64,000 nucleotides of DNA, taken from Peptococcaceae bacterium CEB3. GTDB lineage: Bacteria > Bacillota > Desulfitobacteriia > Desulfitobacteriales > Desulfitobacteriaceae. Position 1 is the stretch's first letter. The number at the start of each line of letters is the position of its first letter. Location: assembly GCA_001029295.1 (NCBI GenBank), contig LDXJ01000063.1:310001-374000 (forward strand), read 5' to 3'. Both the position numbers and the translations under genes were made by a program. The notes below the pieces were generated by a model, which was not told where the DNA came from, ran no database searches, and saw only the letters and a list, made by a program, of their open reading frames with translations. Below, piece by piece: positions 1-64,000 of this stretch.

Positions 1-2
1 TC

Positions 3-401
3 CGGGGGAGTTCGGTCTTTTTGTATGAGGCGCAAAGCCCGCTCACCCTGTTTCACGCCAATATTTGTCTGAGGATCAGCCGTTTTTACGCTCGCAAGGC
101 GGAGTTGCTCGGCCTCTACAAGTCCCAACCCTACAGCTTTAAGTTCATTGCTAATCTCAACCGGGCTAACGGTCTGTACCTGGGGCCGGGCGAGTTCTGC
201 GAGAGCTTTCTCGCCACGGGCATGGAGGCCTATGAGGCTTTCGTGCGCCGGCATTTTGCGGACGACGCGGCTTATTTCCAGCTTAAGGAGCATTTCAAGT
301 CTAACAAACACAGCGGAAGTCTGATTCCAAGCTATCAAAACAGCCGCCGCTTCAAGAACCTCTTGGACGAGTTGCCGCCGCTTCAAGGACCTCTTGGATG
401 A
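3..401 (+). CDS. PIG-L (LmbE-like) deacetylase, C-terminal part
   Basis: The reading frame is open to the left window edge, so only the C-terminal ~133 residues are present. The segments KAELLGLYKSQ, NLNRANGLYLG and GEFCESF resemble the C-terminal part of PIG-L/LmbE N-acetylglucosamine deacetylases, where a 'K..AI..YKSQ' helix is followed by 'NR..G...G..YAEAF'. The catalytic N-terminal HPDD region lies outside the window, so the assignment rests on the tail only. A zinc-dependent sugar deacetylase would fit the polysaccharide genes downstream. Odd: a 31-bp tandem duplication (343-373 and 374-404) falls at the 3' end. Because 31 is not a multiple of three it shifts the frame and gives a new terminus ending ELPPLQGPLG; without it the frame would run on to a TAA near 510. 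Confidence 0.55.
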   Translation, partial: RGSSVFLYEAQSPLTLFHANICLRISRFYARKAELLGLYKSQPYSFKFIANLNRANGLYLGPGEFCESFLATGMEAYEAFVRRHFADDAAYFQLKEHFKSNKHSGSLIPSYQNSRRFKNLLDELPPLQGPLG

Positions 402-404
402 GTT
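343..404 (+). repeat. 31-bp tandem duplication (2 copies)
   Basis: Copies at 343-373 and 374-404 start GCCGCCGCTTCAAG and differ at about two bases. They overlap the 3' end of the first gene and change its frame. Confidence 0.85.
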
Positions 405-492
405 AGCGCCCCTTCCGGCCGACCGGAAGGAAGTGAGCGACTGGGGGCGCGGAAGGGGTAGGGGGTTGCAACATGTTAGTGAACTCCTTCAA

Positions 493-526
493 CTAAAGTT
501 GAAAGTCTACTAAAGTTGAAAGTCTA
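493..526 (+). repeat. 17-bp perfect tandem duplication
   Basis: The 17-mer CTAAAGTTGAAAGTCTA occurs at 493-509 and again at 510-526, in the gap before the flippase gene. Confidence 0.85.
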
Positions 527-594
527 TGAAAAAGCGAGCTTTGCATTTGCGAGTTAACCTTAATCCTTAATTTATTACAAGAGGAGAAAGCAGC

Positions 595-1896
595 GTGCGT
601 TTTGTCCGATCGGCGGCTTTAACTTTTATCGGGAACCTGGCGGCATTTTTGCTCACCCTGCTGTCCGGGGCCATCGTCTCGCGTTGGCTCGGCCCGTCCG
701 GCTGGGGAGTCGTCAATGTCTCAACTAACTTCATCAGTTTTGCCAGCCTCATCTTGGGCTGGGGCTTGGCTTCGGCCAATGTCTACCTCTTGGGGCGAAA
801 CCGTGAAACCCTGCCGGGGGTCTTGGGAGACAACCTTCTTCTCACGGTGCCGACCGCTCTGGTATTGATTGTGTTCTATTTCCTCAATCAGAGCTATCAT
901 TTTCAGTTTTTGCGCGGGCTAAGCAGCCTCCAGTTACTGGTGGTTCTCTTCACGATCCCGATTTTTACTTTTAAGGCGAGTGTGGTCAACATTTTTCTCG
1001 GGATCCAAGAGATTGGTCAATATAACCGGCTCACCGTCCTGGATCGTTTCCTGAACCTCCTTTTCATGGTGCTTTTTTTACTCGCCGCCGCCACGCCGAC
1101 TTTCGCTCTGCTGGGAGCGTTGGCCGGGGTCATCTTACTCAGCGGCTGGGAACTGTACCTGCTGATGGGGCGCAAAGGTGTCAGGCCGGTCTTTGACCGG
1201 AAGATCTTGCGCGGGCTGCTGGGTTACGGGGTCAAGGCCCAGGTGGGGAACACGATTCAGAAGTTGAATTACCGCCTGGACGTCTTCATCGTCAATTATT
1301 TTTTGCCCCTAAGCCAAGTGGGAATCTACGGAGCGGCCGTGCTGCTGGCGGAAACTCTCTGGGGGGTCTCGGCCAGTATCGCCACGGTTATTTTTCCCTT
1401 GGCGGCCGCCGCCGGGGAGGACCAAGATATGCACGTCTTTACCAGCCAGGTAACGCGGATCAGCTTTACGCTGATCAGTTGTTTTTCTTTACTTTTGGCT
1501 CTCATCAGCCGGCCCTTGATTGGCTTGATGTACGGCTCTGGTTTTGCCCCGGCCGTGACGGCTCTCTTGTTGCTCTTGCCGGGGATTGCGGTTTTCTCTA
1601 TTTCCAATATCCTGGCCAATTACCTGGCGGGGGTGGGCCTGGCCGGGAGAAACACGTTGTCTGCCGTTATCTCCGCCATTGTGACGACCGTGCTCGACCT
1701 GGTGCTTATTCCCAAGATTGGAATCAATGGGGCTTCGATCGCCACCAGTCTGTCCTATGCGACCTTTACTTTGACGACCATGCTCTTTTATTTACGTTTT
1801 ACACACAGCCGGTGGCGGGATGTCCTCATCTTGAAGGCGGAGGACGTGGATCTGATCCGGGCCGCTTTGAAAAAGAGGTTGGCCTCCTTGCGTTGA
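595..1896 (+). CDS. Polysaccharide flippase, Wzx/MATE-like (MOP superfamily)
   Basis: A 433-residue, almost wholly hydrophobic protein with about 12 predicted membrane helices. It has the polysaccharide-biosynthesis (RfbX/Wzx) pattern: an N-terminal 'G..V.R.LGPSGWGVVN' segment and a middle 'YGVKAQVGN...LNYRLDVFIVNYFL' region. Such proteins flip undecaprenyl-diphosphate-linked oligosaccharides across the cytoplasmic membrane. The GTG start is chosen because AAGAGGAG lies about 8 nt upstream, and the protein begins with a charged residue followed directly by a helix. It stands before the initiating sugar transferase. The same locus also encodes a Wzm/Wzt ABC exporter, so two export routes may exist. 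The exact lipid-linked substrate cannot be read from sequence. Confidence 0.85.
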   Translation: MRFVRSAALTFIGNLAAFLLTLLSGAIVSRWLGPSGWGVVNVSTNFISFASLILGWGLASANVYLLGRNRETLPGVLGDNLLLTVPTALVLIVFYFLNQSYHFQFLRGLSSLQLLVVLFTIPIFTFKASVVNIFLGIQEIGQYNRLTVLDRFLNLLFMVLFLLAAATPTFALLGALAGVILLSGWELYLLMGRKGVRPVFDRKILRGLLGYGVKAQVGNTIQKLNYRLDVFIVNYFLPLSQVGIYGAAVLLAETLWGVSASIATVIFPLAAAAGEDQDMHVFTSQVTRISFTLISCFSLLLALISRPLIGLMYGSGFAPAVTALLLLLPGIAVFSISNILANYLAGVGLAGRNTLSAVISAIVTTVLDLVLIPKIGINGASIATSLSYATFTLTTMLFYLRFTHSRWRDVLILKAEDVDLIRAALKKRLASLR

Positions 1897-2418
1897 TTTT
1901 CACTCGAGGAGGTGTAGGGCGTTCATAGGTGTTTGATCCGTAGTACCATGTTCCAGCGGGTTTCGCCTGAAGAGGCCAAGGACGGGCCCGGGCGCAGGGG
2001 CACGGAAGCGATGAATGCGTTTTGTGGCAGTCGATACCTTCCGGAACAGATACCATTGTGGGGCGTAAAAAACGGGGTAAAAAAGGATACGAAGAAAAGT
2101 CGCCTCCCCAAAGCAGGATTATTTGGGACGCTGTCGAACAAAAAGATTATGGGATGAATCTTTTTTCATATCAAGGATTATGAGGGAATACCTTCTGCGC
2201 CAAGGATCATGAAGGAACATTTTTTCATGCCCTGGGATTGCGAGAGAGTATTTTGTCGAGAACTGCGGCTAAGTATTGTTTGTCACGTTGCGGCTCAAAT
2301 AAATGCGTCAGAGGGCCGTCCGAAAAGCGCGCCTAAGCGAAGGGAGGGGCAGGAGAGTGTTGCGGCATTTTCGGCATGGTTCGGGTAATAAACTTAAGAC
2401 TATCCTGCAGGGTTTTGC
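1897..2418. other. Intergenic region with degenerate ~30-bp repeats and 0A-box-like sites
   Basis: No convincing gene. About three degenerate ~30-bp units occur at 2160-2250 (cores CAAGGATTATGA, CAAGGATCATGA, CTGGGATTGCGA). CTGTCGAA at 2131-2138 and TTTGTCGAG at 2252-2260 resemble Spo0A boxes. Short frames here lack ribosome sites and homology. Confidence 0.4.
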
Positions 2419-4161
2419 ATGAAAACCGCGGAGTTGTATGCGCAAAAAGCACAAAGGGGAGTGGAGTGGCCGGTGAACCGTGGGCTCTTGCGTTCGCAAT
2501 TGCTGGCCGTACCTCTTCTGCTGGCGACGGATGCGGCAGCCATTCTCGTGTCAATGCTGGTCGCTTTCGAGGGACGCCGTTTGATTTTACCCGGGTTGTT
2601 CCCCGGACTTTTCCCCGGGGAGCTCTTGACTGAGAGCCTGGAAAATCTCTGGTGGCTGCCGGTGGTCGCAATCGCGGTGCTGGCTTATGAGGAACTCTAT
2701 CGTAAGAGGCTCCCTTTTTGGCTGGAACTCGAGCGTATCCTCAGAGCGAGTACGCTGTCGGCTTTCCTTTCGGTCGCCTTCTTGTATGTTACGAAGACCG
2801 GGAACGCGATTTCCCGGACCTTGGTCGTGGCCACTTGGCTCGCGATTCTCTTCCTTTTGCCCCTGTGCCGCTATGCCGTCAAGCGGCTCTTGGTCAGAAC
2901 CGGCGTCTGGGAAAAACCTGTCTTGGTGCTCGGGGCCGGGCGCACGGCGGAACTCTTGGTCAAAGCCTTCCGGAGGGAGCAGACTCTCGGCTACAGCATC
3001 CTGGGGGTCTTGGACGATAACGAGGATATCGACGGGCTCAGGCTTGAGCGGGACAGCCTTGAGCAGAAGGGCGTATTCGGCTCTGACTGGGGGCCCGAAC
3101 GGGCTGACGGGCATCTGCCGCGGGAAAGATCCGAGCGGGCTGACGGGCACGTGCGACAGGAAAGATCCGAACGGGGTGACGGTTTTGTGCCGGAGGAAAG
3201 AGCCGCACGGGCTGACGGTTTTGCGGCGCAGCGGATGTTCGAGCGGGATGAGGCGTTTGTGTCGGAGCGCAGTGAGCCGACCGCCCGGTCCTTTGCCCCG
3301 CGTTTGGGTTCTTTTGTTGACGCGCCCGAGGTCATTCAGAGAACCGGGGTGAGTGATCTCATTCTGGCCGCTCCCGGCCTGAAGCCGGAGCGACTGGTGG
3401 AATTGGTCAACCGGCTGCAGCCTTTTGTCAATAACATCATGGTGGTGCCGGATTTGTTCGGTCTCTCCCTCAACGGCATTGAGGCGGAGTATTTCTTGGA
3501 TGAGCAGCTTCTTCTCCTCAACATCCGCAACCGCCTGAAGTCCGCCCTCAACCGGGGGGTGAAGAGAGCTTTTGATTTGTTCCTAGGTCTCCTCTCTCTG
3601 CTCATCGCCTTGCCGGCGGGAGTGCTCATCGCGTTGGCGATCCGGATCGACAGCCGGGGACCCGCCTTTTTTGTCCAGACCCGCCTCGGCCAGGATGGCC
3701 GGGAGTTTTCCTGCTTAAAGTTTAGGACCATGTACCGGGACAGTGACTCCATCCTCAAAACTCATCTGAAACGATCCTCCCAGGCCCGCAAGGAATGGGA
3801 AAAGTTTAATAAACTCAAGGGAGAAGACCCGCGCGTGACCCGGGTAGGGGCAATCCTTCGCCGCTATAGCCTGGATGAACTGCCCCAGCTTCTCAACGTT
3901 CTCGTCGGGGATATGAGCCTAGTCGGTCCCCGGCCCTACCTGCCAAGGGAAGAGAGAAAGATTGGCTCAGCCCTCTATGATATTCAGGTGACAAAGCCGG
4001 GCCTGAGCGGACTCTGGCAGGTGAGCGGCCGTAACAACATCGACTTCGCCGGCCGGGTGAAGCTCGATGTCTGGTATGTGCGCAACTGGTCTCTGTGGCT
4101 GGATATCGTGTTGCTGCTGAGGACCGTGGGGGTCGTGTGGAAGAGGGATGGGGCGTATTGA
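2419..4161 (+). CDS. Polyprenyl glycosylphosphotransferase (WbaP/CpsE-like initiating transferase)
   Basis: 580 residues. The N-terminal third has about four membrane helices, followed by a CoA-binding-like fold (VLGAGRTAELL, residues ~170-300). The C-terminal bacterial sugar transferase domain (~382-580) has the family signatures KFRTM, RYSLDELPQLLNVL, GDMSLVGPRPY and PGLSGLWQVSGR. It transfers a sugar-1-phosphate from a nucleotide sugar to undecaprenyl phosphate at the membrane, the first step of glycan assembly. It is longer than the usual ~460-480 residues because of a five-copy 12-residue repeat at residues ~227-286 (ERADGHLPRERS type) inserted within the cytoplasmic domain. The start is uncertain: the ATG has a weak ribosome site, and GTG at 2473 behind GGAG is an alternative. 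Confidence 0.9.
   Translation: MKTAELYAQKAQRGVEWPVNRGLLRSQLLAVPLLLATDAAAILVSMLVAFEGRRLILPGLFPGLFPGELLTESLENLWWLPVVAIAVLAYEELYRKRLPFWLELERILRASTLSAFLSVAFLYVTKTGNAISRTLVVATWLAILFLLPLCRYAVKRLLVRTGVWEKPVLVLGAGRTAELLVKAFRREQTLGYSILGVLDDNEDIDGLRLERDSLEQKGVFGSDWGPERADGHLPRERSERADGHVRQERSERGDGFVPEERAARADGFAAQRMFERDEAFVSERSEPTARSFAPRLGSFVDAPEVIQRTGVSDLILAAPGLKPERLVELVNRLQPFVNNIMVVPDLFGLSLNGIEAEYFLDEQLLLLNIRNRLKSALNRGVKRAFDLFLGLLSLLIALPAGVLIALAIRIDSRGPAFFVQTRLGQDGREFSCLKFRTMYRDSDSILKTHLKRSSQARKEWEKFNKLKGEDPRVTRVGAILRRYSLDELPQLLNVLVGDMSLVGPRPYLPREERKIGSALYDIQVTKPGLSGLWQVSGRNNIDFAGRVKLDVWYVRNWSLWLDIVLLLRTVGVVWKRDGAY
3097..3276 (+). repeat. 36-bp in-frame minisatellite (5 copies)
   Basis: Five consecutive 36-bp units, each encoding 12 residues: ERADGHLPRERS, ERADGHVRQERS, ERGDGFVPEERA, ARADGFAAQRMF and ERDEAFVSERSE. 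Divergence increases towards the 3' end. The array sits inside the cytoplasmic CoA-binding-like domain of the initiating transferase. Confidence 0.9.
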
Positions 4162-4249
4162 GGGAGAGGGTGGCATCGCGGGTAGGGTCGGCAGTGTTTG
4201 TTCTGGGCGGGCTAGACGATTGAGCGATATATTACGCCGGGCTGACGGC

Positions 4250-4278
4250 TTGAATGGGTTTCTTTTTTGCGGTATAAT
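4250..4278 (+). promoter_or_regulatory. SigA-type promoter of a putative antisense RNA
   Basis: TTGAAT at 4250-4255, a 17-bp spacer, then a perfect TATAAT at 4273-4278. No protein gene follows on this strand for over 800 bp. A transcript from about 4285 would run into the hairpin at 4372-4415. Confidence 0.6.
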
Positions 4279-4284
4279 TCAGCT

Positions 4285-4420
4285 AGGATATGGTATAGAT
4301 ATTAAGGCTAGGACGTTACTAGCATCCTAGCCTGCACAACCGGGCCACGGATTAGGCGGCCATAGGGGTTTACGAAAAAGTAGCTTTTCCGGTCAAGGGT
4401 GGGCTACTTTTTCGTTTGCA
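4285..4420 (+). ncRNA. Putative antisense RNA (type I antitoxin candidate)
   Basis: Inferred ~135-nt RNA between the promoter at 4250-4278 and the terminator-like hairpin at 4372-4415. It contains an internal perfect 8-bp stem (GGCTAGGA at 4306-4313 with TCCTAGCC at 4325-4332). It converges on, and overlaps the 3' end of, the holin-like toxin gene on the other strand. This is the layout of txpA/RatA-type type I toxin-antitoxin loci. Ends are inferred, not observed. Confidence 0.5.
4372..4415. terminator. Bidirectional hairpin terminator shared by toxin and antisense RNA
   Basis: Perfect 13-bp inverted repeat: ACGAAAAAGTAGC at 4372-4384 and GCTACTTTTTCGT at 4403-4415, loop 18 nt. The stem contains the T-tract in either orientation. 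The toxin's last codons and TAG stop lie inside one arm. Confidence 0.8.
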
Positions 4421-4502
4421 TCATATCATGAGCAAACTTTAGTATCGCAACGACAAGTGTCGCAAATGAAATCGCGAACATCAATGTCTGGAAAATACTC
4501 AT
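4404..4502 (-). CDS. Putative holin-like toxin (Hol_Tox family), 32 aa
   Basis: This 32-residue frame begins MSIFQTLMFAISFATL and ends with DMMQTKK. One membrane helix (residues ~4-22) is followed by a charged tail. The MS.FQ.LM...SF..LV pattern is that of the 'putative holin-like toxin' small proteins widespread in Firmicutes, several of which are type I toxins that act on the membrane. The start is well supported: AAAGGGGGTGAGG lies 3 nt before ATG. An extended -10 (TGGTATAAT) lies about 65 nt upstream, and the stop codon is inside a perfect terminator stem. A convergent promoter drives a probable antisense RNA. It is free-standing, with no phage genes nearby, which favours an addiction or stress role over phage lysis. 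Toxicity itself is inferred. Confidence 0.75.
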   Translation of the reverse strand: MSIFQTLMFAISFATLVVAILKFAHDMMQTKK

Positions 4503-4565
4503 GGCCTCACCCCCTTTCATTGGGGCTTTGGCCGCCCACCCTGCCCTATTTGGTTGTACAACCTA

Positions 4566-4574
4566 ATTATACCA
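4566..4574 (-). promoter_or_regulatory. Extended -10 promoter of the holin-like toxin gene
   Basis: On the minus strand TGGTATAAT, a perfect extended -10, but no good -35 (ATGACA lies too close). The predicted start site falls in the perfect 12-bp palindrome GGTTGTACAACC (4552-4563), which could be an operator or a 5'-stabilising hairpin. Confidence 0.5.
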
Positions 4575-5125
4575 TACCGCTTGTCATCAGTGTTTGACGA
4601 AACCCTGCCAATGCCCGAGTGTTCAAAAAATGGGAGTTTCCGCGGGGCTATGTTGTGGTTATACTGGGCCTTTCGTCGCCTGGTTTTGCCCAAGCCCACT
4701 TTTGGATAGGGGAGCGTTTGTTTGGACGAAAATAGGATTGGACAGATTCTGCGGTGAAGAAAGAGGATATGCAAAGGATTTGTCGAATAAAAAAACAGGG
4801 CCGGAAAGGGCCGAGTTTAGGGTCAAGCTTTGAAGAAGACTGTCATGAACACAGCACGTTCACGAAGTAGAATGAAGTGCTGCCAGGACCAACTTGGTAA
4901 ACAGAGTTCGGCCGGTCTACGACTGCTCCGGGAGCTGGGGCGAGCTGTCGATGTAAGTTTTCTTATCCCAGGGGAAAGTATACTTTCCGATAGGGGAACA
5001 AAATGACGGTAAGTATAGTACCGCCGATTCGGTATCCGTTAACTTCACCCGAGGGTTATGGGTGAGAGTCAAAGCACCGGGAGAAACGTCGACTTGAGCA
5101 GGAGAAAGAGGGGGTTTGGCTGCGT
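4575..5125. other. Intergenic leader of rmd with palindrome and 0A-box
   Basis: No gene seen. It contains a perfect Spo0A-box 9-mer TTTGTCGAA (4779-4787), a perfect 16-bp palindrome GGAAAGTATACTTTCC (4973-4988), and a small stem CACCC/GGGTG near 5047-5065. The palindrome may be an operator for the GDP-rhamnose operon. Confidence 0.4.
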
Positions 5126-6211
5126 GTGAAGGCTCTAATCACCGGCTGCAACGGCTTTGTCGGAAAATATCTAACTCGGGAGCTCGTTGAAGCCGGACAT
5201 ACGGTCCACGGTTTGGGACAGGGGCCTTTCAACTTGGGCAGGCGTGCAGACGATGTTCCGGAACGGGCGAGTCGGGTGGCCCGATCGACGTCGTCGGCAC
5301 CAGCAACGTCCTCAGCCGCCCGTCGGGAGGCCGAGGACTCGGCAGGCGTACGAAATGCGCGCGGTGCGCAGCCTGATGCGAGGCACGACGTGTCTTACGA
5401 AGAAGTGGATATTCTGGATGCGCAGGCCCTACGGCGGTGTGTGGAGAACATCTGCCCAGACTGGGTCTTTCACCTCGCGGGCATCGCCTCTGTGCAATAT
5501 TCTTGGCAAGAGCCGGGAAAGACGTTTGCTGTTAACGTACTTGGCACGGTCAACCTGGTGCGGGCTTTGGCTGGGACAGGGGTTCAAGCTATTCTCCAGA
5601 TAGGCTCTTCGGAAGTGTACGGCCCAGGCAAGACATTAGAGGTGAAATTTGACGAAGAGTCTTGCCCAAACCCGCAGAGCCCTTATGCGACATCTAAATA
5701 TGCGGCTGAGCGCAGCGCTTTGCAACTGGGGCTAAAACTCGGTTTGCCTGTGCTCGCGGTGCGGCCATTCAATCACATTGGCCCGGGCCAAGCCGAAGGC
5801 TTTGTCATTCCCGATTTCGCTCGGGAGATTGTTCGGGCCGCTCGCAGCCAGGGAAGCGTCCGCACTGGGCGTCTGGATGTCTATCGCGATTTTACCGATG
5901 TCCGTGATGTTGTCCGCGCCTATCGCTTCTTGGCTGAGCGAGGGAGTGTAGGCGAAGTCTACAATGTTTGCTCCGGACGGGCAACTCCGCTGAGTGACGT
6001 ATTGGGGAAAATGCTGCAGGTCTACGGCGATTTGCCGGTCATGCCGGATGCCGGCAAAATGCGACCCACCGAAAACATTTATTCTGTCGGAGATCCGGGC
6101 AAAATCCGGGGAACCACCGGCTGGGAACCCGTTTATCCCTTGGAACAGAGTTTGAATGATGTCTTGGCGGAGTGGGAAAGACGCCTCCGGGATCAGGGAG
6201 ATCTATCTTAA
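5126..6211 (+). CDS. rmd: GDP-4-keto-6-deoxy-D-mannose reductase (GDP-D-rhamnose synthesis)
   Basis: Extended short-chain dehydrogenase. The N-terminal Rossmann motif is TGCNGFVGKYL, the active-site set is GSSEVYG and YATSKYAAE (Tyr-x3-Lys), and the substrate loop is RPFNHIGPGQAEGF, typical of Rmd rather than of UDP-sugar epimerases. The product reduces GDP-4-keto-6-deoxymannose to GDP-D-rhamnose. The next gene, gmd, makes the substrate, and manC further down makes GDP-mannose. Odd: at residues ~42-90 there is an Ala/Arg/Ser-rich, low-complexity stretch (SSAPATSSAARREAED) not found in the family, lengthening a normally ~300-320-residue enzyme to 361. The GTG start follows GGAGAAAGAGGGGG. Confidence 0.85.
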   Translation: MKALITGCNGFVGKYLTRELVEAGHTVHGLGQGPFNLGRRADDVPERASRVARSTSSAPATSSAARREAEDSAGVRNARGAQPDARHDVSYEEVDILDAQALRRCVENICPDWVFHLAGIASVQYSWQEPGKTFAVNVLGTVNLVRALAGTGVQAILQIGSSEVYGPGKTLEVKFDEESCPNPQSPYATSKYAAERSALQLGLKLGLPVLAVRPFNHIGPGQAEGFVIPDFAREIVRAARSQGSVRTGRLDVYRDFTDVRDVVRAYRFLAERGSVGEVYNVCSGRATPLSDVLGKMLQVYGDLPVMPDAGKMRPTENIYSVGDPGKIRGTTGWEPVYPLEQSLNDVLAEWERRLRDQGDLS

Positions 6212-6273
6212 CGAAGCCACTGTTCCAGGCGTACGTTAGGCCAAGGCGGGTACGTACATTTGATGTAAAATAG

Positions 6274-7460
<1,187 letters not shown>

Positions 7461-7461
<1 letters not shown>

Positions 7462-8237
7462 TGCTCTCAGTTTTACGCGAGCTCTACGCCTATCGGGAAA
7501 TGTACAAGAACATGGTGAAGCGCAACCTGCGCACCCGATACAAGGCCTCTTTTTTTGGCTTTCTCTGGACCTTTATTAATCCACTTTTGCAGTTGGTCGT
7601 ATATTCTATTGTTTTTGCCACGATTATGCGAACAAACGTGCAACACTACCCGATGTTTCTTTTTGTAACGCTTTTACCATGGCTATTTTTTGCCAACACG
7701 ACTCAGGAAGCGACCGGTCTCATTGTAAGTAACAATAATATTATAAAAAAGGTCTATTTTCCCCGGGAAATTCTGCCACTCGCTTCAACGACAGCGGGAC
7801 TGGTCAACCTGGGATTGAGTTTCATCATCGCTTTTGTCGCTTTGCTTCTCTTCCGTATTCCTCTGACAATAAGTCTGGTCGCGCTGCCCCTGGTCATGAT
7901 TCTGGAGTTCATTTTCACTTTGGGGGTAAGTCTGCTGGTGGCAGCTATTACAGTATATCTCCGGGACGTTGAGCACATCTGGGGAATTTTAATGATGGCC
8001 TGGTTCTATCTGACTCCTATCGTCTACCCCTTAAACGTTGCACCGGGCAAATACTTGAAATATCTGTTTCTCAACCCCATGGTGACTTTGACAGAAGCGT
8101 ACCGAGACATCTTGTATTATGGAGCCTTTCCCTATTTCCCCGGTCTGGGCGTGTTTGCGCTTATGTCCTGTTTGGTTCTCGTTTTCGGCTACCTAGTATT
8201 TAGGCGCCTGGCCAAAGGGTTTGCAGAGCAGGTATAG
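7461..8237 (+). CDS. wzm: Polysaccharide ABC exporter permease (Wzm-type, ABC-2)
   Basis: 258 residues with six membrane helices and the ABC-2/TagG signature near the N-terminus (MVKRNLRTRYKASFFGFLW) plus MAWFYLTPIVYP. It forms the membrane channel that, with the Wzt ATPase encoded immediately downstream, exports undecaprenyl-diphosphate-linked polysaccharide made entirely in the cytoplasm. It could also be called TagG/RfbA-like. The neighbours (GDP-rhamnose enzymes, Wzt with a C-terminal binding domain) argue for Wzm of an O-antigen or S-layer-glycan-type system. Confidence 0.92.
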
Positions 8238-8252
8238 GAGATAGATCGACGG

Positions 8253-9584
8253 ATGAATTATGTCATTGAAGCCAACGATGTCTGGAAAATGTTCCGGTTG
8301 TACCACGACCGGGCACCGACCCTGAAGGAAAAGGTCCTGTTTAGCCATAGGCGCAAACATGATGAACTGTGGGTCTTAAAGGGTGTCGATCTCAAGGTTG
8401 AAAAAGGCAGGACCCTCGGACTGATTGGTCAGAACGGTTCCGGCAAGAGCACTTTTTTGAAGCTCCTGACCAGGATCATCTATCCGGACCGAGGAAATAT
8501 TAAGATCACAGGGAAAGTGTCCAGTCTCTTGGAACTCGGCGCGGGGTTTCACCCGGACTTCAGCGGACTGGAGAACATCTACATGAATGCGGCGATCTTC
8601 GGCCTAACTAAAAAGGAAATCGACCGCAGACTGGAAGAAATCGTTGATTTCTCCGAACTGGAGGAGTTCATCGATAGCCCGGTACGAACTTATTCCTCCG
8701 GGATGTACATGCGGCTGGCTTTCTCCATCGCTATCAACGTGGACCCGGACATCCTTCTAGTCGACGAGATCTTGGCGGTGGGTGATGAAGGGTTTCAAAA
8801 GAAGTGCTTTAATAAAATGAAATCCTTTAAGTCGCAGGGGGCTACGATCGTGATCGTTTCACATAGTCTCAGTCAACTGGAGATGCTTTGTGACGAGCTT
8901 GCGTGGCTGCATGAAGGGGTTTTGCTGGAGCAAGGTATTCCAGCGGATGTGATAGGAAAATACCGGACGGAGGTATTTGCGGCTGAGGACCGAAGGGCGG
9001 AGACAAAGGGTAAGCTGCTGGCTGAGCACTTGCGGGAAGAGGCTAAATCTGAGCCTGACAGAAACAGCGCGGACGCTCCCGGGGAAGGAAGTGGCTCGGC
9101 CCAAACCACGCAGCCCAAGCGCCGCGGGGACGGTTCCGTGGAGATAACCGGAGTGCTCTTCATGGATGGACGAGGCAGGGGCAAAACCCGCTTTGAAAGC
9201 GGCGAGCCTTGTGTCATCGAAATGCATTGCCGCAAGCACAGGCCGGTAGACAAGCTCATCTTCGGGATCGCGATATACCGTAATGACGACATCTGGTGCT
9301 ATGGGACCAATACCCTAATCGACAGATATCAGACGGACGTTCAGTTTCTGGGGGAAGAGATCATTGTACGGGCTAACATCGACAAGCTCAACCTGGTTGA
9401 GGGCGAGTATTACCTGAACGTCGCCTGCAGTGACGGATTGGCCACCGAGTACGACTATCTTGTTCGCTGTCTCGATTTTGCAGTCTATTCTCAGGTAAAG
9501 GATGTGGGAGTGTGCAGGCTGGAACACCATTGGGAAATATTGGACGCCGATGATAGTGGGGTTCCAGCGGCAGGAGAGTTGTAA
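8253..9584 (+). CDS. wzt: Polysaccharide ABC exporter ATPase with C-terminal glycan-binding domain (Wzt)
   Basis: 443 residues. The N-terminal ATPase (~1-240) has Walker A GQNGSGKST (~59-67), signature YSSGMYMRLAF, Walker B DILLVDEIL and the H-loop VIVSHS. Residues ~245-285 are a hydrophilic linker. The C-terminal ~150 residues match the Wzt C-terminal beta-sandwich, seen in exporters that recognise a terminal modification on the polymer before export. The extended form is diagnostic: Wzt proteins lacking this domain export unmodified chains. A methyltransferase gene follows, so a methyl-type cap is the likely export signal. Ribosome site AGGAG lies 13 nt before ATG. Confidence 0.92.
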   Translation: MNYVIEANDVWKMFRLYHDRAPTLKEKVLFSHRRKHDELWVLKGVDLKVEKGRTLGLIGQNGSGKSTFLKLLTRIIYPDRGNIKITGKVSSLLELGAGFHPDFSGLENIYMNAAIFGLTKKEIDRRLEEIVDFSELEEFIDSPVRTYSSGMYMRLAFSIAINVDPDILLVDEILAVGDEGFQKKCFNKMKSFKSQGATIVIVSHSLSQLEMLCDELAWLHEGVLLEQGIPADVIGKYRTEVFAAEDRRAETKGKLLAEHLREEAKSEPDRNSADAPGEGSGSAQTTQPKRRGDGSVEITGVLFMDGRGRGKTRFESGEPCVIEMHCRKHRPVDKLIFGIAIYRNDDIWCYGTNTLIDRYQTDVQFLGEEIIVRANIDKLNLVEGEYYLNVACSDGLATEYDYLVRCLDFAVYSQVKDVGVCRLEHHWEILDADDSGVPAAGEL

Positions 9585-9804
9585 TAGCAGTTCCCGAGGC
9601 GACATCTGCAGCAACGGGCTTAAGGTTGGTCTCTGTTTGGCGGAAGCCAAGCACGGTGTCAGTAAAGGTGTTCTAAACGACACGTGGCGTTCAATCTGTC
9701 ATGTTTAGGCAGCGGCATGACGATCGTTTTGGACTACTGTTGCGTGCGGACAAAAGAGCAGCGGATAAAAGAGTGAGAGAGCAAAGCGCTCAAAGAGGTG
9801 AAAT

Positions 9805-11322
9805 ATGGCAAACTCACAGCTGACGGTCGACGAAGTCATGGAACGAATCAAGAAGGCCATGGAAGCCAGGCGATCGGTGGCCGCAATGCAAACGACCGGA
9901 GGAAATGCCAGCGGGGGTACGGTTCCGGGCGAGGGAGAACTCAGCCGTCTGGAGGCGGAACTGAGACAGAGCAACCTGACATGGAACGTGAATGCTGAAT
10001 ACCCGATTACTTCCCACCGAAAGACAATCGGCCGTTTCATAGTCTTTGGCAAGAAGGTGGTACGGAAGTTCCTGCGTTGGTATGTCAATCCCCCCGTGGA
10101 CCAGCAACGCGAGTTCAATGGGAGTGTGACCCGGTCTCTCAATCTCTTAGCTGAGATTGTCCGCACGCAGTCCGAAGCCCTTCGGAGTGCCACAGATAAG
10201 ATTGAGGAGTTGGAAGACCTGTTGAGTGACAACGGCAACCGACTAAGGGAGACCGGCAACGCGGATGGAAGCCTGGAGATCTCAACCGATGGAACGCGGG
10301 ACGAGGCTGATGGGAACGATGCGGAACTTCTGAAAGAATACCTTGCGGGTAAGGTCAGAGTAGAGGAACTGGAAGAAGTTAGAGGTCTTTTGGCTGGCAA
10401 AGCGGATGAATCGAAACTCGAAGCGATTCGGGATATGCTTGCGGACAAGGCTGAGCGGCGCGAGTTGGATGATATCCGAGAGACCATTTCCGCCTGGAGA
10501 GAGCAGACCCTGGCCCAAGCGGAAGAGCAGGCTAAGCGTCGGCTAGAGTCCGAGCTGACTTTGGTTGCCGACCGTTTGAGGCGCTTGGAGAGAAGGATTA
10601 ATAAAGGACTTCATCTTGAGCCTGGAGTCCGGACCATCGAGCGTCTGGTGCGAGAAGATAGGGAGGAAAACCCAGACATTGACTACTTCCTCTTCGAACA
10701 AAGATTTCGGGGGAGCAGGGAAGATATCAAAGAGAGACAGCGGGTCTATCTCGACTACTTCAAGGGGAAAAACAAGGTTCTGGACATCGGTTGTGGCCGA
10801 GGAGAATTCGTAGAACTGCTACAGGAAAACGGAGTCGGTGTTCAGGGGATAGATATCAACGAGGATATGGTGGGGTATTGCCAGGATAGAGGCTTGCCTG
10901 TGATTCAAGCGGACCTCTTTGCCCATCTGGAGAGTCTCGAGGACAATAGCCTGGATGGAATCTTTGCGGCCCAGGTCATTGAGCATTTGAAACCAGCAGA
11001 CATAATCCGGCTCGTCGACTTATGTCGTCAGAAACTGACGAGCAGTGGATTACTAATACTGGAAAGTATAAATCCAGAAAATGTAACGGCGGTATGTAAC
11101 TGGTTTTTCTTGGATCCAAGTCACGTTCGTCCGGTGCATCCCATATTTCTCAAGTTTGTGGCAGAAGCTAACGGATTCAGGGAGCAGCATGTCCTGGGCC
11201 GAAATCCAATGCCGGAGTTTATTTCCAAGTTTGACCAGGTCAAGGGACTGGAGCACTGGCTGGAAAAAGCAAACACTTTTTTGTTCGGGCCTCAAGATTA
11301 TGCTTTCGTAGCGAGAAAATGA
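9805..11322 (+). CDS. Coiled-coil protein with C-terminal SAM methyltransferase domain
   Basis: 505 residues. The first ~290 are charged and rich in heptad-like E/L/K patterns (IEELEDLLSDN, VEELEEVRGLLAGK), i.e. long coiled coil. The C-terminal ~200 residues form a class I methyltransferase: motif I VLDIGCGRGEFVELL (~324), acidic GIDINEDM, and AAQVIEHL, followed by LILESINPEN. It lies directly after Wzt with the glycan-binding domain. In E. coli O9a, WbdD couples a methyltransferase/kinase head to a coiled coil that acts as a molecular ruler, and Wzt recognises its cap. By analogy this protein may cap the growing glycan and set chain length. No kinase domain was recognised, and the domain order is reversed (coil first). 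Confidence 0.8.
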   Translation: MANSQLTVDEVMERIKKAMEARRSVAAMQTTGGNASGGTVPGEGELSRLEAELRQSNLTWNVNAEYPITSHRKTIGRFIVFGKKVVRKFLRWYVNPPVDQQREFNGSVTRSLNLLAEIVRTQSEALRSATDKIEELEDLLSDNGNRLRETGNADGSLEISTDGTRDEADGNDAELLKEYLAGKVRVEELEEVRGLLAGKADESKLEAIRDMLADKAERRELDDIRETISAWREQTLAQAEEQAKRRLESELTLVADRLRRLERRINKGLHLEPGVRTIERLVREDREENPDIDYFLFEQRFRGSREDIKERQRVYLDYFKGKNKVLDIGCGRGEFVELLQENGVGVQGIDINEDMVGYCQDRGLPVIQADLFAHLESLEDNSLDGIFAAQVIEHLKPADIIRLVDLCRQKLTSSGLLILESINPENVTAVCNWFFLDPSHVRPVHPIFLKFVAEANGFREQHVLGRNPMPEFISKFDQVKGLEHWLEKANTFLFGPQDYAFVARK

Positions 11323-11361
11323 CCTCATTAAATATCGACGAAGGGTTTTGGTGCCGAAAAA

Positions 11362-12714
11362 ATGAAACTAGCCTATTTCTCTCCTCTGCCGCCTTTAAAA
11401 TCCGGAATAGCAGATTATAGTGTGGAACTCTTGCTCGCTATGAGACACCTTGCAACGATAGACTTGTTTGTTGCTGGATATGAGGTGAGTGATAAACGCC
11501 TCATTAACGCATTCAAGATATATAACATATCAGAGTTTCCGAGTCGAAAGAGGGTCGACGGATATGACCTGAACGTTTACCATATCGGGAACAATCACCT
11601 GTATCATGAAGATATTTATAAAATGGCCTTATCGGAGCCTGGACTGGTGGTCTTGCACGATGTTTACATTCACAACATGGTAGCGGCTATGCTTTATGGT
11701 CATGGCAAGTCTGAAGAGTACGTCGCTGAGATGCGTTATAATTTTGGAGAGGAAGGGGAACGAGTGGCCCGCGAGTTCCTCAACGGTGTAGGGAAAGCCC
11801 CATGGGAAAGAGACGGTTTACCTTACCCTATGACAAAAAGGCTCGTCGACAGGGCGAAGGGAGTAATTGTTCACTCATTATATGCCCGAGAGCACGTGAA
11901 GTCACAGCGTGAGAGCGTTCCGGTTGAGGTCGTTAAACACCATTCGGAGGTGATTGTAGAGGATGAGAAGGCAGAGAGGTTCGCAGCAAGGAAGCGACTA
12001 GGGATTCCCGATGACACGGTGATATTTGCCTCGTTTGGTTACATTAGTCCCAACCGGAGGATTGATGAAATCCTTAAAGCAGTGTGCAGGCTTTCCTCAC
12101 TTTCCGGCAGGGTAGTATTTTATCTTGTTGGGGAGGTGAGTGAACCGGGCTACAAGGTGGAAGAACTTGTTCGAGACATGGGGCTGGAGGGGAAGGTTTT
12201 CATTACCGGATATGCAGACATGGACTATTACCTTGATATTATGAAGGCAGCAGATATTTGCTTCAATTTGCGTTATCCGTATTATGGAGAAACCTCCGGC
12301 AATTTGCACCGCATGCTGGGGCTTGGAAAGGTTGTTTTTGTGTCTGATATTGGTGGGTTCCGCGAGTATCCCGACGACTGCCTTATAAAGGTCCCGGTCG
12401 GTAATGAATCCGAAGTACTGGCATTGCAGATTGAGCGCTTAATGACGCACCCGAGACTTAGAGAAAGAATCTCGCAGCACGCCCTTGCTTACGCTAAGGA
12501 ATACTGTACGTTAGAGGTTGCAGCTCACAATTATGTCGCATTCGCAGACCAAATCAGACGTGGACTGGAAAAGGTTGAAAGCTTCATAGAAGAGACAGCT
12601 CGCCAACTCCTTCATGACGGTGTTAACAGTGATGAGGAATTGATGCTTAGGGCGGTAGCGGAGAGAATTGTGGACATGGCCTTGGAGGAACGCCCCCGTA
12701 GGGAAGGAAGTTGA
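11362..12714 (+). CDS. Glycosyltransferase family 4-type
   Basis: 450 residues with two Rossmann-like halves (GT-B). The N-terminus has MKLAYFSPLPP.KSGIADY, a start common in GT4 enzymes of LPS/S-layer clusters, and LHDVYIHN. The C-terminal donor-binding half has IFASFGYISPNRRI and RYPYYGETSGNLHRMLGLGK, corresponding to the usual 'R.P..GE.SG.L.R....GK' segment. A charged ~50-residue tail follows. The acceptor and donor (GDP-rhamnose or GDP-mannose are available from this locus) cannot be fixed. Its stop overlaps the next start by 4 bp. Base composition is visibly more AT-rich than the upstream genes. Confidence 0.85.
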   Translation: MKLAYFSPLPPLKSGIADYSVELLLAMRHLATIDLFVAGYEVSDKRLINAFKIYNISEFPSRKRVDGYDLNVYHIGNNHLYHEDIYKMALSEPGLVVLHDVYIHNMVAAMLYGHGKSEEYVAEMRYNFGEEGERVAREFLNGVGKAPWERDGLPYPMTKRLVDRAKGVIVHSLYAREHVKSQRESVPVEVVKHHSEVIVEDEKAERFAARKRLGIPDDTVIFASFGYISPNRRIDEILKAVCRLSSLSGRVVFYLVGEVSEPGYKVEELVRDMGLEGKVFITGYADMDYYLDIMKAADICFNLRYPYYGETSGNLHRMLGLGKVVFVSDIGGFREYPDDCLIKVPVGNESEVLALQIERLMTHPRLRERISQHALAYAKEYCTLEVAAHNYVAFADQIRRGLEKVESFIEETARQLLHDGVNSDEELMLRAVAERIVDMALEERPRREGS

Positions 12715-13766
12715 ACGGGAAATTGAAAATTGCAATTGCAACGGCCCAAGTGCCTTTTGTCAGGGGGGGGGCCGAAATTCACGCAGAGATGCTTAAAGAC
12801 AACTTAATTAAGCGTGGCTACGAAGCCGAAATCGTGACAATTCCGTTCAAGTGGTATCCGGAACAGGCTTTGGCAGATAGCATTTTTATAGCAAGAATGG
12901 TGGATCTTGCCGAGGCCAATGGAGAAAAGATCGACTTAATGATCGGAATGAAGTTTCCGGCTTATTTAATAGAGCATGAACGCAAGGTTCTCTGGCTGTT
13001 GCATCAACACAGAACGGCGTATGAGCTGTGGAATACTGAGTTTGGGGATCTCCATCATATGCAGCATGGGGACGACGTCCGCAGACTAATTATTGGCTGC
13101 GACAACAAATTTATTCCCCGCTCAAGGAGGGTATATACAAATTCCTTAACGGTGGCCAAGCGTCTGCTTAAGTATAATGGCATCAAAGCGCAGGCACTTT
13201 ACCATCCGCCCATATTGTACGAGCAACTTAGGTCAGGAGAATATGGGGACTATATATTTTATCCGAGCCGCATTAATAAGTTGAAAAGACAGTACCTGCT
13301 CGTCCGGGCTCTTAAGTATTGTAAGTCGCCTGCCCACGTGGTGATTGCCGGGTCTGGGGAAAATGACTCAGTGGAAGAGCTTCTGAGAATTGCCGAGCAA
13401 GATGGCCTGTCATCACGACTGACGCTGCTTGGGCGAGTCTCAGACGAGGAACTCATTCGGTGGTACGCGGATGCATTAGGGGTCTATTTCGGGCCGTACG
13501 AGGAGGATTATGGCTACATAACGTTAGAAGCGTTCTTTTCCGGAAAACCGGTGATTACCCACGTGGATTCGGGAGGACCTCTGGAATTTGTTAATGAGAA
13601 CAACGGTTATATTACGGAACCCAATCCAGAAGCGATTGCGGAGGCTATTGACAACCTTTACTTTGATAAAAGAATGGCTAGGCAAAAGGGCCAAAATGGT
13701 CTGAGGCTTATGCGGGATCTCAACATTAATTGGGATCATGTGATAGAATCGTTGGTCAGTGTTTAA
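12711..13766 (+). CDS. Glycosyltransferase family 4
   Basis: 351-residue GT-B enzyme. The N-terminus has IATAQVPFVRGGAEIHAEM, with the GGAE loop of GT4 proteins. The donor-site motif is EEDYGYITLEAFFSGKPVI (EX7E pattern) followed by SGGPLEFV. The TTG start overlaps the previous stop (TTGA) and is preceded by AGGGAAGGA, so translation is coupled. It probably acts on the cytoplasmic face of the membrane on the lipid-linked chain. No sugar specificity can be inferred beyond the locus context. Confidence 0.85.
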   Translation: MNGKLKIAIATAQVPFVRGGAEIHAEMLKDNLIKRGYEAEIVTIPFKWYPEQALADSIFIARMVDLAEANGEKIDLMIGMKFPAYLIEHERKVLWLLHQHRTAYELWNTEFGDLHHMQHGDDVRRLIIGCDNKFIPRSRRVYTNSLTVAKRLLKYNGIKAQALYHPPILYEQLRSGEYGDYIFYPSRINKLKRQYLLVRALKYCKSPAHVVIAGSGENDSVEELLRIAEQDGLSSRLTLLGRVSDEELIRWYADALGVYFGPYEEDYGYITLEAFFSGKPVITHVDSGGPLEFVNENNGYITEPNPEAIAEAIDNLYFDKRMARQKGQNGLRLMRDLNINWDHVIESLVSV

Positions 13767-13777
13767 GGAGGCAGGCT

Positions 13778-13957
13778 GTGTGGAGAGACGCTAAAGGTTG
13801 TGGCGCGGAGGATGTTTTAAACAGACAAGAATTGCTCGAGCTTTTGACTCGTGAGGTGGCAGACAGGGCAGCTGAGATGGGGGTTGAGGATAGTGACGAT
13901 TGGTATATCGAGCATTTGGCAAGGAAAATTATAGACCTGGTTAACACAACGCAGTAG
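13778..13957 (+). CDS. Small acidic protein of unknown function (59 aa)
   Basis: A 59-residue frame starting at GTG, with AAGGAGG 6-7 nt upstream, placed exactly between two glycosyltransferase genes (11 bp after one, 22 bp before the next). The sequence is acidic and predicted helical (LLTREVADRAAEMGVEDSDD). It has no cysteines and no membrane segment. I do not recognise the family. The good ribosome site and tight spacing support it being real. A frame upstream of the GTG extends into the preceding gene but has no better start. Confidence 0.6.
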   Translation: MWRDAKGCGAEDVLNRQELLELLTREVADRAAEMGVEDSDDWYIEHLARKIIDLVNTTQ

Positions 13958-13979
13958 CTGTCGAACCGGAGGGTGCAGG

Positions 13980-15086
13980 GTGAACATTCTTATAGACGGG
14001 ACCAGTGTGACAGGCTCGAAGAGTGGCGTCGGGTATTATACAGTGAATCTTATTCGGGGATTGGCTACTGTTGAAGGCGGACCGAAGCTTACCGTTATGG
14101 TACCACGCGGCACGGTCAAGAGCGAGCTTGCTCCCGCAGCGCAATTCGTGGATGCGAGGAAGTGGTATCTGAGGCACCTTCCGTGTGATACCTTGAACCT
14201 ATCCGGTCGATATGATATATACCACGAGCCCAACTTCGTTCCTCGGCCTTTCAAAGGTGCGACGATTGTAACCATTCATGACATGTCCTATAGGCTCTTT
14301 CCTCAGTACCACCCCCTTAGACGTGTTATGCTAATGAGGGCCAGTGAGGGGCGGATGAAAAAGGCTGACCAAATCATTACGGTCTCAGAGAGTTCGAAGA
14401 GGGACATAGTTGAGCTTCTTGGGGTACGTCAGGAGCGGATAACTGTCACACACCTTGGAGTGGACAAGAAGTTCAAAAAAATGGATGTCTCGGGTGAACT
14501 GTCACTAACCGTTCAGAAAATGTATGGTCTCCCGAAACGCTTCATTTTATGCGTTGGTACGATCGAGCCCCGAAAAAACCTTTTACGATTGATCGAAGCT
14601 TACGCTTGGTCAAGAACGCATCTTGCCAGCGAGGGAATTAAGTTGGTTCTCGCGGGCGGGAGAGGCTGGCTGAATGATGAGATATACCAGCGGATTGAAC
14701 AGCTAAACCTTGCTGATGAGGTAATCTTTACAGGTTACGTAAAAGATGAAGACATGCCAACTCTGTACAATTCGGCGATAGTTTTCGTATATCCGTCCGT
14801 CTATGAGGGGTTTGGGCTTCCTCCGTTGGAGGCTATGGCCTGTGGGGTTCCCGTAATTACTTCAAACGTTTCCTCCCTGCCGGAGGTTGTGGGGGATGCG
14901 GGGATTATGGTTGATCCCTATGATATTGAAGAGTTAGGTGAGGCGATCGTACGGGTGGTGTCTTCGACGGAGCTGCGCGAAAATCTATCTGGCAAAGGTA
15001 TACGACGAGCCTCACAGTTTACGTGGGAAAGGTGTGCGCGAGAGACACTGGCTGTTTACGAGGAGTGCTATAAGCTTAGAACATGA
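13980..15086 (+). CDS. Glycosyltransferase family 4 (mannosyl/rhamnosyl-type)
   Basis: 368 residues, a classical GT4. The N-terminus is [19 protein letters not shown], the middle [12 protein letters not shown] and [11 protein letters not shown], then GTIEPRKNL in the donor half and the EX7E region [18 protein letters not shown] with [10 protein letters not shown]. Relatives with this layout are typically mannosyl- or rhamnosyltransferases of surface-glycan loci, in keeping with GDP-D-rhamnose supply here. GTG start with GGAGGG 7 nt upstream. Confidence 0.9.
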
Positions 15087-15102
15087 CCTGGGGGCGCAGT
15101 AA

Positions 15103-15603
15103 TTGACACGAAAAGTTGAGACCGGTGTTATGATTCTCTTGTTCGCCTTGATCCTGGGATTGATTGCCTTCAATGCGAAGGTTATGAGTCGTTATTACAT
15201 GACTCTTATGGGTTTTGATCAGGCCGCAAGGGTCTACGCCGAGCAAATTGCGGTTACTGAGCAATCTCTGAATGGTAGGGCAGGAGATACCGTTAGCACG
15301 AATGTGACGGTGAGAAATGTGGGCAACTTTATCTGGCCAGCCGAAGGTGCAAACCCCGTCCATATGTCTTATCACTTATTCGGGCAGCATGGAAGGGTCG
15401 TGGTGAACGATGGACTTCGTAGGGATCTGCCGAACGATCTTCGTCCCGGACAACGGGCCACCATATCCCTGGGGATAAAGCTGCCAAAGAAGCCCGGAGA
15501 CTATACTGTGGAGGTGGACATGGTGCAGGAGGGGGTGACGTGGTTTGGCCAGAAGGGTGGAAAGACTTTCAGCCTCGGTGTACAAGTAGGAGGGAATTCC
15601 TAG
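15103..15603 (+). CDS. Membrane-anchored protein with an Ig-like domain
   Basis: 166 residues: one N-terminal membrane helix (residues ~8-27) and an extracytoplasmic beta-rich domain (~45-165). The domain carries VRNVGNFIWPAEG, then VVNDGLRRDLPNDLRPGQ, PKKPGDYTVEVDMVQEG and WFGQKGG. The same pattern (VVFDGLRTNLPGDLRPNQ, PRVPGKYILKFDLVQED, WFSN) ends the large membrane transferase encoded next. It resembles the NBR1 'FW'-like Ig fold (W near the start, PG-Y towards the end), a comparison made by eye. Function unknown; a role in binding or placing the glycan on the cell surface is plausible. TTG start, so the N-terminus is less certain. Confidence 0.65.
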   Translation: MTRKVETGVMILLFALILGLIAFNAKVMSRYYMTLMGFDQAARVYAEQIAVTEQSLNGRAGDTVSTNVTVRNVGNFIWPAEGANPVHMSYHLFGQHGRVVVNDGLRRDLPNDLRPGQRATISLGIKLPKKPGDYTVEVDMVQEGVTWFGQKGGKTFSLGVQVGGNS

Positions 15604-15757
15604 AGCACTTTGGGCTACCGTTTGGACTATAGATAAGATTGGGAGCAGGGAGCCGGAGGTTGGCGGTATTGATAAGTAACGTACAAGGCGCGAGCTAAAT
15701 GCCAGGACTCGAGTTTAAAAAGGCTAATGAGTTTGGTAAGGTAGGTAAGTAAGGAAG

Positions 15758-17587
15758 ATGGAATTAAGCCGAAATAGGAGAATGGCAGTGTCCCTGTTGC
15801 TATGGTTCTTGGTATCTTTCTTCGTTTATAATCTAAATCTACGGGTTATCACGAGCGGTGACAACCTCCCTACGCGGTTGCTACCAATGTCGATTATCGA
15901 GCAGAAATCAGTGTTCTTGGACAGCTATTTCGAGCACAGCATTGCTAGCGACAAAGGGGTTGCGGGCCTTCCGTGGTACTCCCTGAGGAAGGCACCTGAG
16001 CACGTACTGGCTGAAAAGAGTACAGGATATGCACTTACTATTACCCCCTTATACTGGATTGGCTACGAATTAATGCACGCTGCTAAGCTGCCACATAGAA
16101 TAGATTCTGCTAGCCTTAACAGGTTTTTGGACGTTGAGGAGAAGATCCTGGCTTCTTTTTTCGCAGGCCTATCCGTGGCTCTTCTGTACCTGCTATGTAC
16201 GCTGGTGTTCAGCAAGCCGGTTAGTTTTGTGGCGACCTTGATATACGCTTTTGGAACAAACCACTGGGTGACATCGAGCCAAGGTCTGTGGGTTAATGGC
16301 GGGGAGGAGTTTTGGCTTGTAGCGGCTCTCCTTTTCGTAACTCTTTTTGAGCGCAGTCGCAAAAAGGTCTACTTTTTTGCATCTTCGATTGCCGCCGGCT
16401 TGGTGTACGCCATGAGGCCAACGGGAGCTCTTTTCCTACTCATGTTTTGCGCCTATTTCTTCGTATATCACAGAAGATACTTCGTTGAGTTTCTTCTTCC
16501 CCTGGGGACGATAGTTACGGCATACTCAACTTTTAATCTCCTGGAGATGGGAGGATTAATCGGAGGCTATTCCAGCATTATCCACAAACCTTTCTGGGCT
16601 TTTGGCCTAAAGGCCAACGTACTTGCCTTTTTAGGTCTGTTTTTTAGTCCTGGTAGAGGTCTGTTTTTTTATAGCCCAATACTGATCTTGTCGTTCGTAG
16701 GGGTGTATCGGCTAATCCGAAAGAGGGAGCTTCGGGAACAACATAAGCTGCTCCTTTGGTCAATTGGCGCAACCTTTTTGATTGTCTTCGCTTCGGCCAC
16801 CTACACGGACAATAATGAATACCTAAAGTGGTACGGTGGGTACGGCTGGGGGCCTAGGTACCTTGTCGATGTTTTGCCATTGTTGGTCCTATACGCGGGT
16901 GTTGGTATCGACGAGGTCTACAAAGTCCTCAAGAACTCAAAAACATATTGGCGTTACTTAGTAGTAACGGTTGGAGTACTACTCTTTACATGGTCGGTTT
17001 TCACGCAGGTAGTCGGAGCTTTTTACTACAAGTCTTACTGGGATACACATCCAGTTAGCATTGATCGGGATCCGCAAAGAGTTTGGGATCTACGAAACAA
17101 TCCGATCGCCGTTGAACTGGAGACAGGACTGGCCCCCGTGACGCGGATTCGGCTAGGGAGGATTCTCGGTATTTACGTGACCCCCAAGTCACCCTTGGAG
17201 CGAGACAAGCTTAGGGAGTATATTATTCTTAGTGACGGTGCTCACATTAAAGACATCCACCCCAACCAAGATTTCCAAATCCCGGTTACCATTGGGAATA
17301 GTGGGGCAGTTACTCTCCCCTGCGCATCCGGTACTGGGGGAAAATACCAGGTCAATTTCTCTTATCATTGGGTTTCTCCCAAAGGTAAAATGGTAGTTTT
17401 TGATGGACTAAGAACAAATTTACCTGGCGACCTCAGACCTAATCAGACTGTCAAAATCAATGCTCAATTCCAAGCTCCACGAGTGCCAGGTAAGTACATC
17501 CTGAAGTTTGACTTAGTGCAGGAGGACGCGTTTTGGTTTAGTAACACCGAGGCCAAATCCAAGGGGATTCTGGTTGACGTACAATGA
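15758..17587 (+). CDS. Multi-TM glycosyltransferase (GT39/GT83-like) with C-terminal Ig-like domain
   Basis: 609 residues. The first ~430 hold about ten membrane helices. An early extracytoplasmic loop with acidic residues (SGDNLPTRLLP) and YAMRPTGALFLL are in the style of GT-C enzymes that use polyprenyl-phosphate sugars. After a last helix (~405-425) and a linker, residues ~495-609 form an Ig-like domain shared with the small anchored protein just upstream. The likely job is transfer of a lipid-carried sugar outside the membrane, with the Ig-like module holding substrate or wall. A GT2 and GtrA that could supply polyprenyl-phosphate sugar are encoded 1.3-2 kb downstream. ATG with AAGGAAG at close spacing. 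Confidence 0.75.
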   Translation: MELSRNRRMAVSLLLWFLVSFFVYNLNLRVITSGDNLPTRLLPMSIIEQKSVFLDSYFEHSIASDKGVAGLPWYSLRKAPEHVLAEKSTGYALTITPLYWIGYELMHAAKLPHRIDSASLNRFLDVEEKILASFFAGLSVALLYLLCTLVFSKPVSFVATLIYAFGTNHWVTSSQGLWVNGGEEFWLVAALLFVTLFERSRKKVYFFASSIAAGLVYAMRPTGALFLLMFCAYFFVYHRRYFVEFLLPLGTIVTAYSTFNLLEMGGLIGGYSSIIHKPFWAFGLKANVLAFLGLFFSPGRGLFFYSPILILSFVGVYRLIRKRELREQHKLLLWSIGATFLIVFASATYTDNNEYLKWYGGYGWGPRYLVDVLPLLVLYAGVGIDEVYKVLKNSKTYWRYLVVTVGVLLFTWSVFTQVVGAFYYKSYWDTHPVSIDRDPQRVWDLRNNPIAVELETGLAPVTRIRLGRILGIYVTPKSPLERDKLREYIILSDGAHIKDIHPNQDFQIPVTIGNSGAVTLPCASGTGGKYQVNFSYHWVSPKGKMVVFDGLRTNLPGDLRPNQTVKINAQFQAPRVPGKYILKFDLVQEDAFWFSNTEAKSKGILVDVQ

Positions 17588-17668
17588 AGGGCACTGGGGC
17601 GCATATCATTCAGGTATCCGCAGGATGCGGAACGAGATGTCCCGGGAGTATTTTTGTGAAATGGAGCA

Positions 17669-18838
17669 ATGGAAATGGAAGATATAATTGTAGTCGGCTG
17701 TGGCTTCGCTGGTGCAGTAGCTGCGAGAAAGCTGGCCGAGGAGAAGAAAAAAAGGGTTGTTATACTTGAGAAGCGTTCTCACATTGGAGGCAACATGTAC
17801 GACTCTGAAGACATCAATGGTATATTAGTTCACTGGTACGGTCCGCATATTTTCCACACGGAATCAAAGCGAATCTTCGAGTATCTGAGGAGGTTTACCG
17901 AATGGGTTAGGTATGAACACAAGGTCATGGGAAATATTAGAGGACAGCTTGTCCCTATCCCGTTTAATTACTCCTCCTTAGAAGACCTCTTTCCGGAGGA
18001 CAACGCGAGCGACCTTAAATGTAGGCTATCACGAACGTTTCCCAACAAAACGAGGATATCAATTTTGGAGTTGCTCAAGAGTGATGACGCTGAAGTTAAA
18101 CGTTTCGGTAGAGCCGTATATGACATGGTGTTTGTTAATTACACAGCGAAGCAGTGGGGGGTGCCTCCTGAGAAAATTGATAGTTCCGTAATAAATAGGG
18201 TACCTGTTGTTTTGGGTTACGACAACAAATACTTCCAAGATCCAATCCAATACATGCCAACTAATGGGTTTACGCGGCTCTTTGACAATATGATTTCTCA
18301 CCCTAATATCAATGTAGAGGTAAACTGCGACGCATCCAAAAGGATACGGTTGGACAGGAAACGCGGAAGGGTTTATTTTGATGGTAAGGTCTGGGACAGG
18401 CCGATTGTCTACACGGGTGCGTTGGATGAATTGATGGAATATGAGTTTGGAGCACTTCCGTACCGATCACTGGACTTAGTCTTCGAGAGGTATAAGATGA
18501 ACTATTATCAGTTGGCAGCGGTCGTAAATTATCCAAACGAAGAAAAATTTACCCGGATCACGGAGTTTAAACATTTTACGTGCGAGAGGGCTAGCACCGA
18601 GACAACGATATTGAAGGAGTATCCTATGGATTACGATATCACGGCTCCAAAAGGTAACATACCATATTATCCCATAATTAACGAGGAGAACCTCATTCTG
18701 TATGCAAAATATAGGGACGCATTAAGACGTTTCGGGAACATTTATCCGTGCGGGAGACTGGCCGAATATAGGTACTACAATATGGATGCCGTTGTCGACA
18801 GGGCATTAAGTCTATGCGAAAGTCTGGGGATAAAGTAA
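17669..18838 (+). CDS. glf: UDP-galactopyranose mutase
   Basis: 389-residue FAD enzyme with the N-terminal dinucleotide fold VVGCGFAGAVAARKL, LEKRSHIGGN, the mutase signature HWYGPHIFHT, and NYTAKQWG. It interconverts UDP-galactopyranose and UDP-galactofuranose, the donor for galactofuranose in surface glycans. It indicates that the polymer or its adaptor contains Galf in addition to deoxyhexoses. A second ATG two codons downstream is possible. The stop (TAA) overlaps the next start by one base. Confidence 0.95.
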   Translation: MEMEDIIVVGCGFAGAVAARKLAEEKKKRVVILEKRSHIGGNMYDSEDINGILVHWYGPHIFHTESKRIFEYLRRFTEWVRYEHKVMGNIRGQLVPIPFNYSSLEDLFPEDNASDLKCRLSRTFPNKTRISILELLKSDDAEVKRFGRAVYDMVFVNYTAKQWGVPPEKIDSSVINRVPVVLGYDNKYFQDPIQYMPTNGFTRLFDNMISHPNINVEVNCDASKRIRLDRKRGRVYFDGKVWDRPIVYTGALDELMEYEFGALPYRSLDLVFERYKMNYYQLAAVVNYPNEEKFTRITEFKHFTCERASTETTILKEYPMDYDITAPKGNIPYYPIINEENLILYAKYRDALRRFGNIYPCGRLAEYRYYNMDAVVDRALSLCESLGIK

Positions 18839-19272
18839 TGTATAGAGAACTAATACGGAAGCACCCTATTTTTAGGGAAGGATTCATATATCTTCTAGTA
18901 GGGTTATCGTCTGTGGCCCTGGATGCTGGTGCCTTTGTAGTGCTGAGGTACCTGAGCGTAGAGTTATATTTGGCAAATTTCATCAGCATTAACATGGGAA
19001 TAACATTGAGTTTTTTCCTAAATACCTACTTCAACTTTAGGAAAACAGATATGATTATCAAAAGAGCGATTAGCTTTTACTCCGTAGGATATCTTGGATT
19101 GCTAATATCTTCGGGGATAATCCTTGTTGGCACAAATTTCCTTCACATTCCCGACTCCCCCGTCAAAATGTATTCAATCATAATAATTGCTATGTTCCAG
19201 TTTGCCCTTAATAAGTTCGTTACATTTGGCAGGAGGACATCATTTTTGGGCAAGGCGGGGAAGACGATATAA
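18838..19272 (+). CDS. GtrA-like membrane protein
   Basis: 144 residues with four membrane helices in the GtrA pattern (FIYLLVGLSSVALDAG near the start, FFLNTYFNF between helices 2 and 3, QFALNKFVTFGRR at the end). GtrA proteins are thought to help move polyprenyl-phosphate-linked sugars across the membrane and are often paired or fused with DPM1-like GT2 enzymes, as in the next gene. Start chosen at the ATG overlapping the glf stop (TAATG), with GGGGA 7 nt upstream; an in-frame ATG 24 nt earlier has no ribosome site. Confidence 0.85.
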   Translation: MYRELIRKHPIFREGFIYLLVGLSSVALDAGAFVVLRYLSVELYLANFISINMGITLSFFLNTYFNFRKTDMIIKRAISFYSVGYLGLLISSGIILVGTNFLHIPDSPVKMYSIIIIAMFQFALNKFVTFGRRTSFLGKAGKTI

Positions 19273-19345
19273 CTATAACGTATTCGCTTCGGAGGGAATT
19301 ATTCTAGGGTCTGGAAATTAAGTCTGCGGAAAGCGAGATAATGTT

Positions 19346-20056
19346 ATGGATTGCCTATATATTGTGATGCCGGCCTACAACGAGGCGGCAAACATCGAAA
19401 GTGTAGCACGTGAATGGCATAAGGTTGTTGCTCAGATTGGGAATAACTCTAAACTTGTGATAATTGACGACGGAAGTAGAGATGACACTTACCAGAAATT
19501 GTGTAACCTAAGAGAAGATCTGCCCTCCCTTGAACCACTTACAAAAGGAAATAGCGGGCACGGTGCGACGATCTTGTATGGTTACCATTATGCTATAGAG
19601 AAGAAGGCAGATTACATTTTTCAGACAGATTCCGATGGGCAAACCTTGCCCAGTGAATTTTGGTCCTTTTGGGAGCAAAGGGACAAGTTTGTTGCTGTAA
19701 TCGGGCACCGCAACCACAGGAAAGATGGGGTCTCACGTATACTTGTTACGAAGGTTTTAAAGATAGTGTTAAGACTTAGCTTTGGGCTAAATATCGCGGA
19801 TGCCAATACACCCTTCCGACTGATAGAGAAACAAACGCTGAAAAAATACGTAGCGCGTATTCCGGATAATTTTAACTTATCGAACGTCATACTTACGGTT
19901 CTGCTCATTAGCGGCAAAGAAAAGGTAAGATTTATTCCGATTACATTTAGGCCGCGCCAAGGTGGGGTCAATTCCATCAACTTGAGAAGAATCATAAAGA
20001 TCGGAGCACAGGCGATTAAAGACTTTCGCGACATAAGAAATCAGTTATTGAGATGA
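19346..20056 (+). CDS. Glycosyltransferase family 2, polyprenyl-phosphate sugar synthase type
   Basis: 236-residue GT-A enzyme with VMPAYNEAANI, IIDDGSRDDT and QTDSDGQTLP (DXD-type region), the layout of dolichol/polyprenyl-phosphate mannosyl- or glucosyltransferases. The C-terminal membrane helices of longer relatives are missing, but a separate GtrA gene precedes it, so the two likely work as a pair: GT2 loads the sugar on the lipid, GtrA flips it. The final user would be the GT39-like transferase encoded at 15.8 kb. It ends the AT-richer stretch. Confidence 0.88.
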   Translation: MDCLYIVMPAYNEAANIESVAREWHKVVAQIGNNSKLVIIDDGSRDDTYQKLCNLREDLPSLEPLTKGNSGHGATILYGYHYAIEKKADYIFQTDSDGQTLPSEFWSFWEQRDKFVAVIGHRNHRKDGVSRILVTKVLKIVLRLSFGLNIADANTPFRLIEKQTLKKYVARIPDNFNLSNVILTVLLISGKEKVRFIPITFRPRQGGVNSINLRRIIKIGAQAIKDFRDIRNQLLR

Positions 20057-20378
20057 GATGCTATGATGAGGCGGTTGCCCACGATAGGGTGCTTGAGGGG
20101 AATTTAAAAAAACCTACCCGCTTCGCCACCAGTGCGAACAAGAACGTAGCCTTTTTCTGGCTATAGTATATAGTATCCCTGGGGGACCGGTTGCCCTCCG
20201 GACGGTTCCTCCTCTCCCCCGTTGCTGGCCCAAGCAGGGATGACGACGTACTCTGTATTCTCAGCTCGCAGGACAGAGACGAGCATATTTTGCGGCCACC
20301 TCTCGCGCCGGAACAACTTCTTTCTTTTGATCAAGTAGACGGGCGTCTCTCTATATAGCGCTTAGCGAGGTAAAACTA
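20057..20378. other. Intergenic region between GT2 and the GT4-manC pair
   Basis: No supported gene. A minus-strand frame (20161-20334) of 57 residues lacks a ribosome site and recognisable homology. The region marks the change back to GC-richer sequence. Confidence 0.3.
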
Positions 20379-21506
20379 ATGAAAATTGCCCTTGTCCACG
20401 ACTGGCTCACAAATATGGGAGGTGCTGAACGGGTTCTCTGTGTCCTGCGTGAACTGTTCCCTGAGGCGCCCATTTATACAACTTTGTTCGAACCGGATAA
20501 GCTTGCCGACTGCTTGGCTCAGGCGGAGGTGCACACTTCGTTTCTCCAGCGTCTGCCCCGCCGGCTGCGAAGGCACCAGAAGCTCCTGCCCCTAATGCCA
20601 TATGCCTTCGAACAGTTTGATTTGAGCGGTTATGACCTCGTCATTAGCAGTTCCCATGCCTGTGCTAAGGGTGTCTTGACTCGTGCGGAGACGTTGCACG
20701 TCTGTTATTGTTATACCCCTATGCGTTATGCCTGGGACATGTATCATGATTACATTCGTCATCTGCACGGGCCGAAGCGTTGGCTGGCGGTTTGGTTTCT
20801 GCACCGAATTCGCCTTTGGGATTATATCAGTGCCCAGAGGGTTGACCGCTTTATTGCCATTTCCCGGTCTGTCGCCGCTCGCGTCCGCAAGAATTATGGG
20901 GCGGATGCCTCTGTGCTGGCGCCGCCGGTTGATCTAGGCCGTTTCCGTGCCGGCGAGCCGAGGGAGGATTACTACGTCGTCGTTTCTAGGCTGGTTCCTT
21001 ATAAGCGTGTGGATTTGGCTGTCAAGGCGTGTCTCGGTTTGCGGCGGAGGCTTCTCATCGTTGGGGTCGGGCCGGAGGAAAAAGCGCTGAAAGCCCTTTG
21101 CCCCGAAGGGACGGGAGTTCGTTTTCTCGGCTGGCAGAGTGAGGAAGCGGTCGCGGACTGCTTGGCCCGTGCCAGGGCCTTTCTTTTTCCTGGCGAAGAA
21201 GATTTTGGCTTGACGATGGTGGAAGCTCATGCTTCCGGTTGCCCGGTTATCGCTTATAATAAGGGGGGTGCCCTGGACATTCTTCAGGATGGGGAGACGG
21301 GAATTCTTTTTTCGGAGCAAAGTGTGGAAGGCCTGACACAAGGCATTCTGCGCTTCGAGGCCCTTTTGGAACAAGGAGGTTCCTTTGAGCCGAAACAGCT
21401 TAGGGCGCAGGCGGAGCGCTTTGACAAGGAAAGGTTTAAAGAAGGTTTCCTCAAGCTGCTCGAAGCGGCCGGAGCGGGTGATGGGATGGGCAGCGGAGCG
21501 GTGTGA
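20379..21506 (+). CDS. Glycosyltransferase family 4 (WbaZ/WbpZ-like)
   Basis: 375-residue GT4 with the N-terminal VHDWLTNMGGAERVL motif, YCYTPMRYAWDMYHDYI, FIAISRSVAARV and VVSRLVPYKRVDLAV, and the donor motif EEDFGLTMVEAHASGCPVI. This subgroup includes the mannosyl/rhamnosyltransferases of O-polysaccharide loci (WbaZ, WbpZ), which start GDP-sugar homopolymers. It is followed by manC, which supplies GDP-mannose. A decayed duplicate of its 3' half lies beyond manC at 23272-23492. Confidence 0.88.
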   Translation: MKIALVHDWLTNMGGAERVLCVLRELFPEAPIYTTLFEPDKLADCLAQAEVHTSFLQRLPRRLRRHQKLLPLMPYAFEQFDLSGYDLVISSSHACAKGVLTRAETLHVCYCYTPMRYAWDMYHDYIRHLHGPKRWLAVWFLHRIRLWDYISAQRVDRFIAISRSVAARVRKNYGADASVLAPPVDLGRFRAGEPREDYYVVVSRLVPYKRVDLAVKACLGLRRRLLIVGVGPEEKALKALCPEGTGVRFLGWQSEEAVADCLARARAFLFPGEEDFGLTMVEAHASGCPVIAYNKGGALDILQDGETGILFSEQSVEGLTQGILRFEALLEQGGSFEPKQLRAQAERFDKERFKEGFLKLLEAAGAGDGMGSGAV

Positions 21507-21633
21507 GTTCGGCTCTGAGGGAGACGTCGGGGTCGCGGTCTGCAGGGAATGTCCGAGGCGGAATCACTGGCAGGGATCCTGGCCGGAGCCTGTGGTCGGA
21601 AGCCGTTGAGCTGCAAAAATGGAGGAGAAAAAA

Positions 21634-23019
21634 ATGCATTTAGTTTTACTGTCGGGTGGTTCGGGAAAGCGGCTCTGGCCCTTGTCCAATGACGCCCGTT
21701 CCAAACAGTTTCTTAAAGTTCTGCGCGATGAAGCGGGAAATCCGGTATCGATGGTGCAAAGGGTCTGGCGGCAGTTGAAAAGGGTGGGTATGGCCGACTC
21801 CGCGGTGATTGCGACCGGCCGGGCCCAGGTAGACATGATTCAAAACCAGTTGGGCACAGATGTTCCACTGATCGTAGAGCCCGAGCGGAGGGATACTTTT
21901 CCGGCGATAGCTTTGGCAGCCAGCTACCTGTACTCGAAAGCCGGTGTGTCGCGGGAAGAGGTCGTCATAATCCTGCCTGTGGACCCGTATGTGGAAGAGG
22001 GCTTCTTCAGGAGAGCTCAGTACTTGGAGACGGCCCTGCGGAAATCTCAGGCTGAGTTGGCGCTGATGGGGGTTGTTCCTTCTTTCCCTTCGACGAAGTA
22101 TGGCTACATCATTCCAGAACACTCAGAGCCACCGTATCGGTCTGATGCCGGACAGACTTTCCGTCAGGTCAGCTCTTTTCGCGAGAAGCCGGATGAAAAG
22201 ACCGCTAAAGGGCTGGTTGAACAAGGGGCCCTGTGGAACTGCGGAATTTTTGCTTTCCGCCTGGACTTTGTCTTGTCCCGCTTGCGGGAGGCCGGTTTCT
22301 CTGAAAACTATCAGGAGCTGCTGGAACAGTACGGGGAACTGCCAAAAAACAGCTTTGACTACGAAGTAGTAGAACATACGAAACGGATTGTCGTGGTAGA
22401 TTACGATGGGGAATGGAAAGATCTTGGGACCTGGAACACCTTGACAGACGAGATGACGGAGACTGTCAGTGGGCGCGGTATCATGAGTCCGGACTGTGTG
22501 CGGACCTACGTACTGAACGAGCTGGATATTCCGGTAGCCGTGCTCGGCTGTGAGGATTTGATTGTGGCGGCCGGCCCGGACGGCATTCTCGTTAGCCGGC
22601 GGGAAGCCAGCCCACGGGTGAAAGAGATAGTCGGTCATCTAAATGGGCGTCCTATGTATGAGGAACGGCGCTGGGGCTGGTACAGAGTTTTGGATTACAC
22701 GTCCTTTGCGGATGGCCGCGAAGTGCTGACGAAAAGGATAGCCGTTAAGGCGGGTAAGAACTTGAGCTATCAGGAGCATCGCTTCCGCAGCGAGGTTTGG
22801 ACCGTGATTGAGGGAGAAGGGGAATTCGCCCGGGACGGGGTGATCCGCCGGGTGAAGGCCGGAGATGTCCTGGAGATCCCGGCCGGTATGAGGCACGGAA
22901 TTCTTGCCCTGACGGATTTGGAGTTCATCGAGGTGCAGACGGGCAGCCAACTGGTGGAGGAAGATATCGTCAGGCTCTGTATGACTTGGGAGGAAGCGCG
23001 GGAGATGTGCCGGGGGTAG
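21634..23019 (+). CDS. manC: Mannose-1-phosphate guanylyltransferase / mannose-6-phosphate isomerase
   Basis: Type II bifunctional enzyme of ~461 residues. The N-terminal nucleotidyltransferase has LLSGGSGKRLWPLSNDARSK and EPERRDTFPAI. The C-terminal cupin has SYQEHRFRSEVW and AGDVLEIPAGMRHGI (metal-binding His/Glu of the isomerase). It makes mannose-1-phosphate's GDP adduct and, by family precedent, isomerises fructose-6-phosphate to mannose-6-phosphate. It feeds gmd and rmd. Start: the ATG at 21634 has GGAGGAG 6 nt upstream; an ATG at 21619 would place that site inside the gene. Confidence 0.93.
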   Translation: MHLVLLSGGSGKRLWPLSNDARSKQFLKVLRDEAGNPVSMVQRVWRQLKRVGMADSAVIATGRAQVDMIQNQLGTDVPLIVEPERRDTFPAIALAASYLYSKAGVSREEVVIILPVDPYVEEGFFRRAQYLETALRKSQAELALMGVVPSFPSTKYGYIIPEHSEPPYRSDAGQTFRQVSSFREKPDEKTAKGLVEQGALWNCGIFAFRLDFVLSRLREAGFSENYQELLEQYGELPKNSFDYEVVEHTKRIVVVDYDGEWKDLGTWNTLTDEMTETVSGRGIMSPDCVRTYVLNELDIPVAVLGCEDLIVAAGPDGILVSRREASPRVKEIVGHLNGRPMYEERRWGWYRVLDYTSFADGREVLTKRIAVKAGKNLSYQEHRFRSEVWTVIEGEGEFARDGVIRRVKAGDVLEIPAGMRHGILALTDLEFIEVQTGSQLVEEDIVRLCMTWEEAREMCRG

Positions 23020-23087
23020 GAGTGCCGAGGGGCCAAAGATTATCGAGTTTCATTGTCATAACGGTTCGGGCTTTGAATTCTGTTTCC

Positions 23088-23165
23088 TTACGTGAGGAGC
23101 ATAATCAGTACTATTACTGCCGCAAATATACCCCCGATTATCCTGCCGCCTATAAACACGTACAA
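23088..23165 (-). CDS. Possible 25-aa hydrophobic peptide
   Basis: Minus-strand frame starting TTG (or GTG two codons later) behind AGGAG at a long 12-nt spacing. It encodes one hydrophobic helix (GGIFAAVIVLIMLLT) with arginine near the N-terminus. No family recognised. It could be chance; kept at low confidence because short hydrophobic peptides of this size are otherwise missed. Confidence 0.2.
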   Translation of the reverse strand: MYVFIGGRIIGGIFAAVIVLIMLLT

Positions 23166-23197
23166 GCTTATCCACTTCTCCTAAGGTTGGAAAAGGT

Positions 23198-23227
23198 CTC
23201 CGAAGTTTAATCTTCGGAGGCTTTTTG
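23198..23227 (+). terminator. Rho-independent terminator after manC
   Basis: Stem CTCCGAAG (23198-23205) / CTTCGGAG (23212-23219), 6-nt loop, followed by TTTTT at 23222-23226. It ends the glycosyltransferase-manC unit about 180 nt after the manC stop. Confidence 0.85.
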
Positions 23228-23271
23228 TAATGACCCCAATGTGGAAGACCGTGCTCTTATTGAAATAGGCA

Positions 23272-23660
23272 ATAAGCGGGTGGATTTGGCCGTCAAGGCT
23301 TGCCTCCGTTTGCAGTGTAAGATTCTCGTCATCCGGGTCGGGCCGGAGGAAAAGGCGCTAAAGGTCCTTTGCCCCGAAGGGACGGGGGTTCGTTTTCTCG
23401 GCTGACCGCAGGCTGCGAAGCACTTTGACAAGGAAAGTTTTAAAGAAGCATCCCAAGCTACTCGAAGTCGCCGGAGCGGGTGAAGGGATATCAGACGACT
23501 GAAGCGAGCTGGATATTCCAGTGGCCGTGCTCGGTTGCCGTGACCTTATCGTGGCAGCGGGCCCGGATGGCATTCTCGTCAACCCGCGGGTGAAAGAGAT
23601 AGTCGGTCGTCTAAGCGGATGGCCGACGTATGAGGGGCGGCACTGGGGTTGGTACAGGGC
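23272..23660 (+). pseudogene. Decayed duplicate of the GT4 and manC genes
   Basis: Three segments in the original order. 23272-23404 matches 21001-21133 of the glycosyltransferase; 23418-23492 matches about 21412-21486, its 3' end; 23501-23660 matches about 22514-22686 of manC, with a ~14-nt internal loss. The reading frames are broken by stops and indels, and the intervening parts are deleted. This is the remnant of an ancient tandem duplication of the GT4-manC pair, not a functional gene. Confidence 0.85.
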
Positions 23661-23703
23661 TAGGTGGCGGCTTTGTGCCGTCTGGACTGCCAGGTGATCA
23701 CTC

Positions 23704-24465
23704 CTAAAGGGTGTTTTTGACGAAGTCAGAGACGGACTCCAAGAGTTTCAGAGTCTTTTTCGAGTTAAGGCCATATTGTTCCGCCTTGTAGATGGTGTTA
23801 TGCCAGTCCCGGGAGTAGATGTCCTTCGAGTGGAGAATAGCTTGATATTGCTGAAGGCTGGGCGGGCTTTTGATGACACGTTGCAGACGCCCGATCACTC
23901 TGTAATGGTCGGTGAAAGGGACATCCTCGTAGTCAGGATGGGCCGAGCGCAAAGAGAATTTGCCGTTTTGCTCGACAAAATAGCGAAGAGAAGGTTGCCA
24001 GACATCCGCCTCGAGGCCCACGGCTAGAATGTCCTCCGGAGTAGGCGCGGAAGTCTGTTCGAACAGAGCGAGATCACCAGGGTGGATACCGACCCAGCTG
24101 AGGTTGTCCTCTTTGATGCGCAGCACGAAGTCAGCTTTCAGAGTGGGAGGTACTTCGATTTCCTCTTGCCAGTTTTTTGGGGAAAGAAGTGGGTAACCGG
24201 TGTGGACGGCTTCCAGAAGTGGGATCAAACGGTTGGAAACAGGGAGGCTTAACGGACCGTCATGTCCGATTGACTCGCGACCCAGGAGGTAATCCACAGT
24301 GACACCGAAATAGTCGGCTAACTTGGCGAGCTTTTCTACATCCGGCACCCTTCTGCCGGTCTCATACTGGCTTATGGCCGATTTCTCCACGTTCAAAACG
24401 ACCGCAAGGTCTTCCTGGCGGATTTTCCACTGCTCTCTCAGGCTTTTCAGTTGTTTAGCTAGCAT
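23704..24465 (-). CDS. XRE-family regulator with S24/LexA-like C-terminal domain
   Basis: 253 residues. The N-terminal HTH (residues ~4-60) is typical XRE: LKSLREQWKIRQEDLAVVLN, then YETGRRVPDVEKLAKLADYF and VDYLLGR. Residues ~110-200 follow the S24/CI fold (VLRIKEDNLSWVGIHPGDLA, FSLRSAHPDYEDV), but the catalytic Ser (normally GDSM) is Asn in EDNL, and the usual Lys (TLKR) is Arg in SLRY. Self-cleavage is therefore unlikely and the domain may only dimerise or sense a ligand. A ~55-residue C-terminal extension follows. Start: ATG at 24465 with GGAG 8 nt upstream. It is divergent from the large unknown gene, with a TGAC-N5-GTCA palindrome between them. Confidence 0.85.
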   Translation of the reverse strand: MLAKQLKSLREQWKIRQEDLAVVLNVEKSAISQYETGRRVPDVEKLAKLADYFGVTVDYLLGRESIGHDGPLSLPVSNRLIPLLEAVHTGYPLLSPKNWQEEIEVPPTLKADFVLRIKEDNLSWVGIHPGDLALFEQTSAPTPEDILAVGLEADVWQPSLRYFVEQNGKFSLRSAHPDYEDVPFTDHYRVIGRLQRVIKSPPSLQQYQAILHSKDIYSRDWHNTIYKAEQYGLNSKKTLKLLESVSDFVKNTL

Positions 24466-24530
24466 AGTGACCACTCCCTACCCGTAGCATATCACTCCTT
24501 CGGCCGCTTGAAAAAAAGAACGGGAGTTAA

Positions 24531-24543
24531 TGACAAATCGTCA
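24531..24543. promoter_or_regulatory. Palindrome TGACAAATCGTCA, candidate operator
   Basis: TGAC-N5-GTCA, in the 236-bp divergent gap between the XRE regulator and the unknown gene, where an autoregulator would bind. Inference only. Confidence 0.3.
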
Positions 24544-24625
24544 ATATTATATTGCGTAAGTGGACGAAATGTTATACCATATGATTGACAAGAATCGTTA
24601 GGGCTAGAGGCAAAACCGCATTCAT

Positions 24626-24646
24626 CTCCGACTTTAGAAGTCGGAG
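24626..24646. repeat. Hairpin CTCCGACTT...AAGTCGGAG
   Basis: Perfect 9-bp stem with a 3-nt loop in the leader of the unknown gene. It resembles the other 'ACTT..AAGT' hairpins at 42605 and 60272, possibly relics of IS200/IS605-type ends. Confidence 0.4.
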
Positions 24647-24701
24647 CCTTCTGCGGAGTGCTGGTAAAAAGTGGAGATGGAGAAAGAGAGGGCGAGACGG
24701 G

Positions 24702-26663
24702 ATGGGTGTATATCTAAACTTGATCATCAACCCCGCGGGAGTCGAGGTGGACGCATGGGAAAAGGTTTACGTTGAGAGCCTGTCGCTGCTGCGTGCCTTC
24801 CCCTTTATGCGCACGAAGCTGGAAGAGGTGGGGGGATTGCCGAGGCTGGTCTACAGTACGCAGGTCGAAGAAAGGGATACTGATGGCGTGAGCAAAAGCT
24901 GGCTGGTGTGTGGCGACGCCCACAGCAAGAAAACCGGCGAGGAGTTTTCTTTGACGAGAAGTCTGCAGGATTACCGCTCCCGGTTCAGATACAGCAGTAC
25001 CGGTGCCCCTGGGGGAAGCTCCGTTCAGGACTGTCAGGATGCTAAGATGTATGACATCCTCCGTGCGGGGTTCGAGGAGAACGACAAGGACGATGACAAC
25101 GGGAAGGAAACCGAAAACGAGAAGACAAAGGAAGAGAAAAAGGAAAAGAAAAAGATCGATTGCGTAAGCGTTTTCAGCAACAAGACTCAGGGCTATCCTT
25201 ATCATCTGTATGTCTTGGCCATTGCCATGTTGGTAGAGAGCCGGTTGCCGGGGGCTGCGTTAGTGAGTGGAGACATTAACCTCAAGCAGGCGGAAGATGC
25301 CCGGGAGTGGGCTAACCGGTACCTCAGCCTGCCCATTGATCTACCTGTGCGGGTAGATGCCGAAAGACTTTGGCAACGGCTGCGGGAGTACTATGAGGGA
25401 GAGCGGCTCTTAAGAGCCTTTGATGATCTCTACGTCCGAGATTCTGCTTTTGACGTTCCTGAGATCTTTTTTGCTCAAGCTCCGCCGGAGAATGTTAAGA
25501 ATTGGTTCAAAAAGCGGCTCTTTGAGTTCGACTCACTGACCCAGGTGGGGGCCAGAAGGCTGATGATCGGTTGGCTCAATAAAAGTAAGGATTTAGAATC
25601 CCTTTGTGAGTTGATCCTGACACGGGACCAAAGGGACAGGCGGGAGCGTAAGGACGCGGAGGACGGACAGAAGCGAGAGAGAGAGGAGGATAGACACGAG
25701 CGAGAGGGTTCGGAGGATAGTCAGAAGCGGGAGGGCGTGGAGGACGGACAGAAGCGAGAGGGTGTGGAGGACACACAGGAGCGAGGGGGTCCGGAGGACA
25801 GACAGAAGCAAGAGGGCGTGGAGGACACACAGGAGCGAAAGGATCCGGACGACAGACAGAAATGCGACGAGCGTGAAGAGCGGACAGATACGCTGGATCG
25901 CGGGCAGACTCGTTTTGGGCCCGAAGAGTTTGTCAAGGCTCTGACCGCGACTTGGGCAATGATGGACCCCGGACAATATGAGCTTTTTAAGTTTTTCAGA
26001 AATCCATATGGCGCCTCAACTTCAGTGATAAGCCAATTTGGTAATATGTATCTGGACAGCTTTTATGCGGGACGGGAGATGGAAGTTCACTGGGAAAAAG
26101 AAGAGGTTGTGCCTGTCTTAGAACGATATACGGGCCTCACAGCCGAAAAGATTCGAGTCTTAATCGAGGAAGAGAGCGAGCGACAAACGGAGAAAATCCG
26201 GGATTTCGAGAAAATGTTTCAACCCGCCAAAGAGAAGGTTGATTCTATGCAAAGCGAGGAGGAGTTTTTAGATGACGAAGATCTTCTCCTTTATTACGAC
26301 GAAGGAACGATCCTCAAAGAGACACTGAAGTCTGAACTCCTGCATTTTGGGCGCCAGGCTGCAGCACTGCTGCGTGAACAAGAAGGGGAGGGTTTCACAA
26401 ACGCCCCAGCGGAAAAATTGCATGAAGAGATAGTTCTCTGGATATTTCACTACCGGTTAGCACTCACAGAAGAAGCCTGGCAATGGATCGACGCGGAAAG
26501 GGACCCGGCAGTGCTGCGAGTGTTGCTCACGTTCCTGCGCATTAAGAATGAATCAAGCCGGTTTCACGGGATAAGACTGGCGTTGCTGGAAAATAGTCTT
26601 TTCGCCCACCATCTGACGGAGTGGATGGGTGTTGTAGATGGTGTTATGCCAAGTGTTTTTTAA
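24702..26663 (+). CDS. Large protein of unknown function with a nonapeptide repeat
   Basis: 653 residues, cytoplasmic, highly charged; no family recognised. It begins MGVYLNLIINPAGVEVDAWE and has a plausible globular part at ~1-110, a Lys/Glu/Asp-rich low-complexity insert (~125-150), a second globular part (~155-310) with LPIDLPVRVDAERLW, then eight 9-residue repeats (EGVEDGQKR type, 25650-25865) and a third globular part (~410-650). Acidic inserts at two places suggest expanded loops. It is divergent from an XRE regulator that may control it. The last residues (VVDGVMPSVF) come from a 20-bp stretch also found in the regulator gene, so the C-terminus may result from recombination. Start ATG chosen for homology-like N-terminus; an upstream TTG is in frame. 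Confidence 0.7.
   Translation: MGVYLNLIINPAGVEVDAWEKVYVESLSLLRAFPFMRTKLEEVGGLPRLVYSTQVEERDTDGVSKSWLVCGDAHSKKTGEEFSLTRSLQDYRSRFRYSSTGAPGGSSVQDCQDAKMYDILRAGFEENDKDDDNGKETENEKTKEEKKEKKKIDCVSVFSNKTQGYPYHLYVLAIAMLVESRLPGAALVSGDINLKQAEDAREWANRYLSLPIDLPVRVDAERLWQRLREYYEGERLLRAFDDLYVRDSAFDVPEIFFAQAPPENVKNWFKKRLFEFDSLTQVGARRLMIGWLNKSKDLESLCELILTRDQRDRRERKDAEDGQKREREEDRHEREGSEDSQKREGVEDGQKREGVEDTQERGGPEDRQKQEGVEDTQERKDPDDRQKCDEREERTDTLDRGQTRFGPEEFVKALTATWAMMDPGQYELFKFFRNPYGASTSVISQFGNMYLDSFYAGREMEVHWEKEEVVPVLERYTGLTAEKIRVLIEEESERQTEKIRDFEKMFQPAKEKVDSMQSEEEFLDDEDLLLYYDEGTILKETLKSELLHFGRQAAALLREQEGEGFTNAPAEKLHEEIVLWIFHYRLALTEEAWQWIDAERDPAVLRVLLTFLRIKNESSRFHGIRLALLENSLFAHHLTEWMGVVDGVMPSVF
25650..25865 (+). 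repeat. 27-bp in-frame minisatellite (8 copies)
   Basis: Eight 27-bp units encoding nonapeptides such as EGSEDSQKR, EGVEDGQKR, EGVEDTQER and GGPEDRQKQ inside the large unknown gene. Purine-rich strand. Confidence 0.9.
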
Positions 26664-26677
26664 AAGCTTGCGCTTCG

Positions 26678-26704
26678 GCGATAGTATTCACAGGACACTA
26701 TCGC
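26678..26704. terminator. Hairpin between convergent genes
   Basis: GCGATAGT (26678-26685) and ACTATCGC (26697-26704), loop 11 nt, lying at the shared 3' ends of the unknown gene and the GGDEF-EAL gene. It lacks a T-tract, so termination is uncertain. Confidence 0.45.
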
Positions 26705-26709
26705 GACGT

Positions 26710-29115
26710 TCAGCTTTTGCTGAGCAGTTTTTCTATTTCCTCCGCCGGAACTGGGCGGCTGAAGAGGAACCCTTGCATGACGTCGCAGCGGTTGGCGAGC
26801 AAGAAGAGCTCCTGGGCGGGAGTTTCCACCCCTTCCGCCAAGACGGTCAGGTCGAGGTTGTGGGCCAGTTGGATGATCCCGGTGACAACTTTGGCTCCTT
26901 TGGTATCTACCGCAATGTTTTCGATAAAGCTTTTGTCGATTTTCAGGGTGTCAATGGGCAGGTGGCGTAGGTAATTGAGGGATGAATACCCGGTTCCGAA
27001 GTCATCCAAGGAAATTCTCACGCCCAGGTGTTTGATTTCTTGCAGTAAGTGAACGGTGGCGGCTGGGTTTCCGATGATGACGCTTTCCGTGATTTCCAAT
27101 TCCAGCCATTCCGGGTCGAGGCCGCCGGCGGCGATGATTTCCCGCAGATCATCGATAAAATTCGGCTCGCGGAGTTGGCGGGCCGAGATATTGACGGCCA
27201 TCCGCAGGGGAGGATATCCATGAGTACGCCAGGCGCGGTTTTGCGCACAGGCGGAGCGCAGAACCCATTCCCCTATCGGAATGATTAGTCCGGTCTCTTC
27301 CGCCACCGGGACAAAGGTGCCCGGCATGACCAGTCCTTCCGGAGCAAGACCTTCCAGGGTGGTATGCCAGCGGAGCAAAGCTTCGACCCCGACGACGGCC
27401 CCGCTGTGCAAGTCGACCTGAGGTTGATAATAAAGTTCGAGTTCTTCCCGCTCCACGGCTTTGCGCAAGAGGTTTTCGACAGTCATGCGTTCTTTAATGA
27501 GTTGGTTGAGGGAATCCGTGAAAAACTGATAACGGCTGCCTCCCAGTTCTTTGGCCCGATACATGGCCGCATCGGCTTGTTTGATCAGTTCTTCGACCAG
27601 GGTACCGTCGTCCGGGTAAAGGCTGATGCCGATGCTGGGGGTGACGAAGATCTCTTGCCGGCTGAGGTGAAAAGGGGCGCTGAAGGCACGAATAATTTTC
27701 TGTGCGGCTTTGGCCGCGTGTTCAGCCTCGAGGAGTTCCGGCAGGAGGATGACGAATTCGTCACCGCCCCAGCGGGAGACGGTGTCTTCGGAACGGAGCG
27801 CCCGGCTGATGCGGGCGGAAGCTTCGCGCAGGAAAACGTCCCCCTGGGAATGTCCCAGAGTGTCGTTGATCAGTTTGAAACGGTCGATATCGAGAAAGAG
27901 AACGGCGCTTTTGCATTGCGCGCGCTGGGCGTGGGCTAGGGCTTGTTTGAGATGTTCATTGAACAGGTGCCGGTTGGGCAGGCCCGTGAGACTGTCGTGG
28001 TAGGCCTGGTGGGTGAGCTGGCGCAAGAGTTTACGGTTTTTGCTCACGTCGTGAAAGACTAATACGGAGCCGACGATGTGACCGGCGCGGTTGCGGATGG
28101 GGGCGGCGGTGTCCTCAATCGGAATGCGGCGCCCGTCGGAATGAATGAGGACCGTGTGGTTGGCGAGGCCTACGATCCTCCCTTCGCGCAGACAGCGACG
28201 GAGAGGGTTCTCAACAGATTTTCCGCTTTCTTCGTTGACAATGGGAAAAACGTCGTCGATAGGTTTGCCTATGGCTTGACGAGCCGGACGTCCTGTCAGC
28301 TGTTCTGCCCGCGGATTGAGGTAGTCGACTTGTCCTTGGATATCGGTGGTAATGACAGCGTCCCCAATGGAATCCAGGGTTACCTGGGCTTTCTCCTTTT
28401 CTCGCCAAAGCGCCTCTTCAGCTTCTTTTTGGGCTGTGACATCGTTGAAAATTGCGACGATCTCACCTGAGGGCAGCTTATAGATTTCGTTCTCCCGCCA
28501 GCCTTTGAGGCGTCCGTCCTCATAAAGAGTGGCGGGAAAGTGCACGGACTCGCCTGTGCGCCAGACCTGACGGAAAGCCGCCAGAAAGCCGCGGATGTCC
28601 GCTTCGGCATAAAGTTCCAGGAGAGAGCGGCCGAGGGTCTCTTCTCTGACTAAGCCGTCGATTCTTTCGGCAGCGGGGTTAATGTCCCGGAAGACAAAGT
28701 TCTGCCCGTTGTCCTCGGCCTCGTACACCGCGACCGCGCTCATCATATGTTCGAACATGGCTCGGTAACGGGTCTCGCCGGCCGCGACTGCAGCCTGGGC
28801 CCGGACGAGTTCTTCGTAAGTGGCTTCTAATTCGGCGTGGGCCTCCTCAAGCCGCGAAAACTGCCGGACCAAGGAGGCTTCTGAGTCTTCTAAGGCTTTC
28901 AGGGCCCGACGGATGAGAAAATAAAGCAAGGCTGCGGTGACCAGGACAAACAGCCAGCCTTTGAGGGTGGAGAGAACTTCGGCGGTATGCAGGTTGGGGG
29001 CGGCCAGCTTAACCCAGCGATCGGAAGTCAGGATCCAAACGCCGGAAAATACGGCATAGATCAAAGCGATGCGCAAAGGTGTAAGTCTTCGAGGATTACC
29101 CTGGCTCATGTTCAT
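26710..29115 (-). CDS. Membrane PAS-PAS-GGDEF-EAL cyclic-di-GMP protein
   Basis: 801 residues. Two N-terminal membrane helices (~15-32 and ~50-68) are followed by a short coiled coil and two PAS domains (~115-235 with FRDINPAAERIDGL, ~245-360 with ADYLNP-type PVDYLNPRAEQLTGRP). The GGDEF domain (~365-530) has an intact GGDEF and a diguanylate-cyclase RxxD-like region. The EAL domain (~545-795) has EALLRW, ITESV, LDDFGTGYSS and LKIDKSFI. Both catalytic motifs look intact, so it may make or degrade c-di-GMP, switched by the PAS sensors. A perfect 0A-box-like TTTGTCGAA lies ~120 bp upstream. The ribosome site is weak and the start may be ATG at residue 1 or 3. Confidence 0.92.
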   Translation of the reverse strand: MNMSQGNPRRLTPLRIALIYAVFSGVWILTSDRWVKLAAPNLHTAEVLSTLKGWLFVLVTAALLYFLIRRALKALEDSEASLVRQFSRLEEAHAELEATYEELVRAQAAVAAGETRYRAMFEHMMSAVAVYEAEDNGQNFVFRDINPAAERIDGLVREETLGRSLLELYAEADIRGFLAAFRQVWRTGESVHFPATLYEDGRLKGWRENEIYKLPSGEIVAIFNDVTAQKEAEEALWREKEKAQVTLDSIGDAVITTDIQGQVDYLNPRAEQLTGRPARQAIGKPIDDVFPIVNEESGKSVENPLRRCLREGRIVGLANHTVLIHSDGRRIPIEDTAAPIRNRAGHIVGSVLVFHDVSKNRKLLRQLTHQAYHDSLTGLPNRHLFNEHLKQALAHAQRAQCKSAVLFLDIDRFKLINDTLGHSQGDVFLREASARISRALRSEDTVSRWGGDEFVILLPELLEAEHAAKAAQKIIRAFSAPFHLSRQEIFVTPSIGISLYPDDGTLVEELIKQADAAMYRAKELGGSRYQFFTDSLNQLIKERMTVENLLRKAVEREELELYYQPQVDLHSGAVVGVEALLRWHTTLEGLAPEGLVMPGTFVPVAEETGLIIPIGEWVLRSACAQNRAWRTHGYPPLRMAVNISARQLREPNFIDDLREIIAAGGLDPEWLELEITESVIIGNPAATVHLLQEIKHLGVRISLDDFGTGYSSLNYLRHLPIDTLKIDKSFIENIAVDTKGAKVVTGIIQLAHNLDLTVLAEGVETPAQELFLLANRCDVMQGFLFSRPVPAEEIEKLLSKS

Positions 29116-29441
29116 CGGAGCCCGGAAACTTCCGGCGTCAGCCGGAACCGGATACCTCTGACTTCAGCCGGAAGAGGAAAGGCTCCTTACCACCTTTCTT
29201 ATGCAAGGCTGCGGGTTTTTCTCGTAGAAAATTCGACAAACAGCAATAATTTTCTATTCAATTCGCCGCAATGGTGGAAAATCCTGCCTGAGCGAAGGGA
29301 TTATTTGAGATGTGCTAGGGACAATTCCTCCGTCCCGCTAACCATTGAATGAGGCGTTCACTGGAATAACGCACAGGGTGACTGAAAATACAATGTAAAC
29401 GTGAATAATCCTATTGAAAATCTCCTGCCGAGCTGGGAGTA
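29116..29441. other. Intergenic region upstream of the GGDEF-EAL gene
   Basis: No gene. It holds a GGAAACTTCCGG/CAGCCGGAA-rich stem region near 29124-29165 and, on the minus strand, TTTGTCGAA (29232-29240), identical to the Spo0A-box core. Confidence 0.35.
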
Positions 29442-30365
29442 CTATTCTGAAGGACTGACGCTTAACGACTCGCAGGTGCTCGGTAGATCTTGCCGAAAAG
29501 CGTCTCTTTCCAATAACATCGGTGTCACGGGTTCGCCGAAGAAATCTATTGGATCGCCAATGACCCTGCCGCCGAGGCTTCCGATGATGTAAACTGTAGC
29601 ATCTCTGGCCTCAATAAATATTTCGTGAGCTCCTTGAGAAAAAGCATCTTGCAATGAATGAGTGGCTAATTGCTTACCAATTCCTAAACCGCGGACACCT
29701 CTTTCAACGGCAAACCTACCCCAGTGCCATGCACTATTATCCATCCAACTCACAACCACTCCTAAAATATCTTCGCCAACCCTGGCGCACCACCATAAAG
29801 GATGAAGATTATCCTCTATTGGGATCAATTCAGAGGGTATGTTTTGTTCTGAACAAAAGACTCTCAATAATAACTCAATGGCTGATTTTTGATAATTGTT
29901 TGGCAAAGGTTGGAGGATTAGACGCTGCTTATTCAATAGAAGAGTATTTCTCAAGGCGGAGATTCGCAGTTTCTTCAATGAGTCAATAACGGAAGTAGAT
30001 AGGGCCTCGTGATTTTGCTTCAACATTGAGGTTATATAGCTATTCGCTTTGTTTTCAGCCATTTCGATGGCAGTGATCCCCAAAGGGGAAATTACAATAC
30101 TTTTAACTCTCTTATCAGAGTCATCGCTTCCAAACGACAGTAATTGTTTCTGTGCGAAGCCCTTGAGTATTCGGCTTAAAGAGGCTTTATCAATATCTAA
30201 TTGTATTTGAAGTTCCGTAAAAGATGTAATCCCATTTTGCCTAAGATAGCTCAGCACATGGGTTTGGGTTAATGTCATGCCCGAATTGAGACAATTATGA
30301 TTAAGTAATCCCAGTTCCCGTATTAAGAGACGTAATTCTTTTCTTATGTTTTCTGCATCACTCAA
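29442..30365 (-). CDS. MarR-family regulator fused to a GNAT acetyltransferase
   Basis: 307 residues. Residues ~1-145 form a winged-helix MarR domain (LTQTHVLSYLRQNGITSFTELQ, then LSRILKGFAQKQLL and DSDKRVKSIVISPLG). Residues ~155-300 form a GNAT domain with the acetyl-CoA loop RGVRGLGIGKQLA and a C-terminal YIIGSLGGRVIGDP. Such fusions occur in Firmicutes and probably acetylate a small molecule or protein while regulating their own expression. The gene is clearly more AT-rich than its surroundings and is wedged next to a relic of an EAL gene, suggesting acquisition by transfer. TTG start with AGGAGGTGG 7-8 nt upstream. Confidence 0.88.
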   Translation of the reverse strand: MSDAENIRKELRLLIRELGLLNHNCLNSGMTLTQTHVLSYLRQNGITSFTELQIQLDIDKASLSRILKGFAQKQLLSFGSDDSDKRVKSIVISPLGITAIEMAENKANSYITSMLKQNHEALSTSVIDSLKKLRISALRNTLLLNKQRLILQPLPNNYQKSAIELLLRVFCSEQNIPSELIPIEDNLHPLWWCARVGEDILGVVVSWMDNSAWHWGRFAVERGVRGLGIGKQLATHSLQDAFSQGAHEIFIEARDATVYIIGSLGGRVIGDPIDFFGEPVTPMLLERDAFRQDLPSTCESLSVSPSE

Positions 30366-30389
30366 GGGGAAACCACCTCCTAATATATC

Positions 30390-30404
30390 GTTGATAATAT
30401 CAAC
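30390..30404. promoter_or_regulatory. Perfect palindrome GTTGATAATATCAAC, probable MarR operator
   Basis: A 7-1-7 perfect inverted repeat inside a longer TATAT...TATA dyad, ~25 bp upstream of the MarR-GNAT start. MarR proteins usually repress their own gene through such a site. Confidence 0.6.
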
Positions 30405-30426
30405 ATATACGAGGAGAACGACAAAG

Positions 30427-30576
30427 TCAAGGAATAAAACGGTTGGTTTCTGACGGCCTTGTTTTTCCTAGAGGGGAACGGACGCCGCCGGGTGGGACAT
30501 CGGTATCGTGAGGCTGCCGGGAGAGGAGGATTTCCATCTCCTGTGGAGGCAGCGGCCGACTGAAGAGGAAACCCTG
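30427..30576 (-). pseudogene. C-terminal relic of a second EAL-domain gene
   Basis: The minus strand encodes QGFLFSRPLPPQEMEILLSR and ~30 more residues to a TGA. It matches the end of the GGDEF-EAL protein at 26.7 kb (QGFLFSRPVPAEEIEKLLS). Upstream sequence is unrelated promoter DNA, so only the last ~50 codons survive. It implies a second c-di-GMP gene, or a duplicate 3' end, stood here before the MarR-GNAT segment was placed beside it. Confidence 0.75.
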
Positions 30577-30626
30577 AAGCCTTAATTAAATCTTGATAAC
30601 TTCTCCAAAAATACATCATTTACACC

Positions 30627-30635
30627 TGATATACT
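30627..30635 (+). promoter_or_regulatory. Extended -10 promoter of the CWB2 gene
   Basis: TGATATACT (extended -10), ~85 bp before the GTG start; no strong -35 is visible. Confidence 0.35.
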
Positions 30636-30720
30636 GGGCAGGAGTTTCAAAAGGGGCTGTTTCGGTTTTGAAAGGTGTTTCGGTCTTAAGGTCTTAAAAT
30701 AAAAAAGGAGGACGGCCAGT

Positions 30721-32625
30721 GTGAATCTGAGGAAAAGTTTGACAAAGTTGCTGGGCCTTATGCTGATTTCTGCCTTGACGGTGTTTGGCAATCCGGGTTT
30801 GGTCTTGGCGGCGGGTGGAGGGGGTGCAGCCCAATCTTCGGGTACATCGATCCAAACCCTGGATCACCTGCTTTTTGTGACGCCGGGTGATTCCAACCTG
30901 ATTACCGGCGAGGTGAGCACGATAAACTTGCAGTTGTTCGATGGTACGGGGGAGCCTTTTTCGGGGCAGGTGTCCGCCAGTTTGACGGATGCGCAGGGTG
31001 TGGTGACGAATTACCAGATTTCCGGCTCGAATGGCTGGTATTCGGTCACGGGTGTGAACCCGACTCATCCGGGCAGCTATCAATTGACGATCACTCAGCT
31101 TTTTAACCAATATGGCAAGAGGTACCAGGCGGAGGGAACGGTAAATGTCGTCAACGCCACAGCCACGGTGTTAAGCGGGAGTTTGGCTGTCGATGACAAC
31201 AGTCAGGTGACGGCCAAGCTGACCGGTTTTGACGGCGCTCCCTTGGCTAATCGGTCCGTGACCATCGACGGTTCGGGAGTCGGTTCCCCTTCACAAACGG
31301 TGACGACTCTGACGGATGGCACCTTCAACTTCTCCATGACCCCGGCCCAGACGGGAACGGTGAACTTCGTCCACGGGGGTGTGATTGTCGGCAGTATTAC
31401 GGTGGGGGCTGAAAATGCCAAGGTGACCACTTCCGGTGTTCTTGTTCTCAATGAACCGAACCTGGTCACGGCTACGCTGGTGGACGGCAAAGGGAATCCT
31501 TTGAACAACCGCACGGTTCAATTGGATGAGTCGGCGCTGGGTTTGCCGAATCAAACTTTTACGACCCTGACAGACGGGACTTTTCACTTCAACCTGACTC
31601 CGACCCAGATGGGAACCATTCATTTCATTTACTCGGGGGTTGTCGTGGGCTCGATCAAGGTACAGCCGGCCTTTACGATGCAGCCGAGGTTAGGCGGCCA
31701 AACAGAGAACAATGCCGCCTTGTCGGTGGAAGTCGCCAAGGAAGGCTGGACGGCGGCAGACAGCGTGATCCTGACGAGGGATGATGTTTTGTCAGATGCG
31801 ATGACGGCGGTGCCTTTGTCCAAGAAGCTGGACGCTCCCATCCTGATGACCGGACCTTCTGCTTTGGACAGCGGAGTTTTGGCGGAGATCAAGAGTTTGG
31901 GGCCCACACACGTTTATATTATCGGAGGAACCGGAGCGGTCTCTGCCGGCATCCAGAATGAATTGACGGGTCTCGGCTATACGGTGGAGCGGCTTGGGGG
32001 GGCGGACCGGTATGCGACGGCGGCCGAGATCGCCGCCCGGGTGGGTTCGCAAGGGACAGTGTACTTGGCTTACGGATACGGAGAACCGGACGCCCTGGCG
32101 GCGGACGCTTTTGCGGCCGAAGAGGGAAACCCGATTCTGCTCACGCAGAGCGGAAGCCTGCCCGCTTCCACCCAGGCGGAACTAACGAGCCTGAATCCTT
32201 CCTCGGTCGTGCTCTTGGGGGGAACCGGTGTGATCAATTCGAGCCTGCAGTCCTTTTTGAGTGGGCGCTATTCGGTGGAACGCTGGGGTGGGGTGGACCG
32301 CTACGGGACGGAGCAGGAAATCTTTCAGAAGATCATGGACAGTCAACAGGTTGAGAGGCAGTACCCGCTCTACATTTCCTCGGCCCTGGTTCGCCGCGGT
32401 GACCTGGCAAGCGGGGAACCGTACGGGGACGCCTTGTTGGCCGCGGCCCTGGCAGCCAAGAACGGCGGTTTTGTCGTGACGCTTCCTCCGAATACCCTGC
32501 CTTCCACGATTTCGACGTTTTTCCTCTACAACAAGGCCTATATTCCGTCGGCGGAGGTCGTCGGCAATACCTCAGCTATCAGTACCGGTCTGGAGGCTCA
32601 GCTCGACAGTCTTTTGACACATTGA
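30721..32625 (+). CDS. Secreted cell-wall-binding repeat 2 (CWB2) surface protein
   Basis: 634 residues with a signal peptide (charged MNLRKSLTKLL, hydrophobic core, cleavage near LVLAAGG). Residues ~40-135 and two ~87-residue repeats (~140-225 and ~226-312, each with TTLTDGTF and GSI.V) look like Ig/Big-type modules. Residues ~325-634 hold three CWB2 (PF04122) repeats with LGGADRYATAAEIA and WGGVDRYGTEQEI, which in Clostridia anchor proteins to anionic or secondary wall polymers. It is probably an S-layer-associated or adhesive protein. Its proximity to the glycan locus is suggestive. GTG start with AAGGAGG 8 nt upstream. Confidence 0.9.
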   Translation: MNLRKSLTKLLGLMLISALTVFGNPGLVLAAGGGGAAQSSGTSIQTLDHLLFVTPGDSNLITGEVSTINLQLFDGTGEPFSGQVSASLTDAQGVVTNYQISGSNGWYSVTGVNPTHPGSYQLTITQLFNQYGKRYQAEGTVNVVNATATVLSGSLAVDDNSQVTAKLTGFDGAPLANRSVTIDGSGVGSPSQTVTTLTDGTFNFSMTPAQTGTVNFVHGGVIVGSITVGAENAKVTTSGVLVLNEPNLVTATLVDGKGNPLNNRTVQLDESALGLPNQTFTTLTDGTFHFNLTPTQMGTIHFIYSGVVVGSIKVQPAFTMQPRLGGQTENNAALSVEVAKEGWTAADSVILTRDDVLSDAMTAVPLSKKLDAPILMTGPSALDSGVLAEIKSLGPTHVYIIGGTGAVSAGIQNELTGLGYTVERLGGADRYATAAEIAARVGSQGTVYLAYGYGEPDALAADAFAAEEGNPILLTQSGSLPASTQAELTSLNPSSVVLLGGTGVINSSLQSFLSGRYSVERWGGVDRYGTEQEIFQKIMDSQQVERQYPLYISSALVRRGDLASGEPYGDALLAAALAAKNGGFVVTLPPNTLPSTISTFFLYNKAYIPSAEVVGNTSAISTGLEAQLDSLLTH

Positions 32626-33251
32626 CAAATGTTATTTGGTAGGCGCCAGACTTTGAATTGACAGAAGCGTAACCCGCCTTTTCCCGTGGCTTGAACCGGA
32701 GGGAAGGGGTGGGTTTGCTCGTGCAAGCAGGACCCATGGGATCCCCCGCCTCTAGAGGCCTATAGAGGACGGGGGACCTCTCGCACACTATATTAAATGT
32801 TTGTCAAACGGAACCTAAGTGGCAGGTAATTGGCGTTTCTGGTCGAATATTATACTTTGAGATGAGCAAGATACGGGTAGAAATAGGATTATCCGGAGTT
32901 ATCCTGAGTCATCCTAGGGTTATTCTTGAGTGATCCTAGGGTTAACCTTGGGACTAAGTTTATGGGAACGCGGAGGTGGAGCGCGGGCGAACGACGAAAC
33001 TCTGTTGTAAACGGCGCGAATAGCTCAAGTCCTGTTGCAAGTGGCTTTGTTTTTACCCATAACGAGTAAGATGCCGGCCGAGGGGCCGGACGCACGTGTG
33101 CAGCCCAGTCTGCTTTCCGTCCGGAGAGGGGGTTGGACTGTATTATTGCGCATGTGCGCGTATCCGGAACGCGTTCGGTTCTTAGCGCGTCCGGAAGTTT
33201 GGACTGTATTGCTTGTGCAGGTCCGCGTTTGAAAGCGAAAGGAGAATCCGA
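32626..33251. other. Long intergenic region with hairpin and short repeats
   Basis: No supported gene. It contains a terminator-like stem CCCCCG-CTCTA.../TAGAG-CGGGGG (32743-32775), a ~21-22-bp degenerate direct repeat around 32893-32940 (ATCCTAGGGTTA twice), and a 12-bp repeat TTGGACTGTATT at 33133-33144 and 33199-33210, 66 bp apart, which may be regulator-binding half-sites ahead of the sugar importer. Confidence 0.45.
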
Positions 33252-34568
33252 GTGAAAAAGTTGCCGAGACATATGATGAAAGTCTTGGTTGGTGCGATGG
33301 CGCTCACGCTGTTGTTGAGCGGTTGCGGCAATCAAGCGGGGGGGACGCCCAAGACCGGACAAACCAAATCGGTGGAAAAGCTGACCTTTGATTTCCCGGT
33401 GGCTGTGGCCGGGCCCTTGGCCCAGGACATGACCCAATTAGTGAATGAGTTTAATCAAGCGAACCCCGACATTCACGTGACGCCCGTATTTTCCGGGGAC
33501 TACGGAACGACCATGACCAAGGTGCAGACAGGATTCAAGTCAGGCAACGCGCCGGATGTAGCGGTGCTTTTATCCACGGACATGAACACCCTGTTGGACA
33601 ACCACCTGATCCTGCCGATTAACGGTTTTGCCGCGTCGCAAAAAGATCAAAAATGGCTGAACTCTTTTTACCCCGCCTTTATGGCGAATTCGACTCTGAA
33701 CGGGACGACCTACGGAATACCTTTTCAAAGAAGCACCCTTTTGCTTTATTACAACAAGAACGAGTTTCAAAAAGCCGGCCTCAACCCGAACACTCCCCCC
33801 AAGACCTGGTCTGAGCTTGTGGCCGACGGCAAAGCGCTGACCAAAGCGGGTCAATGGGGTTTGGAGATCCCGACCAGCGGCTTAACCTACTGGGAATTTC
33901 AGCCTTTTGCCATTGAAAACGGTCAGAATGTGGTCGGGGACGCCGCGAACAAGGTGTATTTTGACCAGCCTAAAGTAGTCCAGGCGCTGCAGTTTTTTGC
34001 CGACCTGAGCCTGAAAGACAAGATTGAACCGCCTGGGTTGATCGGCTGGGCGACCGCTCCCGATGATTTCGCCTCCGGCAAAGCGGCGATGATCTACCAT
34101 TCGTCCGGAAGTCTGACTCAAATCTTGAAAACCGCCAAATTCCCGGTCGGGGTGGCGATGCTGCCCGGCAATGTGCGGCCCGGTACGCCTACGGGCGGAG
34201 GCAATCTTTATGTCATCAACACCAAGAATAAAGCCAGAGAGAAAGCGGCTTTTAAATTTGTGAAGTGGATGAGCAGTCCGGAGGTGGCTGCCAAGTGGGC
34301 AATCGAAACGGGGTATATCGGCACTTCTCCGCCCGTTTATGAGACGGCGCAGATGAAAGAATACCTGCAGAAGACGCCGCAAGGCGACGTGGCCCGCCAG
34401 CAGCTGCAATACGCGGCCAAGGAGCTGGCGACTCACGATGGTCAGGAGATCCAGCAGATTCTCTCCACAGCCTGCCAAAAGGTCCTAACGCAGAATGTTA
34501 AGCCCCTGGAGGCCCTGACAGCGGCCCAAAATCAAGCGGATGCGCTTTTGAGCAAGTTTAAGGACTAG
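33252..34568 (+). CDS. Sugar ABC importer substrate-binding lipoprotein (UgpB/MalE-like)
   Basis: 438 residues. A lipoprotein signal with lipobox LLSG-C (Cys ~26) is followed by family-1 extracellular solute-binding features (LVNEFNQANPDIHVTPVFSG, GNAPDVAVL, YNKNEFQKAGLNP, TWSELVADGKAL). It binds a sugar, sugar-phosphate or glycerophosphodiester outside the membrane and delivers it to the two permeases encoded next. Start GTG with AAAGGAG upstream; an earlier in-frame start would precede the signal peptide. The ligand is unknown; the linked phosphoesterase gene favours a phosphorylated compound. Confidence 0.9.
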   Translation: MKKLPRHMMKVLVGAMALTLLLSGCGNQAGGTPKTGQTKSVEKLTFDFPVAVAGPLAQDMTQLVNEFNQANPDIHVTPVFSGDYGTTMTKVQTGFKSGNAPDVAVLLSTDMNTLLDNHLILPINGFAASQKDQKWLNSFYPAFMANSTLNGTTYGIPFQRSTLLLYYNKNEFQKAGLNPNTPPKTWSELVADGKALTKAGQWGLEIPTSGLTYWEFQPFAIENGQNVVGDAANKVYFDQPKVVQALQFFADLSLKDKIEPPGLIGWATAPDDFASGKAAMIYHSSGSLTQILKTAKFPVGVAMLPGNVRPGTPTGGGNLYVINTKNKAREKAAFKFVKWMSSPEVAAKWAIETGYIGTSPPVYETAQMKEYLQKTPQGDVARQQLQYAAKELATHDGQEIQQILSTACQKVLTQNVKPLEALTAAQNQADALLSKFKD

Positions 34569-34610
34569 CTGGGGACCGGAGTTAAGGATTCGATCTGAGG
34601 AGTTTAAAGG

Positions 34611-35528
34611 ATGCCGAGTTCGACAGGTCAAAAGGGTCAAAAGAAGAGGGGCGGCAAGAGCGGGCGCGCGGGGTTGCGGGCCGCGCTCCTGCTTGCGCCC
34701 TCCGCCCTTATTCTGCTTATTTTTACTCTGTGGCCGATGGTGGTCGCGGTATATCACAGCTTGTTTCTCAGCGACAATGCCCACCCGGTGCCGGTATTCG
34801 CGGGACTGGCGAATTTTACCGCTTTGGGCCGTGACCCGGTATTTGTCCAGGTCATGAGGAATACGGTACTCTTTATTGTCGGCACGGTACCGGTGAGTAT
34901 GCTCATCGCCATGGTTTTGGCAGTGGCGCTCAACCGCAGGTATCGGCTGACCCCGTTTTTCCGGCTGGCGCTTTTTCACCCGGTGGTTCTGCCCATGGTG
35001 AGCGCCGCTTCCATCTGGCTTTTTATGTATACCCCGGATTACGGCATTGTGGACAAAGTGCTCGCTCTGTTCGGGGGTCCCCAGATTAATTGGCTGGGAG
35101 AGCCCGGGACGGCCTTGTCGGCGATTATGCTGATGACGATCTGGAAACAGGTGGGCTATTTTATGATTTTCTATCTGGCCGGTCTGCAGAACATCGGCCA
35201 GGATCCGTATGAGGCGGCCGCGGTGGACGGGGCCGGACCGGTAAAAGCTTTTCGCAGCATTACGGTGCCGCTTCTCATGCCGACTTCTCTCTTTGTCTTC
35301 ATCATCGCCATGGTGGACGCTTTCCAGATGATCGATCAGTTGTACGTTATGACTCAGGGCGGGCCCAGTAACGGCACGAACATGTTGCTTTACTACATTT
35401 ACCAGCAGGCCTTTGCCTTTTCCAACCTGGGGAAAGCTTCGGCCCTGTCTGTGATTTTGATCGTGATTCTCTTGGTAGTAGCTGTGCTGCAGACCTTGGC
35501 GGACAAACGGGTGCACTATGAATCCTAG
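34611..35528 (+). CDS. Sugar ABC importer permease (UgpA/MalF-like)
   Basis: 305 residues, basic N-terminal tail and six membrane helices, with the permease EAA loop near YEAAAVDGAGPVKAFRSITVP that contacts the ATPase. It pairs with the second permease at 35.7 kb. Its start is ATG with GAGGAG upstream, 42 bp after the binding protein gene. Confidence 0.9.
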   Translation: MPSSTGQKGQKKRGGKSGRAGLRAALLLAPSALILLIFTLWPMVVAVYHSLFLSDNAHPVPVFAGLANFTALGRDPVFVQVMRNTVLFIVGTVPVSMLIAMVLAVALNRRYRLTPFFRLALFHPVVLPMVSAASIWLFMYTPDYGIVDKVLALFGGPQINWLGEPGTALSAIMLMTIWKQVGYFMIFYLAGLQNIGQDPYEAAAVDGAGPVKAFRSITVPLLMPTSLFVFIIAMVDAFQMIDQLYVMTQGGPSNGTNMLLYYIYQQAFAFSNLGKASALSVILIVILLVVAVLQTLADKRVHYES

Positions 35529-35697
35529 GGAGAACCGGTGGTCTGGGACATGAGGTTTTAAGCAAGAAGCACGTTGTGCGAGCACAGACTTGCAGTGCCG
35601 GTTTGGCACGGCACGGTCAGAATTGAAGGGTACGCACGTTGTGCCGGCGACGTCCGGCGGATAAGGGATCGCCGGGCCGGGGATGGAGTGAAGAAGG
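35529..35697. other. 169-bp gap between the permease genes
   Basis: No gene. The 11-mer GCACGTTGTGC occurs twice (near 35570 and 35636), and GTGCCGGTTTGGCAC forms a small stem (about 35598-35612). It may be a processing or attenuation element within the operon. Confidence 0.35.
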
Positions 35698-36564
35698 ATG
35701 GCCAATCAAGGATTCAGGAGGTGGAGACAGCTGCTTATGTACAAACGCAAGCTCGGAGACGCGGTACTGAATATCGTGTTGCTGCTGATTTCTTTGATTT
35801 GGCTGGTTCCGCTCCTGTGGACTGTTCTCATGTCGTTTAAAGACCCCAATAATGTCAACGGTTTGACGCATTTGCTGGGGGGAATCCAATTATCCTGGCA
35901 GAACTTTGCGGCAGCTTGGACGAGCGGGCAGTTTCAGCTTTATTACATAAATACCATTGAAATCTGTGCCGGCATCCTCATTGTGCAGCTGGTGACGATT
36001 ACCTTGGCGGGGTACGCCTTCGCCCGCTATTCCTTTCGAGGAAAATCGATTGTTTTTGTCATTTTTCTTCTGCAATTGATGATTCCCGTCAGCGCGCTGA
36101 TCGTGCCGAATTATTTGACTATCAAGGATCTGGGTTTGGTGGACACGAAGTGGGCGATCATGCTGCCCTATTTTGCTTCAGCCATGGGGACTTTTCTCAT
36201 GAGGCAGACGTTCCGGCAGATCCCGCGGGACTTGGAGGAGGCGGCCATGCTGGACGGTGCCTCCTGGTGGCAAATTATCTGGTATGTACTCTTGCCGGCG
36301 GCGCGCCCCGGGCTGGTTGCCTTTTCCCTGGTTTCCGTGAGCTTCCACTGGAATGATTTTCTCTGGCCCCTGATCGTCACCCAGACCCCCCAGAACCAGC
36401 CGTTGACGGTCGGCCTTTCCCTGCTCACCCAGATGGGAGAAACCGGGGCGCAGTGGTCGATGATCACGGCGGGTACTTTGCTGGTGGTACTGCCCTTGCT
36501 GGTCATGTTCATCCTCTTTCAAAGACAGTTTATCAGCAGTTTTATCCAGTCGGGGATTAAGTGA
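35698..36564 (+). CDS. Sugar ABC importer permease (UgpE/MalG-like)
   Basis: 288 residues, six membrane helices, the MalG-type EAA loop LEEAAMLDGASWWQIIWYVLLP and the C-terminal FQRQFISSFIQSGIK ending typical of this subfamily. ATG with GGAGTGAAGAAGG upstream. No ATPase gene of the MsmK/UgpC type occurs in the operon, so a shared ATPase encoded elsewhere is expected. Confidence 0.92.
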   Translation: MANQGFRRWRQLLMYKRKLGDAVLNIVLLLISLIWLVPLLWTVLMSFKDPNNVNGLTHLLGGIQLSWQNFAAAWTSGQFQLYYINTIEICAGILIVQLVTITLAGYAFARYSFRGKSIVFVIFLLQLMIPVSALIVPNYLTIKDLGLVDTKWAIMLPYFASAMGTFLMRQTFRQIPRDLEEAAMLDGASWWQIIWYVLLPAARPGLVAFSLVSVSFHWNDFLWPLIVTQTPQNQPLTVGLSLLTQMGETGAQWSMITAGTLLVVLPLLVMFILFQRQFISSFIQSGIK

Positions 36565-36612
36565 TTTGGGCGGGACCTTTCAGGGGAGACTGAAACAGCC
36601 GGTAGTTTACAA

Positions 36613-36669
36613 GCCGGATTAGGATTATAAGGCCGGACCAAAAGGATAAGACCGGACTAGAAGGATCGG
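36613..36669 (+). repeat. 19-bp tandem repeat (3 copies)
   Basis: Units at 36613-36631, 36632-36650 and 36651-36669 (GCCGGATTAGGATTATAAG type), just upstream of the phosphoesterase ribosome site. Confidence 0.8.
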
Positions 36670-36679
36670 GGAAGTTTAC

Positions 36680-38326
36680 TTGAAGATGGCAGACAAAAAA
36701 GCGATGACCGTCCTTATTTTGATGACAAGCGATGTGCACGGCTTTGTTTTGCCCCGGGACTACGGGACAGGGGAGCCCGTGGCGAAGGGGCTGGCCAAGG
36801 CGGCCACTTTAATTCGCCGTTTGCGGCGGGACTATCCCTGGCATTTGACCCTGGACAATGGGGATCTCATTCAGGGGAGCCCTTTGACCTTTTATCACGC
36901 CCGCTATGGTGGCGACACACCCCATCCCATGGTGGCCTGTCTCGAATCTCTGAGCTATGATGCCGCCGTGGTCGGGAACCACGAGTTCAATTACGGACCG
37001 GGAGTCTTGACCAAAGTGGTGGGAGAGGCCAAGTTCCCTTGGCTGGCTGCCAATATTTGCCGCAAGGGGACGACTGAGCCCGCTTTCGGCGCGCCCTATC
37101 TTCTGCGGACCTTTCCGGGGGGCTGCCGGGTCGCAGTGTTGGGTCTGACCACGAAATATATCCCGTTTTGGGAACATCCCCAGAACATTGCGGCCTGGGA
37201 TTTTATCGATCCGGTGGAGGCGGCCCGCGTCTGGGTGCCTTTTCTGCGCGGGGAGAAGGGGGCCGATGTGGTGATTGTCGCTTACCACGGCGGCTTGGAA
37301 CGGGATCCGGAATCGGGAGAGGCCCTGGAACGTTTGACGGGGGAAAATCAGGCTTATCAGATTTGTACGGAGGTGGAGGGCATTGACGTCCTCCTGGGTG
37401 GGCACCAGCATCGCGGGGTTGTCGCGGAGGTTGCCGGTGTGCGGGTGATTCAGCCGGAAAACGATGCCCGTCAATTGGCAAAAGTTCTTCTTACTTTGGA
37501 GCGGGACCGGGGGCATTGGCGCCTGGCCGGGAAGGAGGCCGACTTGCTGAAAGTGGGAGACGTTCCGGTCGATGCGGAGATCGAACGGATCGTGCGGCCT
37601 TATGAAGAAAAAACGCAAGCCTGGCTGGAACAGCCGCTGGGCCGGGTGCGAGGGGACATGCGGATTAACGATCCGATGGCCGCCCGTTTGGCGGACAATC
37701 CTTACATAGAGTTCGTTAACCGGGTGCAGATGCATTATTCGGGGGCCCCGATTTCCTGCGCTTCGATTTTTGCCGACACCTGCCCGGGTTTTTCCGCTCA
37801 GGTAACAATGCGGCAGATTTTGGCCAACTATATGTATCCCAATACTTTGAGGGTACTGAGAGTGAGGGGGGAGACGATCCGCCAAGCCTTGGAAGTGACG
37901 GCTACCTTTTTCGCAAGGGGTTCGGACGGAACCCCCGGTGTGAACCCGGCTTTCTGCCGGCCCAAAGTCCAGCATTACAACTATGATATGTGGGAAGGCA
38001 TCGAGTACATATTAGATATTTCCCGGCCCGTCGGGTCGCGGGTGGTCCTGCTGAACCGAGGGGGGGAGCCGTTGGATCCTGCCCGCTTGTATGATGTAGT
38101 CATGAATAATTACCGGGCCGCGGGCGGGTCCTTATACGGAATGTTCAGCGGAGCTGAAGTTGTGCGGGACATTCAGACTGAAGTTTCCGAACTCCTGACG
38201 AATTACTTTTTAGAGCACGAGTGGGTGGAGGCTGCCTGTGATCACAATTGGCGGGTTATCGGCTGCAGCGGAGAGGAGCAAGGGCGCAGTGAGGCCAGGG
38301 CCTATAAGACGGATGTGATGGCATAA
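36680..38326 (+). CDS. 5'-nucleotidase / 2',3'-cyclic phosphodiesterase family metallophosphoesterase
   Basis: 548 residues. The N-terminal calcineurin-like domain (~8-270) has all metal motifs: TSDVHG, DNGDLIQGS, GNHEFNYG, AYHGG and GGHQHRG. The C-terminal 5'-nucleotidase domain (~310-520) carries the substrate region with NNYRAAGG. Most family members are secreted, but no signal peptide is visible here, so it probably acts in the cytoplasm. Following the sugar importer by 115 bp, it may dephosphorylate the imported compound (nucleotide, cyclic nucleotide or glycerophosphodiester). TTG start with GGGGAAG upstream; ATG two codons later is an alternative. Confidence 0.9.
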   Translation: MKMADKKAMTVLILMTSDVHGFVLPRDYGTGEPVAKGLAKAATLIRRLRRDYPWHLTLDNGDLIQGSPLTFYHARYGGDTPHPMVACLESLSYDAAVVGNHEFNYGPGVLTKVVGEAKFPWLAANICRKGTTEPAFGAPYLLRTFPGGCRVAVLGLTTKYIPFWEHPQNIAAWDFIDPVEAARVWVPFLRGEKGADVVIVAYHGGLERDPESGEALERLTGENQAYQICTEVEGIDVLLGGHQHRGVVAEVAGVRVIQPENDARQLAKVLLTLERDRGHWRLAGKEADLLKVGDVPVDAEIERIVRPYEEKTQAWLEQPLGRVRGDMRINDPMAARLADNPYIEFVNRVQMHYSGAPISCASIFADTCPGFSAQVTMRQILANYMYPNTLRVLRVRGETIRQALEVTATFFARGSDGTPGVNPAFCRPKVQHYNYDMWEGIEYILDISRPVGSRVVLLNRGGEPLDPARLYDVVMNNYRAAGGSLYGMFSGAEVVRDIQTEVSELLTNYFLEHEWVEAACDHNWRVIGCSGEEQGRSEARAYKTDVMA

Positions 38327-38721
38327 TTAAAAACATATATGGTGGACAGAAGCGACAAAATACCTTAAAATAGTGGACAGTAAGGATTTTTTCCCCAGAA
38401 CGTGTTCGCCGTGGCCGGGGCCAACCGGAAGAAGCGAACGGTGGCCTGGCCATCTGTAAGGCGATGATTTTTCAGTCCCCGCCGTGAGGGTGAAGGTGCC
38501 AAGCGGAGCGGCCTCTGCTGCATATGGTCCTTAGCACCGCAGCAAGTGTGCCGGGCGAGAGGGACAAGTTGAAAGAGCTGAGTGGGCGCCGAGAGAGCGA
38601 AGTGGGCGTGTCAAGAGCGAAGCGAGCGTTGAAAGAGCTGAGACTTAGGGGAAATTTTCGGCGAAAGAGCCGGTCTGGGTGAAGTCGAAGAGAATGCAGC
38701 CGGGAAAGGGGCTGGGTTTGG
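38327..38721. other. Intergenic region with GAAAGAGCTGAG repeats
   Basis: No supported gene. The 15-mer GTTGAAAGAGCTGAG occurs near 38568-38582 and again near 38628-38642, separated by GCGAAG-type short repeats (about 38585-38625). The 5' part shows no recognisable signal. Confidence 0.35.
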
Positions 38722-39414
38722 TTGGACACTGTGGTTGCAAAACCGTATATGCCTGCGACGGGTCTGTACCCAGATATTCCTCTGTTTTCCCCCCGGAAAT
38801 CCGGGCCGAAAGTGAGAGCGGTGGAGCAAATCGTCCAGTCGCTTAGGCGCTGGTCTTGGCTTGAGGTTGAATTGGACAGGCTGTGCCGGTTTGACCGCTA
38901 CACGTACGTTCATTCGATCCATGTGGCAGTGCTCTCCTTGATGATGGCCGAGCAACTGGCCTACAAAAAGAAGGACTTGCGCGAGCTTGTGCTGGGTGCC
39001 CTGCTCCATGATGTCGGGAAAGAGAGAATACCGCCGGCTCTGTTGAATAGACCCGGCAAATTGACGGCCAATGAGTTTGAATTGATCAAGGAGCATCCTT
39101 CTCTCGGGGAGGAGATACTCCGACTGAAGCCCCTGTCGCTGAGCGCCTATCTGGTCATTTGCCAGCACCACGAACGCTGGAACGGGAGGGGATACCCGGA
39201 CGGCTTGCATGGTACTCAGATTCATCCCTTTGCCCAGATAGCGGCGGTCGCCGACGTCTACGATGCTCTGACGACGGACCGGCCTTATCGGAAGGGACTT
39301 CCGGGCAAGGTAGCCTATGAGATGGTGGTCGCCGGGGCCGGGACCGACTTTAGCGAAGAAGTTATAGAAGCCTTTCAAGAAATTGTGGCCCTCTTCTCCG
39401 CGACGGGATCTTGA
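38722..39414 (+). CDS. HD-GYP domain protein (putative c-di-GMP phosphodiesterase)
   Basis: 230 residues, essentially a stand-alone HD-GYP domain: HSIHVAVLSLMMA, LLHDVGKERIPPALLN (HD), ICQHHERWNGRGYPDG (HHE and GYP) and ADVYDALTTDRPYR. The family hydrolyses c-di-GMP to pGpG or GMP using a metal centre. No membrane segment or sensor domain is present, so partner proteins may supply input. The HHE..DG aspartate is Asn here (WNGRGYP), a tolerated variant. Start uncertain: TTG 38722, GTG 38731 and ATG 38749 are in frame, none with a strong ribosome site. Confidence 0.9.
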   Translation: MDTVVAKPYMPATGLYPDIPLFSPRKSGPKVRAVEQIVQSLRRWSWLEVELDRLCRFDRYTYVHSIHVAVLSLMMAEQLAYKKKDLRELVLGALLHDVGKERIPPALLNRPGKLTANEFELIKEHPSLGEEILRLKPLSLSAYLVICQHHERWNGRGYPDGLHGTQIHPFAQIAAVADVYDALTTDRPYRKGLPGKVAYEMVVAGAGTDFSEEVIEAFQEIVALFSATGS

Positions 39415-39534
39415 GCCGGTGAGTAAGGTTGTTGCGGCGGAGAGATTACGCGAATCCGCGGGGCGTCATGCATTCGTCGATCCCGGCGTGAGGACGGAAA
39501 TCAAAGAAAGAATATGAACGCGCTTGTTAGTAGC

Positions 39535-39566
39535 CGCTCCGAAAGGGAATCTTCGGGGCGCTTTTT
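39535..39566 (+). terminator. Rho-independent terminator after the HD-GYP gene
   Basis: CGCTCCGAA / TTCGGGGCG stem (39535-39543, 39552-39560) with one wobble pair and TTTTT at 39562-39566. Confidence 0.8.
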
Positions 39567-40002
39567 GATCTTGCGAATGCGAGATGTTTACTGGAACGAA
39601 AGCTCCGGAGGCAGGAAGAGATGGAATATTTAGGAGAGCTTGCAGGAAACTGTAGGGAGGGCGGCGTATTCTATCTGAAAGCAGGCTGCCGGGTGCTGTA
39701 TGGGCGGGGCTGGGAGCGGAGGAACCGAAGAGAGGGGAGCTGAAAAGGAGCTGCCGAGACACAGGAGTGGGGCACAGAGATGATGGCGTTCGTGCTTTTT
39801 GTGCGCAAAGTATAGACGCCACTGACGCAGTAACGAGCCGGGAGGAGTGACGCCGAGAGGAGTGCTGCGGACACAGGGGCGAGCCGAGAGGAGTGAGAAA
39901 AGAAGTGTTTATCGATGTTCAGCTTAAGCTGAACGAGTTCACTGTCGGCCGGCGGAAGCAGGGAGCTGTAAGGTATTTCAGCGAGGGAGTGAGGCAGTAA
40001 AG
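39567..40002. other. Leader region of pxpB with short GAGAGGAGTG repeats and palindrome
   Basis: No supported gene. GCCGAGAGGAGTG-type units occur three times at about 39837-39897. A perfect 18-bp palindrome GTTCAGCTTAAGCTGAAC lies at 39917-39934; its reverse complement context recurs at 42531-42551, on the far side of the pxpB-pxpC-DUF969 block. Confidence 0.45.
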
Positions 40003-40728
40003 GTGTTTGTCGTTAATCCGTTTGGGGACTCGGCCGTGCATGTTCAGTTGGGTTCCGAAGTGAATGAGGCAGTATTTCATAAGGTCCGGGCCTTCGCGGC
40101 CTGGATGGAGGCGAAGGCGGACGAACGGATCGGAGAACTGATTCCGGGCTACCTGGCCGTCACCCTGTTCGTCCGTTCGGGGGCGGATGTGTCAGAGGTC
40201 GCGCGCCGGCTGGCGGAGCAAGGAGGGGCGTTTGAGAAGACCTTGGCGGAGGCGGCGGCCGGCCAAGGGAGAGTGGTGGAGATTCCGGTGTGTTACGGGG
40301 GGGAGTACGGTCCGGATCTCGAGTATGTGGCAGGTTATCACGGGCTGACAGCCGGAGAGGTCATCGCCCTCCACGCGGGGACGGAATACCTGGTGCACAT
40401 GCTGGGGTTCATGCCGGGTTTTCCCTATTTGGGCGGTTTGCCGGTGCGGTTGGCCACTCCCCGGCTGGCGACGCCGCGGGCGGAGGTGGCTCAGGGCTCC
40501 GTCGGCATCGCCGGCTCGCAGACGGGCATTTACCCTTTGGCTTCGCCGGGGGGGTGGCAGATTATCGGTCGGACACCTCTGCGCTTGTTTGATCCCGCAG
40601 AAGATCCTCCGACCCTTTTGCAGAGCGGGGACCGGATCAGGTTTAAAGCGGTGGGGAAGGAGGAGTATTCGCAATTATCGGACAAGAACAAGAACGAGAG
40701 CAAGAGCACGAACATGAACGGGAATTAG
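40003..40728 (+). CDS. pxpB: 5-oxoprolinase subunit PxpB
   Basis: 241 residues, KipI/allophanate-hydrolase subunit 1 family: N-terminal FGDSAVHVQLG, then HAGTEYLVHMLGFMPGFPYLGGL, RLATPR and GSVGIAGSQTGIYPLASPGGW. With PxpA and PxpC it hydrolyses 5-oxoproline to glutamate with ATP. The core ends near residue 225; the last ~17 residues (KNKNESKSTNMNGN) are read from a hexanucleotide repeat that also encodes, in another frame, the region before PxpC. GTG start 2 nt beyond AAAG, with GAGGGAG further upstream. Confidence 0.93.
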   Translation: MFVVNPFGDSAVHVQLGSEVNEAVFHKVRAFAAWMEAKADERIGELIPGYLAVTLFVRSGADVSEVARRLAEQGGAFEKTLAEAAAGQGRVVEIPVCYGGEYGPDLEYVAGYHGLTAGEVIALHAGTEYLVHMLGFMPGFPYLGGLPVRLATPRLATPRAEVAQGSVGIAGSQTGIYPLASPGGWQIIGRTPLRLFDPAEDPPTLLQSGDRIRFKAVGKEEYSQLSDKNKNESKSTNMNGN

Positions 40729-40859
40729 AACAAGACCGAGAACTAGAAGAAGAACGGGAACAAGAAGACCGAGAGCAGGAACAAGAACGAGAACAGGAAC
40801 TAGAACGAGAACAGGAACAAGAACGAGAACGAGAACAGGAACTAGACGAAATAGATCTG
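40674..40859 (+). repeat. Hexanucleotide array (GAACAA/GAACGA/GAACAG) at the pxpB/pxpC junction
   Basis: About 27 GARCRR-type hexamers at ~40683-40848. In pxpB's frame the first part reads Lys/Asn/Glu up to its stop. In pxpC's frame the whole array is open and reads Glu-Gln/Glu-Arg without any ATG, GTG or TTG. Confidence 0.85.
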
Positions 40860-41813
40860 CTGGAAATTATCCGTCCCGGGGCACTGTCGAGCGTACAAGA
40901 TCTCGGCCGGCCGGGGTATGGGCGCTTCGGTATTCCTCCGGCCGGTGCGATGGATCCTTGGAGTTTGTGGGTAACGAACGCCCTTTTGGGCAATTTGGCG
41001 GGCGTTGCGGCAGCGGAGATGACTTTGGCCGGGTTCAAGGCGCGCTCTCTGGCTCGCGTGGTGGTCGCTCTTGGAGGAGGAGAGGGAGAGTATTTCCTCA
41101 ACGGGCAGAGGATCGAAGCTTGGCGAACCCTGACCCTTAAGCCGGGCGATATTCTCGATATCGGAGGAATTTCGCACGGCTGTCGGGTTTATTTGGGTGT
41201 TCACGGCGGAATCGAGGTGCCGACAGTGTTGGGCAGCCGTTCCACCTATCTGCCCGCCTCTCTAGGCGGACAGGAAGGAAGGGCTTTGCGACGGGGCGAT
41301 ATTCTGCGCGGTCATCCTTTCCGGGGAATGCACATTTCTCGCCGTTTGCGGCCTCCTCTGCGACCGGTTTTTCCGGATAAGGTTGAATTGCGGGTGTTGC
41401 CGGGTCTGCATGCCGCGCTTTTTTCCTCCGGGGAGTGGGAAAGATTTCTGGCTTCGGATTATGCGGTGACGCCGCGCAGCAACCGGATGGGCTGCCGGCT
41501 GGCGGGTGAGGCTGTGAAAGCGCGCTCAGCCGGAAATCTGATCTCCGATGCTTTGGTCACCGGGGCCATTCAGGTTCCCCCCGACGGCGAGCCGATCATC
41601 CTTGGCGTTGATCGGCAGACGACGGGCGGCTATCCGGTGATTGCCACAGTCGTCACGGCAGACCTGGCCAAAGTCGGACAGCTGGCCCCGGGACAGATCG
41701 TCCGCTTCCGCGCAATTAGCCTGGCGGAAGCGCAAGAATTGAGAGAAGAGCAGGTTAGGTTCCTGCGCGCATTTTCATTATGGGGAAAGGAGACCTTCAT
41801 ATGTGGTCGTTAA
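40860..41813 (+). CDS. pxpC: 5-oxoprolinase subunit PxpC
   Basis: KipA/allophanate-hydrolase subunit 2 family. The conserved start EIIRPGALSSVQDLGRPGY is in frame from 40860, followed by FGIPPAGAMDPWS, GVHGGIEVP, SRSTYLPASLGG and DRQTTGGYPVIATV. Partner of PxpB and PxpA. The start is unusual: between an upstream stop at 40644 and ATG 40950 no ATG/GTG/TTG exists, and ATG 40950 would delete the conserved first ~30 residues. Candidates are CTG at 40857/40860, giving a normal length, or ATT at 40674, which has GGAAGGAGG 8-9 nt upstream and would add ~62 repeat-encoded residues. The coordinate given marks the conserved part only. Confidence 0.9.
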   Translation: MEIIRPGALSSVQDLGRPGYGRFGIPPAGAMDPWSLWVTNALLGNLAGVAAAEMTLAGFKARSLARVVVALGGGEGEYFLNGQRIEAWRTLTLKPGDILDIGGISHGCRVYLGVHGGIEVPTVLGSRSTYLPASLGGQEGRALRRGDILRGHPFRGMHISRRLRPPLRPVFPDKVELRVLPGLHAALFSSGEWERFLASDYAVTPRSNRMGCRLAGEAVKARSAGNLISDALVTGAIQVPPDGEPIILGVDRQTTGGYPVIATVVTADLAKVGQLAPGQIVRFRAISLAEAQELREEQVRFLRAFSLWGKETFICGR

Positions 41814-42517
41814 TTGGCGTTCTGGTGGTTGTGGTGGGCTTCGTCCTCAGGATTAACCCGCTCCTGGTGGTGACAGTGGCCGGGTTGGTGACCGGATTGA
41901 TCGCCCGCTTGCCTTTGGATAAGATCCTCACCCAGTTCGGCACTTCGTTTGTGGTCAATCGTTACATGTCTTTATTTATTCTGATTCTGCCGGTGATCGG
42001 TCTGATGGAACGCTACGGGTTGAAAGAACAAGCCGAGAATCTGGTGTCGAAGGTGAAAGTCGCGACGACGGGCAGAATCCTCATTCTCTATCTCTTTTTG
42101 CGCGAACTTACCTCCGCCCTCGGCCTGACGAGTCTGGGCGGGCACGCCCAAATGGTGCGGCCGCTGATTGCTCCCATGGCGGAGGGAGCGGCCGAAGCGA
42201 AATACGGGGATCTGCCGGAATCCACTCGGTACAAGATCCGGGCCTTTGCCGCCTCGGCCGACAATGTTGGCCTCTTCTTCGGAGAAGATATCTTCATTGC
42301 CATCGGCGCTATTTTACTGATGAAGGGGTTTTTTGATCAACAGCATATCGCCGTCACTCCCCTCGGCATGGCGGTCTGGGGGATTCCCACCGCTTTGACG
42401 GCATTGGTGGTGCACTCCATTCGTTTCTACCGGCTTGACGGCAGTTTGCGCCGGGAATTGACGGGAGGCACCGGGGCGACGACAGGCGATCAGGCCAGGA
42501 CCGCCACGAAGAACTAA
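41801..42517 (+). CDS. 5-oxoproline transporter subunit, DUF969 family
   Basis: 238 residues with about six to seven membrane helices and the DUF969 pattern (LPLDKILTQFGTSFVVNRY, LPVIGLMERYGLKEQAE, LTSLGGHAQMVRPLIAPMAEGAAE). DUF969 and DUF979 proteins pair as a transporter linked to 5-oxoprolinase genes. It overlaps the pxpC 3' end by 13 bp. ATG chosen because AAAGGAG lies 8 nt upstream; an earlier in-frame ATG would put that site inside the gene. Confidence 0.9.
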   Translation: MWSLIGVLVVVVGFVLRINPLLVVTVAGLVTGLIARLPLDKILTQFGTSFVVNRYMSLFILILPVIGLMERYGLKEQAENLVSKVKVATTGRILILYLFLRELTSALGLTSLGGHAQMVRPLIAPMAEGAAEAKYGDLPESTRYKIRAFAASADNVGLFFGEDIFIAIGAILLMKGFFDQQHIAVTPLGMAVWGIPTALTALVVHSIRFYRLDGSLRRELTGGTGATTGDQARTATKN

Positions 42518-42669
42518 AAAAGTGAGCTCGGTCAGCTGAAGCTGAACATCGGGTCTTCAGCCGGGGAGTCTGTCCCCGGCGAAGCACAGTATCGGAAACC
42601 ACAGCCACTTGTAGAAGTGGAAGTCTCGCGACGAGATGAAAAACTAAATAATAAGGGAGGCGTTAGGAG
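42518..42669. repeat. Gap with three hairpins, possible IS605-type end relic
   Basis: GTCAGCTGAAGCTGAAC stem (42531-42547), GCCGGGGAGTCTGTCCCCGGC (42560-42580) and CCACTTGTAGAAGTGG (42605-42620) with ATCGGAAACC between. The hairpin order resembles the 3' (omega-RNA/right-end) part of IS200/IS605-tnpB elements. No tnpA or tnpB is present. Confidence 0.4.
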
Positions 42670-43635
42670 ATGCTTTTATCGTTAAACCTCATTTACGTTC
42701 TCACGGGGTTGGTGTTGGGCGTGATCAGTGTTTTGACTTTCATGGACGGCAGGAACAAGAAACGCTGGAGTACCGGCCTTTTCTGGGGACTTTATGCCAT
42801 TACCTTTCTTTTCGGGCAGTCGATTCCGCCTGACATTATGGGAGTGGTGGTTATCTTGATCGTTATCTTGGCGGGCTTTGGCGGCCTCGGACTGGGAGAC
42901 TACGGGGAGCGAAAGAAGGAGGAGCGCGTCCGCCAAGCGGCGTTGCTGAAAAATAAACTCTTCATTCCCGTGCTCCTCATCCCTCTGATTACGGTCCTGG
43001 GAACCGTGGTCTTTAACAAGACGACTCTGGGTGGGATTCCCCTTCTGGATCCCAAGAACCAGACCCTGGTCAGCTTGGGGCTGGGCGGGGTGATTGCCCT
43101 GATTGTGGCCATGATTTTGACGCGGGATACTCCTCAGCGGGCTGTTAATGAGTCCCGCAGGCTGATGGATGCGATTGGCTGGGCGGCAATCCTGCCGCAA
43201 ATGCTGGCCACTTTGGGGGCCTTGTTTGCCGCAGGCGGGGTCGGCCTGGCCATTTCCAAGATTGTCACGGATATTGTTCCGGCTCAAAATACTCTCGCCG
43301 TGGTGGTGGCTTACTGTGTGGGGATGGCCTTGTTTACCATGATCATGGGCAATGCGTTCGCGGCCTTCCCGGTCATGACTTTGGGCGTGGCGGTGCCCCT
43401 TCTTATTCATATGCACGGGGCCAATGCCAACACGCTCGCGGCCATCGGCATGTTTTCCGGTTACACCGGAACGCTGATGACGCCGATGGCGGCTAATTTT
43501 AATATTGTTCCGGCTGCCCTTTTGGACTTGCCGGACAAATATCAGGTGATCAAAGCTCAGATTCCAACCGCTCTGATTTTACTGGCAGCCAACATCTGCT
43601 TTATGTACTTCCTGGCCTTGGGAGGGCGCTGGTGA
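42670..43635 (+). CDS. 5-oxoproline transporter subunit, DUF979 family
   Basis: 321 residues with about nine membrane helices: GLVLGVISVLTFMDGRNKKRW, FGQSIPPDIMGVVVILIVIL, MGNAFAAFPVMTLGVAVPLL and FSGYTGTLMTPMAANFNIVPAALL match DUF979. It is the partner of the DUF969 protein upstream, forming the likely pyroglutamate permease. ATG with AAGGGAGG and TTAGGAG upstream. Confidence 0.92.
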   Translation: MLLSLNLIYVLTGLVLGVISVLTFMDGRNKKRWSTGLFWGLYAITFLFGQSIPPDIMGVVVILIVILAGFGGLGLGDYGERKKEERVRQAALLKNKLFIPVLLIPLITVLGTVVFNKTTLGGIPLLDPKNQTLVSLGLGGVIALIVAMILTRDTPQRAVNESRRLMDAIGWAAILPQMLATLGALFAAGGVGLAISKIVTDIVPAQNTLAVVVAYCVGMALFTMIMGNAFAAFPVMTLGVAVPLLIHMHGANANTLAAIGMFSGYTGTLMTPMAANFNIVPAALLDLPDKYQVIKAQIPTALILLAANICFMYFLALGGRW

Positions 43636-43678
43636 GGAAGTCCGAGGCGAGAGAAGCAGGCGGTATGAGGTAATCAGA

Positions 43679-43693
43679 TGGAAAGCGCTTACC
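43679..43693. promoter_or_regulatory. cre-like site (CcpA)
   Basis: GGAAAGCGCTTACC matches 12 of 14 positions of the optimal catabolite-responsive element TGWAAGCGCTTWCA. It lies 3' of DUF979 and before a terminator, so it may be fortuitous. Confidence 0.3.
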
Positions 43694-43813
43694 GTTTGAT
43701 CAGGAAAAGCGGCTGTAGAGCATGGGAAAGTTTGCGGAACGCTACAGCGACAGGGGACTCCGATGGGGCAATGGGTATGTTTCGTGAAAAGACGCAAACT
43801 GGACTAACGCCAA

Positions 43814-43848
43814 CGAGACACTTCAAGCGAAGTGCCTCGTTTTTTTTT
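43814..43848 (+). terminator. Rho-independent terminator after the DUF979 gene
   Basis: CGAGACACTT (43814-43823) / AAGTGCCTCG (43830-43839) with one mismatch, then nine T residues. It closes the pxpB-pxpC-transporter unit. Confidence 0.9.
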
Positions 43849-44018
43849 GCACTCTCGGAGAAGACTCCTTTCTCGGAAAACGCTTCACTGACTCCTCAGG
43901 CGCGAAAATAAAAAATTATTATCATAGGAGGAATTTACTCGCAAAGAGCGAATTAATTATTAGAAGGTAACCATAAGAGCAAGGGGAATCGGCGGACAAG
44001 CAAAAACCGAAGAAGAGG

Positions 44019-44996
44019 GTGAATTTAGTGAGCTACAAAGAGTTGTTGAATATGTATATCCCGCTTGTAGATTTTATTGCGGACATTATAGGTTCACATT
44101 GTGAAGTGCTGCTGCATGATATCGTGGATGTTGAGAACTCAGTGATTGCCATTCGCAACGGATATATTAGCGGCCGATATATAGGGTGTCCATTGACGGA
44201 TTTGGGCCTTAAGCTTCTGGAAAATAAAGCCTATTCGAGACAGAATGCCGTTGTCAATTATCGAAGCCGTACGGCTGACGGTAAAAAGCTGATATCCTCG
44301 ACCTATTATATCAAAGACGATCAAGGGGAATTGATAGGGATGTTATGCGTCAATATTTTAGATGCCCCGGATCATCCGATTACGAGGATGCCGTCCCGGC
44401 TCCCCCTGGCGGCGGTGGCCAACGACGGAGTGATTGTCAGCCCTCAAGCGGGGCACGCGGGAGACAGGCGGGAGCGGGGAAAAGAAGGGGTTCAAGGAGA
44501 CGGCAATGTAGGCTCTGAAGAAGACGGTGGGGAAAACGTTCAAGAAGGCGTTCAACAAAACGCCCAAGACAATGAGCAAGAAAATTCCCCAAAAGACCTG
44601 GAAATAAAAGCCAGCGGAGACCTCAAAGAAAACGCCCTAGAAACCACTCGAAAAACCATCCGAGAAAACGTTCAAGAAAACATTCGAGAAACCGCTCGAG
44701 AAAATACTCTAGAAGACGCTCGAGTAAATGCCCAAGCAGACGCCGGGGACGACCCTCAAGAAGAGGTCGCGGAGTTGCTGAGCACGTCCTTAGACCAGGT
44801 GGTTAATGACGCGGTAAAAAAAGTAATGGCCAAGTATGAGGTTTCCGGAGAAAGAATGTCCACCGAGGAAAAAAGCGCCGTTGTGCGAGAACTGCGGGAA
44901 AGCGGTATTTTTAAGATCAAGGGTGCAATCACGAAAGTGGCCAAAGCCTTAAAGACGTCAGAAAGCACTATTTATAGATATTTGGCAATGAAGTAA
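44019..44996 (+). CDS. YheO/DauR-type transcriptional regulator with expanded linker
   Basis: 325 residues. Residues ~5-115 are the YheO PAS-like domain (PLVDFIADIIGSHCEVLLHD, NGYISGRYIGCPLTDLGL, STYYIKDDQGELIGMLCVNI). Residues ~255-325 are the family HTH (ELRESGIFKIKGAITKVAKA, then STIYRYL). Relatives are ~210-240 residues. The excess is a Glu/Asn/Gln/Arg-rich linker made by 18 units of 12 bp (44532-44747; ENVQ, ENIR, ETAR). It probably controls the threonine-catabolism genes that follow. GTG at 44019 or at 44028, each with purine-rich upstream sequence. Confidence 0.88.
   Translation: MNLVSYKELLNMYIPLVDFIADIIGSHCEVLLHDIVDVENSVIAIRNGYISGRYIGCPLTDLGLKLLENKAYSRQNAVVNYRSRTADGKKLISSTYYIKDDQGELIGMLCVNILDAPDHPITRMPSRLPLAAVANDGVIVSPQAGHAGDRRERGKEGVQGDGNVGSEEDGGENVQEGVQQNAQDNEQENSPKDLEIKASGDLKENALETTRKTIRENVQENIRETARENTLEDARVNAQADAGDDPQEEVAELLSTSLDQVVNDAVKKVMAKYEVSGERMSTEEKSAVVRELRESGIFKIKGAITKVAKALKTSESTIYRYLAMK
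44532..44747 (+). repeat. 12-bp in-frame array (~18 units)
   Basis: Consecutive 12-mers such as GAAAACGTTCAA, GAAAACATTCGA and GAAACCGCTCGA, encoding tetrapeptides (ENVQ, ENIR, ETAR). They separate the sensor and HTH domains of the regulator. Confidence 0.85.
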
Positions 44997-45128
44997 GGTA
45001 CCACTCAGGACGTCCTTGATTGAAGGGTCCTAATTCAAAGGACCGCTCGTCTTGGACAGCCTGATTGCAAATACATGTATGTCACAGACAAAGCCGTGGT
45101 ACAAATAGACGCAGAAGGAGAAATGGAA

Positions 45129-45512
45129 ATGAACGAAGCAATCAAAACCACGAAAGCCCCGAAGGCCGTCGGTCCCTACTCCCAGGCTATCAAAGCGGGG
45201 GAGTATCTTCTAACGTCAGGCCAAATTCCTATTGACCCCGAGACGGGCGTGTTTGTCGAAGGGGGCATTAAAGCCCAAACAAAACAGGTCATGGAAAATT
45301 TAAGGCAGGTGCTCCTGGCTGGGGGTTTGGATTTTACGGATGTGGTCAAAACCACAATTTTTATTGTCAATATGGCTGATTTCGGCGCCGTCAACGAAGT
45401 CTATGAAAAATACTTTACGAATGTCTTGCCGGCTCGCTCCTGTATCGGGGTTGCCAGCCTGCCCAAAGGGGCTTTGGTCGAAATGGAAGTCATCGCCAGC
45501 CGCCAAAATTGA
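45129..45512 (+). CDS. ridA: RidA family 2-iminobutanoate/2-iminopropanoate deaminase
   Basis: 127 residues, canonical RidA: KAVGPYSQAIKAGEYLLTSGQIP, the catalytic Arg in PARSCIGVASLPKGALVEME. It hydrolyses the reactive enamine/imine released by PLP dehydratases such as the threonine ammonia-lyase encoded 16 bp downstream, giving 2-oxobutyrate. Start: ATG at 45129 has AAGGAG at 8 nt; the ATG at 45123 sits too close. Confidence 0.95.
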   Translation: MNEAIKTTKAPKAVGPYSQAIKAGEYLLTSGQIPIDPETGVFVEGGIKAQTKQVMENLRQVLLAGGLDFTDVVKTTIFIVNMADFGAVNEVYEKYFTNVLPARSCIGVASLPKGALVEMEVIASRQN

Positions 45513-45528
45513 GTGAGGATGTGATAAT

Positions 45529-46737
45529 GTGCAAGTCACAGTTGAAGAGATCAAAAAAGCCCGTGCAACTTTGGACGGAGTGATTTCCAGAACAGGACTG
45601 TCGTACAGTAATATTCTCAGCGAGATGAGCGGGAATGAAGTTTACCTCAAAATGGAAAACCTGCAACGCACAGGTTCTTTCAAAGTGCGGGGGGCTTATA
45701 ACAAAGTAGCGAATTTAAGCGAGCATGACAAGCAAAGCGGAGTGATCGCTTCTTCCGCCGGTAATCACGCTCAGGGGGTCGCTCTGGCCGCAACCACTTT
45801 CGGCATCAAGTCCACCATTGTTATGCCCAAGCACGCTCCCTTGTCAAAGGTGATTGCGACGCAAGGGTACGGAGCAAAAGTAGTCTTGCACGGCGATGTT
45901 TACGATGATGCCTATGCGGAAGCCCGGCGAATTCAGAAAGAGGAAAATGCCACCTTTGTCCACCCATTTGACGATCCTTTGGTCATCGCGGGTCAGGGAA
46001 CGATTGCCTTGGAAATGCTGGAGGACTTGCCGGATGTTGACGTGGTGGTGGTACCCATCGGCGGCGGCGGCCTGATCTCCGGAATGGCAGTGGCTCTGAA
46101 AGAACTGAAGCCGAGTATCAAAGTCATTGGCGTGCAGACTAAGAACATGCCCTCTATGGCGGAAGCCCTGGCCCAAAAGCGAATCGTGACGGTTGACGGC
46201 ATCCCGACCATCGCCGACGGCATCGCGGTCAAAACCCCGGGAGCTTTGACTTTTGAGATCTGTCAGCATTATGTGGATGAGATCGTGACGGTCGATGAAG
46301 AAGAAATCGCGCGAGCGATTTTGCTGTTGCTGGAACGAGTCAAGACTGTCGCCGAGGGTGCGGGCGCGGTGAGTATTGCCGCCGTCTTGAACTGCTTTCC
46401 CGCGTTAAAACATCGTAAGCTGGCCGCTGTAATCAGCGGCGGTAATATCGACGTCAATACGGTGACCCGCATTATTAACAAGGGATTGGTTAAGTCCGGA
46501 CGTAAGGTGTTTTTTGATACCGTCATTTCGGACAAGCCCGGAGAACTGTGGCAGCTGCTAAAGCTAATCGCGGACTCGAATGCCAACGTCTTGGCGGTGA
46601 CGCACAGCCGGGAAAGCAGGGATGTGGCGTTGGGCAGCTGCCGGGTGGAGCTGGAATTGGAAACCGCGAACGAAGAGCAGATTGCCAAGATCAGAAAGCT
46701 GATGGAAGAACGGCATTATAGCGTAGACATGCGCTGA
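45529..46737 (+). CDS. ilvA: Threonine ammonia-lyase (PLP-dependent, with ACT domain)
   Basis: 402 residues. PLP-binding Lys52 lies in [11 protein letters not shown], with [11 protein letters not shown] and the glycine loop [12 protein letters not shown]-terminal ACT-type domain (~325-400; [20 protein letters not shown]) suggests feedback or ligand control. It deaminates threonine to 2-oxobutyrate. Context (RidA, amino-acid permease, NifJ, no isoleucine-pathway genes) favours a catabolic role, so tdcB could be the better symbol. GTG start following GTGAGGATG. Confidence 0.93.
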
Positions 46738-46745
46738 GAAAGAGA

Positions 46746-48164
46746 GTGTTTAAGGTGGAAGAGAGGCAGTTAACCCGGGGCCTCAAGGCACGGCACATAG
46801 AGCTGATTGCCCTTGGGGGGACTATTGGCGTGGGCCTTTTCATGGGATCGGCCAGCACTATCAAATGGGCCGGACCCTCTGTGCTGTTAGCCTACGGCTT
46901 AGCCGGGATCATTATGTTTTTTGTTATGCGCATTATGGGAGAAATGCTCTATCTCGAACCGGTGACAGGGTCTTTTGCCACGTATGCTCACAAATATGTG
47001 AGTCCTCTGGCCGGCTTTTTGACCGCCTGGAGTTACTGGTTTTTATGGGTTACGGTCGGCATGGCGGAAGTCACCGCGATTGGAATTTACGTCGCTTTTT
47101 GGTTCCCGACCGTTCCCCAATGGCTCCCGGCTTTGGTAGGGGTAGGAATCGTGGCGGCGGCCAATTTAGCCGCCGTGAAGTATTATGGTGAATTTGAGTT
47201 TTGGTTTGCTATGGTAAAAGTCGTCACGATTTTGGCTATGATCGTCCTCGGAAGTGGGGTGATTTTCTTCGGCCTGGGGAACGGCGGCCATCCGATCGAT
47301 TTTGTCAATCTTTACAGTCACGGCGGCTTCTTCCCGGGCGGGTGGAAAGGTTTTATCTTCTCCCTCTGTATCGTGACAGCCTCGTTCCAAGGTGTGGAAC
47401 TGGTCGGGATTACCGCGGGTGAAGCGGAAAACCCGAAAAAGACGCTGCATCAAGCGATTAAGAATATTATCTGGCGCATTTTAATCTTCTATGTGGGCGC
47501 CATCTTTGTGATTGTTACCATTTACCCATGGAATCAGGTGGGTCAGCATGGCAGTCCGTTTGTTTTAACGTTTGCTAAAGTAGGTATTGTTGCCGCGGCG
47601 GGCATAATCAATTTCGTCGTGCTCACAGCCGCAATGTCCGGCTGTAACAGCGGTATTTTCAGTGCGGCCAGAATGTTGTATACCTTGTCCCAAAATGGCC
47701 AAGCTCCCAAGTTCTTTGGCAGAGTGTCGAAGAGCGGCGTACCCAGGAACAGTATTGTCACCACCATTGCTTGTCTCTTGCTGGGTGTCGTGCTCAATAT
47801 TATAACTCCTAACTCAAAATTGTTCCTCTACATTTACAGTGCCAGTGTTCTGCCAGGAATGGTTCCGTGGTTTGCCTTGGCTTTCAGTCAGTTTAAATTC
47901 AGGACAAAGTGGCAGAATGAACTCTCGGCTCACCCCTTTAAGTCGCCGCTTTTCCCTGTCAGCAACTATATCACCATCGTCTTCTTGGCGCTCGTGGCAG
48001 TGGGTATGTGGTTCAATCCGGATACTCATTTATCCTTGATCGTGGGAGCCGCTTTCCTGGCGATCATCATTGTGAGTTATTATCTCTTTGGCATGGGGAA
48101 AAGGACGCCGCTTGAGCAACTGCAGATACCCGAGAGCGCGGCCGGCGAGAATGCTGCCAGATAG
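46746..48164 (+). CDS. Amino-acid permease, APC superfamily (AAT type)
   Basis: 472 residues with 12 membrane helices. N-terminal [32 protein letters not shown]-like region, and [19 protein letters not shown] are hallmarks of proton-coupled AAT permeases. Probably imports threonine or serine for the dehydratase just upstream (8 bp gap). The 3' end runs into a 15-bp tandem array, the stop TAG lying in its first unit. Confidence 0.92.
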
Positions 48165-48211
48165 AACGCCGCAAGATAGAACGCTGCCACATAGAATGCG
48201 GCCGGATAGGA
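48161..48211 (+). repeat. 15-bp tandem array (about 4 units)
   Basis: ATAGAACGCCGCAAG-type units starting at 48161, 48176, 48191 and 48206. They overlap the permease stop codon and separate it from nifJ. Confidence 0.75.
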
Positions 48212-48247
48212 AAATCATGAGTCATTGTGAAAGAAGGGTTCAATCTC

Positions 48248-51200
48248 ATGGCTAGAAAAATGCAAACGATGGATGGCAATACAGCCGCGGCCCACACTTC
48301 CTACGCTTTTACCGATGTGGCCGCCATTTATCCCATTACCCCGTCCACCCCTATGGCGGAACATGTGGACGAATGGTCCGTCAGGGGCAGGAAGAATATC
48401 TTCGGCCAGACTGTGAAACTGGTGGAAATGCAGTCGGAAGGGGGAGCCGCCGGGGCTGTGCATGGTTCCCTGCAGGCGGGCGCCTTGACGACGACGTATA
48501 CTTCCTCTCAAGGCCTGTTGTTAATGATTCCCAACATGTATAAGATTGCCGGTGAACTTTTGCCCGCGGTGTTTCATGTGAGTGCCAGGGCTTTGGGCGC
48601 GAACGCGCTTGCTATTTTCGGTGATCACCAAGACGTTATGGCGACGCGGCAAACGGGCTTTGCCATGCTGGCCGAAAGCAGTGTCCAGCAAGTGATGGAT
48701 TTGGCGGCTGTGGCCCATCTATCCGCCATTAAGGGGCGGGTTCCTTTTGTCAACTTCTTCGACGGGTTTCGGACCTCTCATGAAGTACAGAAAATCGAGG
48801 TCCTGGACTATGACGAGTTGGCTCCATTAGTGGATAAGACCGCACTGGAGGAGTTCAGGCGGAAAGCGCTGAATCCTGACCACCCTGTTATGAAGGGAAC
48901 AGTGCAGAATTCCGACATTTATTTTCAGCAAAGAGAAGTCTCCAACCGGTATTACCAGGCACTGCCCGAGATTGTTGAGAACTATATGGCGGAGATCAAC
49001 AAACTTACGGGGCGGGATTATCATCTGTTTAATTATTACGGTGCCGCGGACGCGGATAGAATGATTATTGCCATGGGTTCGGTTTGTGAGGCGATTGAAG
49101 AGACGGTGGACTACTTGAATGCCAGGGGCGAAAAGGTCGGCGTGCTGACGGTTCATTTGTACAGGCCTTTTTCCTTGGAACATTTCTTCAAGTATATTCC
49201 TAAAACCGTGCGGAAGATTGCGGTTTTGGACCGGACGAAAGAGCTGGGAGCTTTTGCGGAACCCTTGTATCTGGATGTCAAGGCGGTCTTCAGCGGCAGA
49301 GATTGGCAGCCGGTGATCGTAGGCGGCCGCTGCGGTGTGGGTGGCAAAGATGTAGTCCCCGGTCATATTCAGGGTATCTTTGCCAATCTGAACCAAGCGC
49401 AACCGAAGGACCACTTTACCGTGGGGATTGTGGATGATGTAACACACACCTCTTTGCCCTTTGGCGAAGACATCGATCCTACCGCGGCCGGAACCACCGC
49501 CTGTAAGTTCTGGGGACTGGGTTCGGACGGAACGGTGGGTGCTAACAAAAGCGCCATTACCATCATCGGGGATCATACTGACATGTATGCCCAAGGATAT
49601 TTCGCTTATGATTCTAAGAAATCCGGCGGGGTGACTATCTCCCATCTGCGCTTTGGCAAGAGCCCGATCAAGTCGCCCTACCTGATCAATAAAGCGGATT
49701 TCATTGCTTGCCATAATCAATCCTATGTCGACAAGTATAATGTCTTGGAAGGTTTGAAGCCCGGAGGAAGCTTTCTCTTGAACTGTAATTGGACGGCCGG
49801 GGAACTGGAGAACCATCTGCCGGCGGGTATGAAACGTTACATGTTTAAGAACAAGATTCGTTTCTATACCTTGGATGCCGTGGGAATCGCGCAGAAAATC
49901 GGTCTGGGCGGCAGGATCAATATGATCATGCAAGCGGCTTTCTTTAAAATTGCCGGCATCATTCCCGTGGAAGAGGCGGTACGCTACCTCAAAGAGGCCG
50001 CGGAAAAGTCTTACGGCAAAAAAGGCGAAAAAGTCGTCCATATGAACAATGAGGCGATCGATCAAGGTGTGCGGGCCATTGTGGAAATCAGCCTTCCCGC
50101 TTCCTGGGAAAAGGCCCAAGATGAAAGCAAGACTGAGAAAGAAGTCCCGGCCTTCATAAAGGATGTTTTAATTCCTATGAACAGGCAAGAGGGGGACCAA
50201 TTACCTGTGAGTGCTTTCTTGGGTCGGGAAGACGGCGCCTACCCCATGGGTACTTCTGCTTATGAAAAACGCGGGATTGCCATTAATATTCCCAGCTGGC
50301 TGCCGGATCATTGTATTCAGTGCAATCAGTGTTCTTATGTTTGCCCTCATGCCGCGATCAGGCCGGTCTTGGTGAATGAAGAAGAGATGAAGAACGCTCC
50401 CGCCGGCTTCGTCTCTAAACCTGCGGTAGGTGCCAAAGGAATGTATTTCCGTATGGCTATTTCCGCCTATGATTGCACAGGCTGCGGCAATTGTGCCCAG
50501 GTTTGCCCGGCTAAGCAAAAAGCTCTGGAAATGAAACCCCTGGAAACCCAACTGGAGCAAGCCGGTTTGTGGGAGTATGCTCTGGCTTTAGCATCTAAAA
50601 ATAACCCCGTGAGTCCGCTGACGGTCAAAGGCAGCCAATTTGAGCAGCCGCTCCTGGAATTTTCCGGTGCTTGTGCGGGTTGTGGCGAGACTCCCTATGC
50701 CAAACTGGTGACCCAACTGTTTGGAGACAGGATGGTGGTAGCTAACGCGACCGGCTGCTCTTCCGTTTGGGGTGCGAGCGCACCTTCCATGCCGTATACC
50801 ACGAACAAGCGGGGGCATGGACCGGCTTGGGGCAACTCTCTCTTTGAGGATAATGCCGAATACGGACTGGGAATGTTTCTGGGAGCTAAGCAACTGAGAG
50901 CAAAGCTGGCTCAGGAAGTCACAGCCGCCGCTGAGTTGAGTTTGGGAGCGGAATTTAAGACGGCTTGTGAAGATTGGTTAGTCAATATGGACCGGGGGGA
51001 AGGAACCCGGGCCCGGGCCGATAAGCTCACGGCGCTCCTGGAAAAGAGTAAAGGGCAAGACACTTTGCTCAATGAAATTTACAAGAAAAAGGACTTCATG
51101 GTTAAGAGATCCCAATGGATTTTTGGGGGCGACGGCTGGGCCTATGACATCGGTTTCGGCGGTTTGGATCACGTGCTGGCGTCCGGGCAAGATGTGAATG

Positions 51201-51754
51201 TGCTGGTATTTGATACCGAGGTATATTCCAACACCGGGGGGCAGTCTTCCAAATCCACGCCTACGGCGGCTATAGCCAAATTAGCGGCCGGCGGTAAGCG
51301 GACCAAGAAAAAGGATCTTGGCATGATGGCGATAAGTTATGGCTATGTCTATGTGGCGCAAATTGCCATGGGTGCCGATAAGAATCAAACCCTGAAAGCT
51401 ATGGCTGAGGCAGAAGCTTATCCGGGTCCGTCTTTGATTATTGCCTATGCTCCTTGTATCAATCACGGCTTAAAGGCAGGTATGGGCGGCAGCCAATCGG
51501 AAGCGAAACGGGCTGTGGAGAGCGGCTACTGGTCCCTGTACCGTTACAATCCCCAACTGAAGGATACCGGCAAACCGGTGTTTACTCTAGATTCGAAAGA
51601 GCCGACGATGAACTTCCTGGAATTTCTCTTAGGTGAAGTACGCTACGCGTCAATGCGGAAGCAATTTCCGGAATTGGCCGAGGGTCTGTTTAAACAAGCC
51701 GAAAAAGAGGCGGCCGACAGGCTGGAAGGCTATAGGAGACTGGCGGGCCAGTGA
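48248..51754 (+). CDS. nifJ: Pyruvate:ferredoxin (flavodoxin) oxidoreductase
   Basis: 1168 residues, single-chain PFOR. The N-terminal pyrimidine-binding domain has MDGNTAAAHTSYAFTDVAAI and YPITPSTPMAE. Two 4Fe-4S motifs occur at ~688-700 (CIQCNQCSYVCP) and ~745 (CTGCGNCAQVCP), and the TPP domain has GACAGCGETPYAKL and a GGDGWAYDIGFGGLDH region. It oxidises pyruvate, and usually 2-oxobutyrate, to acyl-CoA, CO2 and reduced ferredoxin. Placement after threonine ammonia-lyase suggests it takes 2-oxobutyrate to propionyl-CoA. ATG 48248 matches the family N-terminus; an upstream GTG is in frame. Confidence 0.97.
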   Translation: MARKMQTMDGNTAAAHTSYAFTDVAAIYPITPSTPMAEHVDEWSVRGRKNIFGQTVKLVEMQSEGGAAGAVHGSLQAGALTTTYTSSQGLLLMIPNMYKIAGELLPAVFHVSARALGANALAIFGDHQDVMATRQTGFAMLAESSVQQVMDLAAVAHLSAIKGRVPFVNFFDGFRTSHEVQKIEVLDYDELAPLVDKTALEEFRRKALNPDHPVMKGTVQNSDIYFQQREVSNRYYQALPEIVENYMAEINKLTGRDYHLFNYYGAADADRMIIAMGSVCEAIEETVDYLNARGEKVGVLTVHLYRPFSLEHFFKYIPKTVRKIAVLDRTKELGAFAEPLYLDVKAVFSGRDWQPVIVGGRCGVGGKDVVPGHIQGIFANLNQAQPKDHFTVGIVDDVTHTSLPFGEDIDPTAAGTTACKFWGLGSDGTVGANKSAITIIGDHTDMYAQGYFAYDSKKSGGVTISHLRFGKSPIKSPYLINKADFIACHNQSYVDKYNVLEGLKPGGSFLLNCNWTAGELENHLPAGMKRYMFKNKIRFYTLDAVGIAQKIGLGGRINMIMQAAFFKIAGIIPVEEAVRYLKEAAEKSYGKKGEKVVHMNNEAIDQGVRAIVEISLPASWEKAQDESKTEKEVPAFIKDVLIPMNRQEGDQLPVSAFLGREDGAYPMGTSAYEKRGIAINIPSWLPDHCIQCNQCSYVCPHAAIRPVLVNEEEMKNAPAGFVSKPAVGAKGMYFRMAISAYDCTGCGNCAQVCPAKQKALEMKPLETQLEQAGLWEYALALASKNNPVSPLTVKGSQFEQPLLEFSGACAGCGETPYAKLVTQLFGDRMVVANATGCSSVWGASAPSMPYTTNKRGHGPAWGNSLFEDNAEYGLGMFLGAKQLRAKLAQEVTAAAELSLGAEFKTACEDWLVNMDRGEGTRARADKLTALLEKSKGQDTLLNEIYKKKDFMVKRSQWIFGGDGWAYDIGFGGLDHVLASGQDVNVLVFDTEVYSNTGGQSSKSTPTAAIAKLAAGGKRTKKKDLGMMAISYGYVYVAQIAMGADKNQTLKAMAEAEAYPGPSLIIAYAPCINHGLKAGMGGSQSEAKRAVESGYWSLYRYNPQLKDTGKPVFTLDSKEPTMNFLEFLLGEVRYASMRKQFPELAEGLFKQAEKEAADRLEGYRRLAGQ

Positions 51755-51814
51755 CTTCTTCCCAGTAACATTCTTTTGGTTCCAGCCTGTGAACGGATGC
51801 TCGCCGAGGGTTGT

Positions 51815-51848
51815 ACTCCCCACCTTATTTCAGGGTGGGGAGTTTTTT
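51815..51848 (+). terminator. Rho-independent terminator after nifJ
   Basis: CTCCCCACC (51816-51824) / GGTGGGGAG (51834-51842), 9-nt loop, followed by TTTTTT. About 60 nt after the nifJ stop. Confidence 0.92.
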
Positions 51849-52160
51849 AGGGCTAGTTTCTTACCACCGCAAGAGGAATTTACCGGACTTCGGCGAATTA
51901 CGAGCTAAAGAAATTGGAAGCGGCGGAGGGAGCGGAGAAGAGGGAGGGACTACAGAAAGGGCAAAGGGAGCCGGAGTGCCAGAGGGGAGGCAAACGGGAG
52001 AGAAAGGCAAGAGGCACACAAGAAAGGAAGGTGAGAGACAGAGGAAGGTGAGAGACAGAGGAAGGCGGGAGCCAGAGGAAAGCGAGAGACAGAGGAAGGA
52101 GGGAGACCCAGGGAGAAACGGAGGCTGAGATAAGAGAAAAGAACGAGAGGTGAAGAGAGA
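51849..52160. other. Purine-rich leader of pxpA
   Basis: No gene. The plus strand from about 51900 to 52135 is almost entirely purine and includes the 17-bp array. A frame through it (Arg/Glu/Gly-rich) has no ribosome site and is not believed coding. Confidence 0.5.
52031..52115 (+). repeat. 17-bp tandem array (5 copies)
   Basis: GTGAGAGACAGAGGAAG twice perfectly (52031-52047, 52048-52064), then three diverged units to 52115. It lies in the pxpA leader. Confidence 0.9.
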
Positions 52161-52913
52161 ATGCATGTCGATCTTAACAGTGACCTGGGTGAGAGTTTTG
52201 GCAGGTTTAAGATTGGTAGGGATGAGGAAATTCTCCGAGTGGTGACCTCGGCTAATATCGCCTGTGGTTTTCACGCGGGGGATTTCAGCGTCATGCACCA
52301 GACGATCAGGCTGGCGGCCGCGGGTGGGGCGGCGTTGGGTGCGCATCCGGGCCTGCCGGACTTGCAGGGTTTTGGACGGCGCTGGATGAGCTATGCGCCG
52401 GCCGAGGTCTATGATCTGGTCCTCTATCAAATTGGAGCGCTGGCCGCCTTGGCCAAGGGGGAAGGGTTGGCCCTCAGGCATGTCAAGCCTCATGGCGCCC
52501 TCTACAACCGGGCGGCGGTTGATCCGGAGATTGCCGCTGCAGTGGCGGCGGCAGTACGGGACTTTTCCCCGGCCCTGCGCCTCTTCGGACTGTCCGGGAG
52601 CCGTTTAATTGAGGCGGGTGCGGAAGCGGGCTTGGTTACGGTCTCGGAAGTCTTTGCCGATAGGAATTATAATGCGGACGGAACTTTGGTCTCTCGCAGC
52701 CAACCTGGGGCGATGCTTCACGACCCGGAGGAGATCGCCCGGCGGGTTGCAGGCATGGTGGAGAGCGGGAGTGTGAAAAGCATCACGGGGCAGGTCGTAT
52801 CCCTGAAAGTAGAAACGATCTGTCTGCATGGCGACGAATCCGGGGCTCTGGGTACGGCCCAAGCTATTAGGGAGGCTCTCCAGGCGGCCGGGATCACGGT
52901 CAAGGCCTGGTAG
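52161..52913 (+). CDS. pxpA: 5-oxoprolinase subunit PxpA
   Basis: 250 residues, LamB/YcsF family: [62 protein letters not shown] and the [15 protein letters not shown] segment. The catalytic/ligand subunit of the ATP-dependent 5-oxoprolinase with PxpB and PxpC, whose genes lie 12 kb upstream rather than adjacent as usual. ATG with GAGGTGAAG upstream. Pyroglutamyl peptidase follows. Confidence 0.95.
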
Positions 52914-52987
52914 GCAGTTCGGGTTCAGATGCGTATACACCGCCCGCGGGCTTGCCGCGGCGGGCTCGAACGGAAAGGAGTCTGAAA

Positions 52988-53836
52988 ATGGTTAAGAACA
53001 TCTTGCTGACCGGATTTGACCCCTTTGGGGGAGAAGAGGCCAATCCGTCCTGGGAAGCGGTCCGAGCCCTGGACGGAAGGTATTTGGCCATGGCAGTCTC
53101 GAGCGGGGGAGATCCCGCTGGAGAATATGCTGCCGGGGGAGATCCCGCTGGAGAATACCCTGCCGGAGGAGATCCCGCCAGGGAAAGTGCTCATGGTCGA
53201 GATCCCAGGCAAGAGCGGGCGCTCAAGCGCGATCCCGAGGGCAGAGACGTCAGCGAGGCGACGCCGGCTATGGGAGATCTCGGACAGGGAGAGGTTGAGG
53301 GTGGCAAAAACGGGTGGCAAATCGTCGTCAGACAATTGCCGACGGTCTTCGGTCGCTCGCTTGAGGTTCTGAAACAAGCGATCGAGGAGGAAAAACCGGC
53401 GGCGGTCATCTGTGTAGGGCAAGCGGGAGGAAGGCCGGACATCACGGTGGAGCGGATAGGAATCAATGTCGATGATGCCAGGATTCCGGACAATGCGGAG
53501 CAGCAGCCTGTGGATGTTCCCGTGGTTCGGGGCGGGCCGGCCGCTTGCTGGGCGACGCTGCCGATCAAAGGGATCGTCGGGGCCCTGCGAACCGCCGGAA
53601 TTCCCGCTTCCGTCTCCAACAGCGCGGGAACTTTTGTCTGTAACCATGTGCTCTACGGCTTGTTGCATTATCTGGCCCAAGAGGGCCACCTGATACCGGC
53701 GGGTTTTATTCACATACCGTATCTTCCCGAACAGGGTTGCAAAAATCCCGGGCAGCCCACGATGTGCCAAGCGACCGTGGTCAGGGCTCTGGAGTTGGCG
53801 GCTGCGGAAACCGTGCGCGCTGTCCGTCAAATATGA
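52988..53836 (+). CDS. pcp: Pyroglutamyl-peptidase I (Pcp) with repeat insertion
   Basis: 282 residues, C15 cysteine peptidase: [20 protein letters not shown], then the Glu in [17 protein letters not shown], Cys in [15 protein letters not shown] and His in [11 protein letters not shown], so the catalytic triad is intact. It removes N-terminal pyroglutamate from peptides, yielding substrate for PxpABC. The family is ~200-215 residues. The extra ~65 residues come from an insertion at ~38-105 containing five decapeptide repeats ([10 protein letters not shown] type) encoded by 30-bp units, in the loop after the first strand-helix. Whether the enzyme is active with it is open. ATG preceded by AAAGGAG. 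Confidence 0.93.
53105..53254 (+). repeat. 30-bp in-frame minisatellite (5 copies)
   Basis: Units encode [40 protein letters not shown] and [10 protein letters not shown] inside pcp. The first two are nearly identical, suggesting recent expansion. Confidence 0.9.
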
Positions 53837-54014
53837 TGCATTGGTTCATGGAATGACTTTGACGTTTCCCAGGGGAGCGGCAGGCCGACTTAACTACGGT
53901 CCGGGGCTTTAGCTGTTGGGAGCGTTACACGGTACCTTGGGGCTTTAAATGGTGGGGCCACGAGTATATAATAGCTTGAAAAGGGGCTTGTAAGCGCCTG
54001 TGGGGGGAAAAAGG

Positions 54015-55097
54015 ATGCGGAGATTGGACAAGACCTTATCCGAAGGAACATCGGACGAAGGGGTGACGCTCAAGGGAGTCCGGCGCTGGCGCTCCACGCT
54101 TATCTGGGTGGGCTTGCTCGTTATTATAGGTGTTGTCGTTTCAGTCTTTCTGGATTCCCGCAGCGGAATGCTTCACCGCCTTCCGGTGCAGTGGATCCAT
54201 ATGAGCAAAGCGGTCTTGGTTCTCATCATCGGAGCCATGATTTCTCATCTCCTGGAGCGGGGGCTCTTCCGCTTCCCGATCGAAAAATTGGGGCCGCAGA
54301 GGTCCACAATGGTGCGTTACCTGACGCGGCTCCTACTTTTTACGGTGATTACCGTGGCTGTCTTGACGGCCTTCGGGGTCGGGGTGCCCAGCGTCATTTT
54401 TGGCGGAACGTTTCTGACGGTTATCATCGGTTTGGCGGGACAAACCATCTTTGCCAATATTATCGGGGGAATCTGGCTAATCTTTGTCAGGCCTTTCCGC
54501 ATAGGGGATTACATCGGGATTGTCGCCTGGCAGTTTCCCCTGCTAATGCCCAGTTTTCCCCATGAGGCCACCCGGCCGACCTATTACGGCCGGGTCGAAG
54601 ATATTAACCTGATGTACACGAAAATCCTTAACCGGGACGGCTATCCCCAGCTGATCCCCAATGGAATCATCGCCCAGTCCTTTCTGGAAAACCGAACTCA
54701 TGAAGGAGCCCACCGGGTGCATTTGCGTTTTGACGTCGCCTTTGAAGTGGATTCGGTAATTTTCATGGGAGAATTCAGACGTCGTCTGGAAGCGGAGTTC
54801 CCGGTCGACGAGGGATCGACAGAAGGATGGACAACAGAGAACGAGGGAGGGCAGGCCGCCGGAGCGGGGGGCTCAGGGGTGGCTGCGGAGGCCGTCTCCG
54901 CCCCTGTTGAGGTCACTTTCGCCGATGTCTACCCGACCGCCTATTCGGTTGCGGTCAACATTCACTCCCGGGAAAAGGAGGAGTGGGTACGCAACCGGGT
55001 CCTGGCGCTCGCCGTGCAGATCATTCAGGAACTGCGCCCGGGCACAGATCCTAAATTTGCCCTTGCTTCGAACTCGCCTCATGGGCCAGCAAGGTGA
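54015..55097 (+). CDS. MscS-family small-conductance mechanosensitive channel
   Basis: 360 residues with a first helix ~29-50, second ~65-83, third ~100-120, and the pore helix region GVPSVIFGGTFLTVIIGLAGQTIF followed by the beta domain FVRPFRIGDYI, EDINLMYTKI, IPNGIIAQS. It releases solutes under hypo-osmotic stress. A Gly/Ala/Glu-rich low-complexity loop (~265-295, GGQAAGAGGSGVAAEA) interrupts the C-terminal domain. ATG with GGGGGGAAAAAGG upstream; a GTG 15 nt earlier is less likely. Its last 47 bp overlap the convergent MFS gene. Confidence 0.9.
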   Translation: MRRLDKTLSEGTSDEGVTLKGVRRWRSTLIWVGLLVIIGVVVSVFLDSRSGMLHRLPVQWIHMSKAVLVLIIGAMISHLLERGLFRFPIEKLGPQRSTMVRYLTRLLLFTVITVAVLTAFGVGVPSVIFGGTFLTVIIGLAGQTIFANIIGGIWLIFVRPFRIGDYIGIVAWQFPLLMPSFPHEATRPTYYGRVEDINLMYTKILNRDGYPQLIPNGIIAQSFLENRTHEGAHRVHLRFDVAFEVDSVIFMGEFRRRLEAEFPVDEGSTEGWTTENEGGQAAGAGGSGVAAEAVSAPVEVTFADVYPTAYSVAVNIHSREKEEWVRNRVLALAVQIIQELRPGTDPKFALASNSPHGPAR

Positions 55098-56454
55098 CGA
55101 CAGTGGCGATGACGGAGGCTATGGCAGCCGCCAGGTAGGCGCCGGTCAAACCGGACAAATATGGGGTGCCCAAGGCGCCTTGGGCCGGGGTCCCGTGCGG
55201 GAGGGGGGCAGCGTTGAGAATGGCCCCGGCTGTCACGATGCCGAGGACCATACCTACGTTGCGGGTAGTGGCCAGGACGCTGCCGGCAATTCCGAGCCGG
55301 AAGCGGGGTACGGATCCCATGACGGCACTGTTATTGGGCGATTGGAAAATGCCGGTGCCCAGCCCGAAGGCGCTCAGGCAGAGGCCCACTTTCCAGGCGG
55401 TGGCGCCGCTGCTCAAAACGGCCAGTACGGCTGCCGCCAGGGTGCAAACCGCCGAACCGGCAAAAGCCAGCCACCTCTGGCCCAATTTGTCCGAAAGGGC
55501 GCCCGACAGGGGGGCGATGATCAGAACGGTGAGCGGAAAGGCTGTCATGATTTCCCCGGCCCGGGCCGCGGGGAAGTCGAGGGCTCGCTGGAGCAGAAAA
55601 GGCGTGACGAAGACGATGACATATTGAGTCAAAAAGTTAAAGAGGGCCGCCACGTTGGCCGCGGAAAAAACCCGGCTGTGAAACAAGGTGAGGTCGAGCA
55701 TGGGTTCGGGCAGTTTGTGTTCCAGCCTGATAAACGTGTAGAGAGAAACCAAGGCAATGAGGCCAACGAGGATGGTGGACCAGACCCAGCCCTTGGCGCT
55801 CAGCCAGTTGACGAAGAGGAGCAGAGTGCCGAGACCGACGAAAGCCAAAAGTGCTCCCTGCCAGTCAAAGGGCCGGCGTCCTTGACCGGGGATGGCGGGC
55901 AGGACGGCAAGACACCAGAAAAAGGCAATGATGCCGATGGGCACGTTAACGAAGAAAATAGCCCGCCAACCCACGGTGCTCACCAAGAAGCCACCGAGAC
56001 TGGGCCCCGCCGCCAACCCTAAGGCGATGATCATAGCGTAGAGGCCAAGCGCTCTGCCCCGTTCCTCGGGGGGGAAGACGGCCGTGATGATGGCGGAGGA
56101 CATGGACATGGCCATACCGGCCCCAACCGCCTGCAAGGCCCGTAAGAGGACGAGGACCCCCAGACTGGGAGCGAAGCCGCATAGGGCGGAAGTCGCCACG
56201 AAGAAAAGCAAGCCGGCCAAAAACAATTTTTTAAAGCCCATCAAATCCCCCAAACGGCCGAAAGAGAGAAGGAAGCTGGCCATGACCAGAAGATAGGCCA
56301 TGGAGACCCAGCTCATGGTGGCCGGAGCTACCTTAAAGAACTTGGACATAGCGGGCAGAGCGATGTAGACGACACTGGCATCGATGGGTCCCATGACGGT
56401 TCCGATCAAGACGGAGGCGAGTACCGACCATTTGTTGATGGGGTTGGCTGTCAT
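55051..56454 (-). CDS. MFS drug exporter, DHA2 (EmrB/QacA) type
   Basis: 467 residues, 14 predicted membrane helices. Motif A variant FGRLGDLMGFKKLFLAG, an early acid-containing helix MGPIDASVVYIALP, and motif C-like GPSLGGFL in helix 5 identify the DHA2 proton antiporters. The likely role is export of drugs or other amphiphiles; a substrate cannot be named. ATG with GGAGG upstream. No MarR/TetR regulator lies next to it. Its 3' end overlaps the MscS gene tail to tail by 47 bp. Confidence 0.92.
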   Translation of the reverse strand: MTANPINKWSVLASVLIGTVMGPIDASVVYIALPAMSKFFKVAPATMSWVSMAYLLVMASFLLSFGRLGDLMGFKKLFLAGLLFFVATSALCGFAPSLGVLVLLRALQAVGAGMAMSMSSAIITAVFPPEERGRALGLYAMIIALGLAAGPSLGGFLVSTVGWRAIFFVNVPIGIIAFFWCLAVLPAIPGQGRRPFDWQGALLAFVGLGTLLLFVNWLSAKGWVWSTILVGLIALVSLYTFIRLEHKLPEPMLDLTLFHSRVFSAANVAALFNFLTQYVIVFVTPFLLQRALDFPAARAGEIMTAFPLTVLIIAPLSGALSDKLGQRWLAFAGSAVCTLAAAVLAVLSSGATAWKVGLCLSAFGLGTGIFQSPNNSAVMGSVPRFRLGIAGSVLATTRNVGMVLGIVTAGAILNAAPLPHGTPAQGALGTPYLSGLTGAYLAAAIASVIATVVTLLAHEASSKQGQI

Positions 56455-56884
56455 TTCATTTCCTCCTTCTGTTGCCTTCCTCTGCAGCTGATCGATGAAG
56501 CGGGTGGATTGTACAATATATTCGGCATAATCTGATTAATCCATCTCTATATGTTTTGTACTCTACAGAGCCTATAAGCTTATTGTACCATATTTGGAGA
56601 ACTTTTCACGAAATCAGTCGCGCTTAATCTCTACGTGCTTGGTCGCTTGGCGGAGCCAAGCTTCCAACAGGTGGTGACTATTCGGGCATGGATCCTCATG
56701 GCGTATCAGTGTCACCGGCAGTGGGACCGAACGGGTATTGATAAAGCCGCCGCGAATTGCGAGGAAAGCTAAAGGAATGAGGAAGTGAATCAAAGGGAAT
56801 AGCGGAAGCGGACGCGGTGATAATAGGGATGGTGAAGGGTACTTTTCACGCCTAAATCAGCAAGAACGCGGAGGCAACGAAACG
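56455..56884. other. Divergent intergenic region between MFS and gnd genes
   Basis: No gene. AT-rich segment 56500-56590 probably holds the MFS promoter on the minus strand (TACAAT -10-like elements near 56511-56516 and 56582-56587). GCTTGGCGGAGCCAAGC forms a stem near 56646-56662. Confidence 0.35.
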
Positions 56885-58309
56885 ATGGAAGCTTACTGTG
56901 ACATTGCACTGGTCGGACTGGCGGTCATGGGGGAGAATCTGGCGCTGAATATTGAGAGACATGGTTTTTCTGTAGCCGTATTTAACCGCACCGGTGAGAA
57001 AACGGCTCGTTTCCTGGCCACCGGGGCCCGGGGCAGAGCTGTGGCGGCGGCTTATTCTCTGCCCGAGCTGGCGGGCCTCCTGCGCAAGCCGCGCAAAATC
57101 ATGCTGATGGTCAAAGCGGGCCGGCCGGTGGACGAGATCATCGAACAACTTCTTCCCCACCTGGAGGCGGGAGATATCCTGCTTGACTGCGGCAATTCTC
57201 ATTTTGAGGATACGCGGCGGCGGAGCGCCAGGCTGGTCCAAGCGGGCGTCCGTTTCCTGGGTGTCGGAGTGAGCGGAGGAGAGGAAGGGGCTTTGAACGG
57301 GCCCAGTATCATGATTGGGGGCGACGAGGAGGCTTACCGTGAGTTGGCCGGACTATTTGACAAGATCGCGGCCTGGGCGGACGGGACTCCGTGTGCTTTT
57401 TATTTCGGCCCGGACGGGGCGGGGCATTATGTTAAGATGGTGCACAATGGGATTGAATACGCGGACATGCAACTCATCGCGGAAAGCTACCATTTGCTGA
57501 AGTCGGCTCTGGGGCTGGAGGCCAGGGAGATGGCCGAGGTTTTCCGTGCTTGGAATGCAGGAGAACTGGAATCATTTCTCATCGAGATTACAGCGGAGAT
57601 CCTGGCACGTCCGGATGAGGAGACGGGGCGGCCTTTGGTGGAGATGATCCGGGATCAAGCCGAGCAAAAAGGCACCGGTAAGTGGACCTGCCAAAGTGCC
57701 TTGGAGTTGGGAGTGCCGGCCCCGACCATCACGGAAGCGGTCTATGCCCGCGGCCTGTCTGTTCTCAAAGAGGAACGCGTGGAGGCGGCGAAGGCCTTCC
57801 CCGGGCCGAGGCCGCCTTACGCCGGTGAAAAGGCGAAATTTCTGGCGGCCCTGCGGAATGCTCTTTACGCCGCGAAGATCTGCTCATATGCCCAGGGTTT
57901 CGCTCTGCTTAAGGCGGCCGGCCAAGCTTACGGCTGGGAGATGGATTTGGGCCGGGCGGCTCTCGTCTGGCGGAGCGGTTGCATCATAAGGGCCGGGTTT
58001 CTCGATCGGATCGCTGAGGCCTATGGGAAAAGTCCGGGACTGGTCAATCTGATGCTGGACCCGTTTTTCAGTGAGAGACTGAACCGGGTCCAAACGAGTT
58101 GGCGCTGGCTTGTCGCCACCGCCAAAGAACTGGGGATTGCCACGCCCGCCCTGAGTTCTTCCGTCGATTATTTCGACGGATATCGTACAGCCGACCTGCC
58201 GGCTAATCTGATTCAGGCCCAGAGGGATTACTTTGGAGCCCACATGTTTGAACGGACGGACAGGCCGGGAAAATTCCACGCTATCTGGCGGGATGGCGAG
58301 AAGGGATGA
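56885..58309 (+). CDS. gndA: 6-phosphogluconate dehydrogenase (decarboxylating, NADP type)
   Basis: 474 residues: GLAVMGENLALNIERHGF nucleotide-binding start, FNRTGEKT, GVGVSGGEEGALNGPSIM, the catalytic KMVHNGIEYADMQ and RDYFGAHMFERTD near the C-terminus. It oxidises 6-phosphogluconate to ribulose-5-phosphate with NADPH formation in the pentose phosphate pathway. Stand-alone, with GCGGAGG upstream of ATG. The full-length form with C-terminal helical domain is the homodimeric long type. Confidence 0.95.
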   Translation: MEAYCDIALVGLAVMGENLALNIERHGFSVAVFNRTGEKTARFLATGARGRAVAAAYSLPELAGLLRKPRKIMLMVKAGRPVDEIIEQLLPHLEAGDILLDCGNSHFEDTRRRSARLVQAGVRFLGVGVSGGEEGALNGPSIMIGGDEEAYRELAGLFDKIAAWADGTPCAFYFGPDGAGHYVKMVHNGIEYADMQLIAESYHLLKSALGLEAREMAEVFRAWNAGELESFLIEITAEILARPDEETGRPLVEMIRDQAEQKGTGKWTCQSALELGVPAPTITEAVYARGLSVLKEERVEAAKAFPGPRPPYAGEKAKFLAALRNALYAAKICSYAQGFALLKAAGQAYGWEMDLGRAALVWRSGCIIRAGFLDRIAEAYGKSPGLVNLMLDPFFSERLNRVQTSWRWLVATAKELGIATPALSSSVDYFDGYRTADLPANLIQAQRDYFGAHMFERTDRPGKFHAIWRDGEKG

Positions 58310-58537
58310 TGGAGTTGAGGCCGGCATTTTATAATATAATTGGCATGAGCGAAGTTTAGGGTCCAAGAATATCCGAAAGGAGGTGTATAGGGGGTAATCT
58401 GGAGAATATATATATTGCAAGCAGCGCCGGAAGGCTGGTCAAAGGAGGTGAAGTTAGCTTTCACCTAGAGAGAAAATCCGGCATTATGGTCCGGAACGTT
58501 CCTTATCTATGATAATAACAGGGAGGAGGAATTGGTC
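58310..58537. promoter_or_regulatory. Leader of the peptide importer with two stems
   Basis: TATAAT elements at 58330-58335 and 58335-58340; hairpins AGGTGAA...TTCACCT (58446-58466) and TCCGG...CCGGA (58477-58495). The ~200-nt leader ahead of the binding-protein gene could carry post-transcriptional control. Confidence 0.35.
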
Positions 58538-60244
58538 ATGAAATCGTACCGAAAATACCAAAAATACCAAAAAGTGTTTTCAGTCTTAGTGGCTTTGCTA
58601 ACCGTGGGTTTGTTGTTGTCAGGATGTTCATCGACCCCCACGGCAAACAATGTCAGCAATGCAAATGCAAGTACGCAACCGGTGGACGGGGGAACGCTGA
58701 CGGTTTCCAGCTTTTCTGACATTGTTACGCTCAACCCGCTATTTATCCAAGATACGGCATCTCAAGATGCGGCTACTTTCTTATTTGCGAACGTGTATGA
58801 TCTGGACAGACAAGGAAACTTGGTGGTGGAACCTTGGTCACTGGCGAAAGAGCTGCCCCAGATCAGTGCCGACGGAAAAACATATACGGTCAAACTCAAA
58901 GACACGGCTAAATGGAGCGACGGCCAGCCGGTAACGGCTGATGATCTGATCTACACGATCAACACTATCCGTAATCCGAAAGTGGGCTCACCCGGGATTT
59001 CCGGGTATGATAAAGTGGCTTCCGTGAAAAAAGTGAATGAATATACTGTCCAAGTCACATTAAAACAGGTTTATGCTCCTTTTAAATATTATTTGGCTGC
59101 GGCCGTGGTACCGTATCACATATTGAAAGACGTAAAAGCAAAAGACTTACAAAACAATGTCTATGGCAAGGACCCGGCCAAGACAGTGACGGATGGACCG
59201 TGGAAATGGTCGGAGTGGAAAGAGAAACAGTATCTGTCCTTCACGCGGGATCCCAATTATTGGGGCCCCAAGCCGCATATTGCTAAGGTCATCTATAAAA
59301 TCTATGCCGATCAAAATACGGAAGTACAAGCCCTGATCAAGGGGGATGTTGACCTGAACACAGGTCTCCCGGTGACCGCCTTAAGTGCCGTCAAGCAAAA
59401 GAAGGATATTCGCGTGATCTTGGCACCGGGTCCGCTGTACGAGTACTTGGCCTTTAACTTTAAACCGCAGAACTTCCCAGGCAATTTCGATCCTTTCCTG
59501 GGGCAGAAAACCCGTCAGGCCATCGCTTATGCGCTTAATCGCCAAGGCATGGTCAACGATATCCTGAAAGGGACGGGCAGGATCATGAATTCTCCTTTCT
59601 TGCCCGGATCATGGGCTGACCCCGGTTCGGCGGCGGTCAATTATCCTTATGATCCCGCCAAAGCCAAGGAACTGTTGAAAGAGGACGGATGGACGCCTGG
59701 CCCGGGTGGGATTCTGCAAAAAGACGGGCATCGCTTCTCTTTTGAACTTCAATTTAACGCCGGAAACAGCCGGCGCGAAGCGGTAGCCGTTGTGATTCAG
59801 CAGGAGCTCAAGAATGTTGGGATCGATGTCAAGCCCAAAGCAATTGATTTCTCCTCCTGGATTGATCAGAACGTGAATCCAGGCAAGTTTGAAGCGCTGT
59901 TACTGGCTTGGTCCTTGACAAATCCAGATCCCGATCAGGAGAGCATTTTCAGTTCCAAGTATTTTCCACCGGCGGGCCAAAATAATATTTGGTACAAGAA
60001 TCCTAAGCTGGATGCCCTTTGGGTAAAAGGTTATTCAACCAATGATCAGAACCAGCGCAAAAAGATTTACGCCGAGATTGCCAAGGAGATCTCGACTGAT
60101 CTTCCCTACGTCTTTTTGTATCAATACGGTACACCGGAAGGACTGGGCCCAAGGGTACATTTTGAGCAGAAAGACCGACCTGCCCCTTCTTTGGCTGAAG
60201 GATATTTCTATCATATTCAGAACTGGTGGGTAACAGGCAAGTAA
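58538..60244 (+). CDS. dppA: Peptide ABC importer substrate-binding lipoprotein (SBP family 5)
   Basis: 568 residues. Lipoprotein signal with lipobox LLSG-C (Cys ~30) and a Ser/Thr/Asn-rich tether. The family-5 signature is around GGTLTVSSFSDIVTLNPLF and YTVKLKDTAKWSDGQPVTADDLIYT. It binds oligo- or dipeptides (some members bind nickel or other ligands) outside the membrane. It starts a dppABCDF-type operon. ATG with GGAGGA 7 nt upstream. Peptide import fits the pyroglutamyl peptidase and amino-acid catabolism in the window. Confidence 0.93.
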   Translation: MKSYRKYQKYQKVFSVLVALLTVGLLLSGCSSTPTANNVSNANASTQPVDGGTLTVSSFSDIVTLNPLFIQDTASQDAATFLFANVYDLDRQGNLVVEPWSLAKELPQISADGKTYTVKLKDTAKWSDGQPVTADDLIYTINTIRNPKVGSPGISGYDKVASVKKVNEYTVQVTLKQVYAPFKYYLAAAVVPYHILKDVKAKDLQNNVYGKDPAKTVTDGPWKWSEWKEKQYLSFTRDPNYWGPKPHIAKVIYKIYADQNTEVQALIKGDVDLNTGLPVTALSAVKQKKDIRVILAPGPLYEYLAFNFKPQNFPGNFDPFLGQKTRQAIAYALNRQGMVNDILKGTGRIMNSPFLPGSWADPGSAAVNYPYDPAKAKELLKEDGWTPGPGGILQKDGHRFSFELQFNAGNSRREAVAVVIQQELKNVGIDVKPKAIDFSSWIDQNVNPGKFEALLLAWSLTNPDPDQESIFSSKYFPPAGQNNIWYKNPKLDALWVKGYSTNDQNQRKKIYAEIAKEISTDLPYVFLYQYGTPEGLGPRVHFEQKDRPAPSLAEGYFYHIQNWWVTGK

Positions 60245-60271
60245 GTAAGTCAGGGTTTATCCAATCGTGAG

Positions 60272-60295
60272 ACTCCCACTTCTGCAAGTGGGAGT
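60272..60295. repeat. Hairpin ACTCCCACTT-CTGC-AAGTGGGAGT
   Basis: Perfect 10-bp stem, 28 bp after the binding-protein gene, followed by GGTCCCCGGCGGTTCAC. It may act as an intercistronic stabiliser or terminator, or be a relic of an IS200/IS605 right end, whose subterminal hairpins look alike. Confidence 0.45.
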
Positions 60296-60418
60296 GGGTC
60301 CCCGGCGGTTCACTTGTTGGGGGTCGGGTTAAGTCCGCGTTGAATCCTGGTGAGGGTGAGCAGAGGGAAAGGGATGGGGACGTCCCTCTCCCTCACTTGA
60401 CGAAAGGAGAATCGGAAA

Positions 60419-61390
60419 TTGAGAGAGTATTTCCTTAGGCGGCTTTTGCAGTCTTTGCTGGTTTTATTTTTAGTCTCTCTGGTCACTTTTGCTCTTATTC
60501 ATTCCGCACCGGGCGGCCCGGTGCGGATCTATCTTACTCCGGGCCTATCCCAGGAAGCCGCTAAAGTACAGGCGCATAATTTAGGGTTAGATCAGCCCAT
60601 TCCGATTCAGTATGTGAGGTGGCTTGGAGATTTACTGCAGGGAAATTTCGGCTATACTTTTAAGAATCATATTCCCGTAGCAAAAATTCTCTGGCCCACC
60701 GTTGGGAATACTTTGATTCTGATGGGAGTTGCCTGGTTTCTTTCCTTGATAATTGCTATCCCTTGGGGAATTTACAATAGCACCCGCGAATATTGTCTTT
60801 CCGATCAAACGGCCGCAGTGATTTCGTATTTGGGTTTTGCCATGCCGACTTTCTGGTTCGGTATTTTGCTCCAAGAACTGTTCTCGCTTAAATTAAATTG
60901 GTTGCCTTTGTCCGACATGTATACGATGGGGCAGGCTAGAAATATTCTGAATTTGCTTCCCCATCTGGTGCTGCCGGTCACTGTTTTGACCTTGGGCTTT
61001 TTGGCCGCCTATGTGAAATATTCACGCTCCAGTATGTTGGAAGTTTTGTTTCAAGACTATATTCGTACGGCCCGGGCTAAAGGAATGCCGGAGAGACGCG
61101 TCGTCTTTCGCCATGCTTTGCGTAATGCCCTGATCCCTATCATTACCGTTCTGGGTTTGGATTTACCTATTTTGGTGGGAGGGGCGGCGCTGACGGAAAG
61201 TGTTTTTAACTGGCCCGGCATGGGCCGTCTTTTTGTTGAAATGGCTATGGCCCGAGAGTACTCAGTATTGATGGCGATTACCCTGCTCACGGCTGTGATT
61301 GTGATTCTGGGCAATTTCCTGGCGGATATCCTTTATGCCATTGTGGACCCGCGGGTTCAACTGGCCGGACGGGGGGGGCGATCGGTATGA
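60419..61390 (+). CDS. dppB: Peptide ABC importer permease DppB/OppB-type
   Basis: 323 residues, six membrane helices, N-terminal REYFLRRLLQSLLVLFLVSL and the loop DYIRTARAKGMPERRVVFRHALRN that docks to the ATPases, both typical of the B permease. TTG start with AAAGGAG upstream. Overlaps dppC by 4 bp. Confidence 0.95.
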   Translation: MREYFLRRLLQSLLVLFLVSLVTFALIHSAPGGPVRIYLTPGLSQEAAKVQAHNLGLDQPIPIQYVRWLGDLLQGNFGYTFKNHIPVAKILWPTVGNTLILMGVAWFLSLIIAIPWGIYNSTREYCLSDQTAAVISYLGFAMPTFWFGILLQELFSLKLNWLPLSDMYTMGQARNILNLLPHLVLPVTVLTLGFLAAYVKYSRSSMLEVLFQDYIRTARAKGMPERRVVFRHALRNALIPIITVLGLDLPILVGGAALTESVFNWPGMGRLFVEMAMAREYSVLMAITLLTAVIVILGNFLADILYAIVDPRVQLAGRGGRSV

Positions 61391-62343
61391 GTGGGATTCC
61401 TCTAGGCGAGAGCCCGTTGGCGGGAAATTCATTAGGAGGTGGCAATCCCGGCCCCGAGTCCGCGCCGCAGGTGGTAAGTTTGGGCAGAATGGCCTGGAGG
61501 CGATTTCTGCGCAATCCGTTTGCCGTTGCCGGGCTGATTGTCTTGCTTTTCTTTGTCATCGCCGCTTTGTTCGCCAGGTTCATCGCTCCCTTCAACCCGG
61601 CGAGGATTGACTTGCTCGCGGCCAATCTGCCTTTGGGCAGCGGTGCCCATATTCTGGGGACAGATGAGTTGGGGCGCGATATTTTTTCCCGTTTGCTCTA
61701 CAGCAGTCAGGTCTCTCTGTTGGTCGGTTTCAGCGTCGCGTTCGTTTCGGTTTTTATCGGCACTCTGATTGGAGCCGTGTCAGGTTATTTCGGCGGGCTT
61801 ATCGATACCTTCTTTATGAGGATGGTCGACGTTTTTAACTCTGTACCTCTTCTCTTTCTCAACATTCTTATGTTAGCGATTTTCGGTTCCAGTTTTGTCC
61901 TGCTCATCTGCATTCTGGCCTTCACAAGCTGGATGGGGGTGGCCCGATTAGTACGGGGTACCTTCCTCCAGTTAAGGGAGACGCAATATGTTGAAGCGGC
62001 GAAAGCGCTCGGAACCTCAAATTGGAGGATTATCACCTACCACATGATCCGGAATGCCACTGCTCCGATCATCGTCAACGCAACCTTAATGATTGGCGGG
62101 GCAATTTTGAGTGAGGCCGCACTCTCTTTCTTGGGACTGGGCATCCAGCCTCCGCAGACCAGTTGGGGACAAATGCTCAGCAACGCTCAGCAGTACATGC
62201 TGACGGATCCGCTTCAGGCCGTTTATCCGGGATTGTGCATTTTGGTCGTAGTCTTGGCAGTGAATTTTATAGGCGATGGAATCCAGAGTGCCATTGATCC
62301 GCGGCGGAAAGTGCGCCGTCCCCGAAGGAGGTTGGGCAGATGA
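61387..62343 (+). CDS. dppC: Peptide ABC importer permease DppC/OppC-type
   Basis: 318 residues with a hydrophilic N-terminal ~40 residues, six helices, GTDELGRDIFSRLLYSSQVSL and the EAA-type loop YVEAAKALGTSNWRIITYHM. Partner of DppB. ATG overlaps the dppB stop (ATGA), and its own stop overlaps dppD, so all are co-translated. Confidence 0.95.
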   Translation: MSGIPLGESPLAGNSLGGGNPGPESAPQVVSLGRMAWRRFLRNPFAVAGLIVLLFFVIAALFARFIAPFNPARIDLLAANLPLGSGAHILGTDELGRDIFSRLLYSSQVSLLVGFSVAFVSVFIGTLIGAVSGYFGGLIDTFFMRMVDVFNSVPLLFLNILMLAIFGSSFVLLICILAFTSWMGVARLVRGTFLQLRETQYVEAAKALGTSNWRIITYHMIRNATAPIIVNATLMIGGAILSEAALSFLGLGIQPPQTSWGQMLSNAQQYMLTDPLQAVYPGLCILVVVLAVNFIGDGIQSAIDPRRKVRRPRRRLGR

Positions 62344-63347
62344 AGGTGCCATTGCTGGAAATCAGAGATTTAAGCGTGGGTTTTCAGGCCGAGCAAGGGA
62401 TCTTAAAAGCGGTTGATCGAGTATCGTTGAAGATGGAGGAGGGGAAGACTTTCTGTCTGGTGGGAGAATCCGGCAGTGGCAAAAGTGTGACCTCCCTCTC
62501 AGTGATGCGGCTTATAGACTATGATGGCGGTGACATTCTCAGTGGGGAAATTTTCTTTCACGGTGAAGATCTGGTACGGAAATCCCAGGAAGAGATGATT
62601 AAGCTCCGCGGGTACAAGCTGGCAATGATTTTTCAGGAGCCGATGTCTGCTTTAAACCCGGTCTTTACGGTGGGGGACCAAATTGCGGAAGCCGTGATGT
62701 TGCATCAGAATAAAGGTAAGAAAGAGGCGTGTCAGGATGCTATTGAGATGTTGCGCCTGGTAGGCATACCGGCTCCCGAGGTCAGAGCCAGGCAGTATCC
62801 CCATGAATTGTCGGGCGGGATGTGTCAGCGGGTGGTTATTGCCATGGCTTTGGTTTGCAAACCGGAAGTGCTGATAGCTGATGAGCCGACCACGGCCCTC
62901 GATGTCACGGTTCAGGCCCAGATACTGGACTTATTGCGTCAATTGAAAGCGGAACTGAATATGGCAATTTTGCTCATTACGCATGATATGGGGGTAGCGG
63001 CTGAAGTGGCTGATCAGATAACGGTGATGTACGCGGGGGTGATGGTGGAAGAGGGGACAGTTGAGCAGGTATTTAGTCATCCTTACCATCCCTACACGCT
63101 GGGGCTCTTAAAGTCCATCCCCGGCTATGAATCGAAAAGGGGAATGGATTTGTATGCTATTCCCGGGAATATTCCAAGTCTGGCGCAACTTCCCCAAGGA
63201 TGCCGTTTTCACCCGCGCTGTGTGTTGGCTCAGGAAAAGTGCCGGCTGGAAGAGCCGGTTCCACATGATCTGGGGTCGGGGCATATGGTAAAATGTTGGT
63301 TGAGTGAAAGCGCGGAAATGTCAGAGTCAACGGCGGAAAAGAGGTGA
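62340..63347 (+). CDS. dppD: Peptide ABC importer ATPase DppD-type
   Basis: 335 residues: Walker A GESGSGKS, Q-loop FQEPMSALNPV, signature LSGGMCQRVVIAMAL, Walker B LIADEPTTALDVTVQ, and the C-terminal oligopeptide-transporter domain with a possible Fe-S motif (CRFHPRCVLAQEKC). It energises the importer with DppF. Start ATG overlaps the dppC stop. Confidence 0.95.
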   Translation: MKVPLLEIRDLSVGFQAEQGILKAVDRVSLKMEEGKTFCLVGESGSGKSVTSLSVMRLIDYDGGDILSGEIFFHGEDLVRKSQEEMIKLRGYKLAMIFQEPMSALNPVFTVGDQIAEAVMLHQNKGKKEACQDAIEMLRLVGIPAPEVRARQYPHELSGGMCQRVVIAMALVCKPEVLIADEPTTALDVTVQAQILDLLRQLKAELNMAILLITHDMGVAAEVADQITVMYAGVMVEEGTVEQVFSHPYHPYTLGLLKSIPGYESKRGMDLYAIPGNIPSLAQLPQGCRFHPRCVLAQEKCRLEEPVPHDLGSGHMVKCWLSESAEMSESTAEKR

Positions 63348-63354
63348 GGCCCCT

Positions 63355-64000
63355 ATGAATGCCCCAGAACTTGCCAAGAAACAATATTTGCTCGAAACGT
63401 CTGGCGTAAAGAAATATTTTCCGATCAAGAAAGGAGTGTTGAATCGGATAGCCGGTTATGTACAGGCTGTGGATGGTCTCTCCTTCGGGATATTCCCCGG
63501 GGAAACGTTTGGGCTTGTGGGCGAATCGGGCTGTGGAAAGTCGACTTTGGGCAGGGTGGTGCTCAATTTGCAAAGGGCTACTGCGGGGCAGGTCCTCTAT
63601 GATGGCCGGGATCTGACAAAGCTGCAGATGAAAGAGATGCGCAATTTGAGGCGGGAGTTGCAAATAATTTTCCAAGATCCCTTTGGCTCCTTAAATCCCC
63701 GCCTGCCTATCAAGGATATTATGGGGGAGCCTTTTCGGGTACATGAGCGGGTCAATAAACGAGAGATCGACGAGAAAGTGATTGAATTAATGCACCTTGT
63801 CGGCTTGGACCCCGCCCGCCGCAACAGTTATCCCCACGAATTTTCCGGCGGGCAGAGGCAACGGGTCGGTATTGCCAGGGCCATGGCTCTGCATCCCAAA
63901 TTCGTGGTAGCCGACGAGGCGGTTTCCGCTTTGGACGTTTCAGTACAATCTCAAATCATCAACCTGTTTATGAGGTTGCAAAGAGAACTGGGGCTAACCT
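63355..64000 (+). CDS. dppF: Peptide ABC importer ATPase DppF-type, N-terminal part
   Basis: Runs off the right window edge; ~215 residues are visible. It has the F-type ATPase marks: extended N-terminus YFPIKKGVLNRIAGYVQAVD, Walker A GESGCGKST, FQDPFGSLNPRL, signature FSGGQRQRVGIARAM and Walker B FVVADEAVSALDVSVQ. Second ATPase of the importer. ATG with GAGGTGAG 6-7 nt upstream, 7 bp after dppD. Confidence 0.93.
   Translation, partial: MNAPELAKKQYLLETSGVKKYFPIKKGVLNRIAGYVQAVDGLSFGIFPGETFGLVGESGCGKSTLGRVVLNLQRATAGQVLYDGRDLTKLQMKEMRNLRRELQIIFQDPFGSLNPRLPIKDIMGEPFRVHERVNKREIDEKVIELMHLVGLDPARRNSYPHEFSGGQRQRVGIARAMALHPKFVVADEAVSALDVSVQSQIINLFMRLQRELGLT

Follow-up and report, generated by a model that had tools for sequence, protein, structure and literature searches.

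Where does the translation of pxpC start, if its reading frame offers no canonical start codon ahead of the conserved part of the protein? This question is raised by a stretch of 64,000 nucleotides (hereafter, the window) from Peptococcaceae bacterium CEB3, in which a hexanucleotide array occupies the 5' region of the gene. We compared the locus with that of Acididesulfobacillus acetoxydans (NZ_LR746496.1, 4,520,225 bases), the sole congener in the genome collection, both being acidophilic sulfate reducers, so that statements on the genus cover 2 genomes, and with more distant relatives.

The pxpB-pxpC locus and its missing canonical start

The genes pxpB and pxpC and the features of their junction lie on the forward strand. 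The gene pxpB (40003-40728), encoding subunit B of 5-oxoprolinase, which degrades pyroglutamate, starts with GTG, matches TIGR00370 (E=6.4e-69) and ends with a TAG (40726-40728) located within the hexamer array; its 3' end is shared with the extended pxpC frame and continues into the array. The open PxpC frame spans 40647-41813, and the proposed full extent of pxpC, encoding the 5-oxoprolinase subunit C, is 40674-41813 (379 aa). PxpC matched TIGR00724 over its full length (E=5e-87) with 291.9 bits, above the family cut-off of 230, as well as PF02626 (E=3.4e-86) and YbgK, the PxpC of E. coli (5dud, E=1.7e-49), while it scored 226 bits against the narrower equivalog NF045499, under its cut-off of 500. 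The genomic context is also that of pxpC, which adjoins pxpB and has pxpA in the same genome (window 52167-52883). An Rfam scan of the window found no RNA family. The source genome measures 5.3 Mb in 64 contigs, and the number of hexamer repeats rests on that assembly.

We read the PxpC frame codon by codon and found no ATG, GTG or TTG among the 101 codons from the TAA at 40644-40646 to the ATG at 40950, in agreement with a sequence-only reading of this locus that had pointed out the gap. Near-cognate codons are present at 40674 (ATT), 40677 (ATC), 40851 (ATA), 40857 and 40860 (both CTG), and further on at 40866 (ATT), 40869 (ATC), 40884 (CTG) and 40932 (ATT). The startless stretch is partly trivial, considering that GAN or CNN repeat codons, incapable of being starts, make up about 56 of the 101. 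The missing start is nonetheless more than chance, because the array-free sister species also has no ATG, GTG or TTG in the PxpC frame before the conserved PxpC N-terminus; its first canonical codons are a GTG 8 codons into this N-terminus and then the equivalent of ATG 40950. In more than one species, pxpC is thus devoid of any ATG, GTG or TTG able to start the conserved protein.

The same reading had suggested aligning the pxpB-pxpC junction in relatives. Apart from lacking the array, A. acetoxydans has the same junction; the distance from ATT to CTG is 183 nt in the window versus 36 nt in A. acetoxydans, which is 147 nt (49 codons) less. As the start is missing whether the array is present (window) or absent (A. 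acetoxydans), it does not come from a sequencing error of the window assembly; this explanation was rejected, since the independently sequenced genome of A. acetoxydans, a finished assembly of PacBio reads with Illumina correction (PMC8982180), has the same absence. Moreover, the array does not account for the missing start, because A. acetoxydans has neither an array nor a canonical start. Judging from these 2 sequences, the lack of a canonical start is conserved across the genus, and the array, an in-frame expansion, is a separate matter.

We then have to consider ATG 40950, which is the first canonical start and the one that an automatic gene caller would choose, and from which PxpC would be translated with the upstream part left untranslated. 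Between the 2 species, codons 40857-40949 differ by 10 synonymous and 3 nonsynonymous changes (dN/dS 0.09), while the other frames of the same segment show the reversed pattern (Fisher p=1.6e-4). This segment evolves as coding sequence, under strong purifying selection in the PxpC frame, and therefore translation begins upstream of ATG 40950. It encodes the invariant QDLGR motif and holds the strands with which the modelled fold begins (60-68, 73-75), all of which a start at ATG 40950 would remove. In addition, this ATG has no Shine-Dalgarno and is buried in a stable hairpin (MFE -24.6), making it an extremely improbable start.

A related concern is that pxpC may be losing its expression in the genus, as a young pseudogene whose start has been lost. 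A deletion has indeed disrupted the neighbouring DUF969-DUF979 pair of A. acetoxydans, but both species have kept pxpB and pxpC intact, at dN/dS values of 0.09-0.19 (0.13 for pxpB, 0.19 for pxpC from 40950 onward), and pxpA is kept in both as well, so that we regard a decaying pxpC as very unlikely.

Candidate start codons upstream of ATG 40950

Among 29 Firmicutes relatives, 28 possess an ATG, GTG or TTG within codons -15 to +2 of CTG 40857, in most cases between -4 and 0; the remaining relative and 3 others have a long open reading frame resembling a PxpB-PxpC fusion. The site at which the relatives start reads ATA GAT CTG CTG here (40851-40862), leaving ATA and CTG only. As proposed in the sequence-only reading, CTG 40857 does stand at the expected start, since Met1 of E. 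coli YbgK aligns exactly there. This alignment speaks for PxpC being made from CTG 40857/40860 or ATA 40851 by reinitiation after pxpB, with the array untranslated or serving only as the tail of PxpB, and so does the pxpB TAG of A. acetoxydans, which lies only 2 nt ahead of CTG-CTG. Most relatives also have an ATG at or near -2, where ATA is found here, and it is tempting to see ATA 40851 as a mutated ATG, the same change turning TGG into the pxpB TAG. However, neither species has a Shine-Dalgarno for CTG 40857, CTG 40860 or ATA 40851 (energies of -3.3 to -5.8 in the window, of -2.6 to -4.0 in A. acetoxydans), and the output of CUG is 0.86% of that of AUG (PMC11497404). In the window the pxpB stop lies 128 nt upstream of CTG, a long way considering that reinitiation is almost abolished at a distance of about 20 nt (PMC10666635), and the array past the pxpB stop is still open and codon-structured in the PxpC frame. 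We therefore find it rather unlikely that PxpC starts by reinitiation at these codons.

The ATT at 40674-40676, conserved in both species, is our candidate for the start codon of pxpC, with the adjacent ATC 40677 as second choice. It is preceded by an extended Shine-Dalgarno, GGAAGGAGG (40655-40663), which lies inside the end of pxpB and is identical in A. acetoxydans. The duplex of GGAAGGAGG with the anti-Shine-Dalgarno reaches -14.5 kcal/mol, while the other start candidates range from -2.6 to -6.2, except the adjacent ATC, which shares GGAAGGAGG. A Shine-Dalgarno at least as strong is found for 1.2% of 246 ORFs and at 0.15% of random positions. In both species the strong Shine-Dalgarno is suitably spaced, and the whole arrangement (GGAAGGAGG, 10 nt, ATT-ATC) is conserved and occurs once per genome. 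The mRNA around ATT is open in both (MFE -6.6 and -4.8 versus a median of -15.3). The sequence-only reading had given the distance of this sequence from ATT as 8-9 nt; the spacer is 10 nt, which is slightly long and counts against ATT. As the Shine-Dalgarno lies in tail codons of PxpB (GKEEY), the conservation of GGAAGGAGG may partly reflect PxpB. Starting at ATT would also be a departure from the relatives, whose start is within about 4 codons of CTG 40857.

We asked whether AUU is used elsewhere in the genus. In infC, neither genome offers ATG, GTG or TTG, and only ATT AGC AAG is found at the usual place, suggesting that the genus most likely already uses an AUU start. The infC open frame upstream of ATT AGC AAG differs between the 2 species. 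A 60-kb syntenic screen for conserved startless ORFs gave an output dominated by antisense ORFs and conserved non-coding flanks.

The overlap of the 2 genes also has to be examined for another mechanism. The pxpB and pxpC frames overlap in a -1 relation, and the pair is found in a single long ORF in several relatives (the 4 mentioned above), so that -1 frameshifting within the overlap could produce a PxpB-PxpC fusion copying these genuine one-chain proteins. Nevertheless, no X XXY YYZ heptamer is found in the overlap of either species, the 2 weak slippery sites in the overlap of A. acetoxydans are not conserved, and the purine-rich mRNA of the overlap has little structure. Considering this, frameshifting has only a slim chance of being the answer.

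ATT is favoured over CTG because it combines a strong Shine-Dalgarno, open mRNA and the precedent of ATT in infC, while CTG suffers from the absence of a Shine-Dalgarno, the low output of CUG and the 128-nt gap to be bridged by reinitiation. The account that we hold to be probable is that pxpC is intact, translated most likely from AUU 40674 placed by GGAAGGAGG, and overlaps pxpB, with the array later expanded in frame. The almost perfect Shine-Dalgarno in the final pxpB codons would place initiation at this AUU, and since both lie in the end of pxpB, the 2 genes would overlap by about 55 bases in the window versus about 34 in A. acetoxydans. Such a layout would be older than the split of the 2 known Acididesulfobacillus species, neither of which has a normal pxpC start. 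An AUU start would presumably lower the output of pxpC to a fraction of that of an AUG start. The sequence-only reading had opposed a rare start codon to a charged extension of about 60 residues; our results favour both together (ATT 40674 plus 61 residues), while the CTG codons that it had put forward lose ground for want of a Shine-Dalgarno.

The hexamer array and the probable N-terminal extension

The array described in the sequence-only reading is real, as TRF called it at 40682-40846 with a period of 6/18 and 69-75% match. We delimit it as 56 codons of a degenerate GAR-CNN hexamer (40683-40850), in a junction 147 bases longer than that of A. acetoxydans. In the PxpC frame it reads Glu/Gln/Arg/Leu. 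It is unique in the genome, all 4 exact matches of a 4-hexamer pattern falling inside it, and the same pattern has no match in the A. acetoxydans genome. The array had been thought to be read in 2 frames, which holds up to the pxpB stop (about 8 of 27 hexamers) but not beyond; likewise, hexamer changes would alter both proteins for the first 8 or so copies but not for the rest.

No stop is present in the PxpC frame of the array, while the pxpB frame contains 5 and the third forward frame 1. The 30 array codons starting with G (27 Glu, 3 Asp) are invariant at positions 1-2, also past the pxpB stop, and all 28 substitutions of the array fall outside these positions. Such stop avoidance has P ~0.04 if all 28 substitutions are independent and 0.18 if half are, and it is weak evidence because repeat copies are not independent. 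The codon pattern is weakly consistent with translation in the PxpC frame.

A start at ATT 40674 implies an extension of 61 residues. In the account given above, a short purine-rich segment separating AUU from the conserved domain would have grown in frame by 147 bases in the window species, giving PxpC a highly charged N-terminus. PxpC probably carries this extension, mostly modelled as one helix: in the AlphaFold model, residues 2-55 form a single helix, joined to the first strand at 60, with pLDDT block means of 71-94 up to residue 50. Charged E/Q/R sequence is generally modelled as helix, and the model suggests only that the extension need not disturb the PxpC fold. The extension may be tolerated rather than useful.

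We also looked at tandem arrays more widely. In sampled stretches of the 2 Acididesulfobacillus genomes (464 and 400 kb) we counted 209 and 142 arrays per Mb, while 6 genomes of the same family or order, also sampled in stretches, gave 20-75 per Mb (together 24 in 800 kb, about 30 per Mb). The density in Acididesulfobacillus is thus about 6 times that of its relatives, which is more unusual than the probable AUU start of pxpC. Among arrays of at least 60 bp, the period is divisible by 3 in 47 of 72 (binomial p=3e-8). We tentatively suggest, at somewhat less than even chances, a genome-wide growth of degenerate arrays, many of them in frame in conserved enzymes and regulators, of which the charged helix of about 55 residues in the AUU-started PxpC would be one product.

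Several neighbouring loci were noted along the way. Between the domains of a YheO-like PAS/HTH regulator (44019-44996) stands a repetitive insert of the ENVQENIRETAREN type (44627-44743), and the A. acetoxydans counterpart of this regulator has a different repetitive insert. The pyroglutamyl peptidase (Peptidase_C15, 52952-53836) contains an in-frame array with a 30-bp period (53104-53178), and a repetitive insert is found in A. acetoxydans too. Just 5' of pxpA lies a 17-bp array (52025-52107); at this site A. acetoxydans has a larger array, with a 51-bp unit, in which the pxpA frame stays free of stops over about 110 codons. The transporter-like DUF969-DUF979 pair is intact in the window, and the A. 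acetoxydans deletion (stretch L007, ~6300-6500) runs from mid-DUF969 into the final part of DUF979, the remnants being joined out of frame.

Implications and comparison with known systems

Gene callers restricted to ATG, GTG and TTG would shorten PxpC by about 90 residues and conceal the overlap with pxpB. A conserved AUU on a catabolic enzyme offers a testable case for how far Gram-positive bacteria use AUU with an extended Shine-Dalgarno. Public proteome sets of A. acetoxydans (PXD022508, PXD045135) make the proposed AUU start of pxpC directly testable, the peptide QGQEEIDLLEIIRPGVQSSIQDLGRPGYGR being part of the PxpC extension predicted in this species. Moreover, a comparison of the 2 sister species, only one of which has the array, gives a before and after view of in-frame repeat expansion at a protein N-terminus.

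AUU starts with an extended Shine-Dalgarno are already known, and pxpC most likely adds one more case. As in infC of E. coli and B. subtilis, which starts with AUU (PMC1805508), the AUU of pxpC stands behind a strong Shine-Dalgarno. On the contrary, infC is autoregulated by IF3 and encodes a protein of ordinary length, while PxpC is a metabolic enzyme, for which no reason for control of this kind is known, and would have an N-terminal extension. In S. aureus, AUU and AUA starts all have an extended Shine-Dalgarno and give about 10% of AUG output in poor medium; pxpC resembles cvfC1 (AUU) and ccpN (AUA) in having a conserved non-canonical start with an extended Shine-Dalgarno in a Gram-positive, but those 2 starts were shown by Ribo-Ret and reporters, while that of pxpC is deduced from its sequence (PMC13009471). 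Y. pestis RcsD-Hpt is a further AUU case (PMC10191623). A similar annotation problem is posed by pncA of Borrelia burgdorferi, also a metabolic enzyme with an AUU start, a conserved N-terminus before the first canonical codon and an N-terminally short database annotation; it differs in having no tandem array and in being backed by protein and structure evidence (PMC13398362).

Finally, the pxpC array resembles the in-frame intragenic minisatellites of bacteria, being degenerate, with a unit that is a multiple of 3, and inside a coding frame. The usual intragenic tandem repeats of bacteria are in surface proteins or linkers. Unlike these, the array of pxpC is located N-terminally in a conserved enzyme, and part of it is shared by 2 overlapping genes.
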